64,000 nucleotides of DNA from Tethya wilhelma (lineage: Eukaryota; Porifera; Demospongiae; Tethyida; Tethyidae). Positions 1-64,000 of the stretch are shown here, piece by piece. Numbering within the stretch: position 1 is the first letter of the stretch; every line of letters begins with the position of its first letter. The stretch covers positions 27,033,015-27,097,014 of the forward strand of contig CAXIPT010000001.1 of NCBI GenBank assembly GCA_964030475.1. Reading direction: 5' to 3'. Under the pieces are notes generated by a model that saw nothing but the letters and a program-made list of their open reading frames with translations, did not search any database and was not told where the DNA came from. The position numbers and the translations under genes were made by a program.

Positions 1-55
1 CGATGACTTTTCTTACAAGTTGGCTATGCAAGTAGTGGTCACTCCCAGAGGTACT

Positions 56-473
56 GTACTTAGATCTGCGACCAGGGTCGCTGCAAAATCACAAGGTCAC
101 CGAGTTTTTTTTTCCGTGTGGTCATCGTGTCACAGAGCAAAACTTGGTTTTATCACAAATATGGAGTAGTTCATGCCCAAAAAACCAAAAACATTAATTC
201 AGAGATACACATATTATCCATAAGACATACAGGGCAGGTTCTGTAGCTGTTTAAAGTAGATCAACAGTCTAAACTGTCGTTTACTACAATCTCGTTATCT
301 AGTCCGCACAAAAGTACAAAGGTCAATCGATCACTCACATGATACACAAGCATGGTCACGACATCATAGGGATCACGATTTCAAAGTTACTGGGAATTTT
401 TTTCGTGCAGTCACAAAGACATGGCCAAACTTAGGTGGCCACCAATTGTGACCCCAGTCGCAGATCTAAGTAC
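56..473. repeat. MITE-like inverted-repeat element (TIR about 24 bp)
   Basis: The sequence at 56-79 (starting GTACTTAGATCTGCGAC) recurs as its reverse complement at 450-473 with two mismatches. The roughly 418-bp interval between shows no coding signal. This is the structure of a short non-autonomous DNA transposon. Its right end overlaps the first bases of the next MITE at 471, so the two lie back to back. No target-site duplication is clear. Confidence 0.7.
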
Positions 474-672
474 CGTATAGCTCCAAATTTTCGTGGTACA
501 ATATTTTCGTGAATTTCGTGATTTGACCCTATATCACGAAAATTTTCTCCACGAAAATTTAGAAAACCGTATATCGGCAATATAATTTCAGAGATCGTGA
601 TTCACGAAAATTAGCTCAAAACGGCAAAGACAGACTTTTCACGAACTTTTTGAACNNNNNNNNNNNNNNNNN
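471..672. repeat. TTTTCG-rich palindromic MITE, copy 1, right end in assembly gap
   Basis: It begins TACCGTATAGCTCC and is the reverse complement of the complete copy at 50717-50926, with very few differences. The last roughly 25 bases fall in the run of Ns at 656-672. The element sits in the intron after the last visible exon of the nucleoside kinase gene. Confidence 0.8.
656..672. other. Assembly gap (17 N)
   Basis: A run of N. Comparison with the second copy of the flanking MITE suggests that the missing bases are only the MITE terminus. Confidence 0.95.
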
Positions 673-677
673 CTTAC

Positions 678-2765
678 CAACACTGGAACGTTCCCATGCC
701 AACTGTGGTGTTTTTCATTGCCAAGCCAATCCTCGTAACGGTCATGAAGGGATTGCAAGTATTCCTACATCAATATTGGCTGATATAGCAATGCAGATCT
801 ACTTTGTTATGGACAATACTCACAAGTGTTACAGGCTTTTCTTCTTTTCTTCCTCGTTTCAGCAATCTTTGGTAGCACACACTAGGTGATGAGCGGAGAT
901 ACACTACAACCAATATAAATTGACTAGTGAAGAGAATCAGAATTACAAATGGAAATGGCCGTTACCAATGAGATCAAGTTGTGGTGGACTCTGTTTAGTG
1001 ATCAAGTCAAACCATTGACAGTAACAACTAAATTCTGCATCATCTATAATGCCACTGAAAAATAACATACAAAAAAAATCATCACTCACAATCATTGCTA
1101 AACCAAAACCATCAATTACTTTTTGTGCAAGTTCTCCACGAAACAGTACCTGGCACTATAAACACTTCTTTCCAACATTGCAATAGGAGCCCTCTGTAGG
1201 ATGAAAGAGAAAACCTATGAGTGAATAGCACGAACCACTGGTACCATTTTTCTTGAAAAAGCCAGTAGAATAACTTTTTTATTATTAAATTCAAACACCA
1301 TTGGAATGGGCCTATTCTTCCAATTCTTTTGGTTATACTTTTCTAGTTTCTCTACGCCTTACCAGTCCATAAGACCGAACTGACTGGGATGTATTACTTG
1401 GTCTGTTGTTCATAAGCTGAGACTGAACAAGGCTGTATTTTTTACCCGTCTCAACTCTCATGTACTGTGTCATCAATACTAAATGCACGAGGCACACTTA
1501 TAATTATGCACTATATGTACTCTAGTAACTTTATAAGTTTGGCAAAATAAAGTTTATTTGCATATTTACCTGAGCCCTGAAAGTAGACTTGCTTTGATAG
1601 GGTCAAACTAGTTAACATATAGTCTCATGGGCCAGACATTGGAAGGGGGGATGAGGAAGGAAGGGGGGGTGAGGATGTCTGGTAACAGTGTAGCTAGCTT
1701 TAAGTACTCAAGTCTTCTCCCAGAACTTTTTAAATTATTTATTTATCTTGAAAGTCGTTATTTTTTATTGACTTCTTTACATCGTACAGCTACTAGAACA
1801 ATATCATTATGAGGATCACATGACCTCCAAAACGTGATTCATCAAATTTTCCATGACGGCAAAAGCAGCTATAAACTGTGATTTGATTGGTCAGCCTGAT
1901 ATTCTTAGCTGTTTAATGAAAAGTGCACAACCACAACCAGACCTCCTTCCCCGCCTCTTGAAGGCCGGGCCATGAGACTTCTAACATATGGGCCTACTAA
2001 CAAATGGGCCTAATGCAGAGACTTTGACAGGTAAAAGGTAGTTAGGCACAAACTGAATCTACATAAATTCACTAAGAGACTTTAACCACAATGTCCATGT
2101 TACATCAACACAGTTGTAACTTACAACTTCTTTATGGTGAACTTCCATCATAGTAAGCAAGACATAGGACTGAAATAGATAACTCCATCTCTCTGCGTCT
2201 TCATACATACGACCCTTGAGGTTTACATGAACAAAAAGTTAAACAAAAGATAATAGTGTATGAAGGAAGAATATTAGCCAGAGGCTGAGCTCACTCACAA
2301 TAAGGTTGCAGCCTGAGATATTTCTCCATTCATCTACTGGTTCTATCAATACCTAGGTAAGATTACAGTTTAATAGATTAAAGGCTACCCAAGAAGGAAG
2401 CTTGGTAGAGGTACATGCAGTGATGTTGGTTTTATAGAAGTCAGTTGGCTCTTTGAGTTGAGAATACCCTTGATCTGCATAAAAGTTGAGACTTACTTCA
2501 ACTGTGTTTAACTGTCCCAGTTTGCCAAGAAGTGTTGATTTCCCACTTGCTATGTTTCCTTCTACAGCAATCTACAAAATTCACAAGCAAATTATACAGT
2601 CTAACTATAGAGTATCTGCCATAGACAAGAGTCAATATCAATATATCCATATAATTTATTATTTTTGAAACGTACTCTGTATTTTTTGAGTCCTGCTCTT
2701 CTCATCATTGGACTCCACGAACGTCCAGGCGTTGAATCTCCATCTAAATATCCTTCACCAATCAT
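678..2765 (-). CDS. TK2: Deoxyribonucleoside kinase, TK2/dNK type (3' partial)
   Basis: This is a salvage enzyme that phosphorylates deoxyribonucleosides with a nucleoside triphosphate; in animals the TK2/DGUOK branch is mitochondrial. Eight exons were read: 2676-2765, 2497-2571, 2299-2352, 2125-2214, 1120-1193, 966-1054, 824-903 and 678-764. All junctions are GT..AG and keep phase, giving 213 residues. Exon 2 carries the P-loop GNIASGKST. Exon 3 carries EPVDEWRN, exon 4 [14 protein letters not shown], exon 5 the ERS motif in [15 protein letters not shown], and exon 7 the lid arginines in [13 protein letters not shown]. The chosen start is the first ATG in frame (2765); upstream in-frame sequence lacks ATG. 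The protein stops short of the usual 240-265 residues because the last exon lies left of the MITEs. The kinase family is certain; the TK2 versus dNK label is less so. A mitochondrial targeting peptide is not evident. Confidence 0.88.
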
Positions 2766-2850
2766 TTTGCCACAGTTCTTCAAGGACACACCAGCTGAAC
2801 TTCCAACTTGACACTGCCTCTCTTTCTTTGCGATCTCTTGCCTCCAAAAG

Positions 2851-2859
2851 GCGCCAAAA
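2851..2859 (-). promoter_or_regulatory. E2F-type motif upstream of the nucleoside kinase
   Basis: On the minus strand the sequence reads TTTTTGGCGCC, matching the E2F consensus TTTSSCGC. It lies about 85 bp upstream of the proposed kinase start codon. E2F sites commonly control S-phase and nucleotide-supply genes. Function here is inferred only from the motif and its position. Confidence 0.4.
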
Positions 2860-3128
2860 AATTGAAGTGTGGGCAGGGTGAAATTTTATTGGCTAGCTGG
2901 CGATGACGAAACTGATAAATTTTAGCAATGCGCGCCAAGTGCCCCCGAGAGTACACCACGCCTTTTTTGTCTTTCTCCTAATCCCCCGATCCGGGACACT
3001 GGTATCTAGTCGAGTTACAGGACCCGCGGTAAAAAGCAAACGACGCTGGTATAAACTGTGTATAATAATGAATACAAAAATAAACTATAAAAAATATACA
3101 AAACTGAAAACATTTGAGACAGACTCGG

Positions 3129-4193
3129 TTAGAAACTATATCTCCTCAAATGTTCATATTGCTGAATATTTTCTGCAACAATCTCAATCAGCTCAGGGGT
3201 CCATTCAACTAGATGCCTACTTTTTGATTCAGATGGAAATGTTTTTTCAGTGCACATGTGTACGTATTCATGTGAACAGTATATATGTAATTGTGAACAA
3301 AGCTTTCTTAGAGTCTCCTTGGGATTAGCTATCATATCACAATTATGTATTTCTATGACATTTTCTAGAGGGACCGTACGAATCATAGCCATCACACTCT
3401 TTACCTGGCTGAAGTAGGCAGATATTTGATGCTTAAGACCATTAAAGTCCACATACTTTTCTGTTACATTGGCTTCGTTCTTTTGATGAACATTATAAAG
3501 AAGCATAGTGGCAATGTTATCATAAGGATTACGTACAATGTAGAGCACTCTTACAGGGATTTGAAGAGTACGTTTGAGTTCATAAAATAACAGCTTAAAA
3601 TTGTCCTGGTTCTTTCTGAACACTTGAGCTGTTAATCCTCCTGATTTGTCTCCAATTATTGAAATAGAAGTATCAAAATTCCCTTGCCATGATTTAGGAA
3701 TTGCAAGTGAATAACCCTTCTTTTTTGAGTCAGTAGCCCGTAGACCATGTTGGTTGTGATAAAGTGAATTAGAATAGAGTGTGCTGAAAAGCCAGTGTTT
3801 ATTTTGATGAAGTGCTGGCTCTTCTTGCAATTTTGTAAACAATCCATACTCGTGTGCAATAACAATATGAGGATGAGCATCAAGCATACTGGCTATAATA
3901 CTGTGGCCACTTCGAGCATATCCAATAAAGAAAATAAAGCTTTTTACTCCATTGACAACATCATCAGAGAGTAAATATGAAGGACCATCACTTGCTTGAT
4001 CGTGGCGCTGGGTGATAACTTGTTCATGGCGGTCATTTTTCAGAGGAAGGTTCTTGGGATTATTATCAATATCCACATCAACATCAAATTCAGACAAAGA
4101 GTTTGGTGTTCGGCCTTGAGATTGGTACCATACAATCCCTAACAGAGTGACAATGGCAACTAGAACTACCAATCGATCACCTCGACGTAACAT
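3129..4193 (-). CDS. Type II membrane carbohydrate sulfotransferase-like protein
   Basis: A single-exon gene of 354 residues. A short cytoplasmic N-terminus (MLRRGDR) is followed by a hydrophobic segment at about residues 8-23, typical of a Golgi type II membrane enzyme. The catalytic domain starts near residue 85 with FIFFIGYARSGHSIIASML, the 5'-phosphosulfate-binding loop of PAPS-dependent sulfotransferases. It is followed by HPHIVIAHEYGLF. The 3'-phosphate-binding motif is VLYIVRNPYDNIATML, near residue 220. The family transfers sulfate from PAPS to glycans or other acceptors; the acceptor here cannot be told. The absence of introns among intron-rich neighbours suggests a retrocopied or expanded family member. 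It is divergently oriented to the gene at 4636, with about 440 bp between start codons. Confidence 0.8.
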   Translation of the reverse strand: MLRRGDRLVVLVAIVTLLGIVWYQSQGRTPNSLSEFDVDVDIDNNPKNLPLKNDRHEQVITQRHDQASDGPSYLLSDDVVNGVKSFIFFIGYARSGHSIIASMLDAHPHIVIAHEYGLFTKLQEEPALHQNKHWLFSTLYSNSLYHNQHGLRATDSKKKGYSLAIPKSWQGNFDTSISIIGDKSGGLTAQVFRKNQDNFKLLFYELKRTLQIPVRVLYIVRNPYDNIATMLLYNVHQKNEANVTEKYVDFNGLKHQISAYFSQVKSVMAMIRTVPLENVIEIHNCDMIANPKETLRKLCSQLHIYCSHEYVHMCTEKTFPSESKSRHLVEWTPELIEIVAENIQQYEHLRRYSF

Positions 4194-4635
4194 ATCGAAA
4201 GTTTATCACATACACCTGAGACAAGTAGGTAGAGAACAGTCTTATATTATGTACCAACATACATACATTTCTACCAGCTCATTTACATAATTTTATTCTA
4301 CGTTAGAACCTAATCATAGGCAGGATGGACAGCACTAAGGAGTGAACATACACAAAATTTTATATCTCTTACCATTTTAAGCAAAGACACAAGCAGTTGA
4401 AGCTCTGAAACCTTTTGGATGCTGTCCTTTGTCTGTGCTCTGCGTTGCGTACCCACGACCAATTGCCAAGTCAGCAAGTGGGCGGGGGAACGCTGGGCGA
4501 GGTCCTGTAACCTAATGCGCGCGTGCTATGCGCTATGCACATGCGCATATGCACGCATGGCGCACACGCGCGTTGAAGATTATGGCTTTGCGGTCACTGA
4601 CATGACAGACAGATGCTGTGTTGACTGAGTTGACC
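4194..4635. promoter_or_regulatory. Probable bidirectional promoter, CpG-rich near 4500-4575
   Basis: The 440 bp between two divergent start codons includes a local cluster of GCGC and ATGCGCAT-like steps at about 4515-4575. This contrasts with the AT-rich surroundings. One stretch, TGCACATGCGCA, is a single mismatch from the NRF-1 palindrome. A shared promoter is inferred from geometry and composition. Confidence 0.4.
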
Positions 4636-6219
4636 ATGGATAGCCCTGCCAAAGGCAAAGCTTCGTCTTGCTTTTCTTTTTTTCCAAAGGTGAAACGAAG
4701 AAGAAGCCTGAGAGCTAAAGGAAAATCAAACTCAGCAGCAAGGGTCTCTTGGCCAACAGTACCACGAGAACTCAGCCAAGGTATACCTGAAAGTACACCA
4801 CCATGCAACGGAGAAAAACCGGTCAGTTTCTTGACAGAAGGAAGCGTTAAGACCTTCGCCATATGCTCTGTACATTCTAAAGGGCATGCTCGTTCGGGTT
4901 CAGGTGGAGGGAGACGATCAGAAAGAATGACAGTCTACCCGTTCTTTGGTCAGTTAGCTGGTCGAGAGGTTGTTTTTGACCTTCGTACACTCTCAGAACC
5001 ATTGACGACCATAAAAGTTAAGCTGGTTGATGATTCTCGTAATGCAGTTCAATTCACTACGTTGTATCATAGACCAACTCATTCAGGAGAAAACGTCAAA
5101 GATCGGTGTGTTCGATTCTTACACAATGTAGACTCAATGAACATTCAATCTGAGAGTCTGAGAGATGGACAGCCGAAGAGTTTGCAGTTCCTTTGTAAGC
5201 AAGTGATACTTCTTCACAACCGAGACCTTGATGTTGCCAGGCTACCAAAGAAGTTTTCCTACATTCAACCGAGCCCGTCAGATTTGCAAGAAGTTTCAAT
5301 CACTGTCTGGTGGCCATGGGCCCACAAGCCTGTAACCTTGCTACAGATGAATTTGTTACAAGGGTTGTCTACTGCCGAGTTGAAGTGGATGCTGTGTCAT
5401 AGTCTGTCTTTGCCAATGAGTCCGACCTGCTTGGAGCTCTACCAAAATGATGAAATTGAAACAATGCCACTAGATGCCACACTCTGCTCAACACCATCTT
5501 TAAACTGTATTGTACAGCCAGCAATTGGTGTACACATGGCTGTTGTTGCAACATCTGTGACAACTGTAACGGTATCAATAATTGGGAAAGGAATTACCCA
5601 AATAGTCATTGAAAGATCTATGACGCTTTTTCAATTTCAACAAGCTGTTCGAGAGACGCTTTCACTGAAATCATCAAGTTTCATTTATTTCCCAAGTATA
5701 TTCCACAATGTAAAGAATGAAGTGGTTGCTGAGACTGGGCTGAAGATGACGGCAACAGTGGACAACTCTACGATTTCACTAATCAACAGTATGCGAAGAA
5801 ACTTTCCAATTGTTGATGGAGTGCCCTCCCTTCTGATGGATTACTCTAGAATTCCGCTCTATCAGCTTGCTGTAAATGAATTGGGCATATCGTCCCCTCT
5901 AGTAGGATTTGAAATCACCGGTCCTACGATTCCCCTCCAAATCAAAACTGCTCAGTGTCACAATGATCTCTCAAAAGACTTTGTGGTTGTATCACAGCAG
6001 CGGGTACATGCAGTTAGTGTCAATCCGAAGTGGACAATTTCAAATCTTTTGAAGTATATTGAATCTGTCAGCCACTTTCCATGCTACGAACTTCGAGTTG
6101 GTAAAACGGTTCTTCAGGGAAGTGCACTAGTTGGACAACATTTGACCAATAGATGTTGGTTGGTTCAATCTCATCGCGGTCTTGATTTAGCCAAGGACAT
6201 ACCTGTTATCCAGCATTAA
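4636..6219 (+). CDS. Unrecognised single-exon protein with possible ubiquitin-like repeats
   Basis: A 527-residue open frame without introns. I chose the ATG at 4636 (context gaccATGG) over non-ATG codons upstream. The N-terminal 90 residues are basic and serine-rich (VKRRRSLRAKGKSNS), suggesting a nuclear or flexible region. The remainder has a repeated rhythm of beta-strand, helix and short strands. Three segments look like ubiquitin-fold units: about residues 215-295 (from SITVWWPWAHKPVTLLQ), about 310-390 (TVTVSIIGKGITQIVIERS), and the C-terminal 75 residues (KDFVVVSQQRVHAVSVNP to TNRCWLVQSHRG). I do not recognise the family. The repeat reading is inference from the pattern of hydrophobic residues. 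A retrogene or lineage-specific gene is possible. Confidence 0.65.
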   Translation: MDSPAKGKASSCFSFFPKVKRRRSLRAKGKSNSAARVSWPTVPRELSQGIPESTPPCNGEKPVSFLTEGSVKTFAICSVHSKGHARSGSGGGRRSERMTVYPFFGQLAGREVVFDLRTLSEPLTTIKVKLVDDSRNAVQFTTLYHRPTHSGENVKDRCVRFLHNVDSMNIQSESLRDGQPKSLQFLCKQVILLHNRDLDVARLPKKFSYIQPSPSDLQEVSITVWWPWAHKPVTLLQMNLLQGLSTAELKWMLCHSLSLPMSPTCLELYQNDEIETMPLDATLCSTPSLNCIVQPAIGVHMAVVATSVTTVTVSIIGKGITQIVIERSMTLFQFQQAVRETLSLKSSSFIYFPSIFHNVKNEVVAETGLKMTATVDNSTISLINSMRRNFPIVDGVPSLLMDYSRIPLYQLAVNELGISSPLVGFEITGPTIPLQIKTAQCHNDLSKDFVVVSQQRVHAVSVNPKWTISNLLKYIESVSHFPCYELRVGKTVLQGSALVGQHLTNRCWLVQSHRGLDLAKDIPVIQH

Positions 6220-6436
6220 TTAATATTCTGATTTAGCCCTCTCATTGCAACAATATTAATACTAATACTTACTATTTTAACTTACTAGCTATTTTGTTTG
6301 CAAATAGTGTCATTATTGTGTATCTCATTGCCACTGCTAGCGCACAAATTAATATAAAACGCGCCCCGGGTTTGAAAATTATTAACCCCAAACCAACGCA
6401 ATAATCGTTTAAGGTGTTTGTATGATCTTGCTTGTC

Positions 6437-8380
6437 ATGGCCTCATCCTCTGGAGGAACCAAGGAAGAGACTACAGAGAACGAAACAGTTTCTAAAGATG
6501 AAAAACCAGATGTAGAAGATTTCAGTGTTATATTATCTGACTTCTGTTCAGATTTGGATGACTATACTCCTACTGTGAGGATAAAAATGATAATTGTGGC
6601 TATTTATCTGTTTATGCTTCGTTTCAAACCCCCCTAGCTACATATTAAAAGAACACAGGGCACAGGGTCTATGAATAAACTAAGATGGTCACTTCCATCA
6701 GTCAATCCACAGCAATTTCCAAGATGTGATGTGTCCGAATTTACCAAATCTACACCCCTTGATTACATCAATTCATAGGCTTGATCATTGTACTGGCCTT
6801 CAGAAATTGGTAGTGCTTTCAATTTGGTGGGTCGGTGATTGACCACCAAATTAATTGTGCGCATACAAGAGTGTCAACAAACTTTACCATATTTGTTTTG
6901 TCTGGCTAGAGCAGCCCCAATTGACTAAAGGGAGGGGTGGAAGGAGTTGATCTTTTTCGTAGCTTCTATTATCTAAGTGGAGATTCCCTCCCACCTGTTA
7001 CTACTGCTACTACTACTATGTTCCCCACCTATGACCCACCTCTGCTAAATAGTTGGCCACTAAAAATAGTCTCTAATAATTTTTGTTTTATGCACAGATT
7101 CCCGATGCTGTAACACTCCATTATTTGCAAAGATCAGGGTTCAACACTCAGGATCCTCGAATGTAAGCCATCAATATTGTACTTAATTTATCACTGTTAT
7201 TGGTTATTGTCATGCTAGTAGTATTCTCTTAACATTTGGTGTAGCAAGTTGTGCACAGTACTACCCTTATAGTTGCTTCGTTTTAGTTGATTGAAAAGAT
7301 AGACTGTTAAACAAGTGTCATGACTCTGTACATGTTCTGAGGATTCAGTTTCCCAACCCAGCCCATTCCCAGGCCTGCCTTCTTTAGGAGAAAGACTTGG
7401 GAACAAACAATGTACATGTATTTATGTATTTATGTATGTATGTATGTATGTATGTATGTATGTATGTATGTATGTATGTATGTATGTATGTATGTATGTG
7501 TGTGTGTGTGTGTGTTCTTAGCAATCAGGAATCCATGATTCCTCTCTTTTGCTGCTGAATACTGTGACAGTCCTGTATATAATCTGTCACAAATTTGTGT
7601 GCCCATTCAATAAGTAGCAATTAAATGGACAAAACCACTTAGAGCCACTTGTCTTGTATGTGAACCACACACTGAGTATCTTGATAGGTTGCATAATTTC
7701 TATTAAATGACTAGTTTGACAAAGTAGTACCATTCTAGTGAGGTGATGTGCCATTACGCAAGTGCTATAGTTATGTAATTTTCACCTCTCAATATGCAAT
7801 GGAGCCAATGCGTGACATTGCAGCTTCATTTTGAAAGATTAGTGTGTTCTAGGGTTAGGAGCTAGGGACTTCACTCTTATGATGTGTACAGGACTGCCAA
7901 GTGCAGTAGATGTTTTATAAGGCTTTGTGGATGAAGTAGTCAGGTTTGCTAATACCATTGTGGCTTGAGATGGTAGACAGCTGGCTGTGGCTAAAGTTTC
8001 TTGTATACCAGTACATAATTATTGTATACATATAAAAATTTAATTATGGTATTAATTTTATAGCTTCACCTTGACATTCATAACACCTAACCATACAGTG
8101 TGCGTCTGGTATCTCTGGCTGCTCAGAAGTTTATATCAGACATTGCTAATGATGCTCTCACTCACTGTAAGATGAGAAACTCATCTCAAAGTACTAGAAA
8201 AACTGGCAAAGTATGTGCAAGGATTAGTATTACTGTGGTTACCCTATAGTTTTAATCTCAGTTGTTATTATACCATTGTCATTGTTCTAGGAACGTAAGT
8301 ACACTCTCACTTTGGAAGACTTAACACCAGCACTAAATGAATATGGAATCAACTTGAAGAAAGCTAATTATTTCTCATAA
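6437..8380 (+). CDS. TAF10: Transcription initiation factor TFIID subunit 10
   Basis: TAF10 is a histone-fold subunit shared by TFIID and SAGA in the nucleus. Four exons were read: 6437-6574, 7098-7162, 8099-8210 and 8291-8380. All have canonical splice sites and matching phase, giving 134 residues. The N-terminus is acidic and low in complexity. The histone-fold region follows as LSDFCSDLDDYTPT, then IPDAVTLHYLQRSGF, VRLVSLAAQKFISDIANDAL, and KYTLTLEDLTPALNEYGINL. The protein ends in NYFS. These blocks are close to vertebrate TAF10, which has a longer N-terminal tail. An alternative start at 6422 would add five residues (MILLV); 6437 has the better context (gtcATGG). The gene is tail to tail with espin, with only 220 bp between stop codons. 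AATAAA occurs at about 8550. Confidence 0.95.
7410..7515. repeat. (TATG)n / (TG)n microsatellite
   Basis: About 90 bp of imperfect then perfect TATG tetranucleotide repeats running into TG dinucleotides. It lies in the second intron of TAF10. Confidence 0.97.
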
Positions 8381-8600
8381 TGCTGTATAATTATACTAGT
8401 GACTGTTTTCATGAGTCTGTCTTAATTGCTGTGACATCATAATTCTTTTTAATTAACATGGTTATTAACTGTTATAATACAGTAACAATGAGATAAATAT
8501 CATTAGCATGGCTTGATAACAGAAGATATTAATAGAATTAAATAACCTAATAAACTATAGATGTAATATAGATCTTTCTTGTATAAATCATAGCTAGGTT

Positions 8601-11600
8601 CTAGCTATTCTTTTTCAGAATTATTTTTTTCTTCCAGTCTGGTAGTGCATCAAAACGTGCTTGTTTTTCTGCCTCTTCCTGTTGTGCAGCTTCCAATACT
8701 GCAAGTTCTTTAGCTCTATACAGACCAAGAAGAATTGTGAAACAGTGTAACACTTAAACAAACTGGTACCTTTCAGCCTCTCTCTTCTGGAGGATAACTC
8801 GTTTCCATGCCGGGATTCCTTCCCACTTCTTACCGTCAGAATCAACCTTGGAAAAAAGTATAGACATTGCTATGAAACAGCTTACGAATAAACACTCTTC
8901 CAAGAGCACTACATAATACAACCATAACTTTATTGGTAGGCAACACAAGCTGCACCTTGTGGTTTTCTTCGCTCTCCTTTTGTTTTTGTTCAATTGTTCT
9001 CTTCTTCATTAGAGCTCGTTTCCAGAGTGGTACTTCATCATCTTCACTATCACTATGTACACTTCCTATAGAGCATTATAACTTGCAGTCCTCATAATGG
9101 TGTAAATGTTAGCATAAGTTATACCATCAGCGTCCACAGGTGTAGGTAAGGTGTTTGAACTTGACGGTGCTGGTTGAGCAGTACGAAGTTTAAAGTTATA
9201 AGGACTTGAGGACCCATCATCAGCAGTTTGAGTAACTCTTCCAAGTTTTGTCTATTGAGAAGATTGTTTTAGCTGCATCACACAGCATTAAACATTAATG
9301 CATATCATTATTAACAAACCGGTTGAAGATTTTTCTTCTGTTGTGGAACTTTCATCAGTGCAGCTGGCTCAAAGAGTCTTACTTCTTTCATCAATGATGG
9401 GTTTTGCAATTTATAGTCTGTTAAAATAGTCATAATAAGTTCATACCACCATAGTGATACCCCCATATAAAATTATAATTATCCTCCAGGGATCAACAGA
9501 AAAAATCAGTTGGTCAGAAACTTATTTTGTATGACTTCCTGACCAACTATGCATGCATGTGCACAGTTCTGCCAACACCCTTTATTGGGATCAAAGTCTT
9601 GGATATAATTCCCAGCTCAGTGAGTCCTATATGAGGAAACTCCCATCTATTTCTATAATGACTAACCTTTGTTCAAATTTTTAGCAGGTTCCAGTTCATC
9701 TTCTTGAGAAGAAGCAATTCTGGCATTCAATGATTGGATGTGATTCCCTTTGTTTGCTTTTCTTTTTGCAAATACGTCTGACAGTTCAGTCTTGTCTCTA
9801 ATCGATACCTCATTTTTCTTCACACTGGGAACAGACTTCTTTTGTGGTTCTTTCTGAAGTGGTGTCTGGTTCAGTTTCACCTTTTGATCATTTGCTCTAT
9901 CACAGAACAATAGTCAATATAATCTAGTTACACAGTATGTGTTACTAGTAATGAACTTGTGGCTTACATCTTTGAGCTAAGATGATCTTGCACTGCCTGT
10001 GGAGTTAGCTGGATCTGTCTGTTATCAATCTCAATTGATTGCTGTAAATGATGGATTGATCATTTTAAAAATAATAATTATAGTAAAGTGATTTTTGCTC
10101 AATTAACTTTGTGTACTGGACTCGTTAGCTGGGTGGAGGCACCAATAGATAAGCTAGGGGTCACAGGGGGTCAATGGCAAACAAACTAGTTCTCGGTGCA
10201 TTAAGCATCATGCAGCTATTATGCTTGTGTGTATGATGGTGCATACATAAATTAGCTCGTAAACCAGGATTTCCCCACTATGTTTAGCAGTCATACAGCA
10301 CACGGGGAGGGCCTGGTTTATAACGCTATTTATAAATCACCATAATAATTATACTCTGCCCCTCTAAGTTGAATGTTAAAGTAGCTGCATAGTAGTCAAA
10401 GATCCAGCTAGCAACTAGTTGACATAATGTCAATATGCTAAACCATGACCTGAGGGTTATAAATACCTGTAGTGGTGGAGGCTTGTATACGTAGTTCCTA
10501 AGGAGATTAGCACAGTCCATGTGTCCACATTCTTCAGCTAAGTCAGCAGGGTTAAGTCCATCAAGATCTTGTACATGTGGATCAACTCCACTCGAAAGCA
10601 GTACCCTCAGGGCCTACAAAGTTGTGTAATGCATATAATTATATCAATTAACACCCATAATTATTTTCATTGAGAGGCCACAACTATACACCTCCATTTG
10701 TCCATGTTCTGCTGCATCGTGCAAAGGAGTTCCACCAAGATCATCAGTTTCAACTTTACCTCCATTTGAGAGCAACCATCGCAAAACATGTACATGACCT
10801 GAAGATGTCATAATTACATTTGATTCCCAACAATAACTATCTCTCCCTGAATATTACACGCTGAAAAATAGGAAGGCACTGAAATTTTTGCATGCACGCA
10901 TGCATAAATATTCACCGGGAGAGAGTCTGGGAATGAGGCTAAACAATCACTGTAATTTAATGCAAACCTCTAGCAGCAGCAAAATGTGCTGGAGTTGCTC
11001 CATCATTGTCTCGTTCATTAGGTGAAACACCAGCACTCTGGATCTGAAGTAAAACAGTTACTGTTAGTTGTTTTAACAATACAACTACTTCATTGGCACC
11101 AATCACATAGTATAACTTACCAACCAAGACAGACATTCAAGCTGACCCATCTGTGCTGCTGCATGCACAGGTGCCATTCCATCAGATGCTCTGAGGCGGC
11201 AATTACCTTCAACCTTGAGAAACATTTATAGCAAAATTTCATTACTGTTATTTTTACTATTATTTAATACAGGAACATTTCAATGCAATCAGCTGGCTAT
11301 GTCCAATGAACTATCTGGGGCAATAAAATTAACCACTATAAAATTTTGAGTTTAGGGTGGAGCTCAGTTGGGGGCGGTGACAAATTATCCTCCATGAGCT
11401 CCTCAATGTCATCGGTCATACTTGAATTATGATGAGTATTACTAGTCTCACAAAGCTAGCCTCACAATTAGGGGCAGAGCAAGAGTGAGGGGGTTGGCTT
11501 CATGCATGAGACTATGTACTGAATGAGGATCACAATAGAAGCATGAGAGAGAAGAATGACTGTGTTAATTGTCTGGAAGAATATTGAAGTTACCTGAGTG

Positions 11601-12310
11601 ACCAAAAACTGTAAGCACTCCAATCTACCCTCTTGAGCAGCAAAATACAAAGGTGTAGTACCATTGTCAGCCCTTTTGTTTACACAACTGAAAACATAAT
11701 AGCCATGGAATGCCATGATCAAACTATAATAATACTTGAAGAATACTTGAAGAAACTTACTTGGGAAACGTTTGAGTAAGCCATTTCAAACAATTCTTAC
11801 TTCCCTTTGCAGCAGCCAAATGTACAGGAGTGATGCCATTTTGTGCTCCATCTGTTGGACTGCATCCTTCAGCTTCTACTAACCACACAACAACGTTCAG
11901 ATGACCAAAACGAGAAGCTAAAGGAAAGCAAAATTGCACATGATTGTAATACAATACACTAGACTAAGTATTTCCGCACCAAGATGGAGGGGCGTGGCAC
12001 CACAGGTGTCTCTGCTAGAAGACGAACATCCTCCATTTTCTATTAGCCATTGCAAGCAATCTAGCTGTCCTGTAGCAGCAGCATCGTGTGCTGGCGTAGC
12101 TCCATTATTTGCACGTTTACTTCCACTTAGACCAGTAGTGTGCACAAGCCATCTCAAAACATCGATTCTACCAGCACGTGCAGCATAATGAACTGGTGTT
12201 GCTCCAAACTTATCACAACATTCAGTAAGGTTGATCTGTGATTTCAAACTCTTTAGAGTAGCTAGATCCCCTTTACTGGCGGCACTCAGCGACTTGGTTT
12301 GCAGCGACAT
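8601..12310 (-). CDS. ESPN: Espin: ankyrin repeats plus C-terminal PxWKR motifs
   Basis: Espin bundles actin in animal microvilli and stereocilia. Fourteen exons join in frame to 611 residues: 11980-12310, 11761-11917, 11594-11687, 11121-11213, 10968-11043, 10692-10798, 10467-10613, 9968-10041, 9667-9896, 9320-9417, 9125-9251, 8956-9065, 8770-8846 and 8601-8715. The first seven encode about nine ankyrin repeats closely patterned on espin ([40 protein letters not shown]). The repeat block ends in [20 protein letters not shown] basic, disordered linker follows. The last three exons each hold a tryptophan motif: [22 protein letters not shown] and [12 protein letters not shown]. Vertebrate espin has a similar PIPEWKRQ sequence in its actin-bundling region. 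No SH3-binding proline tracts are obvious. The start ATG at 12310 directly precedes the ankyrin region. The gene is downstream of, and in tandem with, the Y-box gene. Confidence 0.92.
10256..10325. repeat. Short hairpin repeat (GTAAACCAGG family), copy 1
   Basis: A 70-bp imperfect palindrome with ends CTCGTAAACCAGG and CCTGGTTTATAACG, lying in an espin intron. A second, related copy is at 22405-22486. Confidence 0.7.
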
Positions 12311-12419
12311 GATTAACAAGAGGGTGTGGTCGCTTGTTTACTAATAGACGTGACTGCATTGCCAGCCCCACCCACTGACATCACCGAACAAGTTAGACCA
12401 AGAGTTCTCGGTTAGACTC

Positions 12420-12425
12420 TTTTTA
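12420..12425 (-). terminator. Likely poly(A) signal of the Y-box gene
   Basis: AATAAA on the minus strand lies about 285 bp beyond the Y-box stop codon and 110 bp before the espin start codon. It leaves an intergenic spacer of roughly 100 bp. Confidence 0.5.
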
Positions 12426-12708
12426 TTGTTCTTTTTTACAACCATAGTACACCAGCATAACAAAAGCACAAATTGTTAGCAAGATGATACAGGTGTTCAC
12501 ACACAATGGATGCTAGTGTGAGTGTGTATGTATTGTGGCACACAAATCAGCACAAGGTGGATGGATGGCATGAAGTAGATATTAAGATGGTGTATTCTAA
12601 GCAGGCTTTACTACAGATGGATACATTATTACAGATGGTCATTCTTTTACACAAGGATGTCAGGTATCAAAGCGTCTTTAAAACTGTATAAGCAATAGCA
12701 GAACTTGG

Positions 12709-15700
12709 TCAATTCTGACCCTCATTATCTCCAGCAGGAGGCTTGCGTTCCTGGACCTCTTCAGTATGACCATCATCACCATTGCCAGCATTGGCCTACA
12801 TTGTGGGCGGAAAAACAATACATAATATCAATTATTAGGGGGTGGGATACAAAGCTGCAAAGTTTGGCTAAATAGAAACTTTAGCTGTCAACGGTTTAGT
12901 ATTGCTGAGGGAAATCCTAATCAGTGAAGGGTACTGAAGGGATAAGTGACAGTGTACTACACAAAACTGGCCAGGTAATTGGAAGAGAGAATTATAGGAA
13001 ATGGCAGTACCTACAATGCAAATTATAGTCATTTATTGCATTACTGTGTATTCTTCAGGACAAAGGAGTTAACTCTAAACTTGAACACTTAACCATGTGC
13101 AATGGCTTCTTCCTATACTTACATTTTCTCCATTGTTGGTTGGTCTGTTCCGTGGGCGGCGAGGCCGACGACGGCGGGGCGGGCCACGCTGGAACAGAAA
13201 CAACAACAAGTAAGTGTACTATACTTCACAGTACTCAATTTTAAGTAAGAGATGAAGTGGAGTCTGTGTCTAAAATGAGATTACTATTAGATAATGCTAG
13301 TAGGACATAAACCTCCTATTTTCAATGTTTACTGGTTGAAGTTTTGTAGGAGAGGAAAAGATACAGCAAATTAATAAGCTCATGATGCTATATAGCGCCA
13401 CTAGTTAAAGGTCTTAGAACTGAGCAACTACTGTAAATACGAGCCCTAACAATTGTTGCTGGTGTTAGACCAACACTACAATGAAGACTGATTCCATGGC
13501 ATGCCATATTCAACACACTTACAGGTGCTCCTTCACCATTTTCATTTTGCTCTCCTTGCTTCCTACGGTAGACTCTGGTACGGTAGTTCCGACGCCTGGG
13601 AGGACGATCATCACCCTTGTTCTCCTCATTACCCCCTTCACCTCCCTCACCCTAGAGGAAACATCAAAACAAATATCACACATAAACATTATCCAGCTCT
13701 ATTGCAAAAAACACGATTTCATGAATTGCGTATAGTTCTAAAGGGTCAATGGTAGTTGTTTTGTCTACAACACCAATGTGTATCGTTTGACAAAGACCTG
13801 TAGTTTCTTAAAATGGCAAGATTCAGTTTCAAAAAAATAGCTGCCCTAGTGTATTTGTTGAGTTAGGCCACACCTGTTGGCTGTGCATTATTTAGAATTT
13901 TGTGCAAGTGCAGCCTGCAGAGACAGATATCTATATTACATGACATTGCAAAGTCTTACAGTAGCTAGCGTTTTACAAGAAATTTTAAGGGAGAATTTTT
14001 TTACATCATCTTAAATAGATATTCGCAAGGAACATTTTATAGATCACAATATTGATAACTTGAAGCAATACATTTTCACGTTGAGATCCAATCCTGCCTC
14101 TCATCTATAAACCTGCTAAGCTACTTTCAGCCTTAGTTGGTAAGCCAATGTTAACTTTACACATGTACATGCTCCATATAAGCTATTTGTATATGTAATA
14201 ACCTCTTACCAAACAAATTCCTTTAAAGGCGCAGTCGCACGGAAGTAATTACGGCGCCATTTTTTTTTTGAATTCCAGGCCCAAAAATCAAAAACTCAAT
14301 CTGATTGGTTGAAATACGTCATTGGAATGTAATTATTTCGCAGTCATTGGAACGTAATTATTTCGTGCGGTTAGGGAAAACAGTAGCTGAGTAGGCTAGC
14401 AAACTAGCGAAGAGTAACACTAGAGCTTTTCATGAGCATTGGCTGTATTTGAAGAGCGTGGAGACTCATATTAGCACTGGTCTATATTCTGTGCGCAGGA
14501 ATTACGTGCAAAATACGGCTTCATTACGTCACGTAAGTTTACTTCCGTGCGACTGTGCCTTTAAGAAGAAATTAAAGCCAAACCAGTAAAAAAATCCTCT
14601 CTTGAAAATTTCCCACTATACGGTATCTTGTGTAGTTTGGCTAAGAATCCTACTACTGTAGCTTTTTTCATTGATTACAATTACCGATGTGGATCTCTTG
14701 CAGACATGCCAGTGAATGAGTTACAGCCATTGATCTAATGACTATAAACATTGACTAATGATAATATATTAGGGTAAGGCTTCTGATATGTATAGCATAT
14801 AGCTAAAAATTTTGGAGAAGAATAAACTTCAGAACACTATATAGCAATCCATGAAAAATTCTGCATCAGATTGCAATCCTTAGAACTAAAAATGCAAAGG
14901 TTTCGAAAACAGCCTGACTGGTATGTCATTGCGTCCTCCCCCTGGGTGGATCATAGCAGCCAGGAACTGGATATCAACGATGTTGGTCAAATATACTGTA
15001 GTTACACATACAAGGGTACATACATATATGTTCTACTCTACATGAAAGCACAAAGGTGTGTGGTCTGTAACAAGCAGCACTTTGTGACAGCACGTAGAAT
15101 CACAACACAATGTAGCAATTCATTAGATGAGTAGGTGTAATACTGGCAAAGCTCAATTTAGCTCAGTAGAAATCACGAAGGTGTTCCTAACTATGGTAGC
15201 ATCGTGGCTACTTTTAATGAAGAAATGAATGAATTCTTGTACTGGTAATTTCACTTCTACCATCTGCTCACACACCATAAGCACACAGAAATACAAACCT
15301 TTCAACATAGCCCAAATCCCTAATACATGTACTTGAGCTGTGACATTACAGTTCAATAACAAGCAAGTGCATTTTACTGAACAGGGCTACTACTACTACT
15401 ACTAGACTGTGCCAAACCTCATCCTCCATCCTCCTGGGAGGTCCACGGCGGTAGCCTCCTCTCCCGCGCCACCTTCTGAATGGACGCCGAGGGCGACGAC
15501 GGTCTACTTGATCCCCCTCATTCTCACCTGTGGTCATAGTGAAGGCACACATAGTTTCAACAGAACATGTATACATGCACACTTAATGTGACCAGACACT
15601 ATTGGTAAAGGTCACCATTCGTACAATGACCACATGGCCTTACACACATTCATGTACATAATAAACCGAATCCCCCAAATTGGATAACACACCTTCTGTC

Positions 15701-17285
15701 CCTTCGGTCTTGTCCTCACCCTGACTGTCTTGCTGGGGCTGACGAGGTCTGCGTGGAGGGTTACGACGTCCATAGTAACGGCGAGTATTAGGACGTCGGT
15801 CAGCTAGGGGTGCAGGCAAACTCAAGTTTAGAGCACACACTAATATCAAGACCAGAAACAACTCACGAGCATACTTGCTGCCTTGCACAGGAGCACCATT
15901 GGGACCAGTGACTTGAGCAGCTTCAGGCCCCTTGGCACCCTGAATAACGATGAACTCCACACTCTCACCATCGCCTACACTACGAAGATACTTGCGAGGG
16001 TTGTTCTTGATGATTGCAGTCTGAGAGGAGCAGGAGGAGACATGAATACAAAATATGAACACCTTTTTACCACTAACCTGATGCACGAAGATGTCTTGAC
16101 TGTTGTCATCCCTAAATGGAACAGAAGATGACAATCCATTAGTAAAATACTAACCAGTTTCTGTGTTATCCTTGTTTGTACAACCACTGAAGTTCACACG
16201 CTAGGAAAAGATTGTGGTGTCACTGGTGTAACAATCCTTAATGAAGGTACGAATGGTGCACAAGCCTCGACATGATTGATGAGTGCGGTTTCAAAGTTAA
16301 GCTCTCAGAGAAGCACAAAAGCCTTAGATCTCGTAAAGTACATTTTGCAAGACGCTACACACATTTCAGGATTCATGAACACCAGTACATGTACCTTCCA
16401 ATTTGACTCAGAGTTGTCATTCTTCAAATTATATCATAACAGGCACACTAATGGTGTGCATTATCAAGAAAAATTGCACAGTACACATAGAGACAGAAAA
16501 GCATGTGTTCAGGCCCAAACTGCTAGCTGTGTAATTCTTAATCACGAAAACCTGGCAAGCTTTTTGACTTGACGACAGTCGACTTGGAAGACTTGGCAAA
16601 CAGGTATAGATGAAGTAACTAGAGCATGTTTTCTTAATCTCTAAATTTAGCTGAGAATCACAGCTTTTTACACCACTTACACAGGCCTGGTTTATATCAC
16701 TAGACTCTACTTGCTTGGTGAATCTTTATACAGCTCTGAAAGGAAAGTTGACTAAGTGAGAACCAAAATGTACAATGGTGGTGTGCTATCTGTTATAGTG
16801 ATAATATTCATGATCACTGTGACAACAGAAGACAAACAACTCCTCAACAGGATAATGAATACCCTTACACATGGACATATCTAACATTACAACACCTCCT
16901 TTTCAGTACACTATACCTTGTGATAAATCCATAGCCACTTTTGACATTGAACCACTTCACACTTCCAGTGATGATGTCAGCTAAACGAAAAATCCAGAAA
17001 ATTAATCAATTTTGCCCATCCTGACACAACTAGCCCAGCTTAGCTCTCGGGTGAGGCAGGTATGCTTTCTCACGCCCATTGCTACACACCCCTACAATCA
17101 AAAGTCTGATAGGCACTTCATAGCACATGTTGTCTAATTTACAGCCAGACCAAAAATTAAAGGCATACCACAAAAAAGTAGCTTAAAGGGAAGAAAGAAT
17201 ACTTTTGGGGGTGTTCGATGCACTTACAAGTAACAACTCGTTGCTTAGTGTCCTCACCGGGTGATCCATTCTCGTCACTTGACAT
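12709..17285 (-). CDS. YBX1: Y-box binding protein (cold-shock domain, Arg-rich tail)
   Basis: This is a DNA/RNA-binding protein of mRNPs that controls mRNA packaging and translation. Nine exons give exactly 270 residues: 17228-17285, 16917-16980, 16078-16111, 15867-16020, 15693-15803, 15418-15527, 13523-13651, 13123-13188 and 12709-12795. A short acidic N-terminus is followed by a cold-shock domain with [16 protein letters not shown] (RNP1) and DIFVHQ (RNP2). The animal Y-box block [19 protein letters not shown] and the ending [13 protein letters not shown] follow. The tail alternates basic arginine clusters ([37 protein letters not shown]) with acidic stretches, as in vertebrate YBX proteins. 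YBX1, 2 and 3 arose within vertebrates, so the symbol marks the family. A TTAA-flanked MITE lies in one intron. Confidence 0.95.
14223..14564. mobile_element. TTAA-flanked MITE (334 bp) in a Y-box intron
   Basis: The inverted repeats AGGCGCAGTCGCACGGAAGT (from 14227) and its near-perfect complement (to 14560) are bounded on both sides by TTAA (14223-14226 and 14561-14564). TTAA is the target duplicated by piggyBac-type transposases, and also used by some Kolobok elements. There is no internal open frame, so it is non-autonomous. Confidence 0.8.
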
Positions 17286-17758
17286 GATGATTTCAGTCTA
17301 GAGATGTTGTTTCCTTTTGAAGATATGTCACGCTGATTTAGTCAGATGGCTCTAGTGACGCTTGGTGGCCAAGGTTCTGATCTCCCCTCGCCTCTTTCTT
17401 ATGCCTGCCTCTTGTGCCGTGCTAGTTGGAATGGCATGCCTTGTGGGCTAAAACGGGCCTTTTATATAATGACGTAATTGTATGTCATACGTACACAAGC
17501 TAGCCGGCCGGCCGCGAGGCGCCGGCGCGCGCTGCATATGTGAAAGGTACACATGCAAGCTACCCCCTCTATAGCTCATAGGCTGTGAAGTTTGCTAACT
17601 CCTTGCAAACAGAGTTTTAAATTTATTGATGTTATGACAAAATAAATTACTTTCATAATGCTGAAAATAAATCGGTGCAATAACTCATTCTACAACAATA
17701 ACGTGAAAACAACTACTTATGCATAGCAGATTAGCATAATGTCTGGGAGCAGTTCTGT
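17286..17758. promoter_or_regulatory. Y-box gene promoter region with CpG-rich block
   Basis: There is no coding sequence. At 17500-17535 a GC-rich patch (GCCGGCCGGCCGCGAGGCGC) stands out against AT-rich flanks about 220 bp upstream of the Y-box start. The 3' end of the carrier gene occupies the low-coordinate side. Confidence 0.4.
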
Positions 17759-20700
17759 TTATTGTGACAAAGAGTAGTTGTAGTACAGTTTGCGGAACTG
17801 TTCCAAGAAAATGAAAGTAAGCACAGTATGAGGACCAAGTCGAGCATAGTATGGTGTAAATCCCTTCCACAGGCTGAAGAACCCTTCCTTTCGAATCAGC
17901 TTGGTCCATACATCCTACACAACACAACAACAATCACAGAGGAAAGCAAACAACAGTAAAATAACTGCAGATAATTCAGTACCACAAGTTTCTACAATAC
18001 TATGTATGTACCCAAGTTCCCTGACAAAATAACAGTTGAGCAACTAAATCTACCACCCTTCCCAGCACTAATACTGCCGCAATCTATAGGTATAATCATG
18101 CAGAGGGGATGAGAGAGGGAGCATGGGAATGAGGCTAGCTCAATGACATAGAAGGAATTACACAGTTTGGCAGCTTTCCGCAAAAATTTTCCCCCATGAA
18201 AAATTCCACCTGCATGTGTATTTTATAAGACTTAGTGCTCAAGCACATGCAATGCACATAGAACACAGCCACTAGAGTGCTGACTGGTTGCTATGCTAGA
18301 ATCCTCTTAGTCTAGTGAAGCTGATTGCTGGTAATAATGCTCACTCTGCAAGAACTACAGTGGTAGCAAGTATACTGTATAGCGGTTCAGTGACATTGGT
18401 TGGTAAAGATCACCAAACTCAAATGCATAAACCGAACAATTATTGGCAAATCGGCACTTTCATCCACTGTTATGATGCATAGTTGATAATTACTTTGACA
18501 ATTTTCGTTCCAGCGAAATTGCATGCCTCATGCTAATGCACTCACCAATAATTTTATTTTTACAGTTAGGTCATAAAGATTTGAAAATTAGCAAGTATTG
18601 CTATGTAAATCGAGGTATATACTTGTTCACACTTACCACAGAGCCAGTGTATTCAGGGACTCCGTTCACAGTTGACATTGTTTGAATCCTACATAATCAT
18701 TTAATTCATTGATGGATCAGATACAAATTACTGCAATCATAAACTTACCTAGTCTTTGCAATGTCAACTGGCATGGAGGCAATAGTTGTTACCAAACCAC
18801 TTATCATACTTGCACAGAAATGACATCGTATGTCATCAACAAAGTAATCTGGATAATAAGCAGAATGTACTGTATTTAGCCACATGTACAACAATTGATA
18901 CCAACAAGATCAAAGTTTATAATCAAGGTTTAAATAATATTTGGTGGAGGACTCCTCTTTATTCTCTATCTTTCTCAATTACAACCAGCTAAACTCAAGG
19001 ATTACCACATAGCGGCAATTTTCGTAGCTTATGAATTATGCATGAGTCATTGAAATTAATGGCTGCCAAATGGAGAAGGCGCTTTTCGCCTTGTATCAAG
19101 TGACTCAATCAGAGCAACAAAAAACCAATGACAAAAGCGACTGGAGGCAAATAAACGAACGTTCAAGAATCAGCTCCTGAAGGGGAATAGTCCTTGAGAA
19201 AAGTCAAGCTAAGATAGAAGAATAAGAAGAAGATGGAGGTTTGACATAATACCGTACAGTGGGTAAATTTGGCGAATTTGCATTTTAGCATGATTGGCGA
19301 TTTAGCTCCGCATGCTACATTGTATATTTGTGCACCAAATTTACCCGCTATACAGTATTATTATTTTAGCTTGTTACTTTAGCATTGGTTTTAGGCCACG
19401 TTTTTAGGCTCATTAGAAAGCGAAAGAACTAACTAGTAGCTTAAGAAGCCTTTTAGTGCCAAACGCTCAGTTTTTGCAGAGTTATTTGCATGAATATTTG
19501 TATTGTACTAGTGATTCATCCGTGCCATTCCTGTGTACCTAGTAGTACCGTACTGGGAATTATTTCCTGGCAAAGCTATTTGAACACTTAGAAGATAATC
19601 ATGGTGTGGCATCATCATAATAATGAAAGAATCTTAAAGCTTCCTTCCAGTAAAGAAACTCAAGTGGCCACATAGATACATGCACCCAGGTAGGCATGGT
19701 TTACAAATGGCCATTTATGAACACTTTGCCACTACTGTAACTGCCTGCAATTGTAAAGACATCCCCCCTTCCCAATGACACTGTCATACCTGTTCCAAGT
19801 AGGAGTTGTTTTGCTTGTGAATATGTACCCAACTGTGCAGCGTTCACAACCATTGCTCTAATGACAGTAGGAGTACAGCCCTATGCAGACAATAGAGACA
19901 TAACCGTTAAGTCAACCAAGAAATTACACCTTTGGTTAATGCAAAAAACACACACTAAAAGTATTGCTCCTTATTATTGCCAAGCTAGAAGCTCAGCTGT
20001 AAATTCTTAAAATGGTGGAGACATTTCAAAAAGTACTATTTAGATTTTGCTTGAATGACGAGAGACATGTACACACAAATAGTTATTCAGCAAGCACACA
20101 TTGAGGGTTAAAGTACACCTGACAAGTACATATACTTCATAAAGAATGAAGCTAAAGACAAGTCTCTTACTCTCCATAATGTGACAATTCCTTCTTCTCT
20201 TGTAATTCTGAACAAGGCATCAAACACATTCTTATATCCTCTTCGCTGTTCCAAAGGCAACCTATAGGAAGAACGAGTGCAGACTCTAGTTACAATTAGT
20301 TGGGTGGTAAGGCATCATTATAGCAAAGTACTGTATACTAAAAGGCTATTTTTTTACTACTGTGGAGAATGGATGCTGGAAAAGAGTGCCTATCCTATAC
20401 AGTTATAGCCTAGAAATAAATGGCAGGTGCTCAAGTAGGGCTAGCTGCTTCTGAGATGCTGACAAGGCTTACTAATGGCATCAGTATCCAACAAACCAGC
20501 TTGATAGGGGAGACCAATTAATCTTTCACCCAGGAGCATAGCATGCATCCCAGACTAGAAATAAACTGTAGCAAATTGCAGTACACTTCAAAAATGTCCT
20601 CCATACAGTAGCCCATCAATCAGTACAGGTGAAGACAATGAATCCATTCAAGAATCATATGTGCAATTAATCATATTGACTATCCACACCATTCCTGAGT

Positions 20701-23700
20701 AGTCTGGTTGAAACTTGCTACGTACACATGTGACATTGTGTAGGGATATAGTTGGGTGACAAATGGTACCAGGCACTTCCTCTTGTACATCAACCATATC
20801 ATATACACCAAAGGAATGAGTTCAGATATCTCAAAGTTTTACTGATCTGGCAAAACGCTACGCCAGAATTGAACACTCATAGGCAATTTTGAAGGCTTTA
20901 TTTCAATGGCACCAAGTAAGCTCTTGTCATGAAAACTACTACTTTCACCCGATTCTCATTTCCCTCTGTGGTCTTTACTGTATGTGTGAGCGTATGAACA
21001 AGCAGTAAACATGGCCTGCAGTGCAAACGAAAAGTTGAGACAAGGCAGGATCAGCAACTGCCAATGTGCTGTACATGGTGATACACAAGCTTTAGCCAAA
21101 GGCACAAATCCCACAACCTACTGATATACTCCAATCAGCCAAACAAATTGACACAAATATAAATCGTATGTGATGTACCTTCCATCCGATGTCATTCTTA
21201 TTAAAGATATCTCGGCTGGAGTCCCAATAAATGCTCCAGTAGCACCAGCAACAATCCCTACAGGAAGTAGTTGAGAAATTGTTAACCCATGAAACAGGAT
21301 ATTAGGTCAACAGATTCCTTTTAAAATGCGTGATTGATTACTAATAAGTCACATGTTGACCCACACCTCTATCACACCTCCAGTCACATGCCCTAACAAA
21401 AATGCTGTTTGTTAGACTAAACAATATGGTTGAGATAGAGGTCAGTTCAACAGCCATCAGCAGTAGAGGATCACACCACTAATGGTGCCACCATACAAAT
21501 ACATGCTAGTAAGAGCAATAAACATGTCTTGCCTCAAAACCTAAGATATCACCTGATAAACACACACTACTATTAAAAACACACACTCTTGGAGCTTTAG
21601 TGCAAGTGCTATACAGCTAGGTCATTACCAAAAAAGGTAAATAATACAATGAACTTCACATGGGAACCTTCAATATATCAGACCACTCACCAATGCCAAT
21701 CTTCGTCAGAAGACCAGGTGGCTTTCCATCAGGTCTACATAAAGTGTACAGTATTCACAACATTATGCAAGAGCACTCAGAAACCCTTATTCTTTCTCTA
21801 AATCTATTTACTAACTGGGGTCAATCATAATAAAATAAGGGCCAAGAGTATATCTTCCAATGGCATGCAATACATACCCACAAAAATTGTCAAACAGAGA
21901 TTGATACACTCCCAGTCGAGTTGTACTATAGGTAGCTTGACGTAGCAGACCAGCTGAGAGGCTACAATTGATTCAGAGGAGAGAAAACATTCTTCAATAA
22001 CACCATTCAAGACTAGCTGAGTCAAGCCTTACCCATTATACAATGCAAAAAACCCCTCATTCCTGACAACTGATGATATTGCATGAAAGCTAGTTTTATG
22101 AGCTCTGATATGACCACCTTCACCTGCAAACCAACAGACATTATAATGAGTAGCCATAATACACACCAATATAACACGGCTAGGTGGAACATCCTCGGAT
22201 CATTCCTCACCACTAAGTTGCATACGATTCTTTACTAAATCCAGCGGTTGAACAAAGAATGTGGCAGCCATCCTGTGTCGAATGCATTGTGACAATCATC
22301 TTCATCAAAACAGTATCAGCATCACTAATCAAAACCGTTAGCAAATGTGTGAACATCTCTACAAGAGATGTACTACACTGTGGAAGGCACGCTAACCTAC
22401 TAGGTTCATAAACCAGGCCCTCCCCGCTAAGCTTATTGCTAAGTGCTTAGCAATATAAAGCATACAGGGAGGGCCTGGTTTACGAGGCTAGTAATCTATA
22501 TGTACAGAGAGAATGTTGACTAATGTTGCATAAAAGTCAATCGGGATTGAAGACAAAAAATATGTATAGGCTAAGCAATACTATAAATAGTGTCATAGCC
22601 AAACGTATGCAGAACATTGATTGTCCCTGATCCATATGGCACAGTCAGATGGGCTGCCACATTTCAAGGATTGTCAACTTGCTAGAAATAGTGTGCAACA
22701 GTATACATATACATACATGGAAACTGGTCACTTTACTACACATACAATTATAAGTGTAAGTATAGTGCTACAGTCATGAAAACAAGGGATTGATCTAATA
22801 TCACAGAGTGTATTTTGATCAATCCATTAAAATGTATGTTCACAATCTGTTGTATCATAGGGAAAAGATATCTCCAATAGCTACAAAAAGCTTGGTAAAG
22901 TAGGCATCATTAATTAAATCCTAATACATATAATTTTGCTGCAAGGCAAAGTTACCCATGATACAAATTATGAACTTACAGACACATACGTACACACATG
23001 GCAAGAAAAGTGACAAACAGTAAATGCTCATAGACATTCCAAAACATAAAGGGATCATAGATATACACATGTCCACCCCCCACAGTCAAAGATCACGGTG
23101 GATCTTACGCACCACTGAGTTGCATACGATTCTTGATGAGATCCAAAGGCTGGGTAACAAACACTGATGTACACCTGCACAGGATAGAGATTACTAAGAA
23201 ATCCAGGGAGGAGGCTGGGGGAAATGATAGCATTAGCTGTGATACATGCATGCAATACAGCAAGAATTATGACCAAACAGTAGCCTGGGTCTCAGGCCCT
23301 TCCCACGGTACCTGGGAATAGGGTTACATTAGTGGTATATGAGTGTATTGTCGTACTAGTACGATAATATCAAACACCTTCACACCTTCACACAATTGTA
23401 TACCGTAGATTGCGAAATTTTCGTGTTAAAATTCATCACTGCACTACACAGCCCTACCCACTATTTTACAATTTTTGTGCGTTTAATTTTCGTACTCCAC
23501 AGCGACTACGAAAATTTATCAAGTATGAATTTTTCACAATTTACGGTAGTTCAAGAGTATACAAAGGCACTCTTGCCATTAATAGGAAATTGTAATGTTA
23601 ATGGTCTCTTCTTTGCCAAATGAGAAGTATTAACTTTACATTTGGATGTTATTTCCCGGATATCTTATTAGAAGAACAACACTTTTAACAAGAAGAGCTG

Positions 23701-24938
23701 CAACACTTTAGAGTAAAGTGTATGCAGGGGGATTCTACTCCATTAGCTTCAGTTGAGAATCACCATGAGAATAATGATTTACAGAATCAGAAATTTCATG
23801 TCTCATCAGTGCTACTCGGCCAATATTACTGGTGCACCAATATTATTGTTACACTCTACAGAGAGTAGCACACAATAAAGAGAGCTAATAACACATAGAA
23901 GAGAAGAGACTCTATACCAGCACACAATTAATTGCCACTACCAAATAATTGGAAAATTGAAGTTTACCACATCATATTTCCACTCATAAACATTGATTAC
24001 CACAACTGCATATACAGAACAGGCAATCTGCACATGGACAAAACCAGGGGTGTTCAAGTTATAAAAAGGAAATAGATCATTTGCTTCCAGTTCCTTAGTA
24101 GAAGGAACTAAGGAAACTGTATAACATTCTTGTGTACAAACAATCTATTCATTACAAATTTCCTTAAAGTGGTATAATATTTGATCATTTCCCAAACCAT
24201 ACACTTAGATATACCATACAATACTTGTTGCACATCACAAAAAATTGCTGCTAAAACAATCAGCAAAGTTAGATGTGGTGATCTGAACCAATTGTAGGGT
24301 GACATTTTACTGAAATATCCACCAACAGCAAAAACTAAACACACAAAATCCTTTCGCAGGTTTGTAAGTTTTTGCATAGTAATCACCCAATGTACCGTAC
24401 AATACAACTACAAGCAAGAGCTTATTGCTTGTTAACAAACCAGACACACCATGAATAAGTATGATCTAGGTGTTAGCAAAACTCTTTGCATCAAAACACA
24501 CTTGGCAGCAATAACTTGCATAGTTATTGTTCCCCATATGCAAAACACATACTAGACCTCACTGACAAAGGTCAGTTGACCCATTTGTAGGTCTTAGGTT
24601 AATGTAACAAATGAACTTTGACCAAGTTCATAAGTTTAAATAAGGAAGTTATTATACAAAAGTACATGTAGCCCTGGTTTTGAAAAGAACACCAAGCAGC
24701 TTTGCTGGTTTGTGTGTACTTGTTGCTCTGCACACAACACAAACAACGATGTAGCAGCTTTGTATCAAACTGTAGATAATTTGAACAGCTCTACAGGCAT
24801 CAACTATAATTTTACAATTCACACTCACCCTGCCATTCCTCCAAGAACGAAATTGATTGCCTTAGGAATGGCTCCATGAGGTACCACACTCTTGGGCGAC
24901 TTAGCAGCCAACTCTCTCCTCTTCTCAGCATAAGCCAT
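17759..24938 (-). CDS. SLC25A11: Mitochondrial 2-oxoglutarate/malate carrier with alternative exon 2
   Basis: This inner-membrane antiporter exchanges 2-oxoglutarate for malate, part of the malate-aspartate shuttle. Eleven exons are used per transcript: 24829-24938, one of two exon 2 copies, 22033-22123, 21878-21961, 21691-21734, 21179-21257, 20171-20261, 19790-19880, 18749-18848, 18637-18688 and 17759-17914. They give 319 residues, against 314 in human. All three carrier signatures are present: QPLDL(I/V)KNRMQLSG, GTPAEISLIRMTSDG and SMPVDIAKTRIQ. The hallmark blocks LSAGLLRQATYSTTRLGVY and GFTPYYARLGPHTVLTFIF are characteristic of this carrier rather than its paralogues. Exon 2 exists twice (23113-23174 and 22211-22272), with identical 62-nt length and phase. 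AATAAA overlaps the stop codon on the minus strand. The ATG at 24938 opens the only frame that joins exon 2. Confidence 0.95.
19250..19357. repeat. Short MITE (108 bp), TACNGTAYAGYGGGTAAATTTGG termini
   Basis: The ends at 19250-19272 and 19335-19357 are inverted copies with a few mismatches (TACCGTACAGTGGGTAAATT versus TACTGTATAGCGGGTAAATT). It lies in a carrier-gene intron and belongs to the TACNGTA-ended MITE group seen elsewhere in this window. Confidence 0.7.
22211..22272 (-). other. SLC25A11: SLC25A11 alternative exon 2b (canonical version)
   Basis: This 62-nt exon has acceptor cacag and donor GTGAGG. It encodes the end of the first transmembrane helix and signature 1 as GMAATFFVQPLDLVKNRMQ. 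This matches the vertebrate sequence most closely. Confidence 0.9.
22405..22486. repeat. Short hairpin repeat (GTAAACCAGG family), copy 2
   Basis: An imperfect palindrome with TTCATAAACCAGGCCCTCCC at one end and GGGAGGGCCTGGTTTACGAG at the other. It is related to the copy at 10256-10325. It lies between the two alternative exons of the carrier gene. Confidence 0.7.
23113..23174 (-). other. SLC25A11: SLC25A11 alternative exon 2a (divergent version)
   Basis: This 62-nt exon has acceptor gtgcag and donor GTGCGT. It encodes GCTSVFVTQPLDLIKNRMQ. It replaces exon 2b in exactly the same phase (2 in, 1 out), with a different stretch before the conserved Q-P-L-D-L. Confidence 0.88.
23401..23548. repeat. 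TTTTCG-rich palindromic MITE
   Basis: It starts TACCGTAGATTGCGAAATTTTC and ends with the inverted form TTCACAATTTACGGTA. It lies in the first intron of the carrier gene. Confidence 0.6.
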
Positions 24939-25055
24939 GGTTTTTTGTCTGGTATTTCCGAAGATTTGTCTAAGCAAAAGCCAGCACTGCTTATTTTATA
25001 CTCAAAACATACAGTGCTCTTTATTTAGAAATTTGTGTCCTTAGCAACAGGTGAC

Positions 25056-25067
25056 TGCGCATGCGCA
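25056..25067. promoter_or_regulatory. Palindromic NRF-1 motif in the carrier promoter
   Basis: TGCGCATGCGCA is a perfect match to the NRF-1 consensus YGCGCAYGCGCR, about 120 bp upstream of the SLC25A11 start codon. A second partial motif (AATGCGCG) follows it. NRF-1 is known to control nuclear genes for mitochondrial proteins. Binding here is inferred. Confidence 0.6.
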
Positions 25068-25321
25068 AATGCGCGTGGAAAACACAGGACAATGAATACT
25101 GTATTGATTGTAGAAACAGTATTACAAAAATTATAATGCTTTTGAAGTTAACATCAACTTAGCTAACTTCTGCATATCCTAAATACAAAAAACATGATAT
25201 TTATTACATGACTGTGTGTTTTGCAGAATACTTGCATGGCTAATTAATTGTAGATCTTGTTTTCATTCATCGTTCCCTACAATAAATTATGATTAATGGT
25301 TGGAAGATTCACAGGTTCCAT

Positions 25322-26845
25322 CTATAGTGGTATAGACCTACCAACTTCAATTTCCACTGAGGCTGATACAAGTTCACTTCCAGATATAGCAGTGCAGACA
25401 TATGTTCCTGAATTGCTAGTACGAGCATCCAAAATGGCAAGAAAGGATCGTGGTCCAGATATATTCACAACAAGTACATTAATGGGAGTAGGTTCATCTT
25501 GAGATAACTCATTCTGGCCCTACAAGTAAAATTAAAGCATTCTGGAGCTAATCAAAGGAACTTAAAGACAGTTAAGCCTCACCTGTACTCTTACTGGTGA
25601 GCCATTAAATTGCCACGAAAATTTAGAAACATTTTGATTGGCTTCACAAATAAGAGAATGATTTGCTCCCAGATTGACAACAGCAATGTTCACACTCAGG
25701 GCTTCAGGAGTAGCTACATGAAAGAACATAATGAAATGATAACAGAGTTGAACGTCTTTAGGACATTTATTTTTATACTGAAACATAATTTTGCCCGTCT
25801 GCATATCATAAGTAGTAGTGTAGTGGGAAAATTTTAGCTGACTCAAATTTTCAAGGCATACATGCCATTTTAAATTTTAAGTCTATAACATCTAACAACT
25901 ATACTGGCAAACTACTTGACTGAGTAACAGTTAATATTATGTTCTAACTATTAACCTTCCCTATGATTGCTCTAAATCTTCATGATCCAATCACAAATAT
26001 TCGGCACAATCAATCCAGTATGCATAAACTAAGTACTTACAAATAAATGAAATAAAAGCTTCACTTGTAGCAGAAACTCCACGACAATTGGCAGCACAAA
26101 TGTACTTTCCAGTATCTTGTTCAGAAACATTAGCAATAAATAGTAAAGCTGTAACATCATTTGTTCTCTGCATAATTGTTATCTGGGGAGAAAAAATGGT
26201 GGGGTGTGCATGTGTAAGACAATTACTATTTTTAAATTTTTATTTTTAAATTTAAACAGCTTGCAGTGTACATCAGGCCAGATTGAGAAGAAAATGGAAA
26301 TTACTTTTGCTTGTGAAGGAAGTTCCTGCTCTGATTTTCTCCACAGAAGCACCACATCTGGACAATCACAAATGGCAGTGCAGAGCAACTCTACTGATGA
26401 ACCAGCATCAACCTCAACAGTAGTAGGTTCAATAGATAGTTCAAGTTCTGGCACTGCAAAATCAATAAATAAGCATAATTCATGATGGCAATAATGAATT
26501 AAAGTTAGCTGCAGCAGTAAGTAACTGTTAGCTAGAACAAGAAACTCTGCAAGTATGCATTCGAGAGATAACTCTAGTTAACAAAACAATTGAAACCCTT
26601 ACACGGAAAACAGTATTATCACAAAAAAAGCTCAGCAACTAAAATTCTACTCATCTCTGAGACTCAGATCATACCTCAGAGTCTGATATCTAAGCACCAT
26701 TAGAGGCTTTAGGCTGAAGAGAATATGGAGAAAGGAGAAAACAGATAGACTCGATAGTCTAGCCTAGCTGGGTCTCTGCTATAATGCCGTAATCAGTATT
26801 TAAGAAAAAATTAGCCTCAAATTCACATTCTTGTATATATGCATG

Positions 26846-26936
<91 letters not shown>

Positions 26937-29900
26937 NTGTGTGTGTGTGTGTGTGTGTGTGTGTGTCAAACACTAAAAAATTGAATAACAACTGAAATGT
27001 TTATAATTCAAACAAACTAATTTTTTTTTCCTGAAACTGTATAATATTATGGTACATGATTGCTTTGATGCCTTCAAAATTAATGGCCATTTATATTAAT
27101 GACTGCTGTTCAGAAGTTAAATGGCTCTATCAAAGTGTTTACTTCTAGTACACAATGTAACGTAGGTTTCACCTGTGGATATACCAGCAGATGTTTGAAG
27201 GAAAGCTTGCTACTTTGACTTGAATTGGCAAATGCTCTAGCTACTTAAGTTTACAGAGCTAGTATGCTAGCTATAAAAAGCATTCTTCTTATTATGACAA
27301 GAAGTCTGCTATTATGATAGTAATAATCTTACCTACAATGTCAACATACGAAGTATCTCCCCTAGCAAATCCAGTCAATCTATTCGTAGCAGTACAAGTA
27401 TATCCTCCACTGTTACTTTCTGTAGCAGCAATCACTGTCAACAGTGACTGAGATACTGAGTCGGTAACAATTACATTTAATGGAAGGATGCCATCATTGA
27501 AGCTCCACCTAGAGATGAAGAGTCATCAAAATAATTCATAGCCAATTCACTGTACACACCAATACTCACGTAATGTTGGCAAAATCAACAACACGGCAGA
27601 GTATTGAATAATTTTTCCCCATTACAACACTTCGCTGAAGAGGATCAAGCTCTAATATCAGTTCACGTTCTGGATCTATAATTTTTAAAAGAATTAAATA
27701 TTAAAGAGCAATCATCAAAATAGTAAGTGGTTCACTAACATACCAAAGAAAGATACTTGAGCAGTAGAAACCCCACTGAATGCTTCACTAGGTGAGTGAG
27801 CAAAGCAAGCATACAAGCCAGCATTCTTTTCAGTAGCATCAATTATCTCCAAACTGGACTGGGGTCTCCTTCTACCAGAAATAACTACATTGTCAGGTAG
27901 AAGGCCTCCATTAAATGTCCAGCCTAGTACAGCAGTGGCATTGACGGTACAAGTCAGCACTTGATTGTCTCCAGGCATCAACGTAATTGATGGAAGGTTT
28001 ATTGTCACATTAAGTGGTGTTTCAGTTGGCCTGGGAGTCACTGGAAAACAGATATAGTCATAATTATTACCAAATAATTATACACCTTATGTTCCCAGGC
28101 CTTCCTGTTTGGTAATGGGGAAGGTCTGGGAAAGCATAATTATTGTTACAAATTTAGTATATGACCAGCTGCTGAAAAAGTGATAAGGATACAATCTATG
28201 CAAATTAACCCTTAGATATCAAACACAGACATAGACAGGCTTATTGTCGAATCATCTACATTTTAAGTTTCTGGGTTCAAAAAAATACTACGATAGTGTA
28301 CGGAACAACCATTAATTTGAATCTACAGTAAAAAGTTAGCATGGTACATCAATGGCAATTGACTGGAGACTATAGAAGAATTTTTTGTTAAGAAAATGAA
28401 AGACTGCTTTCTAAAAATTACCCTTTGCTAGTTTCTCATGATAACTGTTTGAATGCATGACCCAATTTAACTTAATTCACTGCTGTACATAAGTTCAGTG
28501 AATACAATGTACTTGAGTTCTTTCCAGTGGACTAGTCAGAACAAATAGTTATACTGCTCAGTATACATACTTTTACCCCCTTTAAATTCACATAAGTTTT
28601 ACTAGCTCTTATACACCCGTTAAAAATGATATTAATTAGAGGAAAGACTTGAGTATACACATGACTAACTACAGCACACAAGAACACCACATACCCGGAC
28701 GAGCTGTGCAGTTCGAGGTTGCAGGTAACAAAGTACAAACTGGACCACTAGTAGTGCATGTACAATTGTAGCATTGCTCAAGTTGGGCTTGGATTTCTAA
28801 CGCCTTGGCATGAACAAATGCATTGGTGAATGCTTCAGCCACATCGCTACCTGAAAGTGTGAGAAGGTATATAATAAACATAGTACACGGTTTATGTCTG
28901 AGTTACCTTGACGTAAAAGACTCAGATCCCAGGCTGCTCCTCCAAGCTGCAAAGCAACTTCAGTGTAGTCTTCATTGGTTGTCCCGTGAGCACTATCTTC
29001 AACAGGCATCCCGGAATTTTCTATGATCCTAAACAATGAACTTATTGTAGGATCATACACAAACGCACTACTACTATTGTCTATTCCAAATGCTCGAAGG
29101 TCATCAGCAGAAAACTCTTCACTAACAACTACATTAAGAAGGGTTCCACTGTCCATTAGCATAGTTTTGATCATCTGCCGAGTTAAATTCACCGCCAATT
29201 CATCTCTGTCTTCATCCGTTATCAATATAAACAGTGTCGGTACATCACGAAACTGATATCCATTAAGAGCCTCTCTAATAGCACTGTAGCCATCTTCAGT
29301 ACGTCCGCCAGTATTGAGTCGCTTTGTATATTCTACAATGTTCTCAGCTGTGGTAAAGGTCTGGTTTAATGAACCAAACACTACTCTTCCAAAAGCATCT
29401 GCAGAACAGTCATCACCAAATCCAACAACACCAAAATAATTCCTTGGATTGACACCAATCAATAAATCCATCAAAGAGTCATCGAGTCTCTTCACCATGT
29501 TTGGTATCCAGGCATGCTCCATCTTCATTGAACCAGATTCATCTACCAGTAAGATAACATCAACAGCCATGGTACTGTTATTGATAGAAATTAATCTAGA
29601 ATCTCCAAGAGTTAAGTAACCATCATCCTGCAGTATGCACCTTGTATCTAACAATAAGAATAATAGACAGCATTGTATTATTATTAAAGTTAAAATAGCT
29701 AGACAATTACACTTTTACCAATATTGAGGGTAGAAACAGCAAATGAAGAGAAACCAGTATTGCCATCTATCACATTGCACCTATAGGATCCTTCTGAGTC
29801 TGGCCCTACACTCTGAACTATCAGCGTTTCACCTTCAGCCAGTACATTTCCTTCATCTTGGTTTGGATAGTCCCACGAATATACCAATGATGGATTCATC

Positions 29901-32900
29901 GTATTGCTGTAGGCTACACATTTGAATGTAACACTACTCTCCAGTGGGGCAAAGCCAACAGAAGGGCTAACAGCCACATTGAGCACTAAAATAATAAAAA
30001 AGTTAAAACAAAATTAATCATAGAAGGATGACTACACAACACAATTCTCACATTGAACTGGTCCAACGCAGTCTTCCTTACACACATTGGGTTGAATGTA
30101 GCACGTTTCTTCAGGAGCTGAACATTGACAGCTGAAGCAAACTCTAAACACTGACATGACTTCGTTGACTTTGGCTTGTGTAAAGGCATTAGTGAATGCT
30201 TCAGCAAAAATTCCCTGTTCACGTAGTTGGTTCAAATCCCACGCAAGACCTCCAACACTGAAGGCCAATTCAACATAATCCCTTGAAGTACTTCCAAACC
30301 GGAAAGTATCTTCAGAGCTTATGCCACCATTATTGACAATTCTAAATAAGGAAGAAGATTCAGTGTCTGTGACATATGCTGTACCATTACCATTGAGTCC
30401 AATAGCAAACGTGGTAGGATCATCAGCACCAGCCAGGAAACCTTGATTCACAACAACATTAAGCACAATGCCAGCACTGTTTAGACTCTCTCTGATGGTA
30501 TCACGAGATAAATCAGTTCTCAACACTCCTCGGTCTTCATCAGTAACTAATATAATTTGTTTCGCTGTGCCATTGCGGGTTTCAATCGTGGAAAGTGCAT
30601 GGTCTATTGCAGCATAGCCATCTTCAAATACACCACTCAGCTCTAAATTTAGAGAAGCTGATACAAATTCATGCAACGATGTAAGAGAAGTAAGGGTAAT
30701 TCCACTAATATCAGCAGGATTATTTCGTCCAAATCCAACTAGAGCAAAAAAATTTTCCCTGTCTCCAACACCAACTCCTTGTTGCTTAAGACCAGCATCA
30801 AGAAGAAGAACCTCTTGTCTAATCCACTCATGTTCCATGGCCATAGATCCAGACTCATCCACAACAAATATAATGTCAGCTGCTGCACTTGATGCTGGTC
30901 CAGTGGCAAATGGCTTTAAATTAAAGAAAAATGATCCTTCACTGTATTTGTGATTGACGTGGTCCTTACAAACAAAGGGCATCTCTGAGCAATAAAGAAC
31001 ATTAGAAAGAAAGAAAATAGCAATGAAAGCACAAAAGGTAGCTAACCCTCACACTTAGTAGAATGAAAGTGCACTGAGAACCAATTGCCTAATTGAAACA
31101 GGGCCACTGGCCCAGTACACTGTAGAGTAAATTAATACTGTAATACAATTAATAGCTGATGATATGGCAGGGATATAACTATCAAAGTCACAAAATTCTA
31201 CATGCACATGCTAATACAGCATATATACTGTAGATCAGGGGGTTATTACCACTAAAAATTTTCACTTGTTTAATTTTTGCGTGATCAATTTGGGAAAGAT
31301 CACAATATGTTTTTAAATTTTCGCAACTCATGTGTATGGCAAAAATTTTTAAACAGCAAAAATTTCCTGATCTACAGTAAGTCAATAATCAGCGAATAAG
31401 ATAAATGTACTATAATTATACTTTGAGAAGGATGATCACAAAGAAAGCCTGTTAGTACATAAACTATGACTATATCAACTTGGAACCTATCCTCATCCCC
31501 AGGCTCAGCATTGCACAGAGCTGGCACTCTAGTATACAAAGCTTCTGGATTGAGTTATTACTCCCACAATAAAGGTAGTCTCTTTGTAATTGTATAGTTT
31601 ATACGGGATGAAGTATAAGGATTCTTAACTACTGTAACAGTATAGGTATAAACGCGTGAAGATTAGTTCTCGAGTTTCTCACCTAACCAAAAACGGTATC
31701 AAAAAGTCAAAGAAAAGCTCACTGAAATGATATAATAAATAATGCTTTGGCTATCTTTCCAAAGTCCAGCATAAGATGGACAAACTGGTTGTATAGGAGC
31801 TTGGGTAAAGTTGCAGACTAAAGCCAGAAACAGTTAGCCATTTTCTTATGCAGCTAATCAATCTATATCAGAAGACATAATCTCTGTTAATGTTGATAAA
31901 ATGGCCTTATGCTTGCACTGTAATACAAGATAATCACAGAGTATCAGCTCGGAGCCCAGTAATTTCAGAAAATTTAAATATAGAGACATATTTTAATTAG
32001 CAACATCATCATAAAGCATTAAAATTATAAGTCAAAAGTTCTGTTAAGCAAAAAAACACTGCTTATTTTATAATAATTATATTGACACAGTTCCTAACTG
32101 AGAAAAATCTCCAATGCTACAATTATGTATCAGAAGTCTAAGAAAGATTTTCAGTATGGAGCAATCTGCATGTATGAATTACTTATAATCTGAAAAATGG
32201 GAGCTCTTACAGTGAAACTGAAGGATCAATATAATACTTACCTTCGATTACATCAACTCTTACACTGGGTTGAACAACAATAGTACCATGTAGGTTTGAA
32301 GAAATCAAACAGTTGTAATCTCCTTCATCTATTAGTTCAGTCTCTAGTATATGTAAGATCCCTACACCATTCTCTGAAGATAGGCTATAACGAGAATTTT
32401 TAGATATAGGCTGCAAGCTTTTCGTCCAAGTCACAAATGGAGGAGGATATCCATCAGCTTCACAGGTAAGACTAATATTCTGGCCTGCTTCAACTGAAAT
32501 GTCTTCAGAAACTTCAATCAGTTTAGGTACACCTGAAAAAGCACACACAAAATGAATTGCTGAAAGTGCACATGCAAGAAGTTGAATATTTCCACTCAGT
32601 AGGACATTGTGCATCCATCGCATATGGTTGAATCTATACTTAACAAATGATATCATCAAGGCTTGCAAATCAATCAGATAATCCTTGATTGAGAATGGAG
32701 TACTTACAAATTATGCTACAAATATACGGTAGGGAGGAATTTCCGTGGGGTGCAAATTTTCATTGTTTTCATGACTAACCACTGAGTCAAGAAATTTCCC
32801 CCCACAATTTTTTTTCTGAGGTCGAAGGTTACATGTTGCCAAAGACTAGAGTTTTCTGTTTCTTGCCGGTCCTTTCAAGAAGTTTGCAGTCTAAATGCTA

Positions 32901-35764
32901 GTATCTAGCTAGAATAGTATTCTACGTGTATACATAGTACAGCAGATAAACCTTCACAAGATCTTCCAACACTGTAAGTTTGAAATACTTGAGTCACAAA
33001 AATTAAAACCACAAAAAATTACTTCTGAAACACTGTCTAGACTTTTCAGGAAAAATTACACTCCTAAGAATTACCCATTAATATAGGCAGGCATGAAGGT
33101 TAGAATAGTTATCCATCATGGAGTAAATGATTTGCCTACATGGCTAACTAACTATAGAGGATCGATGTCATGCATGTTGAAAGCTAACCCGGCCAGCTAT
33201 GGAATTGTGTTGAACTAAACAACAAACTAGCATGCAAAACAGCAATATGTGCTAGGAGAGCTAAAGAAAGGTACATGACACACGTAGGCTACGTAACATG
33301 GGTCATGGGGCTTTTGTGAAACTACATCTGTATTAAATATTAATAAATATTCCCTCTCACTGTTCATATTATCTTACCACAACTAATTTCATCTTCTCCA
33401 TAAGGACAATCTCTTACACCATCACAACGACTTGCAAGTGCAACACAAGGACCAAATCTTGAACAAGGAAACTGGTTACTACTACAGTCACTCCCTGGAT
33501 ACAGTGCTTCAGCTAAGAAGGAGAAAGGAAAAATATATAAATATTATAAAATTACTCACAGTCTATAATTATAGTATAAAACTAAAATTATTAACACAAT
33601 TCATCAAGTACATGATTCACACAACAAGTCAGCATAAATAGCTCATGCAATAATTATATGGTTAATAAACATATCTAGGATACTACGTGTAGATCTAGAG
33701 TTGAACTATAGAGAAAAACAAATGCCGTGGATTAGATAATAATCTGCACAAACTATTATGTTATCATTGATCATCACAATAAACAAATAGCAATAATTAT
33801 ATTAATATTATTGGACATGTACCATTTCCTACAAATTATTTACAAAAATTAACTTACAACAATTAATTTCATCAGCACCATTATCACAATCTTCCACACC
33901 ATCACAGATGACAGCTAACGACACACACTGACGTTGAGATGATTTACAGCTACATATAAATAATTAAATTTACATTGATACAGGATCAGATTTTATCCAG
34001 AAAAAAGATTCACAAAAATTCATCAGATTGTAATTCTGTTGTGCAGAGGTGCTAGCCTGGTGGCTTTCCAAACAGGGGAGATAAGAATTCTTGCAAAAAA
34101 TTAATAATAATACCAGTTTGTGCAATAAGCTTGTGTACTACCGATCCTAGATATTCTTGTAAGTTAATTTTCAGTCTAAAGGGGCTCAGGCAATACATGA
34201 ACCAGTATGAGTTGAATATTGAAATGCGAGAGGAAACATAGCAATTAGCACATGTTAATAGCAATCATTATTTGCATGAATGTATATTTATTTTTTTTGC
34301 GATTGAATTAGAACATTCCTTGTGGTTACCTGTATAATAATGATGTGGTCTAGCTCTTTAAACTCGGGAGACTAAGGCCATACTCATAGTTGTACAAGCT
34401 GTTAGTACAGCACCACATGCATATGCATGCAGTACAGTGCGAGTATCAATATTATAGTTTGCTAGTAGGTAGGGTGAGTTGGATGACCCATGCATATCCA
34501 ACTTGTTCTTTGAAAGAGGCTATCTATAGGTCTCTTACCCTAGCTTAAAAATTCGACATACAGATAATTATAAGGTATACCTCATCTGGTCCAGTTTGCA
34601 TTCCGATAGGTTTTCACAAAACTGTTCGTCTAGACCATCAGTACAATCCAACACATCATCACACACTCTACTGCTATTGATAGTGACACCATTTCTGCAT
34701 ACAAACTCTTTGCTAACACAACCCTCAGAACCTGTACAGTAGTATGGCAGCACAAAATAAAACCATAATTATTATACTCCTGGATATGCTCCTATGAAGA
34801 GTGTAATACCTTTATCTTCAGATTTTTGTCCTGTTACCTACAGAGAAAATTTAATTATCATGAGTTACTCTAGATTGGGAATTTTTCACTGTTAAAAAAA
34901 AATTTTTTTGCCACGCACTTGAAAATTAAACGTGCGAAAATTTAAACCACCTGTTGAAGTGGCGAAAATTAAAGAAGCAAAATTTATAGTGTTGAAAAAT
35001 TCCTTATCTACAGTAGTATATACGTAATGTATGTTTGTGTGTGTGTGGAAGGGGAATGCCATGGGTGATGCAATTGAAGTGTTCAGCAAAAATGCGAAAG
35101 CCATTTGATATGACGATTGGTGGACCAACTGCGTTGCCCATAGTAGTCAGGAACAGCAACATACACCATGCTAAAACAAGACCTTGAACTAACATGCCAC
35201 ACCTAGTAACAGTGTCTGCTGTAGACAGCTGCTGCTCTTGCAGTTCAAAAGAGAAAATCAAAAGTATACATACCCACAAGATTAACCACTGACTAACCTC
35301 AGGAAGCCACATGCAGTTAGGTGACATTTTTTCTATGTTTTCAAGCTTTATGGAAGATAGATACCCATACACACACTCAGTAGCAGTATACACCAGACAT
35401 GGAAAAATAATATTGGACAATTTCCAGCTATAATGATACGCCAAACAATAACTTAAAGCTTTGAGTGCATGCAAAGTTTTGGCATAAATATTTAAACTGT
35501 AGCATTTTGCTGTGAGTTTTGATGTATTAAATTTTTGTCATATTACTACTATCTCTATCCTATATTATAATATCCTTGGCTACAGACTGAGAATATGCAT
35601 GCAGGCTCATAATTATGCTTACTTTGCTTAACACTATTGTTTTCAGAACTGCATATAAATCATCTAATACTTGATATTTTCATGTTCAAAACTTTATAAC
35701 TCACCGTTGCACGCCAGAGGATCAGACTAAACAGCAGAAAAACAATCGGTCTCAATTCGTTCAT
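25322..35764 (-). CDS. Secreted LDLa / Ig / VWA multidomain protein
   Basis: An unnamed gene of about 17 exons and 1,400 residues, joined in frame throughout. In order it has a signal peptide (exon 35705-35764, [12 protein letters not shown]), a small linker exon and three LDL-receptor class A type cysteine modules (34570-34740, 33855-33955, 33378-33512; for example [13 protein letters not shown]). These are followed by an Ig domain (32240-32534), VWA domain 1 with a cysteine tail (30050-30984), an Ig domain (29718-29984), and VWA domain 2 (28905-29648) with its cysteine tail in a separate exon (28690-28860). Ig domains encoded by 1-2 exons each then run to 25322. Both VWA domains keep the MIDAS motif as VVDESGSM or LVDESGSM. 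No membrane anchor precedes the stop, so secretion into the extracellular matrix or mesohyl is inferred. Hemicentin also combines VWA with Ig but in another order. The exact exon count at the 3' end is less certain. Confidence 0.82.
26848..26966. repeat. (GT)n microsatellite
   Basis: About 118 bp of GT dinucleotides with a single ambiguous base at 26937. It lies in an intron of the LDLa/Ig/VWA gene. Confidence 0.98.
31226..31379. repeat. Palindromic MITE (TACTGTAGATCAGG termini)
   Basis: It starts TACTGTAGATCAGG and ends CCTGATCTACAGTA, an exact inverted pair, with a TTTTCG-rich interior. It lies in an intron of the LDLa/Ig/VWA gene. Confidence 0.75.
34866..35015. repeat. Degenerate palindromic MITE
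   Basis: The imperfect inverted ends TACTCTAGATTGGGAATTTT and AAAATTCCTTATCTACAGTA flank a TTTTCG-like interior. It is the same family as the element at 31226. Confidence 0.55.
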
Positions 35765-36258
35765 ATTGCACTGCCAGACTGCTGAAACGTACACGAAATA
35801 CTCAAAGTGCCCGCCTCAGGCCGCGATTTTTTATCTGACGTGTATATACACTTTTTGGACTTTCAGCGGTCGATCAAAACTCTGGTAAAGGTCGTCATGA
35901 TGAAATGTGCCTTGCCCTCCTAAAGGGTCTGGATACTCCAGACTAATAACATACACGCAAACCATAGAGTTTGCCATTTACACGCAAGCTTGCGACATGA
36001 TACTGTATTATTTTCTGTTTATATGGGTTACATGCACATCACATACTGACGTTCGGAATTTGGATATTATAACTCCCAAAAATTAATAATACAGTAACAG
36101 AAAACATTGCAAAAACATCTTTAATAATACCACGATGATAATAATAGCATCTAAAATTAGTAAAATTAATAATACTCAAAGTTAACCGATTCTACTAACT
36201 ATTCAAAAATTAACTTACAAAGGTAATAATTATAAGTAAATATAACAATCCCAAGGAT
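35765..36258. other. Intergenic spacer
   Basis: The space between the start of the LDLa/Ig/VWA gene and the SPEN stop codon. It is AT-rich with one moderate CpG patch near 35810-35830. The promoter is presumably here, but no motif stands out. Confidence 0.5.
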
Positions 36259-36386
36259 TTACATTGTGGCAGCAACAATCATTAAATGGCAATTGTCAGA
36301 TGCACTGCTGAGAAGATCAGGAGCAACACGAGATAAATGGTTTTGCGAGAACGGACATGGAGGGAAAATGTGAAGAACATAGCCAG

Positions 36387-36431
<45 letters not shown>

Positions 36432-36506
36432 NNNNNNNNNNNNNNNNNNNNNNNNNNNNNNNNNNNNNNNNNNNNNNNNNNNNNNNNNNNNNNNNNNNNN
36501 NNNNNN

Positions 36507-36568
<62 letters not shown>

Positions 36569-39500
36569 AACATAATTATAAACCATTTACACCTAGGAGT
36601 ATTAAGAGCCTGATTTACTCCCTAATAATAAAATTATGGTAAGCACTATAAACAAGTTTCAAAATAATACAAAAACTAACTGGTTACCAATAATTTTGGT
36701 GTAAAAATAATAAACTTGTTTCGTTGAAAGCTAATGATCAGACTTGGAGTGCACTACAAAACAGGGACTGGTATTGTTCCATCTGAATGCATCACATTTT
36801 TCAAAACTTGACATTATATACTCTACACCGACTATAGGTAGCAGTGCGTGCTTTGGCGCCAACGTAGACTGCTTGAACTGGTTGCCAAGGTGTCCTCTGG
36901 TGTTGATATCCTTTGGTACTGACTGCAAATCACCGTAAACTATCAGTATACTGAGATCCCCACCCATTTCCATAGTTCACGGATGGCTAAAAAAGTAACA
37001 CCTGTCTGTACGTTTGAATTTTGATGTTTGGATTGGTAATATACTGAGATGCATGCTCTCTTCTCCTTGGAGTTTATATGTACTTGATAAAGGTGATAAG
37101 AGTCACTTACTCTCTACAAAAAGCTAGAAAGCTCAATAATCAAGCAAGTTCGAACAGCATTTTCATAGCTGGCCAATGGCCATTTCTAACTTACAAATTT
37201 GGCCATGGTACCCAGATGATTTATTTTGTCGACTTTAAACTGTCTGGTGGAACCATTGTGTTCATGTAAGGAACAAGTCTAATTTAGTGAGTTTACTAGA
37301 AATAATGTATCTGAGCAAGTTTAAAGGTGAAACACACTAATTTTGCAAACAGGATCAATAAATCCATGATCCACAACATACACATGACACTACCTGAGAC
37401 TGAGAATCCTGAACATTGATAATCCCAGCAGCTTGCTTTTGAATCAAGTATGAAATGAGACTGTTTTTCAAGTTATTGGTTTGGGTGTGCACATCAGTTG
37501 CATCTCGCCCACAGGGTAAAGCCAACAGCAAACAATGCTCACCATCATTCTGTGGAGTGAATACGGCACATAATGATCACAGAGTTAAATGCATGTACAT
37601 AGTTGTCATTGGTCATCCTGAGTGGAAATGAGAGCGGAAATCTGCGGTAAAAACGCGGAATTATGTTGTATTTGACTAGCGGTATTCCACTGTTTCTCAC
37701 CACTTAACGATACATTGCCACTTTTTATCACTGATAAACCACAGAGAAAAACTAGCTAACAGTTACTAACACCTTTGTAAGGGGTGTAGACATGGCTACT
37801 TACAGCATTCACAAAGAGCCTGAGCTACAAGACTAGCAGAGCTCTGACTCTTGAGCAGACAAAGCAATTGGGTGGAGTCAATTTTAGCCTCATGGTAACG
37901 TTTGTAAGTACAGTATAGCTGTTTTTCTTTGTCAAAGACTCCATTTTTGGACTATAGTAAGCCAAAATAAGCTTTTTTTAAGCTATATGGTAAGAAGTAA
38001 GCACTGTTGTAGTAGTGTGTCTAGAGATAATAATTTCTGTACATATGTCTGTGAATCAGCAAACTTCGCGTGCATGGCTTAAATCTAAGCTAGAAGAGCT
38101 GTATAGCTTAGTCTTGTCTTTTATCACCATGAAAGCTGTAAAATAATTGCCGAAAACTGTGGTTTCACTCCAAAAACCGGGCTGGCACAAAAATCGCACC
38201 ACATTGGTATTTGGCAGGTTTATGCATGAAACCACGGTAGTTACACAGTAATTATTAAACCACGCAACAATGGATTTTCGAAGAACATTTTTCATCCAGG
38301 ATACTACAAGAATAACTATGAATCTGAAGATGCTGACAATGCTATGGCTATGAAGTTACAAGGATGGAAAAACAATGGTGTACCTATGGTTCAAAACATA
38401 CCTGAATTCTTTTTTCAACACCTTCCAACTGAGTCTTCTCAAGTCGCATCCGTTGAGCTATCCGCAATGAAGGTGTGTGCTGTTCAACTGGCTGAGGTAG
38501 GCACACTTTAGCCAGTTGTAAATTGCCACTAAGAAAATGCAGCTGTACTGCTGCCATTTCATTCTTCAGCATGAGGTGTCCTTGCCACATCACAGGGTAT
38601 CGTCTAGATCAACATGACATACCATCTCAATCAAACAATGAAACCTAGATGATTATGATTACCTAAGCAAGTCAAGAAGGTTATCGGTACGTGGCTGTGA
38701 GCCACGTGTAGGTTGCATAGATGTATCAATATCTGGAGGGGATTCCTTTCTTTCAGATTCGTCACCTACGTTTGCCTGAGTAACTGTTTTTGGCAACTGA
38801 TCTACGCTGTCTTGGTGTTTGTGAAGCTTTTTTTCTGATGGAGCTAGATCTGCATGTAAAAAGAAAGAAACTAAAATTTTCATAACACGAAAATTAATAT
38901 ACAACAAGATGCATGCATGTTCCTACAAAATAAGAAATGCAATGTAAATACCAGTATTCTCAGAACTAGATTGCTTTGAGCCTGTATCATCATCAAGTTT
39001 TAGGCGTTTGACACCATGTGAATCTGATTTTTCTGAGTAAACAGATTAATACTTATAATAATGATATGTTCATGCACATTAAAGGTATAACAAAATGATG
39101 TAAAGTGCATGCACTATAGAACATACTGGTGTCTTGGCCCTTTGATTTACTAATAGGAGAAGGGGTTCTGCTAAACACATGTGCTGGTCTCTTTCCTTGT
39201 CTCCTCAACAACACACCATGCTGGTCTTCAGAGCGCTGTGGAGAGCCACGCCTTTCTAATTCTGAAGAAGGTGAACTTTCATGTTTGCTATCCCGTACTG
39301 GTGACCGAACAGTTGGGGAAACACTTGGAGTATGACGTTTAGGTCGCCGACGACCTGCACATATAACAGACAGTAATAGACTCAACCTCACCTATCCAAT
39401 CCTACAGAACTATGCTAGGGAACATAACCTGACCTATTGGCGACTTTGGCCTAGGTGGTGAAGAGGGGATGTGTGAACGATGATGGTAATGATGACGACG

Positions 39501-42500
39501 ATGATGGGGTGATGGAGGCGACAGTCTCCTGGGAGGATTTCCACGAACACTGTCAAAAGGTGAAGACTCGTAGCGACGTTTCATACTTCCTCTGTGCTCC
39601 ATAGGTGGAGTTCTTGAACTAAAGTATGAACAAGCAATAACTAATTATTAGGGTTGCAATGAAAACATCAAGGTCCTCACTCTAGTACAATGCACACAGA
39701 CTCATGATATAGAGGCACTGTGGCACACAACCCTCAGCACGTGTATATGTTTTTGTATAACCAAAAATTTGGTGATTTGCATGTACACGTAAACACTGAG
39801 ACCAAATATAAGACAATATTTCTGGCTGTATGGTATTTGCAGGTCATGAAACTTTCAAGCACTAAGATAAAATAACACATTTTTAAAAAAAAAATCCTCT
39901 AGCATATATAGGAGAGATTTAGAGCTTCTTGGCACTAAATCTTTTCTGGATCACCTGTGGCACCTGTACTAAATAGGTGCACAAAGTATTCCCTCTGTAC
40001 ACAGGAAACAAATATTGCAAAATCCCCCTACTCTTATTAATTAATGTAAAATGCATGCACTATAAAACCTTTTTGGACATATTCTCTCTCTTGCTGACAG
40101 CTTAAAAGGGCTTGCTAAACAACACTACATCTTCATGCACTAAAACTAATGAAGGGACAACATGCAAATTAGGGAACAATACTCATCAAAATTTGACAAT
40201 CCTTCATTCTCATTAGGGGGAAGTATGACATGAGCCTTTTGTCCTCTAGGAAGTATGATATGGCTCATATCACCTTGAAACAAGGCTAAATAGGAGATAT
40301 GTTTGCTTCTCATAGGAGTGCTATGAATATGTTCATAACCTAGGCTGGCACCAAAAGATACCACAATACAAGGACCAACTCACCGTGGTGGGGGAGAATC
40401 TGAGAAAGGAGATCTAACTTTGTAGTGGGGTGGTGAGCTAGGAAAATTTGGTGGTGATCTTGATCTCCTGTAGAGATTCTGACCAGGAGAACCGGGACGA
40501 TTCCTACGCTGACGACGGCGGTCAAACTCTGGGGGCGGTGGTGAATGGTGACGCCATCTCCGAGAATACTGAGGAGGAGGAGATGATGGATAATGAGGAC
40601 GTCTATCAGATCTAGAGTGTACTTTATAATCTCTACGACGAGGGGCATCTCTGCCGTGCAATCGAGAGTCTTCTCCAATCTGATAGCGCCGAGGTAAGTT
40701 TTGCTCTTTCTTTACTAACATTGCAGAATCCTTGTCTGCATTTTGAGAAATATCATCCCTGTCCGGAGTATTGGGAGGAATTTTCTTTGCAGGGACTTGT
40801 TGTTTGGATAGGCTATCACCTTCAGATGCTGGTTGGGGATCAGGCTCATCATCTTTTTTAGTGGAAAGATCCAAATCACTTTCTTTGAAATCATCTCCAC
40901 TGCTCAAATCACTTTCTACTTTTACACTGACAGAAGTTCTCTTTTCTTCCACAAGAAGCAAGGTATGTGGCGACTGTGGCTTCGAATTCTCTGATTCACT
41001 TTCCCTTTTTTCAATTGCTGGTACATGGGGTCTTTCTTGCAAATCTACTGCTGCTTCTTCTGTGCCACTTTGATATTCATTTTGCAGCTCCGGCTCATTC
41101 TTGGGGGACAATGATTTAGCAGAAGGTTGCTCTTTCTGAGCTGATGTCTCAGTCAATTTTGAAATAGGTTGACTTTCCGACACAGGTGATTTGACATCAC
41201 TGCAATCTTGTTTTTGAACAGGTGAAAGTTGATCACCAGGAGCAGTATCTTTGGTAGCTTTGTCTTGCTTCAAAGAAATTTTCTTCGGCTTTGTACTGTG
41301 AATCATAAAAGTGTAAGTCATAAAATATCTAGACAATGACTGTGCAGTTCAAATGCAACTCAACAAAAAACCTTCAGTTAATAATTATTAAACCTGGTAC
41401 ACACAAACACTTGTATGCTTATTTGCGGGACAATATCGAGGCACATCTAAAGTGTGTGTTTCTTTCAGGACAGGCAACAAGCTTTAAAATCAAGGATACA
41501 GTAAGTACCCCTACATGTAGCATCCCTAGGCTGGAGGGAGGGGACTGGGAACGAGGCTACCATAAACCAAATGGCAAGTTTCAAGCTGTGGCTAGTGAAC
41601 TTTATATCCTGCAAACTTAAACAATTTTGCCAATTTTGCTGAAATAAATCATTGCCTATTTTATAGCCTGGTATACAGCTCTACCTCTACAATACACATA
41701 AAGGATAACGTGGGATAGAAATTTGTGAAACGAAATTTAGAGGCTAAAGTATGTAGCAAAGAACACTGATAAATAGAAATATTGTAAGTCTAGGCCTAGG
41801 TGTTTAATTTTTGCAGTTGTTTGTTCTATTTGAGTATCTTAGCTATTTCCAGTTCAATGGCGTGACAGTTGCTTCAATGTTTCGACATTCCAGTGGGGCT
41901 TGCTCAGGCTTGCCCCAATTATTTAATACTTGAAACTTGATAAGTTAACCAGGATCCTTACATTTTGTTTGTAGACTTAAAAACAGGCAGTGCTCCAGTC
42001 ATTGCAAGGTTACTGTACTGTATACGTCATGATGACCTAGTATCTGCTGTTTTTGAGGTCAAGGATAACAGGCCTGGCTTTGTTGTAGACACTCTTAGTA
42101 GTGATCGTTCCTACTGGCTGCCTATAGCCAGTAGAACTCGTTCTCGGCAGCTGCTGCATAATGTTAGCCTGAATGAATCTAACTCTTAATAATTTTTATG
42201 TGTTTGTGTTTGTATATTCCCCTTACCCTCTTGTGCCTATTGTGGCATGTCTATGAAATAATAATAATAATAATAATAATAAATAGTCTAAGACATGACT
42301 GCATGAGCTATCTAACCAGTACAAGCAAGTATAAGCCAACAGGAAACCATGTCTAAATGAATACTAGAATTAACAACATAATGAATACTTGTGATAAATG
42401 TAAGCTGCTCAACAAACACATATAATACCAACCTTTTGCGCTCAATTTCATCATCAGTTGAACTTTCAGAATCACTCGGCAATTTATAATCCATCTTTCT

Positions 42501-45500
42501 CTTAGATTTCTTCAACTTCTCACGAAGCTCTCGAGATTTTTTAGTTGCCTTAAGTCGTGCTTCTTCATGAGTACTATCATTACTGTCAGAGCCATCTGAT
42601 AATGGATATATTATAATATATAAGTGACATAATCATTTTCACAACATAATACTATACCTTCACTCTTCTCTTTAGACTTGTCACTTTCACTTTTTTCTTG
42701 GACTTTGTCTTTTTTCTGGACTTTCTTAGATTTCTCTTTCTTTCCAGATTTTCTTTTACGTTTGACACTAACCTCAGTCTCACTTTCTTGAGAGTCACTT
42801 GAAGTCTCTCGATGCTTCTTCCTGACTTTTCTCTTTTCTCTCTCTCTTTCCCACTCTCTCTTTCGTGTAAATGCTTTCAACTCATCCTCGTAGTCATCTA
42901 TACCACGCCCAAAACGTGGATGAGAGAATCGGTGCGAGCCTGGAACACCTAAACAGAGAGGAGACAAAGACACTGTCAAGTATGGTTGATAGTTAACTGA
43001 TGTAAGTTTTGTGATCAAGCTAAATACTGACTTGGGACATGGAGTACACAAAACAGTAGAATTTAGTGAGAAGAAAAGACCTCTACTTTGCATAAGGTTA
43101 CTACAGTGCAGGAGTTATTAGTTTAGCATACACAGAAATTACTAAGATTTCAAATACTATAATAATGAAAGCACTGATGGTGCACAAGCCTTGACACACT
43201 CAACTAGCCTGGCTGGCACATGCAGTAACAAGTGATCTCTGTATACAAGTTGGTGAGCCAGTGGTAAAACTCAAAGAAATACTAATGCTCACTTATACAG
43301 TTGAAGGCACTTCTACCTATTTTTAGTCTATGGCTTTGCCAAAACAGGCAACTAGGAGTTGGCTATATACACAGCCAAAATGCATGTGTAATATTCATGC
43401 AAAACTTATTTTCCATGTGATAAAAGCGGAAGGGATGTGTTAGCACTTTTCACAAGAATGGCTGCAAGAAGAGGCCAGGAGTTTGCAACTAGTTTTTTGT
43501 TTGAGTTTATGCTCATGAAGAGAACCATCAGTGTAGAGAAGTCTACAAAGGATTGAATGCAACTAATATTCTGTCACAATGAACAGTAATTGCGTGTTGC
43601 CGTTCCCTTGCTTTGTTTAAACTACAAAATAGCATACAGCTGCTTCAAGCTCAACAGCCTCTAGTAACAGAAGTAATCAACGGACACCGGTAACAGTTGT
43701 AAATTGTGTTGTACTATTATTGTAGTCATTCATGTTTGAATTATAAGCCTTGATTGTTTATGAAACACAAATGTAACGCCAGTAGAGCATTGTATATATT
43801 AATTTCACTGTATGCTTTGTGCATAAATGAGTGTAATTTCGTAAAAGTAGCATAAAATGCTTCCCTTTGATAACTTTTATACATAAATATATACCTGTAA
43901 ATTCACTTAACATCATAAAATACCATCCATATCCACCTCTGTAGGTTATTTACTTCATAAACGTGTTGCCTGATCAACTGATAAATTTGTCAATCAACAT
44001 ACCTATTCTGGAATACTAGAGACTTGGTACGAAGCATTTCATACCCTTGTTTTGCATTACTTTTACACTGGCAAGCAGGATCACAGAGCACTTTTACTTG
44101 TCTTAAGAGTACCCCGGACACAAAACTTACTAGTGCTCATTGAAGTAACTTCAGACCAAAATTGTGTGAATGGAATTGAATTTGTTTTTTGCATGTCTGT
44201 AAAATGCAAATGTTCAATGCCCAAAGGAAGCTACTTCAATAATCTTAGCAGTGATTACTTTTGTGGTGGGTATATTTTAAGCTGCTTTGTACCTACATGT
44301 AGCTAGTCATCCACTGAATAGGAAGATTTAACTGAAGTTGCTGGCAAAGATCGTCAACAGAAAAAAAAGAATACGAAATTGCAGAGTAAGCAATGCACTG
44401 CATGAATATCTTAATGAAACTCTAATTCTAAGCATCGCCGCTGACACATGCGTTTCAGCTGAAATTCTAGGTACTGATCAATACTCTCATCAATCACAAT
44501 ATATGTACAGTATCCATGCATAGCCAAAGTTTTCAGAGGTGTACCGAGGGTTGTGCACCTTTGGTGCCTTTCATTAATTTTAATTGCGCACACGAAACAC
44601 ATACCAATAACATTGAAAGGTCTTGCTCCACCATAGTAGTCATCCATGTATGGGCTGTAGTAGTAATCCATAGGGGGACCTTGAAAATGAAAGCTGTCTC
44701 GACCCATTCCTACCATAGGAGCCACTCCTGGCCTCGGAATCATCATACGTGGATCTGATCCTACCACACCCACAAAGATAATAAAATCATTAGTACTTTT
44801 ATTGTTACACAAATGTACCTCGGTTAAACATCATTGTAGAGCCATGAAAATGGTCAGACGGAGTAGATCGCTCTTCCTCTTCAATACGAGCAAAAAATGC
44901 AGCTCGTGCATCACGATTAGCAAAGTCAGTCTTGAAAACATACAGATAATAAAAATTCGTGTAGATATGTAATTTCAACAACTACAGGCAACAGAGGTAC
45001 AAACATACCAAGATTTTCTTACTGCCACCTAAAAATGTGCCTTTTAGCCCATTGAGAGCATCTTTTGCAGATTCCATAGTTTCATACTGAACCATGGCAC
45101 AGCAACGTGAATAGTCAAGACCAAGGCGAATAACCTATACCATATATAATACACACAGTATAGTGTACAATACCCTGATGCTGACACAGTGCATATAAAA
45201 GAGCAGAGAGTTAAGATGAGTTCACATAACTTCTCAATGGGTTGCATTGAGTCACGTAAAATTATTCTTGCACAAAACGCTGCAACAACATATCAAACGC
45301 AACACTAAAAACAATTTTTTAAAGTCTGTGTCAACATTGCATTGCGTTGCTGCATCACCATTAAAATATTATTACACACTGCTACACAGCATATGTGAAC
45401 TCGCCTTTACTTAACAATTCACTTGTATATACAAACAAATAGGAATGTTCATCAATCAAAATGGCATACTAGAGAAAATGTGTAATTTTTAGCCATTCAC

Positions 45501-48500
45501 ATGACTTGTGTTTATTACCATTATATCTTTTGCAGCATATGGGCATCATGATATGCATACAAATCAAATCTTTTGAGAATACCATTAATGTATGTACCTT
45601 TCCATACTTTACCAGGTGTTTTTCAAGCTTTTGTTTTGTGGTATTCCTGTCAATGCCATCAATCCACAGGGTTTTACTTGCAGTGCCTTTACCAAATCCA
45701 ACCTAAACATTAAAGATGTAAAGTAAACTGACATCTTACATCTCAGAGTTGCAGACGTGACGTATAATTGCTGGAGAGCTATCATAGATTGATGATTTCA
45801 TTCATTAGGAACAACATGCACTAACAGCACTAACTCGAATAGTATTTCCTCTAAGATTCTGACCATCCATGTACTGTTTTGCAGTTATAGCACTCATCAG
45901 GTCATAATATAGGACAAAGCCATATGTGGCGTTACCTCCCATCTTCTTGATTTCAACATCCTAAACACAAAAATAGAAATGTGCACATCAATATGAATCA
46001 AAATATTGTCTTTAGTCATGAGAAGGCACCGATGGTGCATAAGCCTTTGCACAATTCAACAGAATGTGTAACTGACATTGTGCACAAAATACTACTAGCA
46101 ATTCATTGGTCCTGCATGCCAGAAGTCTGGCCTTTGAGACTATCAATTCATTTGGTGGCTTGTTTGTCAACTGATAATGACATGATGTAGCAGTGGCGCG
46201 ACAATCTGTGGAAAACTGGTAGCCATTAATAGTGCAGAATGGTAAAACTTGATGAAGACTGATGCTCATTTTACACTTACATAATAATTACAATAGTTAA
46301 ATACTACAACTACAAGACCAATGCTGATGATTCTTTAGATCTATGATGATTCAGCTAGGACTCAGTCATGCTGCAGCAGCACTGAGCTAGTAGTAAGACC
46401 ACTGACTCTTCTTGTACTTGTTCTACAAAGTGTTGTACTAAATTTAACTTACAACACTTGCAAGCAGTTCAGAATCAGTTACCTGTTCCAGCACCTGAGC
46501 CAAGCATAAGCCCAACTGTGTTCTAGATAACGCACACTTATCAGGGTGTGATCGATACATGTGGTTTTGAAGCTAATCACTCAGGGAAGCACAAAGCCTC
46601 AGATCTCCGAAACTACAGTTGCCATTCCTCCAATTATCCCATAACAGACAGACAAACAGACAGACAGACGCACACACAAAACAACTATTGTAACCCTCTG
46701 CACGCACACACAAAACAACTATTGTAACCCTCTGCACGTGCTACACACGCACCGAGGCTTAATTACTCTGCAAACCAAAATACAACTTACAATAACATTG
46801 CCATATCTCTGAAATGCATCTCTCAACTCAAAAATGCTAATATTTTTTGGAATGTTTCCAACAAAAAGAGATCGTGTAGCTTGTAAGTCTGTTTCATCAG
46901 ATATAAACTGCTTGGGTATTGATCCACCACTGCCATGGTGTAGATATGGATGATCTCGACCTCCAACTGGAAATTCTGGAAAACACAAGAATTTGGCATA
47001 TAATTATAAAATACAGCAAACTACTGCATAATTTATTCTTAACTGCATGGAAGTGATGCAGTGACATGAATGAATACACATAATTATTATATTGGATGGA
47101 GCCTGGACAAATCTGCACAGCTCTCCAATAAATTAATATTTCAGTTATACTAGGTGAACATGCTGGTACAGCCAATGTATTTCAAATGTGTTTATATACC
47201 AGGTACAGTGTTCTTAGAACACAACACAAGCAATAGTTCCACTAAGCTTATTAATAACCGATTGTACACGGTTGACACATTAATGTGTTATGCCTACTTT
47301 AGCAAATTTTTTTTGCAGGCAAAGCAATTAGCCCAGAACTTTCAACTTGATATAAAAATAGATACCATATAGCGGGAAATTTTCGTAGGAAAAAATTTTT
47401 GCAAATTTCACGGTTTGGCAGCTTTCCACAAAAATTTTCCCCTACAAAATTTGTAAGGTACGAGGTCATCACGTAATGTTGAGACCCAATCCACAAAAAT
47501 TTTCCTCGCGAATTTTTTCTATTCAAGACGAAAATGCAAAAATTTCCCCCCACAAAGAATTCCGACTATACGGTATGTGACTACTCTACTAAATAAAGAA
47601 ACCAAGCTGCATAACCCTTGGTGCATAATATACAAGTAAAATTCTGAGTATTTAGTGTCATTGTGTTATAGATATTTAGTGTATATATGATGTTAAATTT
47701 CATGCATTGCTGGGTTAATGTGTTTGTACATTAATTTTGTCATCGGTTTTAAAAAGGGTACAGTGAAAGATAATAGTATCATAGGATTATATAGACATAA
47801 TAATGATTAAAATTATTATTGTTCCTTGATGTTGGCTATCATCACACCACTATTGTCACTATTGTAGTTATTGACAGAACATTCACTGGGTTCACACTTT
47901 AGTACAATCATGTATTTGTGTAATTTTTTAGATAACCTAAATTATTTTACCTTGGCATGCCGCTTTTGAAGACTGGACCTGCCAATCTTGCACAGATAAA
48001 ACAACTAGTGTTAACCAAGGGTTACTACTTAAAATTTAAATATCAAATCAGAGATAGAACTGCTGGCAAGGCATGACGGTACTCATTGCAGAGCGACTAA
48101 CGTTCACGATCTTTCGTGATTTTCCTGATTGCAATGGTAGGGTTCAGAGTGATGTTTTTCCACAACCATTCAGAGGATAAGCTAGAAACGTGCTACATAG
48201 GTACAGGGATAGTTAGGGTAATAGCCATAGCATCGCTTTTGTAAGCCTGGTTGGCTAGCTGGATAAAAAGCTTTAGATGCACGGCTATGTCCTAGCATAC
48301 AGTGTATTAGATACTCCAGTACCAGCAAAAGCTTCACTAAGCAATAAGACTTGGAGCATAGTTAGCTTGATTGTTGCTTAGCTGCATCATAAAAAATAAA
48401 TTTAAAAAAAGCCGTAGCTACTAAAAGTAGAAGATGGCGTCATTCACTTTGAATAATTCCATTGAGAAGTACTTTAGTCTTTTAGTACTGAGTCCCAGCT

Positions 48501-50455
48501 ATCTACACATGTTCACTTTTTTTTATATCATTCAGACCAAGCCTTCCCTGCACTTTCGCCAACAACCCAAAAGGTAGGCAGTGGATCTGGTAACTTATAA
48601 TTGATCCCTCTCCAAGTGTCCTCCAGCTAAGCACAGTAACACCATTATAATATCATTATGATGGAATTTACACAGCTAACCGTATTGGAAATACATTAGT
48701 AAAATGTTCTATCTTTGAATATTACCATCACTATCAAGGGGTACTAATCGTATTTTGCTTCCAAACAGCACCATCCCTTGGGACTGGCGGAACGCTTCAC
48801 GACATTCTTCCACCCTACAGAGAAATGATCAGCATACATTATGCTTAATCCAGAGTATAACTCTTAGAACAAAATTAATTGGTATGCATATGTACACAGA
48901 GAATTATTACGATCCTAAAGTGCAAATAGAATTATACACATAGCAGGTAAACTGGGTAGGCTTAAGCTCAATGCTGGATGTGGAAAAACACAAATACATA
49001 GCTAGTGAGCATTCAAACTACAGTAGAAGGGCAATGAACAGACATTTAGAGCCCAAATCTGCAACATATACCACTTTTGCAAAAGAATTGGTATAGGTCA
49101 TCACATGTCACAAATTTCAGCCAAATTGGAGTTTAACTAGCTGTTATTGTATTGTACATGATATTAAAATTGATTTTACCAATATTCAATTAGTATACTT
49201 TCGAGGAATAAATACATATAATTATATTAATTGAAGAAAAAGTTACTCAAGAATTAAACACATCCAAGGGTTTATAGAAAGCAGCATACACACAACTTAC
49301 TTTTTATACTTGACAACTGCCCACTTTTTTTCAGAATCATCACCATACATTCTAACAATAGCTTGAGATGAGTAACGACAAAATTCATAGTACAAACCAT
49401 CTTGAAGTACACGTTCTACAAGTACAAGGAATTTAGATCAGAAGATAATTTTATTACAAGTTTGTAATTACAAAATTTAACACTGTCACACATGAGAAAA
49501 CCATACTAGAAACAACACACAATGATATTTCTGTAGGGCCAGAAATGTTGACGGTTTGATAGTCAAAGTCTACCAACTTTTCACTACATGGACAAGGAAA
49601 TGTTGGTAGTAACACTTATTATGGCATACATAAATTATAGTGTAGCCAACAATTAGACTTCATGATGAACGTGCAACTATCAATAGCACTCGTTGTAGAG
49701 TTGATAGAGATTTGATGCCCTTCATTGTTATGAGACTATTCTGCCTGCGAGTTTTACATGGCCACTGAGTCCACAAAATTATTACTGATTAGATTTTAGC
49801 TGATTAACATACAATGAACTTACCTTCATATAGGTTGTTTGCCACAAGGCATAAAACATGCTCTAGCTTATTGCCGTGACAGTCTTAAATATTTCGCAGA
49901 TTTTTTTCAGTTGCCAGTGGCAGTCATTTCTACTCAGTTTAACAAATAGAACATATATGGAAAACAGTCCGTCAAATGACTACATCATTTTTTGCTTACC
50001 TCAATCAATATAATAATACAATTACCTTCTAGGGGAAAAAAGTTCAAACTTATGACCGTCAATATTTTAGGCTATACAGTACAGTATGTTGGTTGTGTCA
50101 TCTCATGGAGAGTTAGGTCACAACCATAAGCCAGGAAGACAAACAGCAAATATTTCAATTCAACAACTTTGTTCAGGCAACATTTTATATTGATCCATAC
50201 AATGAAGTGAATGGTAATAAACAATATAATCTCACCTGGCCGATTTGCTAGCCCAGTAATTTTGAGACACAGCACGTTCACATCATCACTTTTTTTCTCA
50301 CTTTTAACTTCGTTCCCAGAGAGGCTACCAGAAGAAGTATTGCTACTAGAGTTGTTACTGTCCTCATCAGATGAGCCAGAGGTACTATAAAAATTATACA
50401 GTACACAATGACATGCTAAATAGCACACTCACTCCAGCATGGGGAACACTGCCAT
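36259..50455 (-). CDS. SPEN: SPEN (split ends / SHARP-like): RRMs and C-terminal SPOC domain
   Basis: A nuclear RNA-binding co-repressor scaffold. About 20 exons join in phase to roughly 1,250 residues, short compared with vertebrate SPEN (over 3,600). RRM1 (50250, 49300-49410 and 48727-48815) reads VLCLKITGLANRPGE to FGSKIRLVPLD. RRM2 contains RSLFVGNIPKNISIFELRDA and RRM3 KTLWIDGIDRNTTKQKLEKH. A lysine/arginine/serine-rich middle follows, with one long exon at about 40380-41300. The SPOC domain spans exons 38400-38600, 37390-37550 and 36259-36387. It has WQGHLMLKNEMAAVQLHF, LRIAQRMRLE (keeping the basic patch that binds phosphorylated NCoR/SMRT tails), HCLLLALPCGRD and YVLHIFPPC. The protein ends in MIVAATM, as in SPEN. 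The start (MAVFPML, 50433-50455) is a small exon and the weakest part of the model. Upstream exons at 51395-51759 might belong here. Confidence 0.9.
36391..36566. repeat. (TG)n, 75-N gap, (GA)n compound microsatellite
   Basis: About 41 bp of TG repeats, an assembly gap at 36432-36506, then 60 bp of GA repeats. On the minus strand this reads (TC)n, gap, (CA)n, and abuts the 3' splice site of the last SPEN exon. Confidence 0.97.
42255..42283. repeat. (AAT)n microsatellite
   Basis: About nine perfect AAT units in a SPEN intron. Confidence 0.95.
46670..46737. repeat. 34-bp tandem duplication
   Basis: A unit starting CACACAAAACAACTATTGTA and ending CCTCTGCACG occurs twice head to tail in a SPEN intron, next to a short CAGA-type repeat. 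Confidence 0.85.
47363..47575. repeat. TTTTCG-rich palindromic MITE (213 bp)
   Basis: The ends TACCATATAGCGGGAAATTT and TTCCGACTATACGGTA are inverted copies. It lies in a SPEN intron and is related in its ends to the copies at 471 and 50717. Confidence 0.75.
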
Positions 50456-50716
50456 AGCATGATTCAAGAAAGAGAGCCATACCAACTCTTTCAATATATG
50501 TACGTTGTCTACACTGTCTGAATTCTAGTCTGTATTTCTATGGCAACTACCAAAGGCTTATCAACTGACAAAAGGGAGAAAAATACATTTTATAATCTAA
50601 ATGCTTTGTGAAATTTCACTCCTGTACAGTTCTTCGTTAAAATAGAACAATTTAAGCCCAATGCAGAGGACCTGAGACTGAGGTAAGGGAAACAATAATA
50701 CGAGCAGTGAATGTCA

Positions 50717-50926
50717 TACCGTATAGCTCCAAATTTTCGTGGTTCAAAAAGTTCGTGAAAAGTCTGTCTTTGCCGTTTTGAGCTAATTTTCGTGAATCAC
50801 GATCTCTGAAATTATATTGCCGATATACGGTTTTCTAAATTTTCGTGGAGAAAATTTTCGTGATATACGGTCAAATCACGAAATTCACGAAAATATTGTA
50901 CCACGAAAATTTGGAGCTATACGGTA
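50717..50926. repeat. TTTTCG-rich palindromic MITE, complete copy (210 bp)
   Basis: The ends TACCGTATAGCTCC and GGAGCTATACGGTA form a perfect inverted pair, and the interior is itself partly palindromic. The whole element is the near-exact reverse complement of the copy at 471. It lies just upstream of the SPEN start exon. Confidence 0.85.
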
Positions 50927-51394
50927 TACTGAGGGTTTCCAAGACATTTGGCAATTCACAAAAAGGTGCTCATTTTACTACACAAGTCTGAACCTAGAAT
51001 AATATATCAATATTGATAAATTTTAGTTCTACTCATACAAAAATATGTATAAACAAGGAATAGCATTTGATTGCTGGTGTACATGTTCAACCAACCACAG
51101 TTATAACACACACAAATTCTCTTGCTGCTGCTAATTAAGAGGTCACACACCAGGCAAAACCTTGGCCTCATTTCCAGGCTCTCCCCTTTGACCTTACACT
51201 CAACAAAAATAAGAGGAGAGGTCTAGCTGGTCAAAAACAGAACATGGATGATGCAAGGGATGACACAAAGGTAGACATAACCTTTCACCTCTTGATCATG
51301 CCATTTTACAAGCACCTCATAAGAAATTTACTTTACAGCTACCTTGCTTATCTTCACATTTTTTTAAAGCTCAAATCCATCTATGAATACTCAC

Positions 51395-51485
51395 GGCAGT
51401 TTGTAGGGGTCAAAGGACATGTTCAACTCTGTGTCTATCCCTATGTCATTCACTTGATATTTCCGACCAGGATCTCCCTTCCTTA
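51395..51485 (-). other. Candidate orphan exon
   Basis: A 91-nt stretch on the minus strand between acceptor cgcag and donor GTGAGT. It is open in one frame and encodes KGDPGRKYQVNDIGIDTEL followed by NMSFDPYKLP. It ends in phase 2, which would fit SPEN exon 2, giving KLP-TSGSSDEDS. I do not recognise the sequence. It could be a 5' exon of SPEN or part of another gene. Confidence 0.45.
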
Positions 51486-51606
51486 CTGCGAGGGAAAGAT
51501 CAAGAGAAGAGCCTGGGAACAAGGCTAAGCAAAGCCAGGATGCCTGTGTACTGTGCAGGCACTAAGAGCTACATTATAGTGCTAAAACAAAACTCTTGGA
51601 ACTTAC

Positions 51607-51759
51607 AGGAGTCTGACCATGCCACTCAAGCCATTGGGCAAGGGCACCAAAAGTTTTACCACAACACTTAGCTAGATATGGCAAGGAATTTTCATCATAG
51701 AAATTCTTCATAAATAGACAAACAATTTGATTCCATGGTGCAGACTTGAGCTCACAACC
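51607..51759 (-). other. Candidate orphan exon next to the CA-repeat gap
   Basis: A 153-nt stretch (51 codons, phase 0 at both ends) between acceptor ctctag and donor GTAAGT on the minus strand. It encodes a protein-like sequence with APWNQIVCLFMKNFYDENSL and KTFGALAQWLEWHGQTP. It lies just downstream, in transcription terms, of a TG repeat and a 550-bp gap that probably hides neighbouring exons. The family is not recognised. Confidence 0.5.
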
Positions 51760-51770
51760 CTAGAGTTATG

Positions 51771-51772
51771 AG

Positions 51773-51865
<93 letters not shown>

Positions 51866-52415
51866 NNNNNNNNNNNNNNNNNNNNNNNNNNNNNNNNNNN
51901 NNNNNNNNNNNNNNNNNNNNNNNNNNNNNNNNNNNNNNNNNNNNNNNNNNNNNNNNNNNNNNNNNNNNNNNNNNNNNNNNNNNNNNNNNNNNNNNNNNNN
52001 NNNNNNNNNNNNNNNNNNNNNNNNNNNNNNNNNNNNNNNNNNNNNNNNNNNNNNNNNNNNNNNNNNNNNNNNNNNNNNNNNNNNNNNNNNNNNNNNNNNN
52101 NNNNNNNNNNNNNNNNNNNNNNNNNNNNNNNNNNNNNNNNNNNNNNNNNNNNNNNNNNNNNNNNNNNNNNNNNNNNNNNNNNNNNNNNNNNNNNNNNNNN
52201 NNNNNNNNNNNNNNNNNNNNNNNNNNNNNNNNNNNNNNNNNNNNNNNNNNNNNNNNNNNNNNNNNNNNNNNNNNNNNNNNNNNNNNNNNNNNNNNNNNNN
52301 NNNNNNNNNNNNNNNNNNNNNNNNNNNNNNNNNNNNNNNNNNNNNNNNNNNNNNNNNNNNNNNNNNNNNNNNNNNNNNNNNNNNNNNNNNNNNNNNNNNN
52401 NNNNNNNNNNNNNNN
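51771..52415. repeat. (CA)n microsatellite and 550-N assembly gap
   Basis: About 95 bp of CA repeats end in Ns from 51866 to 52415. Confidence 0.98.
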
Positions 52416-52527
52416 AATTCTGCACACACTCAACAGCCATTCCATCTTGTTTGCGTTCTTTTTACGATTTAGCCATTCCTGTGTCTCATTACATTTCCAA
52501 TGTTTTTTGTACTTGTTTACAATGCAG

Positions 52528-52798
52528 TATTGATGCCACAAGAAGTACAAGAATTGGTCGTTACATCAACCATTCTAAGAACCAGAGCAATTCTAAGGCA
52601 GTTGTTGTTCCAGTTGACTCTCAACCTCACTTGGGTATTATTGTTACTAGAGATCTGGCTACTGGTGAAGAAGTTCTATATGATTATGCAGATAGAAGGA
52701 AAGATGTAGTTAAAGTAGCCTCGTTCCCAGGCTCCCTCCCACCGGAAATTATGGAAGTGCGCAAAGAAAGAGGGAGCCTGGTACAGTGTTCCAAATGA
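52528..52798 (+). CDS. SET-domain C-terminal exon, KMT5A (PR-Set7)-like, partial
   Basis: After a strong polypyrimidine tract and acceptor (aatgcag) the exon encodes the second half of a SET lysine methyltransferase domain. It has IDATRSTRIGRYINHSKNQS, then PHLGIIVTRDLATGEEVLYD and YADRR. The NHS and YDY motifs and their spacing resemble KMT5A, the histone H4K20 monomethyltransferase. Upstream exons are not visible; the gap at 51866-52415 may hold some. The last 25 or so residues come from a MITE inserted at 52716, and the stop codon lies just beyond it. Catalytic competence cannot be judged without the N-terminal half. It could be a functional paralogue or a gene fragment. Confidence 0.65.
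52716..52783. repeat. 68-bp MITE (TAGCCTCGTTCCCAGGCT family), copy 1
   Basis: It starts TAGCCTCGTTCCCAGGCTCC and ends GGGAGCCTGGTA. The same element in the opposite orientation is at 55908-55976. Partial relatives ending in GGGAAYGAGGCTA occur near 10935, 18135, 41555 and 51525. Confidence 0.8.
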
Positions 52799-53256
52799 AG
52801 AAGAGCAAACTTTTTGAATTTGGGTTATTTGCCACTTAACCTATCAATGCTGAGTAGGGTTGGGCTTTACATAATGTAATTGGATAATTTGATTACTGGA
52901 GAATTTAGTAAAAGATGGGCGGGGCTATCACGTGACACCTCTGTAGCTGTATGGGCTCTTTTATTGAGGTGATTTTTGAAAAACATTTTTCTTCCACAAA
53001 CCTTGGAGTTAAGCTCTCAATTTTCATTCCATGATAATACCCCCTGAACTGCATCTTCACAGTAACTATAGGTGCTTATCTCAAAAGGCATTCTTCAAGA
53101 TAACCAAAAAATCAAGTTTTAGAGGGGTAAAAGTTTTTAGCATTTTATTTCTGCAAACCTGTGAGTTAAGCTCTGATTTTTTTAAAATAAGATAGAAGAC
53201 CTGTTGGTTTATTGATGCATGTAAAAGTTGAGCTCTTTGCACACTCTGCTTAGTGT
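52799..53256. other. Non-coding AT-rich stretch
   Basis: No exon-like or repeat structure could be supported here. Confidence 0.5.
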
Positions 53257-53879
53257 TTAACTCTTTAGGGTCTAAATTTATTATGCATACTTAATTAGAT
53301 TTTATGAATATTTAATTAACCTAGGTTTTTGTACATTTTTGTTCTTGTTTAAGCCTTAGCCACTCTAGCTAGTTGAGCTTAGCTATGGTTGTACTAAGCC
53401 ATGGCTATATCAAATTAGCTCTAGGTTGGCTTTTATTAACTTTAAAAGCTTTCAAAAACGGAAGGGGTCAAAGTTCGCCAAACGACCTGCATACTTTAGG
53501 CTTTTTTTCCAGCTTGAAGAGCAGTACTGCAAAAGTGCTTGTATGCAGGTATAGCCTAAGCCTCCCTGCACCTCCATAGCTAGCGCCAAGCTTCTCCTGC
53601 AAAGCACTAAGAAAAAAACGTGAGTTTAAAACCAAAGGTCACGATCTCGCCGCGATCGCGACCTTTGAACTCTAAAGCCTATATCTCCTCTCCTACTAAT
53701 TAGACCTGACTCTTACTTGGTATTTTAGTAGAGCTCTTCCTTACCTAACTGCACAGCAAGTCTAAAGCTCATAGCTCAAACGCTATCGCTTAAAATAAAA
53801 AAATGCGAAAAATCGCAGATTACACGATCGTTGAATACGCGCGTGCGGATAAATCCGTCTACCGGCCCTAAAGAGTTAA
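53257..53879. mobile_element. TTAA-flanked TIR element (615 bp, non-autonomous)
   Basis: TTAA followed by CTCTTTAGGG at 53257-53270 is mirrored by CCCTAAAGAG followed by TTAA at 53866-53879. The interior has no transposase. TTAA flanks suggest a piggyBac-like or Kolobok-like mobiliser. Confidence 0.65.
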
Positions 53880-54025
53880 GTTGAAGGAAAGTAGTTAGCC
53901 TGCAATACAGCCATTTGGATGATGTAATATGATGTCATAAATGTAGTGTGTAGTTATCTGATGTCATTAACCACAATATGTTTACTATATAATGATCTGC
54001 AGCTGCCGTTATGTAATACGTAGTA

Positions 54026-55205
54026 AATGGCAGATATTCATTACTTGTACTTCGTTAAATTAGATATACGGCTGGGAGGGCAAGTGCGTTAATTAGAATA
54101 CCTACGTGTATCATAAAGTACTACAAGCAACACGTGGAGTACCAAGAAGAAGGCTTCCTAAAAGTCGCTTTGGTGAAGGATCAAGGAAACTACTGTTTGT
54201 ACAACTACTCCATAACCATAGATCAAGCTACAGCAGCTCTTATCAAGAACACTTGCGGTGATTCTGACATGCTCTGGAGGCTTCATGTATGACTTCTTTT
54301 ACTGTGTGATCTGCCAAGAACTTAGAGAGAACAACCAGCAGCTAGTGAAAACTTTTGTTACATTAAACTGTCACTTATGTACATCCTACAGAGCAAGTAT
54401 CTACTGTGTACCAGCTAACATCGGGCAGCCAAAGAGATCAAGTGAAATATTGGATACAATCTACTCTGCATTGTCAAGCACTGAGCTATCTGTTAGCTTT
54501 TGGACTATTGCTCAATAAATCCATGTCTGTGGATAGTCCTCCACTCTGATCTACTTGTTGGTTTGTACTGTGTGTGTGTTATTGCATCATACATGGCGGT
54601 GAAACTGCAAACATATCACATTATGTTCATGTGTGAAAGATACACATTTTTGGCTTCTGCAGGATGGTACACAATAGTTAAAGCAATTTATTACATTGCC
54701 TAACTTATACTGATAGTGCTGAATACCAACCATAACTGCAAACTTCTTTTTGTCTGGCTGGGCAGGACAGCTTACCAGATAATGTCATTGTCATGTTAAT
54801 TTTACTTCTTAGAGTTTAGCTTTTATTTTCTTTATATAAATAGCAACTAAACCAACAACAATAGGTAGCATTACTTCCAATAATGTGAAACTTTTGATTA
54901 TTACTTGCAAGAAGTTAAGGTTTAGAGCCAAAATAGCTGGATATTCATCCCTACTTCAAATGCAAGATCCACACTTGGCACGGCAGCTGGAATGATGGGC
55001 ATGGCTCAGCTAGACCCTCCCACACCTCTTCTGTAAATGTCTTCCTGATGCAGCTTAGCTCGCCCACGATTTCCTGAAGTTTCAGGGCTTCTGTGTTCAT
55101 TGCTAATGTACTGCCAGCAATACTAATGAATACGCTAATGAGCACACTTGCCCTCCAGACCGTAATTCTAATTTAACGAACTACAAGTAATGAATATCTG
55201 CCATT
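54026..55205. mobile_element. 1.18-kb TIR element with about 75-bp inverted repeats
   Basis: 54026-54100 and 55128-55205 are inverted copies with scattered mismatches, beginning AATGGCAGATATTCATTACT. Inside are short coding-looking segments, for example on + YYKQHVEYQEEGFLKVALVK followed by NYSITIDQATAALIKN (about 54117-54293). On - there is IAGSTLAMNTEALKLQEIVG (about 55060-55120). Neither is a recognised transposase. It is either a non-autonomous transposon carrying captured gene pieces, or two arms of a larger inverted duplication. Confidence 0.7.
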
Positions 55206-56682
55206 GTCATTTATTCATTGTGATGTCATCAAAATGGTGCTAGGAATGTACTACTGCTATACTAAACTTTGCCAAAACTGCTGGCTATAGACAGCAAAAG
55301 CATTTTGGCAGTAGATTAATGCTTAAATAGTGAAATTTTGTGTGAAATCAGCTTTATTTTGGATTGGGTAAAGATAAGAGCAAGATAAAAAGTTTGCTCT
55401 CTTCATTTGGAACACTGTATCTAAAATCATGTGGGCTAGAAGGGTGATTAGTGTGCGTGGACATGGCAATTGATATCTTAGCCTACACACGCTTTAAATT
55501 GGAGTTCAACTGAGTTCAACAGTGGAAAACAAACGGTAGATTGTGTATTTGTAACAGAAACAGCAAACGGGTGTTAGAAAGAGTATTATCAGGCTGTCTT
55601 GGCTTGAGTCTCTATCAAACTGTCCAAAATTAGCCGACCTGGCAACTTGAATGCTCGCGAGCTGATTTTCTACCAAGTATTGGTAGTGTAGAGCATCAGT
55701 AAGTTATACACTATAACCATAGACTATTGATAGACAATATACTACTAGCGACTAGCTTTCTTTACAACTTTGTAGCTGCTCGTAGCGCTCAGCGATCGCG
55801 AATATTGCTTCTGTGTGCAGAACCAAGAGTTTGACGTCATAATTCTAACCGCCGCACCCACGCATTTGTTCTTTAGCAACAATTGACGTCATACACGTGA
55901 TTCTAGATACCAGGCTCCCTCTTTCCTTTTCTCTCTCGCTTAATTTCCGGTGGGAGGAAGCCTGGGAACGAGGCTATAGTTAAAGATCACCTATGGTTAA
56001 AAGAGTAAAAGCAGACATTCAATTTAATGTGTACATAACTATCAGATTTGATTTCAGTCTATAAAGTTTTTTGCATTCATATACGAGAGTAAGAGTGAGC
56101 CCTTGACGAAGCATTAATTTGTCTGCTCTACAGTTTGGCTATTAATTGCAGCAAACTGAGGTTGATAGTCTGAAAAAGAAGTGCATGCTGCTGAAACAGA
56201 ATAATAGAATTATACATGGGGGAATATATAGTATTCAAGATTACCTTCCTGTTTTTCCTTGTGATTTTTGAAGTTTTTCATTGTGATGTGGAGATGGCTG
56301 CCAATAATCGAGATTTTTCGGGAAAGTCAAGGAGGTTGCATCCATAATTAGTACATTTGGATGGACTCCACATGTGCTATAAAAAATTGATAGAAAGTAC
56401 TTACATAAAAGTGACCAGAACTATGTATATATCTGTTATATAGCAGAATGAAGTGAGTACCTGCAAGTGTATCCACTGTTGTAATCAATATCTAACAAAT
56501 TTACAAAGGAATACCAGGCATGAAGATACTGGTTATATGTGAGGCTCCAAGCGAAAACCGGACGTTTGGGAATTTCCGCGAATTTTGAGTTAGCTATTCC
56601 ATGTGTATCTAGGCCTTTCTAGGAAGCGCATATCAAAATTTGGTGCGCATAGCTATTGTAGTTTTCCAGATATTGCTTTTGC
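55206..56682. promoter_or_regulatory. Intergenic stretch with two perfect CRE palindromes
   Basis: No gene was found. At 55832-55839 and 55884-55891 the sequence is TGACGTCA, the cAMP-response element palindrome. An E-box CACGTG follows at about 55894. The region around 55780-55900 is locally CpG-richer. A promoter for an unseen transcript is possible. A MITE lies at 55908-55976. Confidence 0.35.
55908..55976. repeat. 69-bp MITE (TAGCCTCGTTCCCAGGCT family), copy 2
   Basis: It starts TACCAGGCTCCCTC and ends GCCTGGGAACGAGGCTA, the inverted orientation of the copy at 52716. Confidence 0.8.
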
Positions 56683-56911
56683 CATAGATAATATACTCCG
56701 CCAAGGGATTGGAAACGGGGTCAATTAGCACTAACTCGCGCGGGCCGTGCGCGTTAGACGGAAGTGCACTATAATCTATGGGTGGGGCTTCTAGTGGTAG
56801 GGGAAGTGCGTATTATTTAGAACATTTTCTAGTTTGCTGAACGACACCATAATCTCAGATATTATCTACGACGAACAGAGAACTGATTTGGAGTAAGGAG
56901 TCTTCGTACTT

Positions 56912-58188
56912 ATGGCTGCTAAGGTTTCTGAAAGTAAGTTAGAGGCTCTTTTATTATAATACATGTATTATTATTATCATAGATAATTATCATACCATAG
57001 ATTATCTATGATTATACTCTGTGTTTATAGATATAAATCATAGATAATATCAAAGCGGAGTATATTATCTATGATAATATACTCTCTATGGTTATTATTC
57101 CTAGGTATCCTTTTACAAGGTGTGAAACGACTTCTCGAGGACCATGCATTCAAGCTTGATTCACCATCTGCTGTGGCTACTCGTAAACTAGCTGAGGAGT
57201 TATATGCATGGATGCCCTCAAACCAGAGGGAAGTGAAGCAGTGTGAGCAAGAACTAGTACAGATGCTAAGTAAGTGTATGGAGAGCAGAGCCAAATCTCA
57301 AAAGCTAAGGAGAGAAAGGATGTGGACTAGCTACCACAAAGTTCGTACATCTGAAGAGTACAATGACTGCTGGAAAAAGTTGCTGTCACGGTGTTCAAGG
57401 TTTTCCAGTGGTTTCTGCCAGTATGTTGGACACTTTATGTTCAAGGAACAAATTAAACTCAATCTACATCAGCACCACTAACAGGGGAAGAGCATAATGC
57501 TCTGAGATATGCTGCAGGCTATATCCCACGTGCCTTGAAGAAGAAATTGAAGAAGTCAACTCATCCACTCCGAGACGATATTCAGCTATGTATTTTAGAC
57601 CTCTTGGATGATGATGGTGACAAAGAAGCTCAAGATAATGAAACCTGGATTGATTTAATTGATCGTGGAGGTCTCATGCGAATCAACAATAGCACCTTTC
57701 AACTTTTTCTGACAATGGAGCTAATACTACGACGAAACATACCGAGGTACCAAGCTCCTGATTTTGACAAGGTAACAATTGAAATATTGGAGGATGAAGA
57801 GGTCTTATTTCAATGGGCTATTATTGGAGCTGATTGGGATGAGGAGAGTGCATCAGCACTATTGAGCATGGTGGTCAGGCAGTGGATTAAGATACGAGGA
57901 TTCTCTTTGGCAAGTGCGTGGGTTGAAAAGTTTACGATTCACAAAAAGCAATCCACTCAAAAATCTAAAGGCCTACGAAAACACTTGCACCATGTATTGC
58001 CACAAAACCAAGTGACCCTTCCTCAGAAGAGACCCTCCCTTCACCCGAAGATGACTATTGAATGTATTGTTTGTAACAAAGAGCACACACACACATACTA
58101 TAAGATTATTACTACAAAATATAATACAAGAAGAAAAAAACAGGTTGGCATTTTTCTAATAGTCCAGGCTATGTGGTTTAGAAGTTAA
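56912..58188 (+). pseudogene. Plus-strand accessory gene of the P-type transposon (frame-broken)
   Basis: Exon 1 (56912-56933, MAAKVSE) joins exon 2 from 57105. This reads SILLQGVKRLLEDHAF and a long helical, charged region (about 57105-57410). The frame then breaks near 57425-57485. Coding resumes as EEHNALRYAAGYIPRALKKK (from about 57490) and continues through MRINNSTFQLFLTMELILRR, ending in a basic stretch. I do not recognise the family. The E..AL.Y.AGY motif resembles segments found near the C-terminus of some cut-and-paste transposases. The break is a frameshift or an unrecognised intron. The gene converges on the transposase; their ends share a duplicated 70-bp segment. Confidence 0.55.
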
Positions 58189-58277
58189 ACGGTTAAAAAA
58201 TATATATAATACAAGAAGAAAAAAACAGGTTGGCATTCTCTACTAGTCCAGGCCAAGGGGTTTAGAAGTTAAACGGT
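58120..58277. repeat. Direct duplication of about 72 bp at the junction of the two transposon genes
   Basis: AATACAAGAAGAAAAAAACA to GTTTAGAAGTTAAACGGTT occurs at about 58122-58194 and again at 58208-58277, separated by a short AT spacer. The second copy encodes the last residues of the transposase on the minus strand; the first covers the end of the plus-strand frame. Confidence 0.85.
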
Positions 58278-61200
58278 TTCTTCTTCTCTTGGGAAGTGGT
58301 TCATTTTCTTTACTTGTTACAGAACCTGCTGTGGTTTCTGACTGACCACCTCTGCAATTACCTCGAGATGGACCCTTGCAAAATAAATTTATCACCCGCA
58401 GAGCCTGGGTGTTTTTCAAAAATTCTTGAGCATTGGGATTGTCATGGACACCACCCCTCTGCCGTTGACATCCGAAAAAATTTTCAAGCGGATCCTGGCA
58501 GATTTGCTGACTCAAAAATGATGAGACATCAGGCAGAGTGAACAAGTACTGCACTAGCTCAACAAAGGACTTAGCTGTGTACATGAAATCAATTAATTAT
58601 TGTATCTCAACAAATTGTGAACTTACATGTAATCCTCAGTCCCAACCTAGTTTCGGCACTCAAAAGCATCAGGCCACGTTCAGTCTTCATTAGGTTAGGG
58701 AGAGAATTAACCCAGTCCTCCCATCTATCCAAATAAGGCAGGAATTCGTTCTGCAACCACTGTGTTATACAAAATTACAATCAGTAAGTTGTCAAAGCCA
58801 AAGATACAGTCATACAAGTACCTCAAGACAGAATCTTTGGAGCTGGTGTAGGGCATTTGAAATGGCTTTCGCTTGTGTTTACCAGCCACATAGTTGCACA
58901 CGTTCAAGCAATCAAAAAACTTGTCCATCAGCTCAACAAACATAGCAGTCTCAGTTGCTTCAGTACCCCCAGTAAGTCGAAGTGCATTACTCACACTTGC
59001 ACTCAGCATCAACAGAATGAGAGATTGAAACCAATCATCAATAATTACAGTATTTATTACGTAATGCAATTACCTGAGCAGCTAGGTCAACCCTCATTTT
59101 AGAAAATGACGTGAGAAATATGTATTCATATTTCAGTTTTGGGAGTAGACGAATTCCAACACCAGGTGCAATGTCACGTTCATATAGACCTCGTATGTGG
59201 CCCCAGGATAGACTGAATCCATCGATCTATAAATTATTCAATACACAATATGATTATAATTGGAGTATACTACAATGTCATATTTTGTTGACAACATACG
59301 TGAAGATTGCGAGCTTTTGACAGTAAGCAGTTCCGGACGGTCTTAATTAGGTGTGGAGGGTCTGAAAAAAAACAAGAATGGGTGATCCTCATCTGTAAAG
59401 GGATTCTTCACCTTGTACACGACTTTCTCGGAAGGGTTGTGAAGTTTCAGTAGACGTCGATTGACTGAGCTGCCATCCAGTGCAGCACCCAAAACCTAAT
59501 ACAACAAAAAAACCCCGAAGAGTAAAGATTGCATGTGTACACAATATATCTAACAAACCTTGAATCCAGCATTCTCCAGTCTACCAACAGCTTCCCACAA
59601 GGGGTCGTACAATAAGTCTCCAGTGAGCTCACCACATGGGAATTGTGCATATGGAAACTGCAGCTTGCTGAAAAGGCTTCTAACCATAAACACCATCATG
59701 GTTTTAGCAAGATCAGGAGCTGATGGATCGTGGTCTTTAAGACTCCGTTCAAACTGCAAAAGATGATTGTTGATCTCGCCCAAATTACAGAACCGATCAA
59801 CTCTCCAGAATGCTTGTTGAAAATAAGATCCTGTTTGATGTACGTCTCATCTAGGAGAAGGAGGACAACTTTCTCTCTATCTGGACAGGTGTCTAGCTTG
59901 GCTGCATCTCTCAACATCTTGTCGACATCACTTGAGAACCCAGTGCAGGCCTTGACATAGTGAGTATAATCCCTTAGAGTTCTCTGAGAGGGAAGGTGTA
60001 GGCAACCAGAACTCCTCAGTGTTTCATAAGCACCACTGGATCTGTAAGCAAAATGGGAAAGTATAGTATCAGAATAGTACATTTAACAAATGTTTATTGC
60101 ATACCGATGTCTAAGGGATAAACACCAGCGTATCATTAAGGGATGCCAGCGCATGCTTCGAGGATTCTTCTTTAGGGCCTCCAATTGCTGCTCCCAAAAG
60201 AGCTTCTGAAATGAATCTTCCGGTAGCTTCTCGAACATTTCTGATGACTCTGGTGAGGTCATGATGCTGGCAACATCATCATGTGTTTGCTCATCCAGGC
60301 TCACTCCACACTTCTCTACAGACTCGGCAATCTTCAAACGTAGTCGGTGCAACTGCTTTGACAGTGTCTTATACTGGGTGTGCAGATTGGAGAGACGACC
60401 ACAGAGAGTTTCGACTGTCTTGAATCTATAAAAATATTATTACTAATAACATTTTCTACCATAACAGTATAACAATAGCTAACCTGTGGTTCACCCGACT
60501 TGAATGTGAGGTGCCATCTTTCTCTGAAGATGTCTGGATCCGACTCGACTGGACAGTGAGTGTAGTGCGATACTCAATGCACTCCAAGCACCTGACACCT
60601 TGCTTGTCATCAGGGAGGAGCAGACGACACTTCTTGTGACGGATAGTGGAGCCAGATGGCAAAGAGAGATCATCAATGAATGCACAGTAGCTCCCTGTAT
60701 GAATAATCGTTGAACTAAGTACATAATATTGTAACAATGATTCACATACCTGATGAAGAGCCATGTAATGTCAATGAACGGTGTTTCCAGAGGTCTAGAA
60801 ACTTGACGTCTGGATTGCCTACACAGATCTTGGTTGAGTCGAGGTAGTTGAGAATCGAGTGCACATCAGGGACGTTGGTTAATGTAGCGTGCAAGAAATT
60901 AGGAAACACATGAGCATCGACTTTCAGGTTGAATGCACTCAGGTACATTAAGGACTGGGACTACGAATTATTGCTGAGTCAGCAAAAACGGCGCGCGCCC
61001 CGTAAGTATCTATAGTACACGCCCTTTTTTGTCATATGATCATTGCGTGACTGTTCATCTATTGACTCATTTAGAAAAGAATGCCTGTGAAAGTTTGTGA
61101 GAGGTATTTTTAGTTCTGCTGCTAATTTAGCTTCTTTTTGCTAGTTATTTCTAAGCTATCGCTCATATTGGTATGTACAGCGTTTGTAGTGATCACGTGG

Positions 61201-62103
61201 TCTAGAGATGACATGGCAAGTAGCCTCACTAAAGTCAAGAATCTTTGAACGGAATTCTTACGACGCTTGTGAAGGTCAGTAAATGAGGTAAGTATGATCT
61301 AAACTAGGCTGTAAACAAGAATATTTCTTTACTTTTCAGAAAATAAACATAGTTACGCTCGTACAGCGCAAAATATGTTAATTAGCTTCATAAAAAAACA
61401 ACTTTTTGTCTCATAATTGGCATTCTGTGTATTTTTAGCTAAAACGCAGTAGAGGCTATTGTCCACATTAACTGCAGAGTCTGCTGAGCACAGTGAAACC
61501 GCTCTAGCTTAGGCGCTTATATTCCGTGTTGTGTAAATTTGCCTATCGACCTCCATCGCTTTATAGTGCCACACCCACTCATCCTTGTGGTGGGCGTGGC
61601 TAATTAAATCAATTTTCTAATTATTAAACGTTCCCATTTCATATAATGTTTAAAAGAAGTCTAAATAATGTATATATTTTCTGGTATAGCACCATGAATA
61701 ACCATCTTGATGTCAAAATTTTAGCTGGTCCCAGTCCTTAATGCACCTGAGCAGCTACAGTCCACTTGAGCTCATTGTCGACTGCTAGAGTAAAAGCCAC
61801 ATCAACTCTAGGAATGTCAGACTTCGGAAGCACTCTTAGCTTGACAACTGTTAGAGGCTTTTCAGCAACAACTGTCCAAGAATCCGGAAGTGGTCGTGCC
61901 TTCAGACGAGCTGAGAGGGACTCCAGACAGGTAATCCTACCATCTGAGTAAATTGACAAAGGAAGCGACACAGGTAGGGAGACACAATCTTCTGTATTGA
62001 GTACTGGTGAAGTGGTCGTGTCCGAAGCATGTGGAGTTCTTGCCAACCGCTTCTTGCGTTCTTCATTCTTACTGTGTTTTAGCTTGAACTTCCTTCTACC
62101 CAT
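58243..62103 (-). pseudogene. P-element-family (THAP9-like) transposase, decayed
   Basis: This was a DNA transposase with an RNase H-like catalytic core. Exons: 61747-62103 (MGRRKFKLKHSKNEERKKR, basic), 60750-60954, 60484-60694, 60105-60425, 59559-60042, then about 59300-59496, 59070-59226, 58820-59013, 58640-58745 and 58243-58570. Recognisable blocks are KICVGNPDVKF, STIRHKKCRLL, a leucine-rich coiled coil (NLHTQYKTLSKQLHRLRLK), MIRWCLSLRHRSSGAYETLR, LLLLDETYIKQDLIF, DPPHLIKTVRNCLLSKARN, MRVDLAAQ, and QDPLENFFGCQRQRGGVHDN. No THAP zinc finger is seen at the N-terminus. Damage: one base is missing near 59790 (after SGELIG), one extra T is in a T8 run near 59368, and the junctions near 59013 and 58820 do not join in frame. 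The family assignment is firm; activity is unlikely. Confidence 0.82.
60955..61746 (-). other. Transposase intron 1 bounded by inverted repeats
   Basis: A 792-nt intron (donor CAG|GTGCAT, acceptor CCCAG|TCC) restores the frame between TVAAQ and SLMYLSAF. A 26-bp sequence spanning the donor (61726-61751) is repeated inverted across the acceptor (60938-60963) with two mismatches. The intron thus has the form of an inserted inverted-repeat element that is spliced out. Confidence 0.65.
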
Positions 62104-62658
62104 AGTGAGTAGAGAAGTGACACCTTTATTGTGACAAAACAGACTTTTATAAGCATACAGCACAAGGAAGTCATGACAAGGGCATAAAACAAAGCTTGCA
62201 GAATCAGAAAATATAATCAGAGTTGAATTTTGGTTAATATAAACAGAAAGCAAACTCAAAGTATCACTTTGACACCTCATTGTTTTCCACTCAAAACAGC
62301 TCCAATTCAAAGGGGAAAAAACTACGTAGAGGCATTTTGCATTCTAAAAAGAAGCTAGCCACCCCAACATATGATCCTGATGTTGAATAGGACGCTAAAT
62401 TTTCCCAAAAATGTACAGAATAGATCAAACCAGTTATGTCTACAAGTTTATATGTCCAAAACGGCTAACATTTAACATCTATAAACTAGATTATCATGAC
62501 TGTATAACTTATTCTTAGATCTGTATTACAAGCCGCGTACCTTTCTCCTTTAGAGAAGCTCAGACAACTGACTTCAGTCTCTTGTTGGCGCCTCTTGATG
62601 GTCCTTGGTCGAGTGTGAAAAACTATAACGTGCACGGCCCGCGTGGTAAACTATTGGA

Positions 62659-64000
62659 CTATAGGGCACGTGACCACCCGTTTCCAATCCCTTGGCGGAG
62701 TATATTATCTATGACGAAATCAGTGTCCGGGTGGCTCTGCAGAGCAGCTTGCCAAGCTGGTAGGCTCAGTGGTGTTGTTATGGCTATCAGCTCGGGCGAT
62801 AGGGTTGGGGGTTGGAGTGGACTGCATTCTTCCAAGGCTAGTAGATCAGGCATGTAAGGGTTCAGGACCGTGGGAGTATCTAAAGTTAATGCAGGTACAC
62901 AGTGGTCATAAAGATGACTGGCCCTAATAGCTAGAGGGCTGAGTGATGACTGCCCGCTGGTTGGTCGAGCGAGCTAAAAAGGTGAGCCCAACCCCCCATT
63001 CTGCTTGAGCTAGCTGCAAACGTTTGCATGTGCAAAACATTTTTTTAAAAAATAATTATATCCGAACTCTTAACATCATGTGAGCAGTTTATGATAAACA
63101 GCTTATAGTGGACATAATCATGAACCGTCAGCAAGAGGTAACAGTGGGCTATTCAGCTTCTCTTGTCGTATAGCATGCACAGAGTGAGGCACCGCCGTCG
63201 GCACCCCTGGAAGCGTTCGACGACCCCACTCCCGCACCCAGCTCCAGTGTCTAGCACACGGAAACACTTCGATTTAGGGTGCTGTCCGAAACACAGTTGA
63301 CATACGTGTTTGTATTTACACGTTGCTCCAAATTTGCAATCCCCATTGTATCTGTTGTACTTCAGGCAAACCTGGGCTCTCTGTTAGCGGGCCTACCTGG
63401 CCTTGGAGGTACTGTGGGTATATAAGGGTGGGAAAGCCTCCTCTGTGCCCCCACTGTTTGTTGACTTCCACTGTAGAGGGGACAATCTGCCATGTCATGG
63501 TCTAAGGACACACATGACTCACACCATGAAGCTGACTTCGCCCAAGCTGTAAATGATCTGGAGTACAGACTTGGCTCTAGCTTGGACCATGCAATCCCTC
63601 TGGTCTTGGGCTGCCATCAATCGTCTGTAGTTAGCATCGTACACCACCCATGATGGCCACCGAAACTGTTTGCTTGCCTGGATGATTTCCCTCATGTAAG
63701 ACAGTAGCTCCGGGCCATGCTGAGGCTACTTCACTAACAGCACACTGGTAAAGCACTCGGACCAGGTCACAATGTCACATGGAATCAGCTTCTTGAGGCA
63801 CTGTAGAACAAGGATGTGAGGTGGCAAGGAGTCCTGGCGGCAGTTCGTTGAAGTCCACATACTTCCATGCCTGGATCTTCTCAATCAACTTCAGGGAAAG
63901 TGGGGGAATTCCTCTTCCCAAGGACGTCTCGGCTAGTCCATACAGCACCCTCTGCAGCTTTCAGCTTATACGCCTCCAGTAGCTGGCACGATGCTAGGCC
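62659..64000 (-). mobile_element. Decayed DIRS/tyrosine-recombinase-type retrotransposon ORF (Gag-like), partial
   Basis: Minus-strand fragments follow the order typical of the upstream ORF of DIRS-like elements. There is KLIEKIQAWKYVDFNELPPG (about 63850-63910), then TWSECFTSVLLVK, PELLSYMREIIQASKQFRWP and YDANYRRLMAAQ (about 63580-63770). A zinc-knuckle-like CKFGATCKYKHVCQLCFGQH (about 63270-63340) comes next. PLSLPAWQAALQSHPDTDFV (about 62700-62760) corresponds to the segment before a reverse transcriptase. In-frame stops (for example between LLVK and PQHG) and frameshifts show decay. It runs out of the window on the right. The assignment rests on remembered family patterns. Confidence 0.6.

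Follow-up and report, generated by a model that had tools for sequence, protein, structure and literature searches.

An old tandem duplication of the second coding exon has very probably left the SLC25A11 gene of the demosponge Tethya wilhelma with a pair of mutually exclusive exons, through which one gene would make both the usual 2-oxoglutarate/malate carrier and a second carrier with an altered face of transmembrane helix 1. The pair is real and conserved and is probably working, and confidence that it is used in a mutually exclusive way is high on the basis of comparison and of the reading frame. The gene lies in a stretch of 64,000 nucleotides, analysed as a whole and here called the window. 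If both forms are made, sponges would regulate mitochondrial metabolite exchange by the choice of an exon, and the gene would offer a natural experiment on the role of helix 1 in SLC25 carriers, with two long-kept versions of one protein set apart by a handful of residues on a single face of a helix.

The complete mitochondrial carrier gene occupies 17759-24938 on the minus strand of the window and has 11 coding exon positions encoding 319 residues. The coding part of E1 (24829..24938, 110 nt; minus strand, as for all exons and introns given here) runs from the start codon to ...GGMAG plus two bases and has the donor gtgagt. Position 2 is filled by either E2b (23113..23174, 62 nt, GCTSVFVTQPLDLIKNRMQLS(G)) or E2a (22211..22272, 62 nt, GMAATFFVQPLDLVKNRMQLS(G)); E2b is the upstream alternative in the direction of transcription, and an intron of 840 nt (22273..23112) separates it from E2a, whose type is found in 128/135 fetched carriers. 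E3 (22033..22123, 91 nt) lies 87 nt beyond E2a and is followed by E4 (21878..21961, 84 nt), E5 (21691..21734, 44 nt), E6 (21179..21257, 79 nt), E7 (20171..20261, 91 nt), E8 (19790..19880, 91 nt), E9 (18749..18848, 100 nt), E10 (18637..18688, 52 nt) and E11 (17759..17914, 156 nt), which has TAA at its end. The introns of either spliced form are GT-AG throughout (10/10).

Both versions of the product contain three stretches matching Pfam Mito_carr (PF00153; 216.1 bits in each, E-values 3.9e-65 and 3.7e-65), and these three repeats place it in the SLC25 mitochondrial carrier family. Among the best 120 of 1880 matches in the protein search, the named top relatives are nearly all 2-oxoglutarate/malate carriers, and those of Halichondria panicea (P0003, 78% identity over 93%) and Amphimedon queenslandica (P0004, 77% over 97%) both bear that name; the best match overall in this set, P0001 (81%), has no product name, and rank 2 is held by P0002, a 552-residue product, also without a name, at 48%. 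In the library of solved structures the nearest entries are UCP2 and UCP1. The gene is predicted to be the demosponge orthologue of SLC25A11, and the identity given in the earlier note is upheld, since the closest named relatives over the whole length, among the best 120 of 1880, are 2-oxoglutarate/malate carriers. In a protein tree of 29 rows (28 of the 135 carriers plus the window), the window carrier groups with Halichondria, Amphimedon, Geodia and four further rows at a support of 90/89, which is below the 95/80 mark; it is called a demosponge carrier because of this place, and the calcareous sponge Sycon is placed with sea urchin and sea star in the same tree.

E2a and E2b have equal phases, both entering after codon position 2 and leaving after codon position 1. 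The acceptor and donor of E2a read ...acacag|G and G|gtgagg, and those of E2b ...gtgcag|G and G|gtgcgt. The two exons agree at 39/62 nt, and of the 21 codons compared, 8 are the same, 6 have silent differences and 7 code for another residue; a repeat finder also paired the two sites unprompted (48 nt, 79%, spacing 902). The earlier note had reported two homologous 62-nt exons with the same entry and exit phases at these places, and both their coordinates and their GT-AG ends were confirmed, while the peptides GMAATFFVQPLDL and GCTSVFVTQPLDL are as it had read them. Neighbouring, homologous, of like length and the same phase, and each with its own splice sites, the exons have the features by which mutually exclusive exons are recognised. 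Joined as E1-E2a-E3..E11 or as E1-E2b-E3..E11, the exons form in each case an open frame of 319 codons. Double inclusion (E1-E2b-E2a) runs into a stop after 69 residues and double skipping (E1-E3) after 37, so the proposal that both exons or neither would break the frame holds. What the frame argument implies is that double inclusion and double skipping are unproductive; it is not in itself a mechanism of splicing.

The background of such exons was counted on both strands of the window as stretches of 62 nt, open in the right phase, with AG before and GT after. There are 168 of these (72 on the plus strand and 96 on the minus strand), E2a and E2b among them, and when they are scored against the 2a peptide with BLOSUM62, E2a reaches 104, E2b 74 and the next best 17. 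A second copy of this quality is far beyond what chance would give. No third one turned up when the minus strand was scanned without gaps over 17000-26500; the next best score there, 22, belongs to E9, where the third repeat has its homologous motif.

The segment that is exchanged lies in helix 1, as had been suggested, and takes in the P-x-D hinge motif itself as well as residues before it. Positions are numbered backwards from the proline of the first P-x-D hinge motif, and 135 proteins were compared: 128 of 2a type, 4 of 2b type, and P0005, P0007 and P0133, which are without that stretch and were left out of the residue counts. The 128 2a-type carriers, which were selected for their similarity to the query and do not form an independent sample, have M at position -8 in 125 cases, C in 2 and I in 1, with A at -6 in 126, T at -5 in 126, F at -3 in 118 and V at -2 in all 128. 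At -8, -6, -5, -3 and -2 the four 2b rows carry C, A, V, V and T, and the 2b of the window has S at -6. Relative to 2a, the changes in 2b are M to C (-8), T to V (-5) and V to T (-2), at three positions on one side of the helix. The hinge P, D and K and the later Q are identical in 2a and 2b, and the motif PLDL(V/I)KNRMQ is kept.

In the structure-library alignment, the threonine at -5 aligns with the aspartate of UCP1 and UCP2. A passage of PMC10413660 places D28 of human UCP1 in the binding-site region, paired with R277, and describes it as absent in oxoglutarate carriers. For the ADP/ATP carrier TtAac, K30 is given as a substrate-binding residue in a passage of PMC7611774 and K40 as the lysine of the same motif in one of PMC9104175, and counting back from that motif lysine puts K30 at -5. 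Because -5 is the position of both UCP1 D28 and TtAac K30, the exon pair would replace threonine by valine at a known substrate-site position of helix 1 and place a threonine at -2. The effect of the helix-1 changes may be small, since the family's main substrate contact points are named on the even-numbered helices in the same passage of PMC7611774. A search for mutants of the -5 threonine in the bovine carrier gave nothing usable among the best-ranked literature matches. The exchange can also be read as a displacement: when the pair of P0124, an open frame that holds both versions, is aligned with gaps (MGATVFV-QP versus CGA-VFVTQP), 18/20 residues agree, compared with 15/21 ungapped (by eye), as though VFV had been shifted along the helix by one position.

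AlphaFold2 models were made from 30-sequence alignments for the Halichondria 2b form (P0003) and the Amphimedon 2a form (P0004). Their mean pLDDT is 83.0 and 83.1 respectively, and they have the same order of helices with helix 1 unbroken and with exon 2 inside it except for its final two or three residues. The best PDB match of the P0003 model is UCP1 (TMq 0.80), so that the Halichondria 2b form has the carrier fold. Both forms are thus predicted to fit this fold; on a functional difference the models say nothing.

The 2b version is present in several demosponges, and the P0124 contig holds a 2b-2a tandem. Residues 20-60 of the 2b form, used as a protein query, gave 32 of 37 candidates, and the 2b part of P0124 gave 4 of 4. 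Besides the window, a 2b-type segment is present in four proteins, P0003 (Halichondria panicea, "isoform X1"), P0121 (Geodia barretti), P0124 and P0135, and the other 29 rows from the residues 20-60 query are 2a-type. These four segments have 19-20/21 residues as in the 2b of the window (P0003, 19/21; P0121, 20/21), compared with 14/21 between window 2b and its own 2a, 12-14/21 against seven 2a-type carriers and 15/20 against an eighth, P0005. Over the residues encoded by the other exons, the window matches Geodia at 121/167 and Halichondria at 218/276 aligned positions. Part of the close agreement of 2b between genera comes from the second half of exon 2, which is nearly invariant across carriers, and 2a is also 18-19/21 in most comparisons; the telling part is the first half, in which C, V, F, V and T are common to the four 2b rows and the window. 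These common residues indicate that the 2b version is old and that 2a and 2b separated before these sponges did. Halichondria belongs to the Suberitida and Geodia to the Tetractinellida, both within the Heteroscleromorpha.

The strongest comparative evidence is P0124, a single 191-residue open frame in which 2b is followed by 2a, the order seen in the window; its contig, of 2404 bases, is evidently genomic. It reads ...C-R-CGAVFVTQPLDLIKNRMQLSG-K... and, 117 codons later, ...C-R-MGATVFVQPLDLVKNRMQLSG-E..., and the residues at the edges are those expected from cag|G and G|gt splice sites in frame. By this reading, P0124 would be a tandem of 2b and 2a in another genome, with an intron of about 350 nt. 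P0135 is likewise an open frame with 2b, and its edges resemble splice sites as those of P0124 do.

P0007 is a partial 2b-like frame that starts inside the segment and reads FITQPLDLIK after its first letter, with a threonine where the 2b rows have it; its start was set by the gene caller inside exon 2, and the junction with exon 1 falls outside the frame. The first letter, M, may represent a GTG start, as window 2b has GTG at that place. On a contig of 1747 bases, P0007 continues unbroken through the parts that correspond to nine later exons in the window, and P0001, of 2a type, does likewise on a contig of 1276 bases; both probably come from spliced RNA. The two agree at 249/270 residues downstream and both group with Geodia at a support of 100/99, and because they are nearly alike and group together, close relatives appear to carry both forms. 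Candidate joined 2b forms in relatives are the proteins P0003, P0007 and P0121. P0003 and P0121 are database protein entries, and the premature, odd end of P0121 is what a faulty gene model would produce. Clustering of the protein database at 90% conceals isoforms that belong to a single gene.

In the explanation proposed here, the 62-nt second coding exon was duplicated in tandem long ago, after which E1-E2a-E3 would yield the usual carrier and E1-E2b-E3 a second carrier, also of full length, whose helix 1 presents a different face. Each mRNA would take one exon, a regulator would have to choose between E2a and E2b, and mRNAs with both exons or with none would be removed or yield no carrier because of the frame shift. 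The changes from M to C, T to V and V to T would leave the hinge motif intact but alter substrate affinity, rate or gating. It is unlikely that both isoforms are made but are functionally equal, a redundancy kept by carrier constraint alone. Such equality would suit the unchanged hinge motif and length and the equal confidence of the two models, but plain carrier constraint should keep M, T and V, which are near-invariant in the 128 carriers, whereas 2b holds a different fixed set.

The splice sites of the pair are ordinary. The donors of E2a and E2b each match GTRAGT at 5/6 positions, and the acceptors have 12/18 and 10/18 pyrimidines for the two exons. Neither steric nor U2/U12 incompatibility was found between E2b and E2a: both are GT-AG exons, and a spacing of 840 nt is too long for steric exclusion. 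No sequence feature that prevents the joining of E2b to E2a was found, the spacing being permissive. Among 629 human mutually exclusive clusters, a passage of PMC5740500 attributes 57 and 5 to steric and U2/U12 incompatibility, respectively, and gives 377/629 as those in which the frame makes double inclusion or skipping useless.

The intron between E2b and E2a contains a hairpin-forming, MITE-like dispersed repeat (22395..22500, minus strand; 27-nt arms, 89% complementary), whose family has at least 78 matches in the genome with both strands counted (40 of 139 candidates scored). The hairpin was considered as a splicing element, and no special role is claimed for it because it belongs to a dispersed family; its presence indicates that this intron tolerates insertions. 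Docking or selector pairing of one intron with another was also considered, and the longest such pairs, for example 22979-22998 with 24711-24730 (75%), are unremarkable by eye. The pair might be thought mainly to lower output, double inclusion or skipping causing a frame shift and mRNA decay in a switch of the poison-exon type. The early stops after 69 and 37 residues would serve such a switch, and the spacing does not forbid double inclusion. It is nevertheless a distinctly improbable account, as there is no need for a plain poison exon to preserve a carrier-like peptide, and 2b keeps the hinge motif and its diagnostic residues across genera; furthermore, 2b alone gives a full-length carrier, and a poison role and an isoform role could coexist.

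It is very improbable that E2b is a decaying, unused duplicate and that the gene makes the 2a form only. The exon does depart from residues nearly invariant in other carriers, but it has an open frame, the exact length and phase and good splice sites, and its departing residues, C, V, V and T, recur unchanged in Halichondria, Geodia and two more contigs, an agreement that decay would not produce.

A second copy of the SLC25A11 gene as a source of 2b was not found in this assembly, where the 2b query gave two clear matches, E2a and E2b themselves. The whole-protein search of the sponge's own genome returned 14 matches, 9 within the SLC25A11 gene and 5 elsewhere, the latter being matches of 28-31% to other carriers and one of 27 residues at 74% (C1:12116357-12116437). 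This last was rejected as a second gene copy: it belongs to a different carrier gene, in which LGGVSSAGAAAVTHPLDLLK replaces exon 2 and short pieces elsewhere match at 58, 50 and 63%. That gene (L022:1921-4050, contig C1) has a last part 74% like that of the window carrier over 27 residues and a different helix 1, AAAVTHPLDLLK; from this motif it is perhaps a dicarboxylate carrier.

A weak tandem match on contig C2 (L019, L020) was tried as a similar pair in another carrier gene and rejected, being the exact duplication of a larger stretch. The tandem copies (L021:4010-4309 and 4903-5202, spacing 893) lie in another SLC25 carrier gene with an N nearby, and an assembly error or a recent duplication is the likelier cause. 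Although this exact repeat in a carrier gene of the same assembly resembles an assembly error, the chance that E2a and E2b are themselves such an error or collapsed alleles is negligible, as they agree at 39/62 nt only and P0124 has the pair in the same order on a separate contig with a different sequence.

Mutually exclusive exons that arise by tandem duplication are of a known kind; the gene and the animal group are unexpected. The earlier note knew of no such exon pair described for this carrier, and the literature agrees in that no description of one in SLC25A11 was found among the best-ranked matches in open-licence papers. Sponge database names, however, already carry isoform labels, the Halichondria "isoform X1" being the 2b form and the Amphimedon "isoform X2" the 2a form, so SLC25A11 isoforms are annotated in two sponges.

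The closest precedent is SLC25A3, of the same superfamily and likewise with tandem exons used one at a time. A passage of PMC2636774 describes two phosphate carriers made from its mutually exclusive exons 3A and 3B, with reported differences in affinity, transport rate and tissue, and according to one of PMC7226361 exon 3A encodes part of the translocation cavity and is the site of the disease mutation Gly72Glu. SLC25A3 differs in being another carrier with another substrate and an independent gene, and in the mammalian tissue and kinetic data described for it, whereas the sponge pair is known from sequence. Going by the passage on the cavity, both pairs probably cover helix 1. A wider and still tentative proposal, somewhat short of an even chance, is that demosponges have, since before the split of Suberitida and Tetractinellida, switched one 2-oxoglutarate/malate carrier between two substrate-site forms by exon choice, replacing a cavity-facing stripe of helix 1 or shifting the register of VFV by one residue. 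This would be an independent parallel of SLC25A3 3A/3B and would make helix 1 a repeatedly chosen tuning site of mitochondrial carriers.

Exons 4a and 4b of OGDH, as described in a passage of PMC7969005, are likewise a mutually exclusive pair in 2-oxoglutarate metabolism. OGDH is a soluble enzyme, and the 840-nt sponge intron, which tolerates insertions, is unlike the intron between OGDH 4a and 4b in that passage. The human clusters with frame-shifting, mutually exclusive exons (PMC5740500, in the part cited above) were validated by splice-junction reads, in contrast to the sequence-based sponge pair.

Downstream of the carrier gene on the same strand, at about 15643-17285 of the window (minus strand), is a gene with a split cold-shock domain (Pfam CSD, two open frames), which looks like a Y-box protein gene. 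Upstream, at about 25325-26480 and also on the minus strand, immunoglobulin-like stretches are encoded, as judged by eye.
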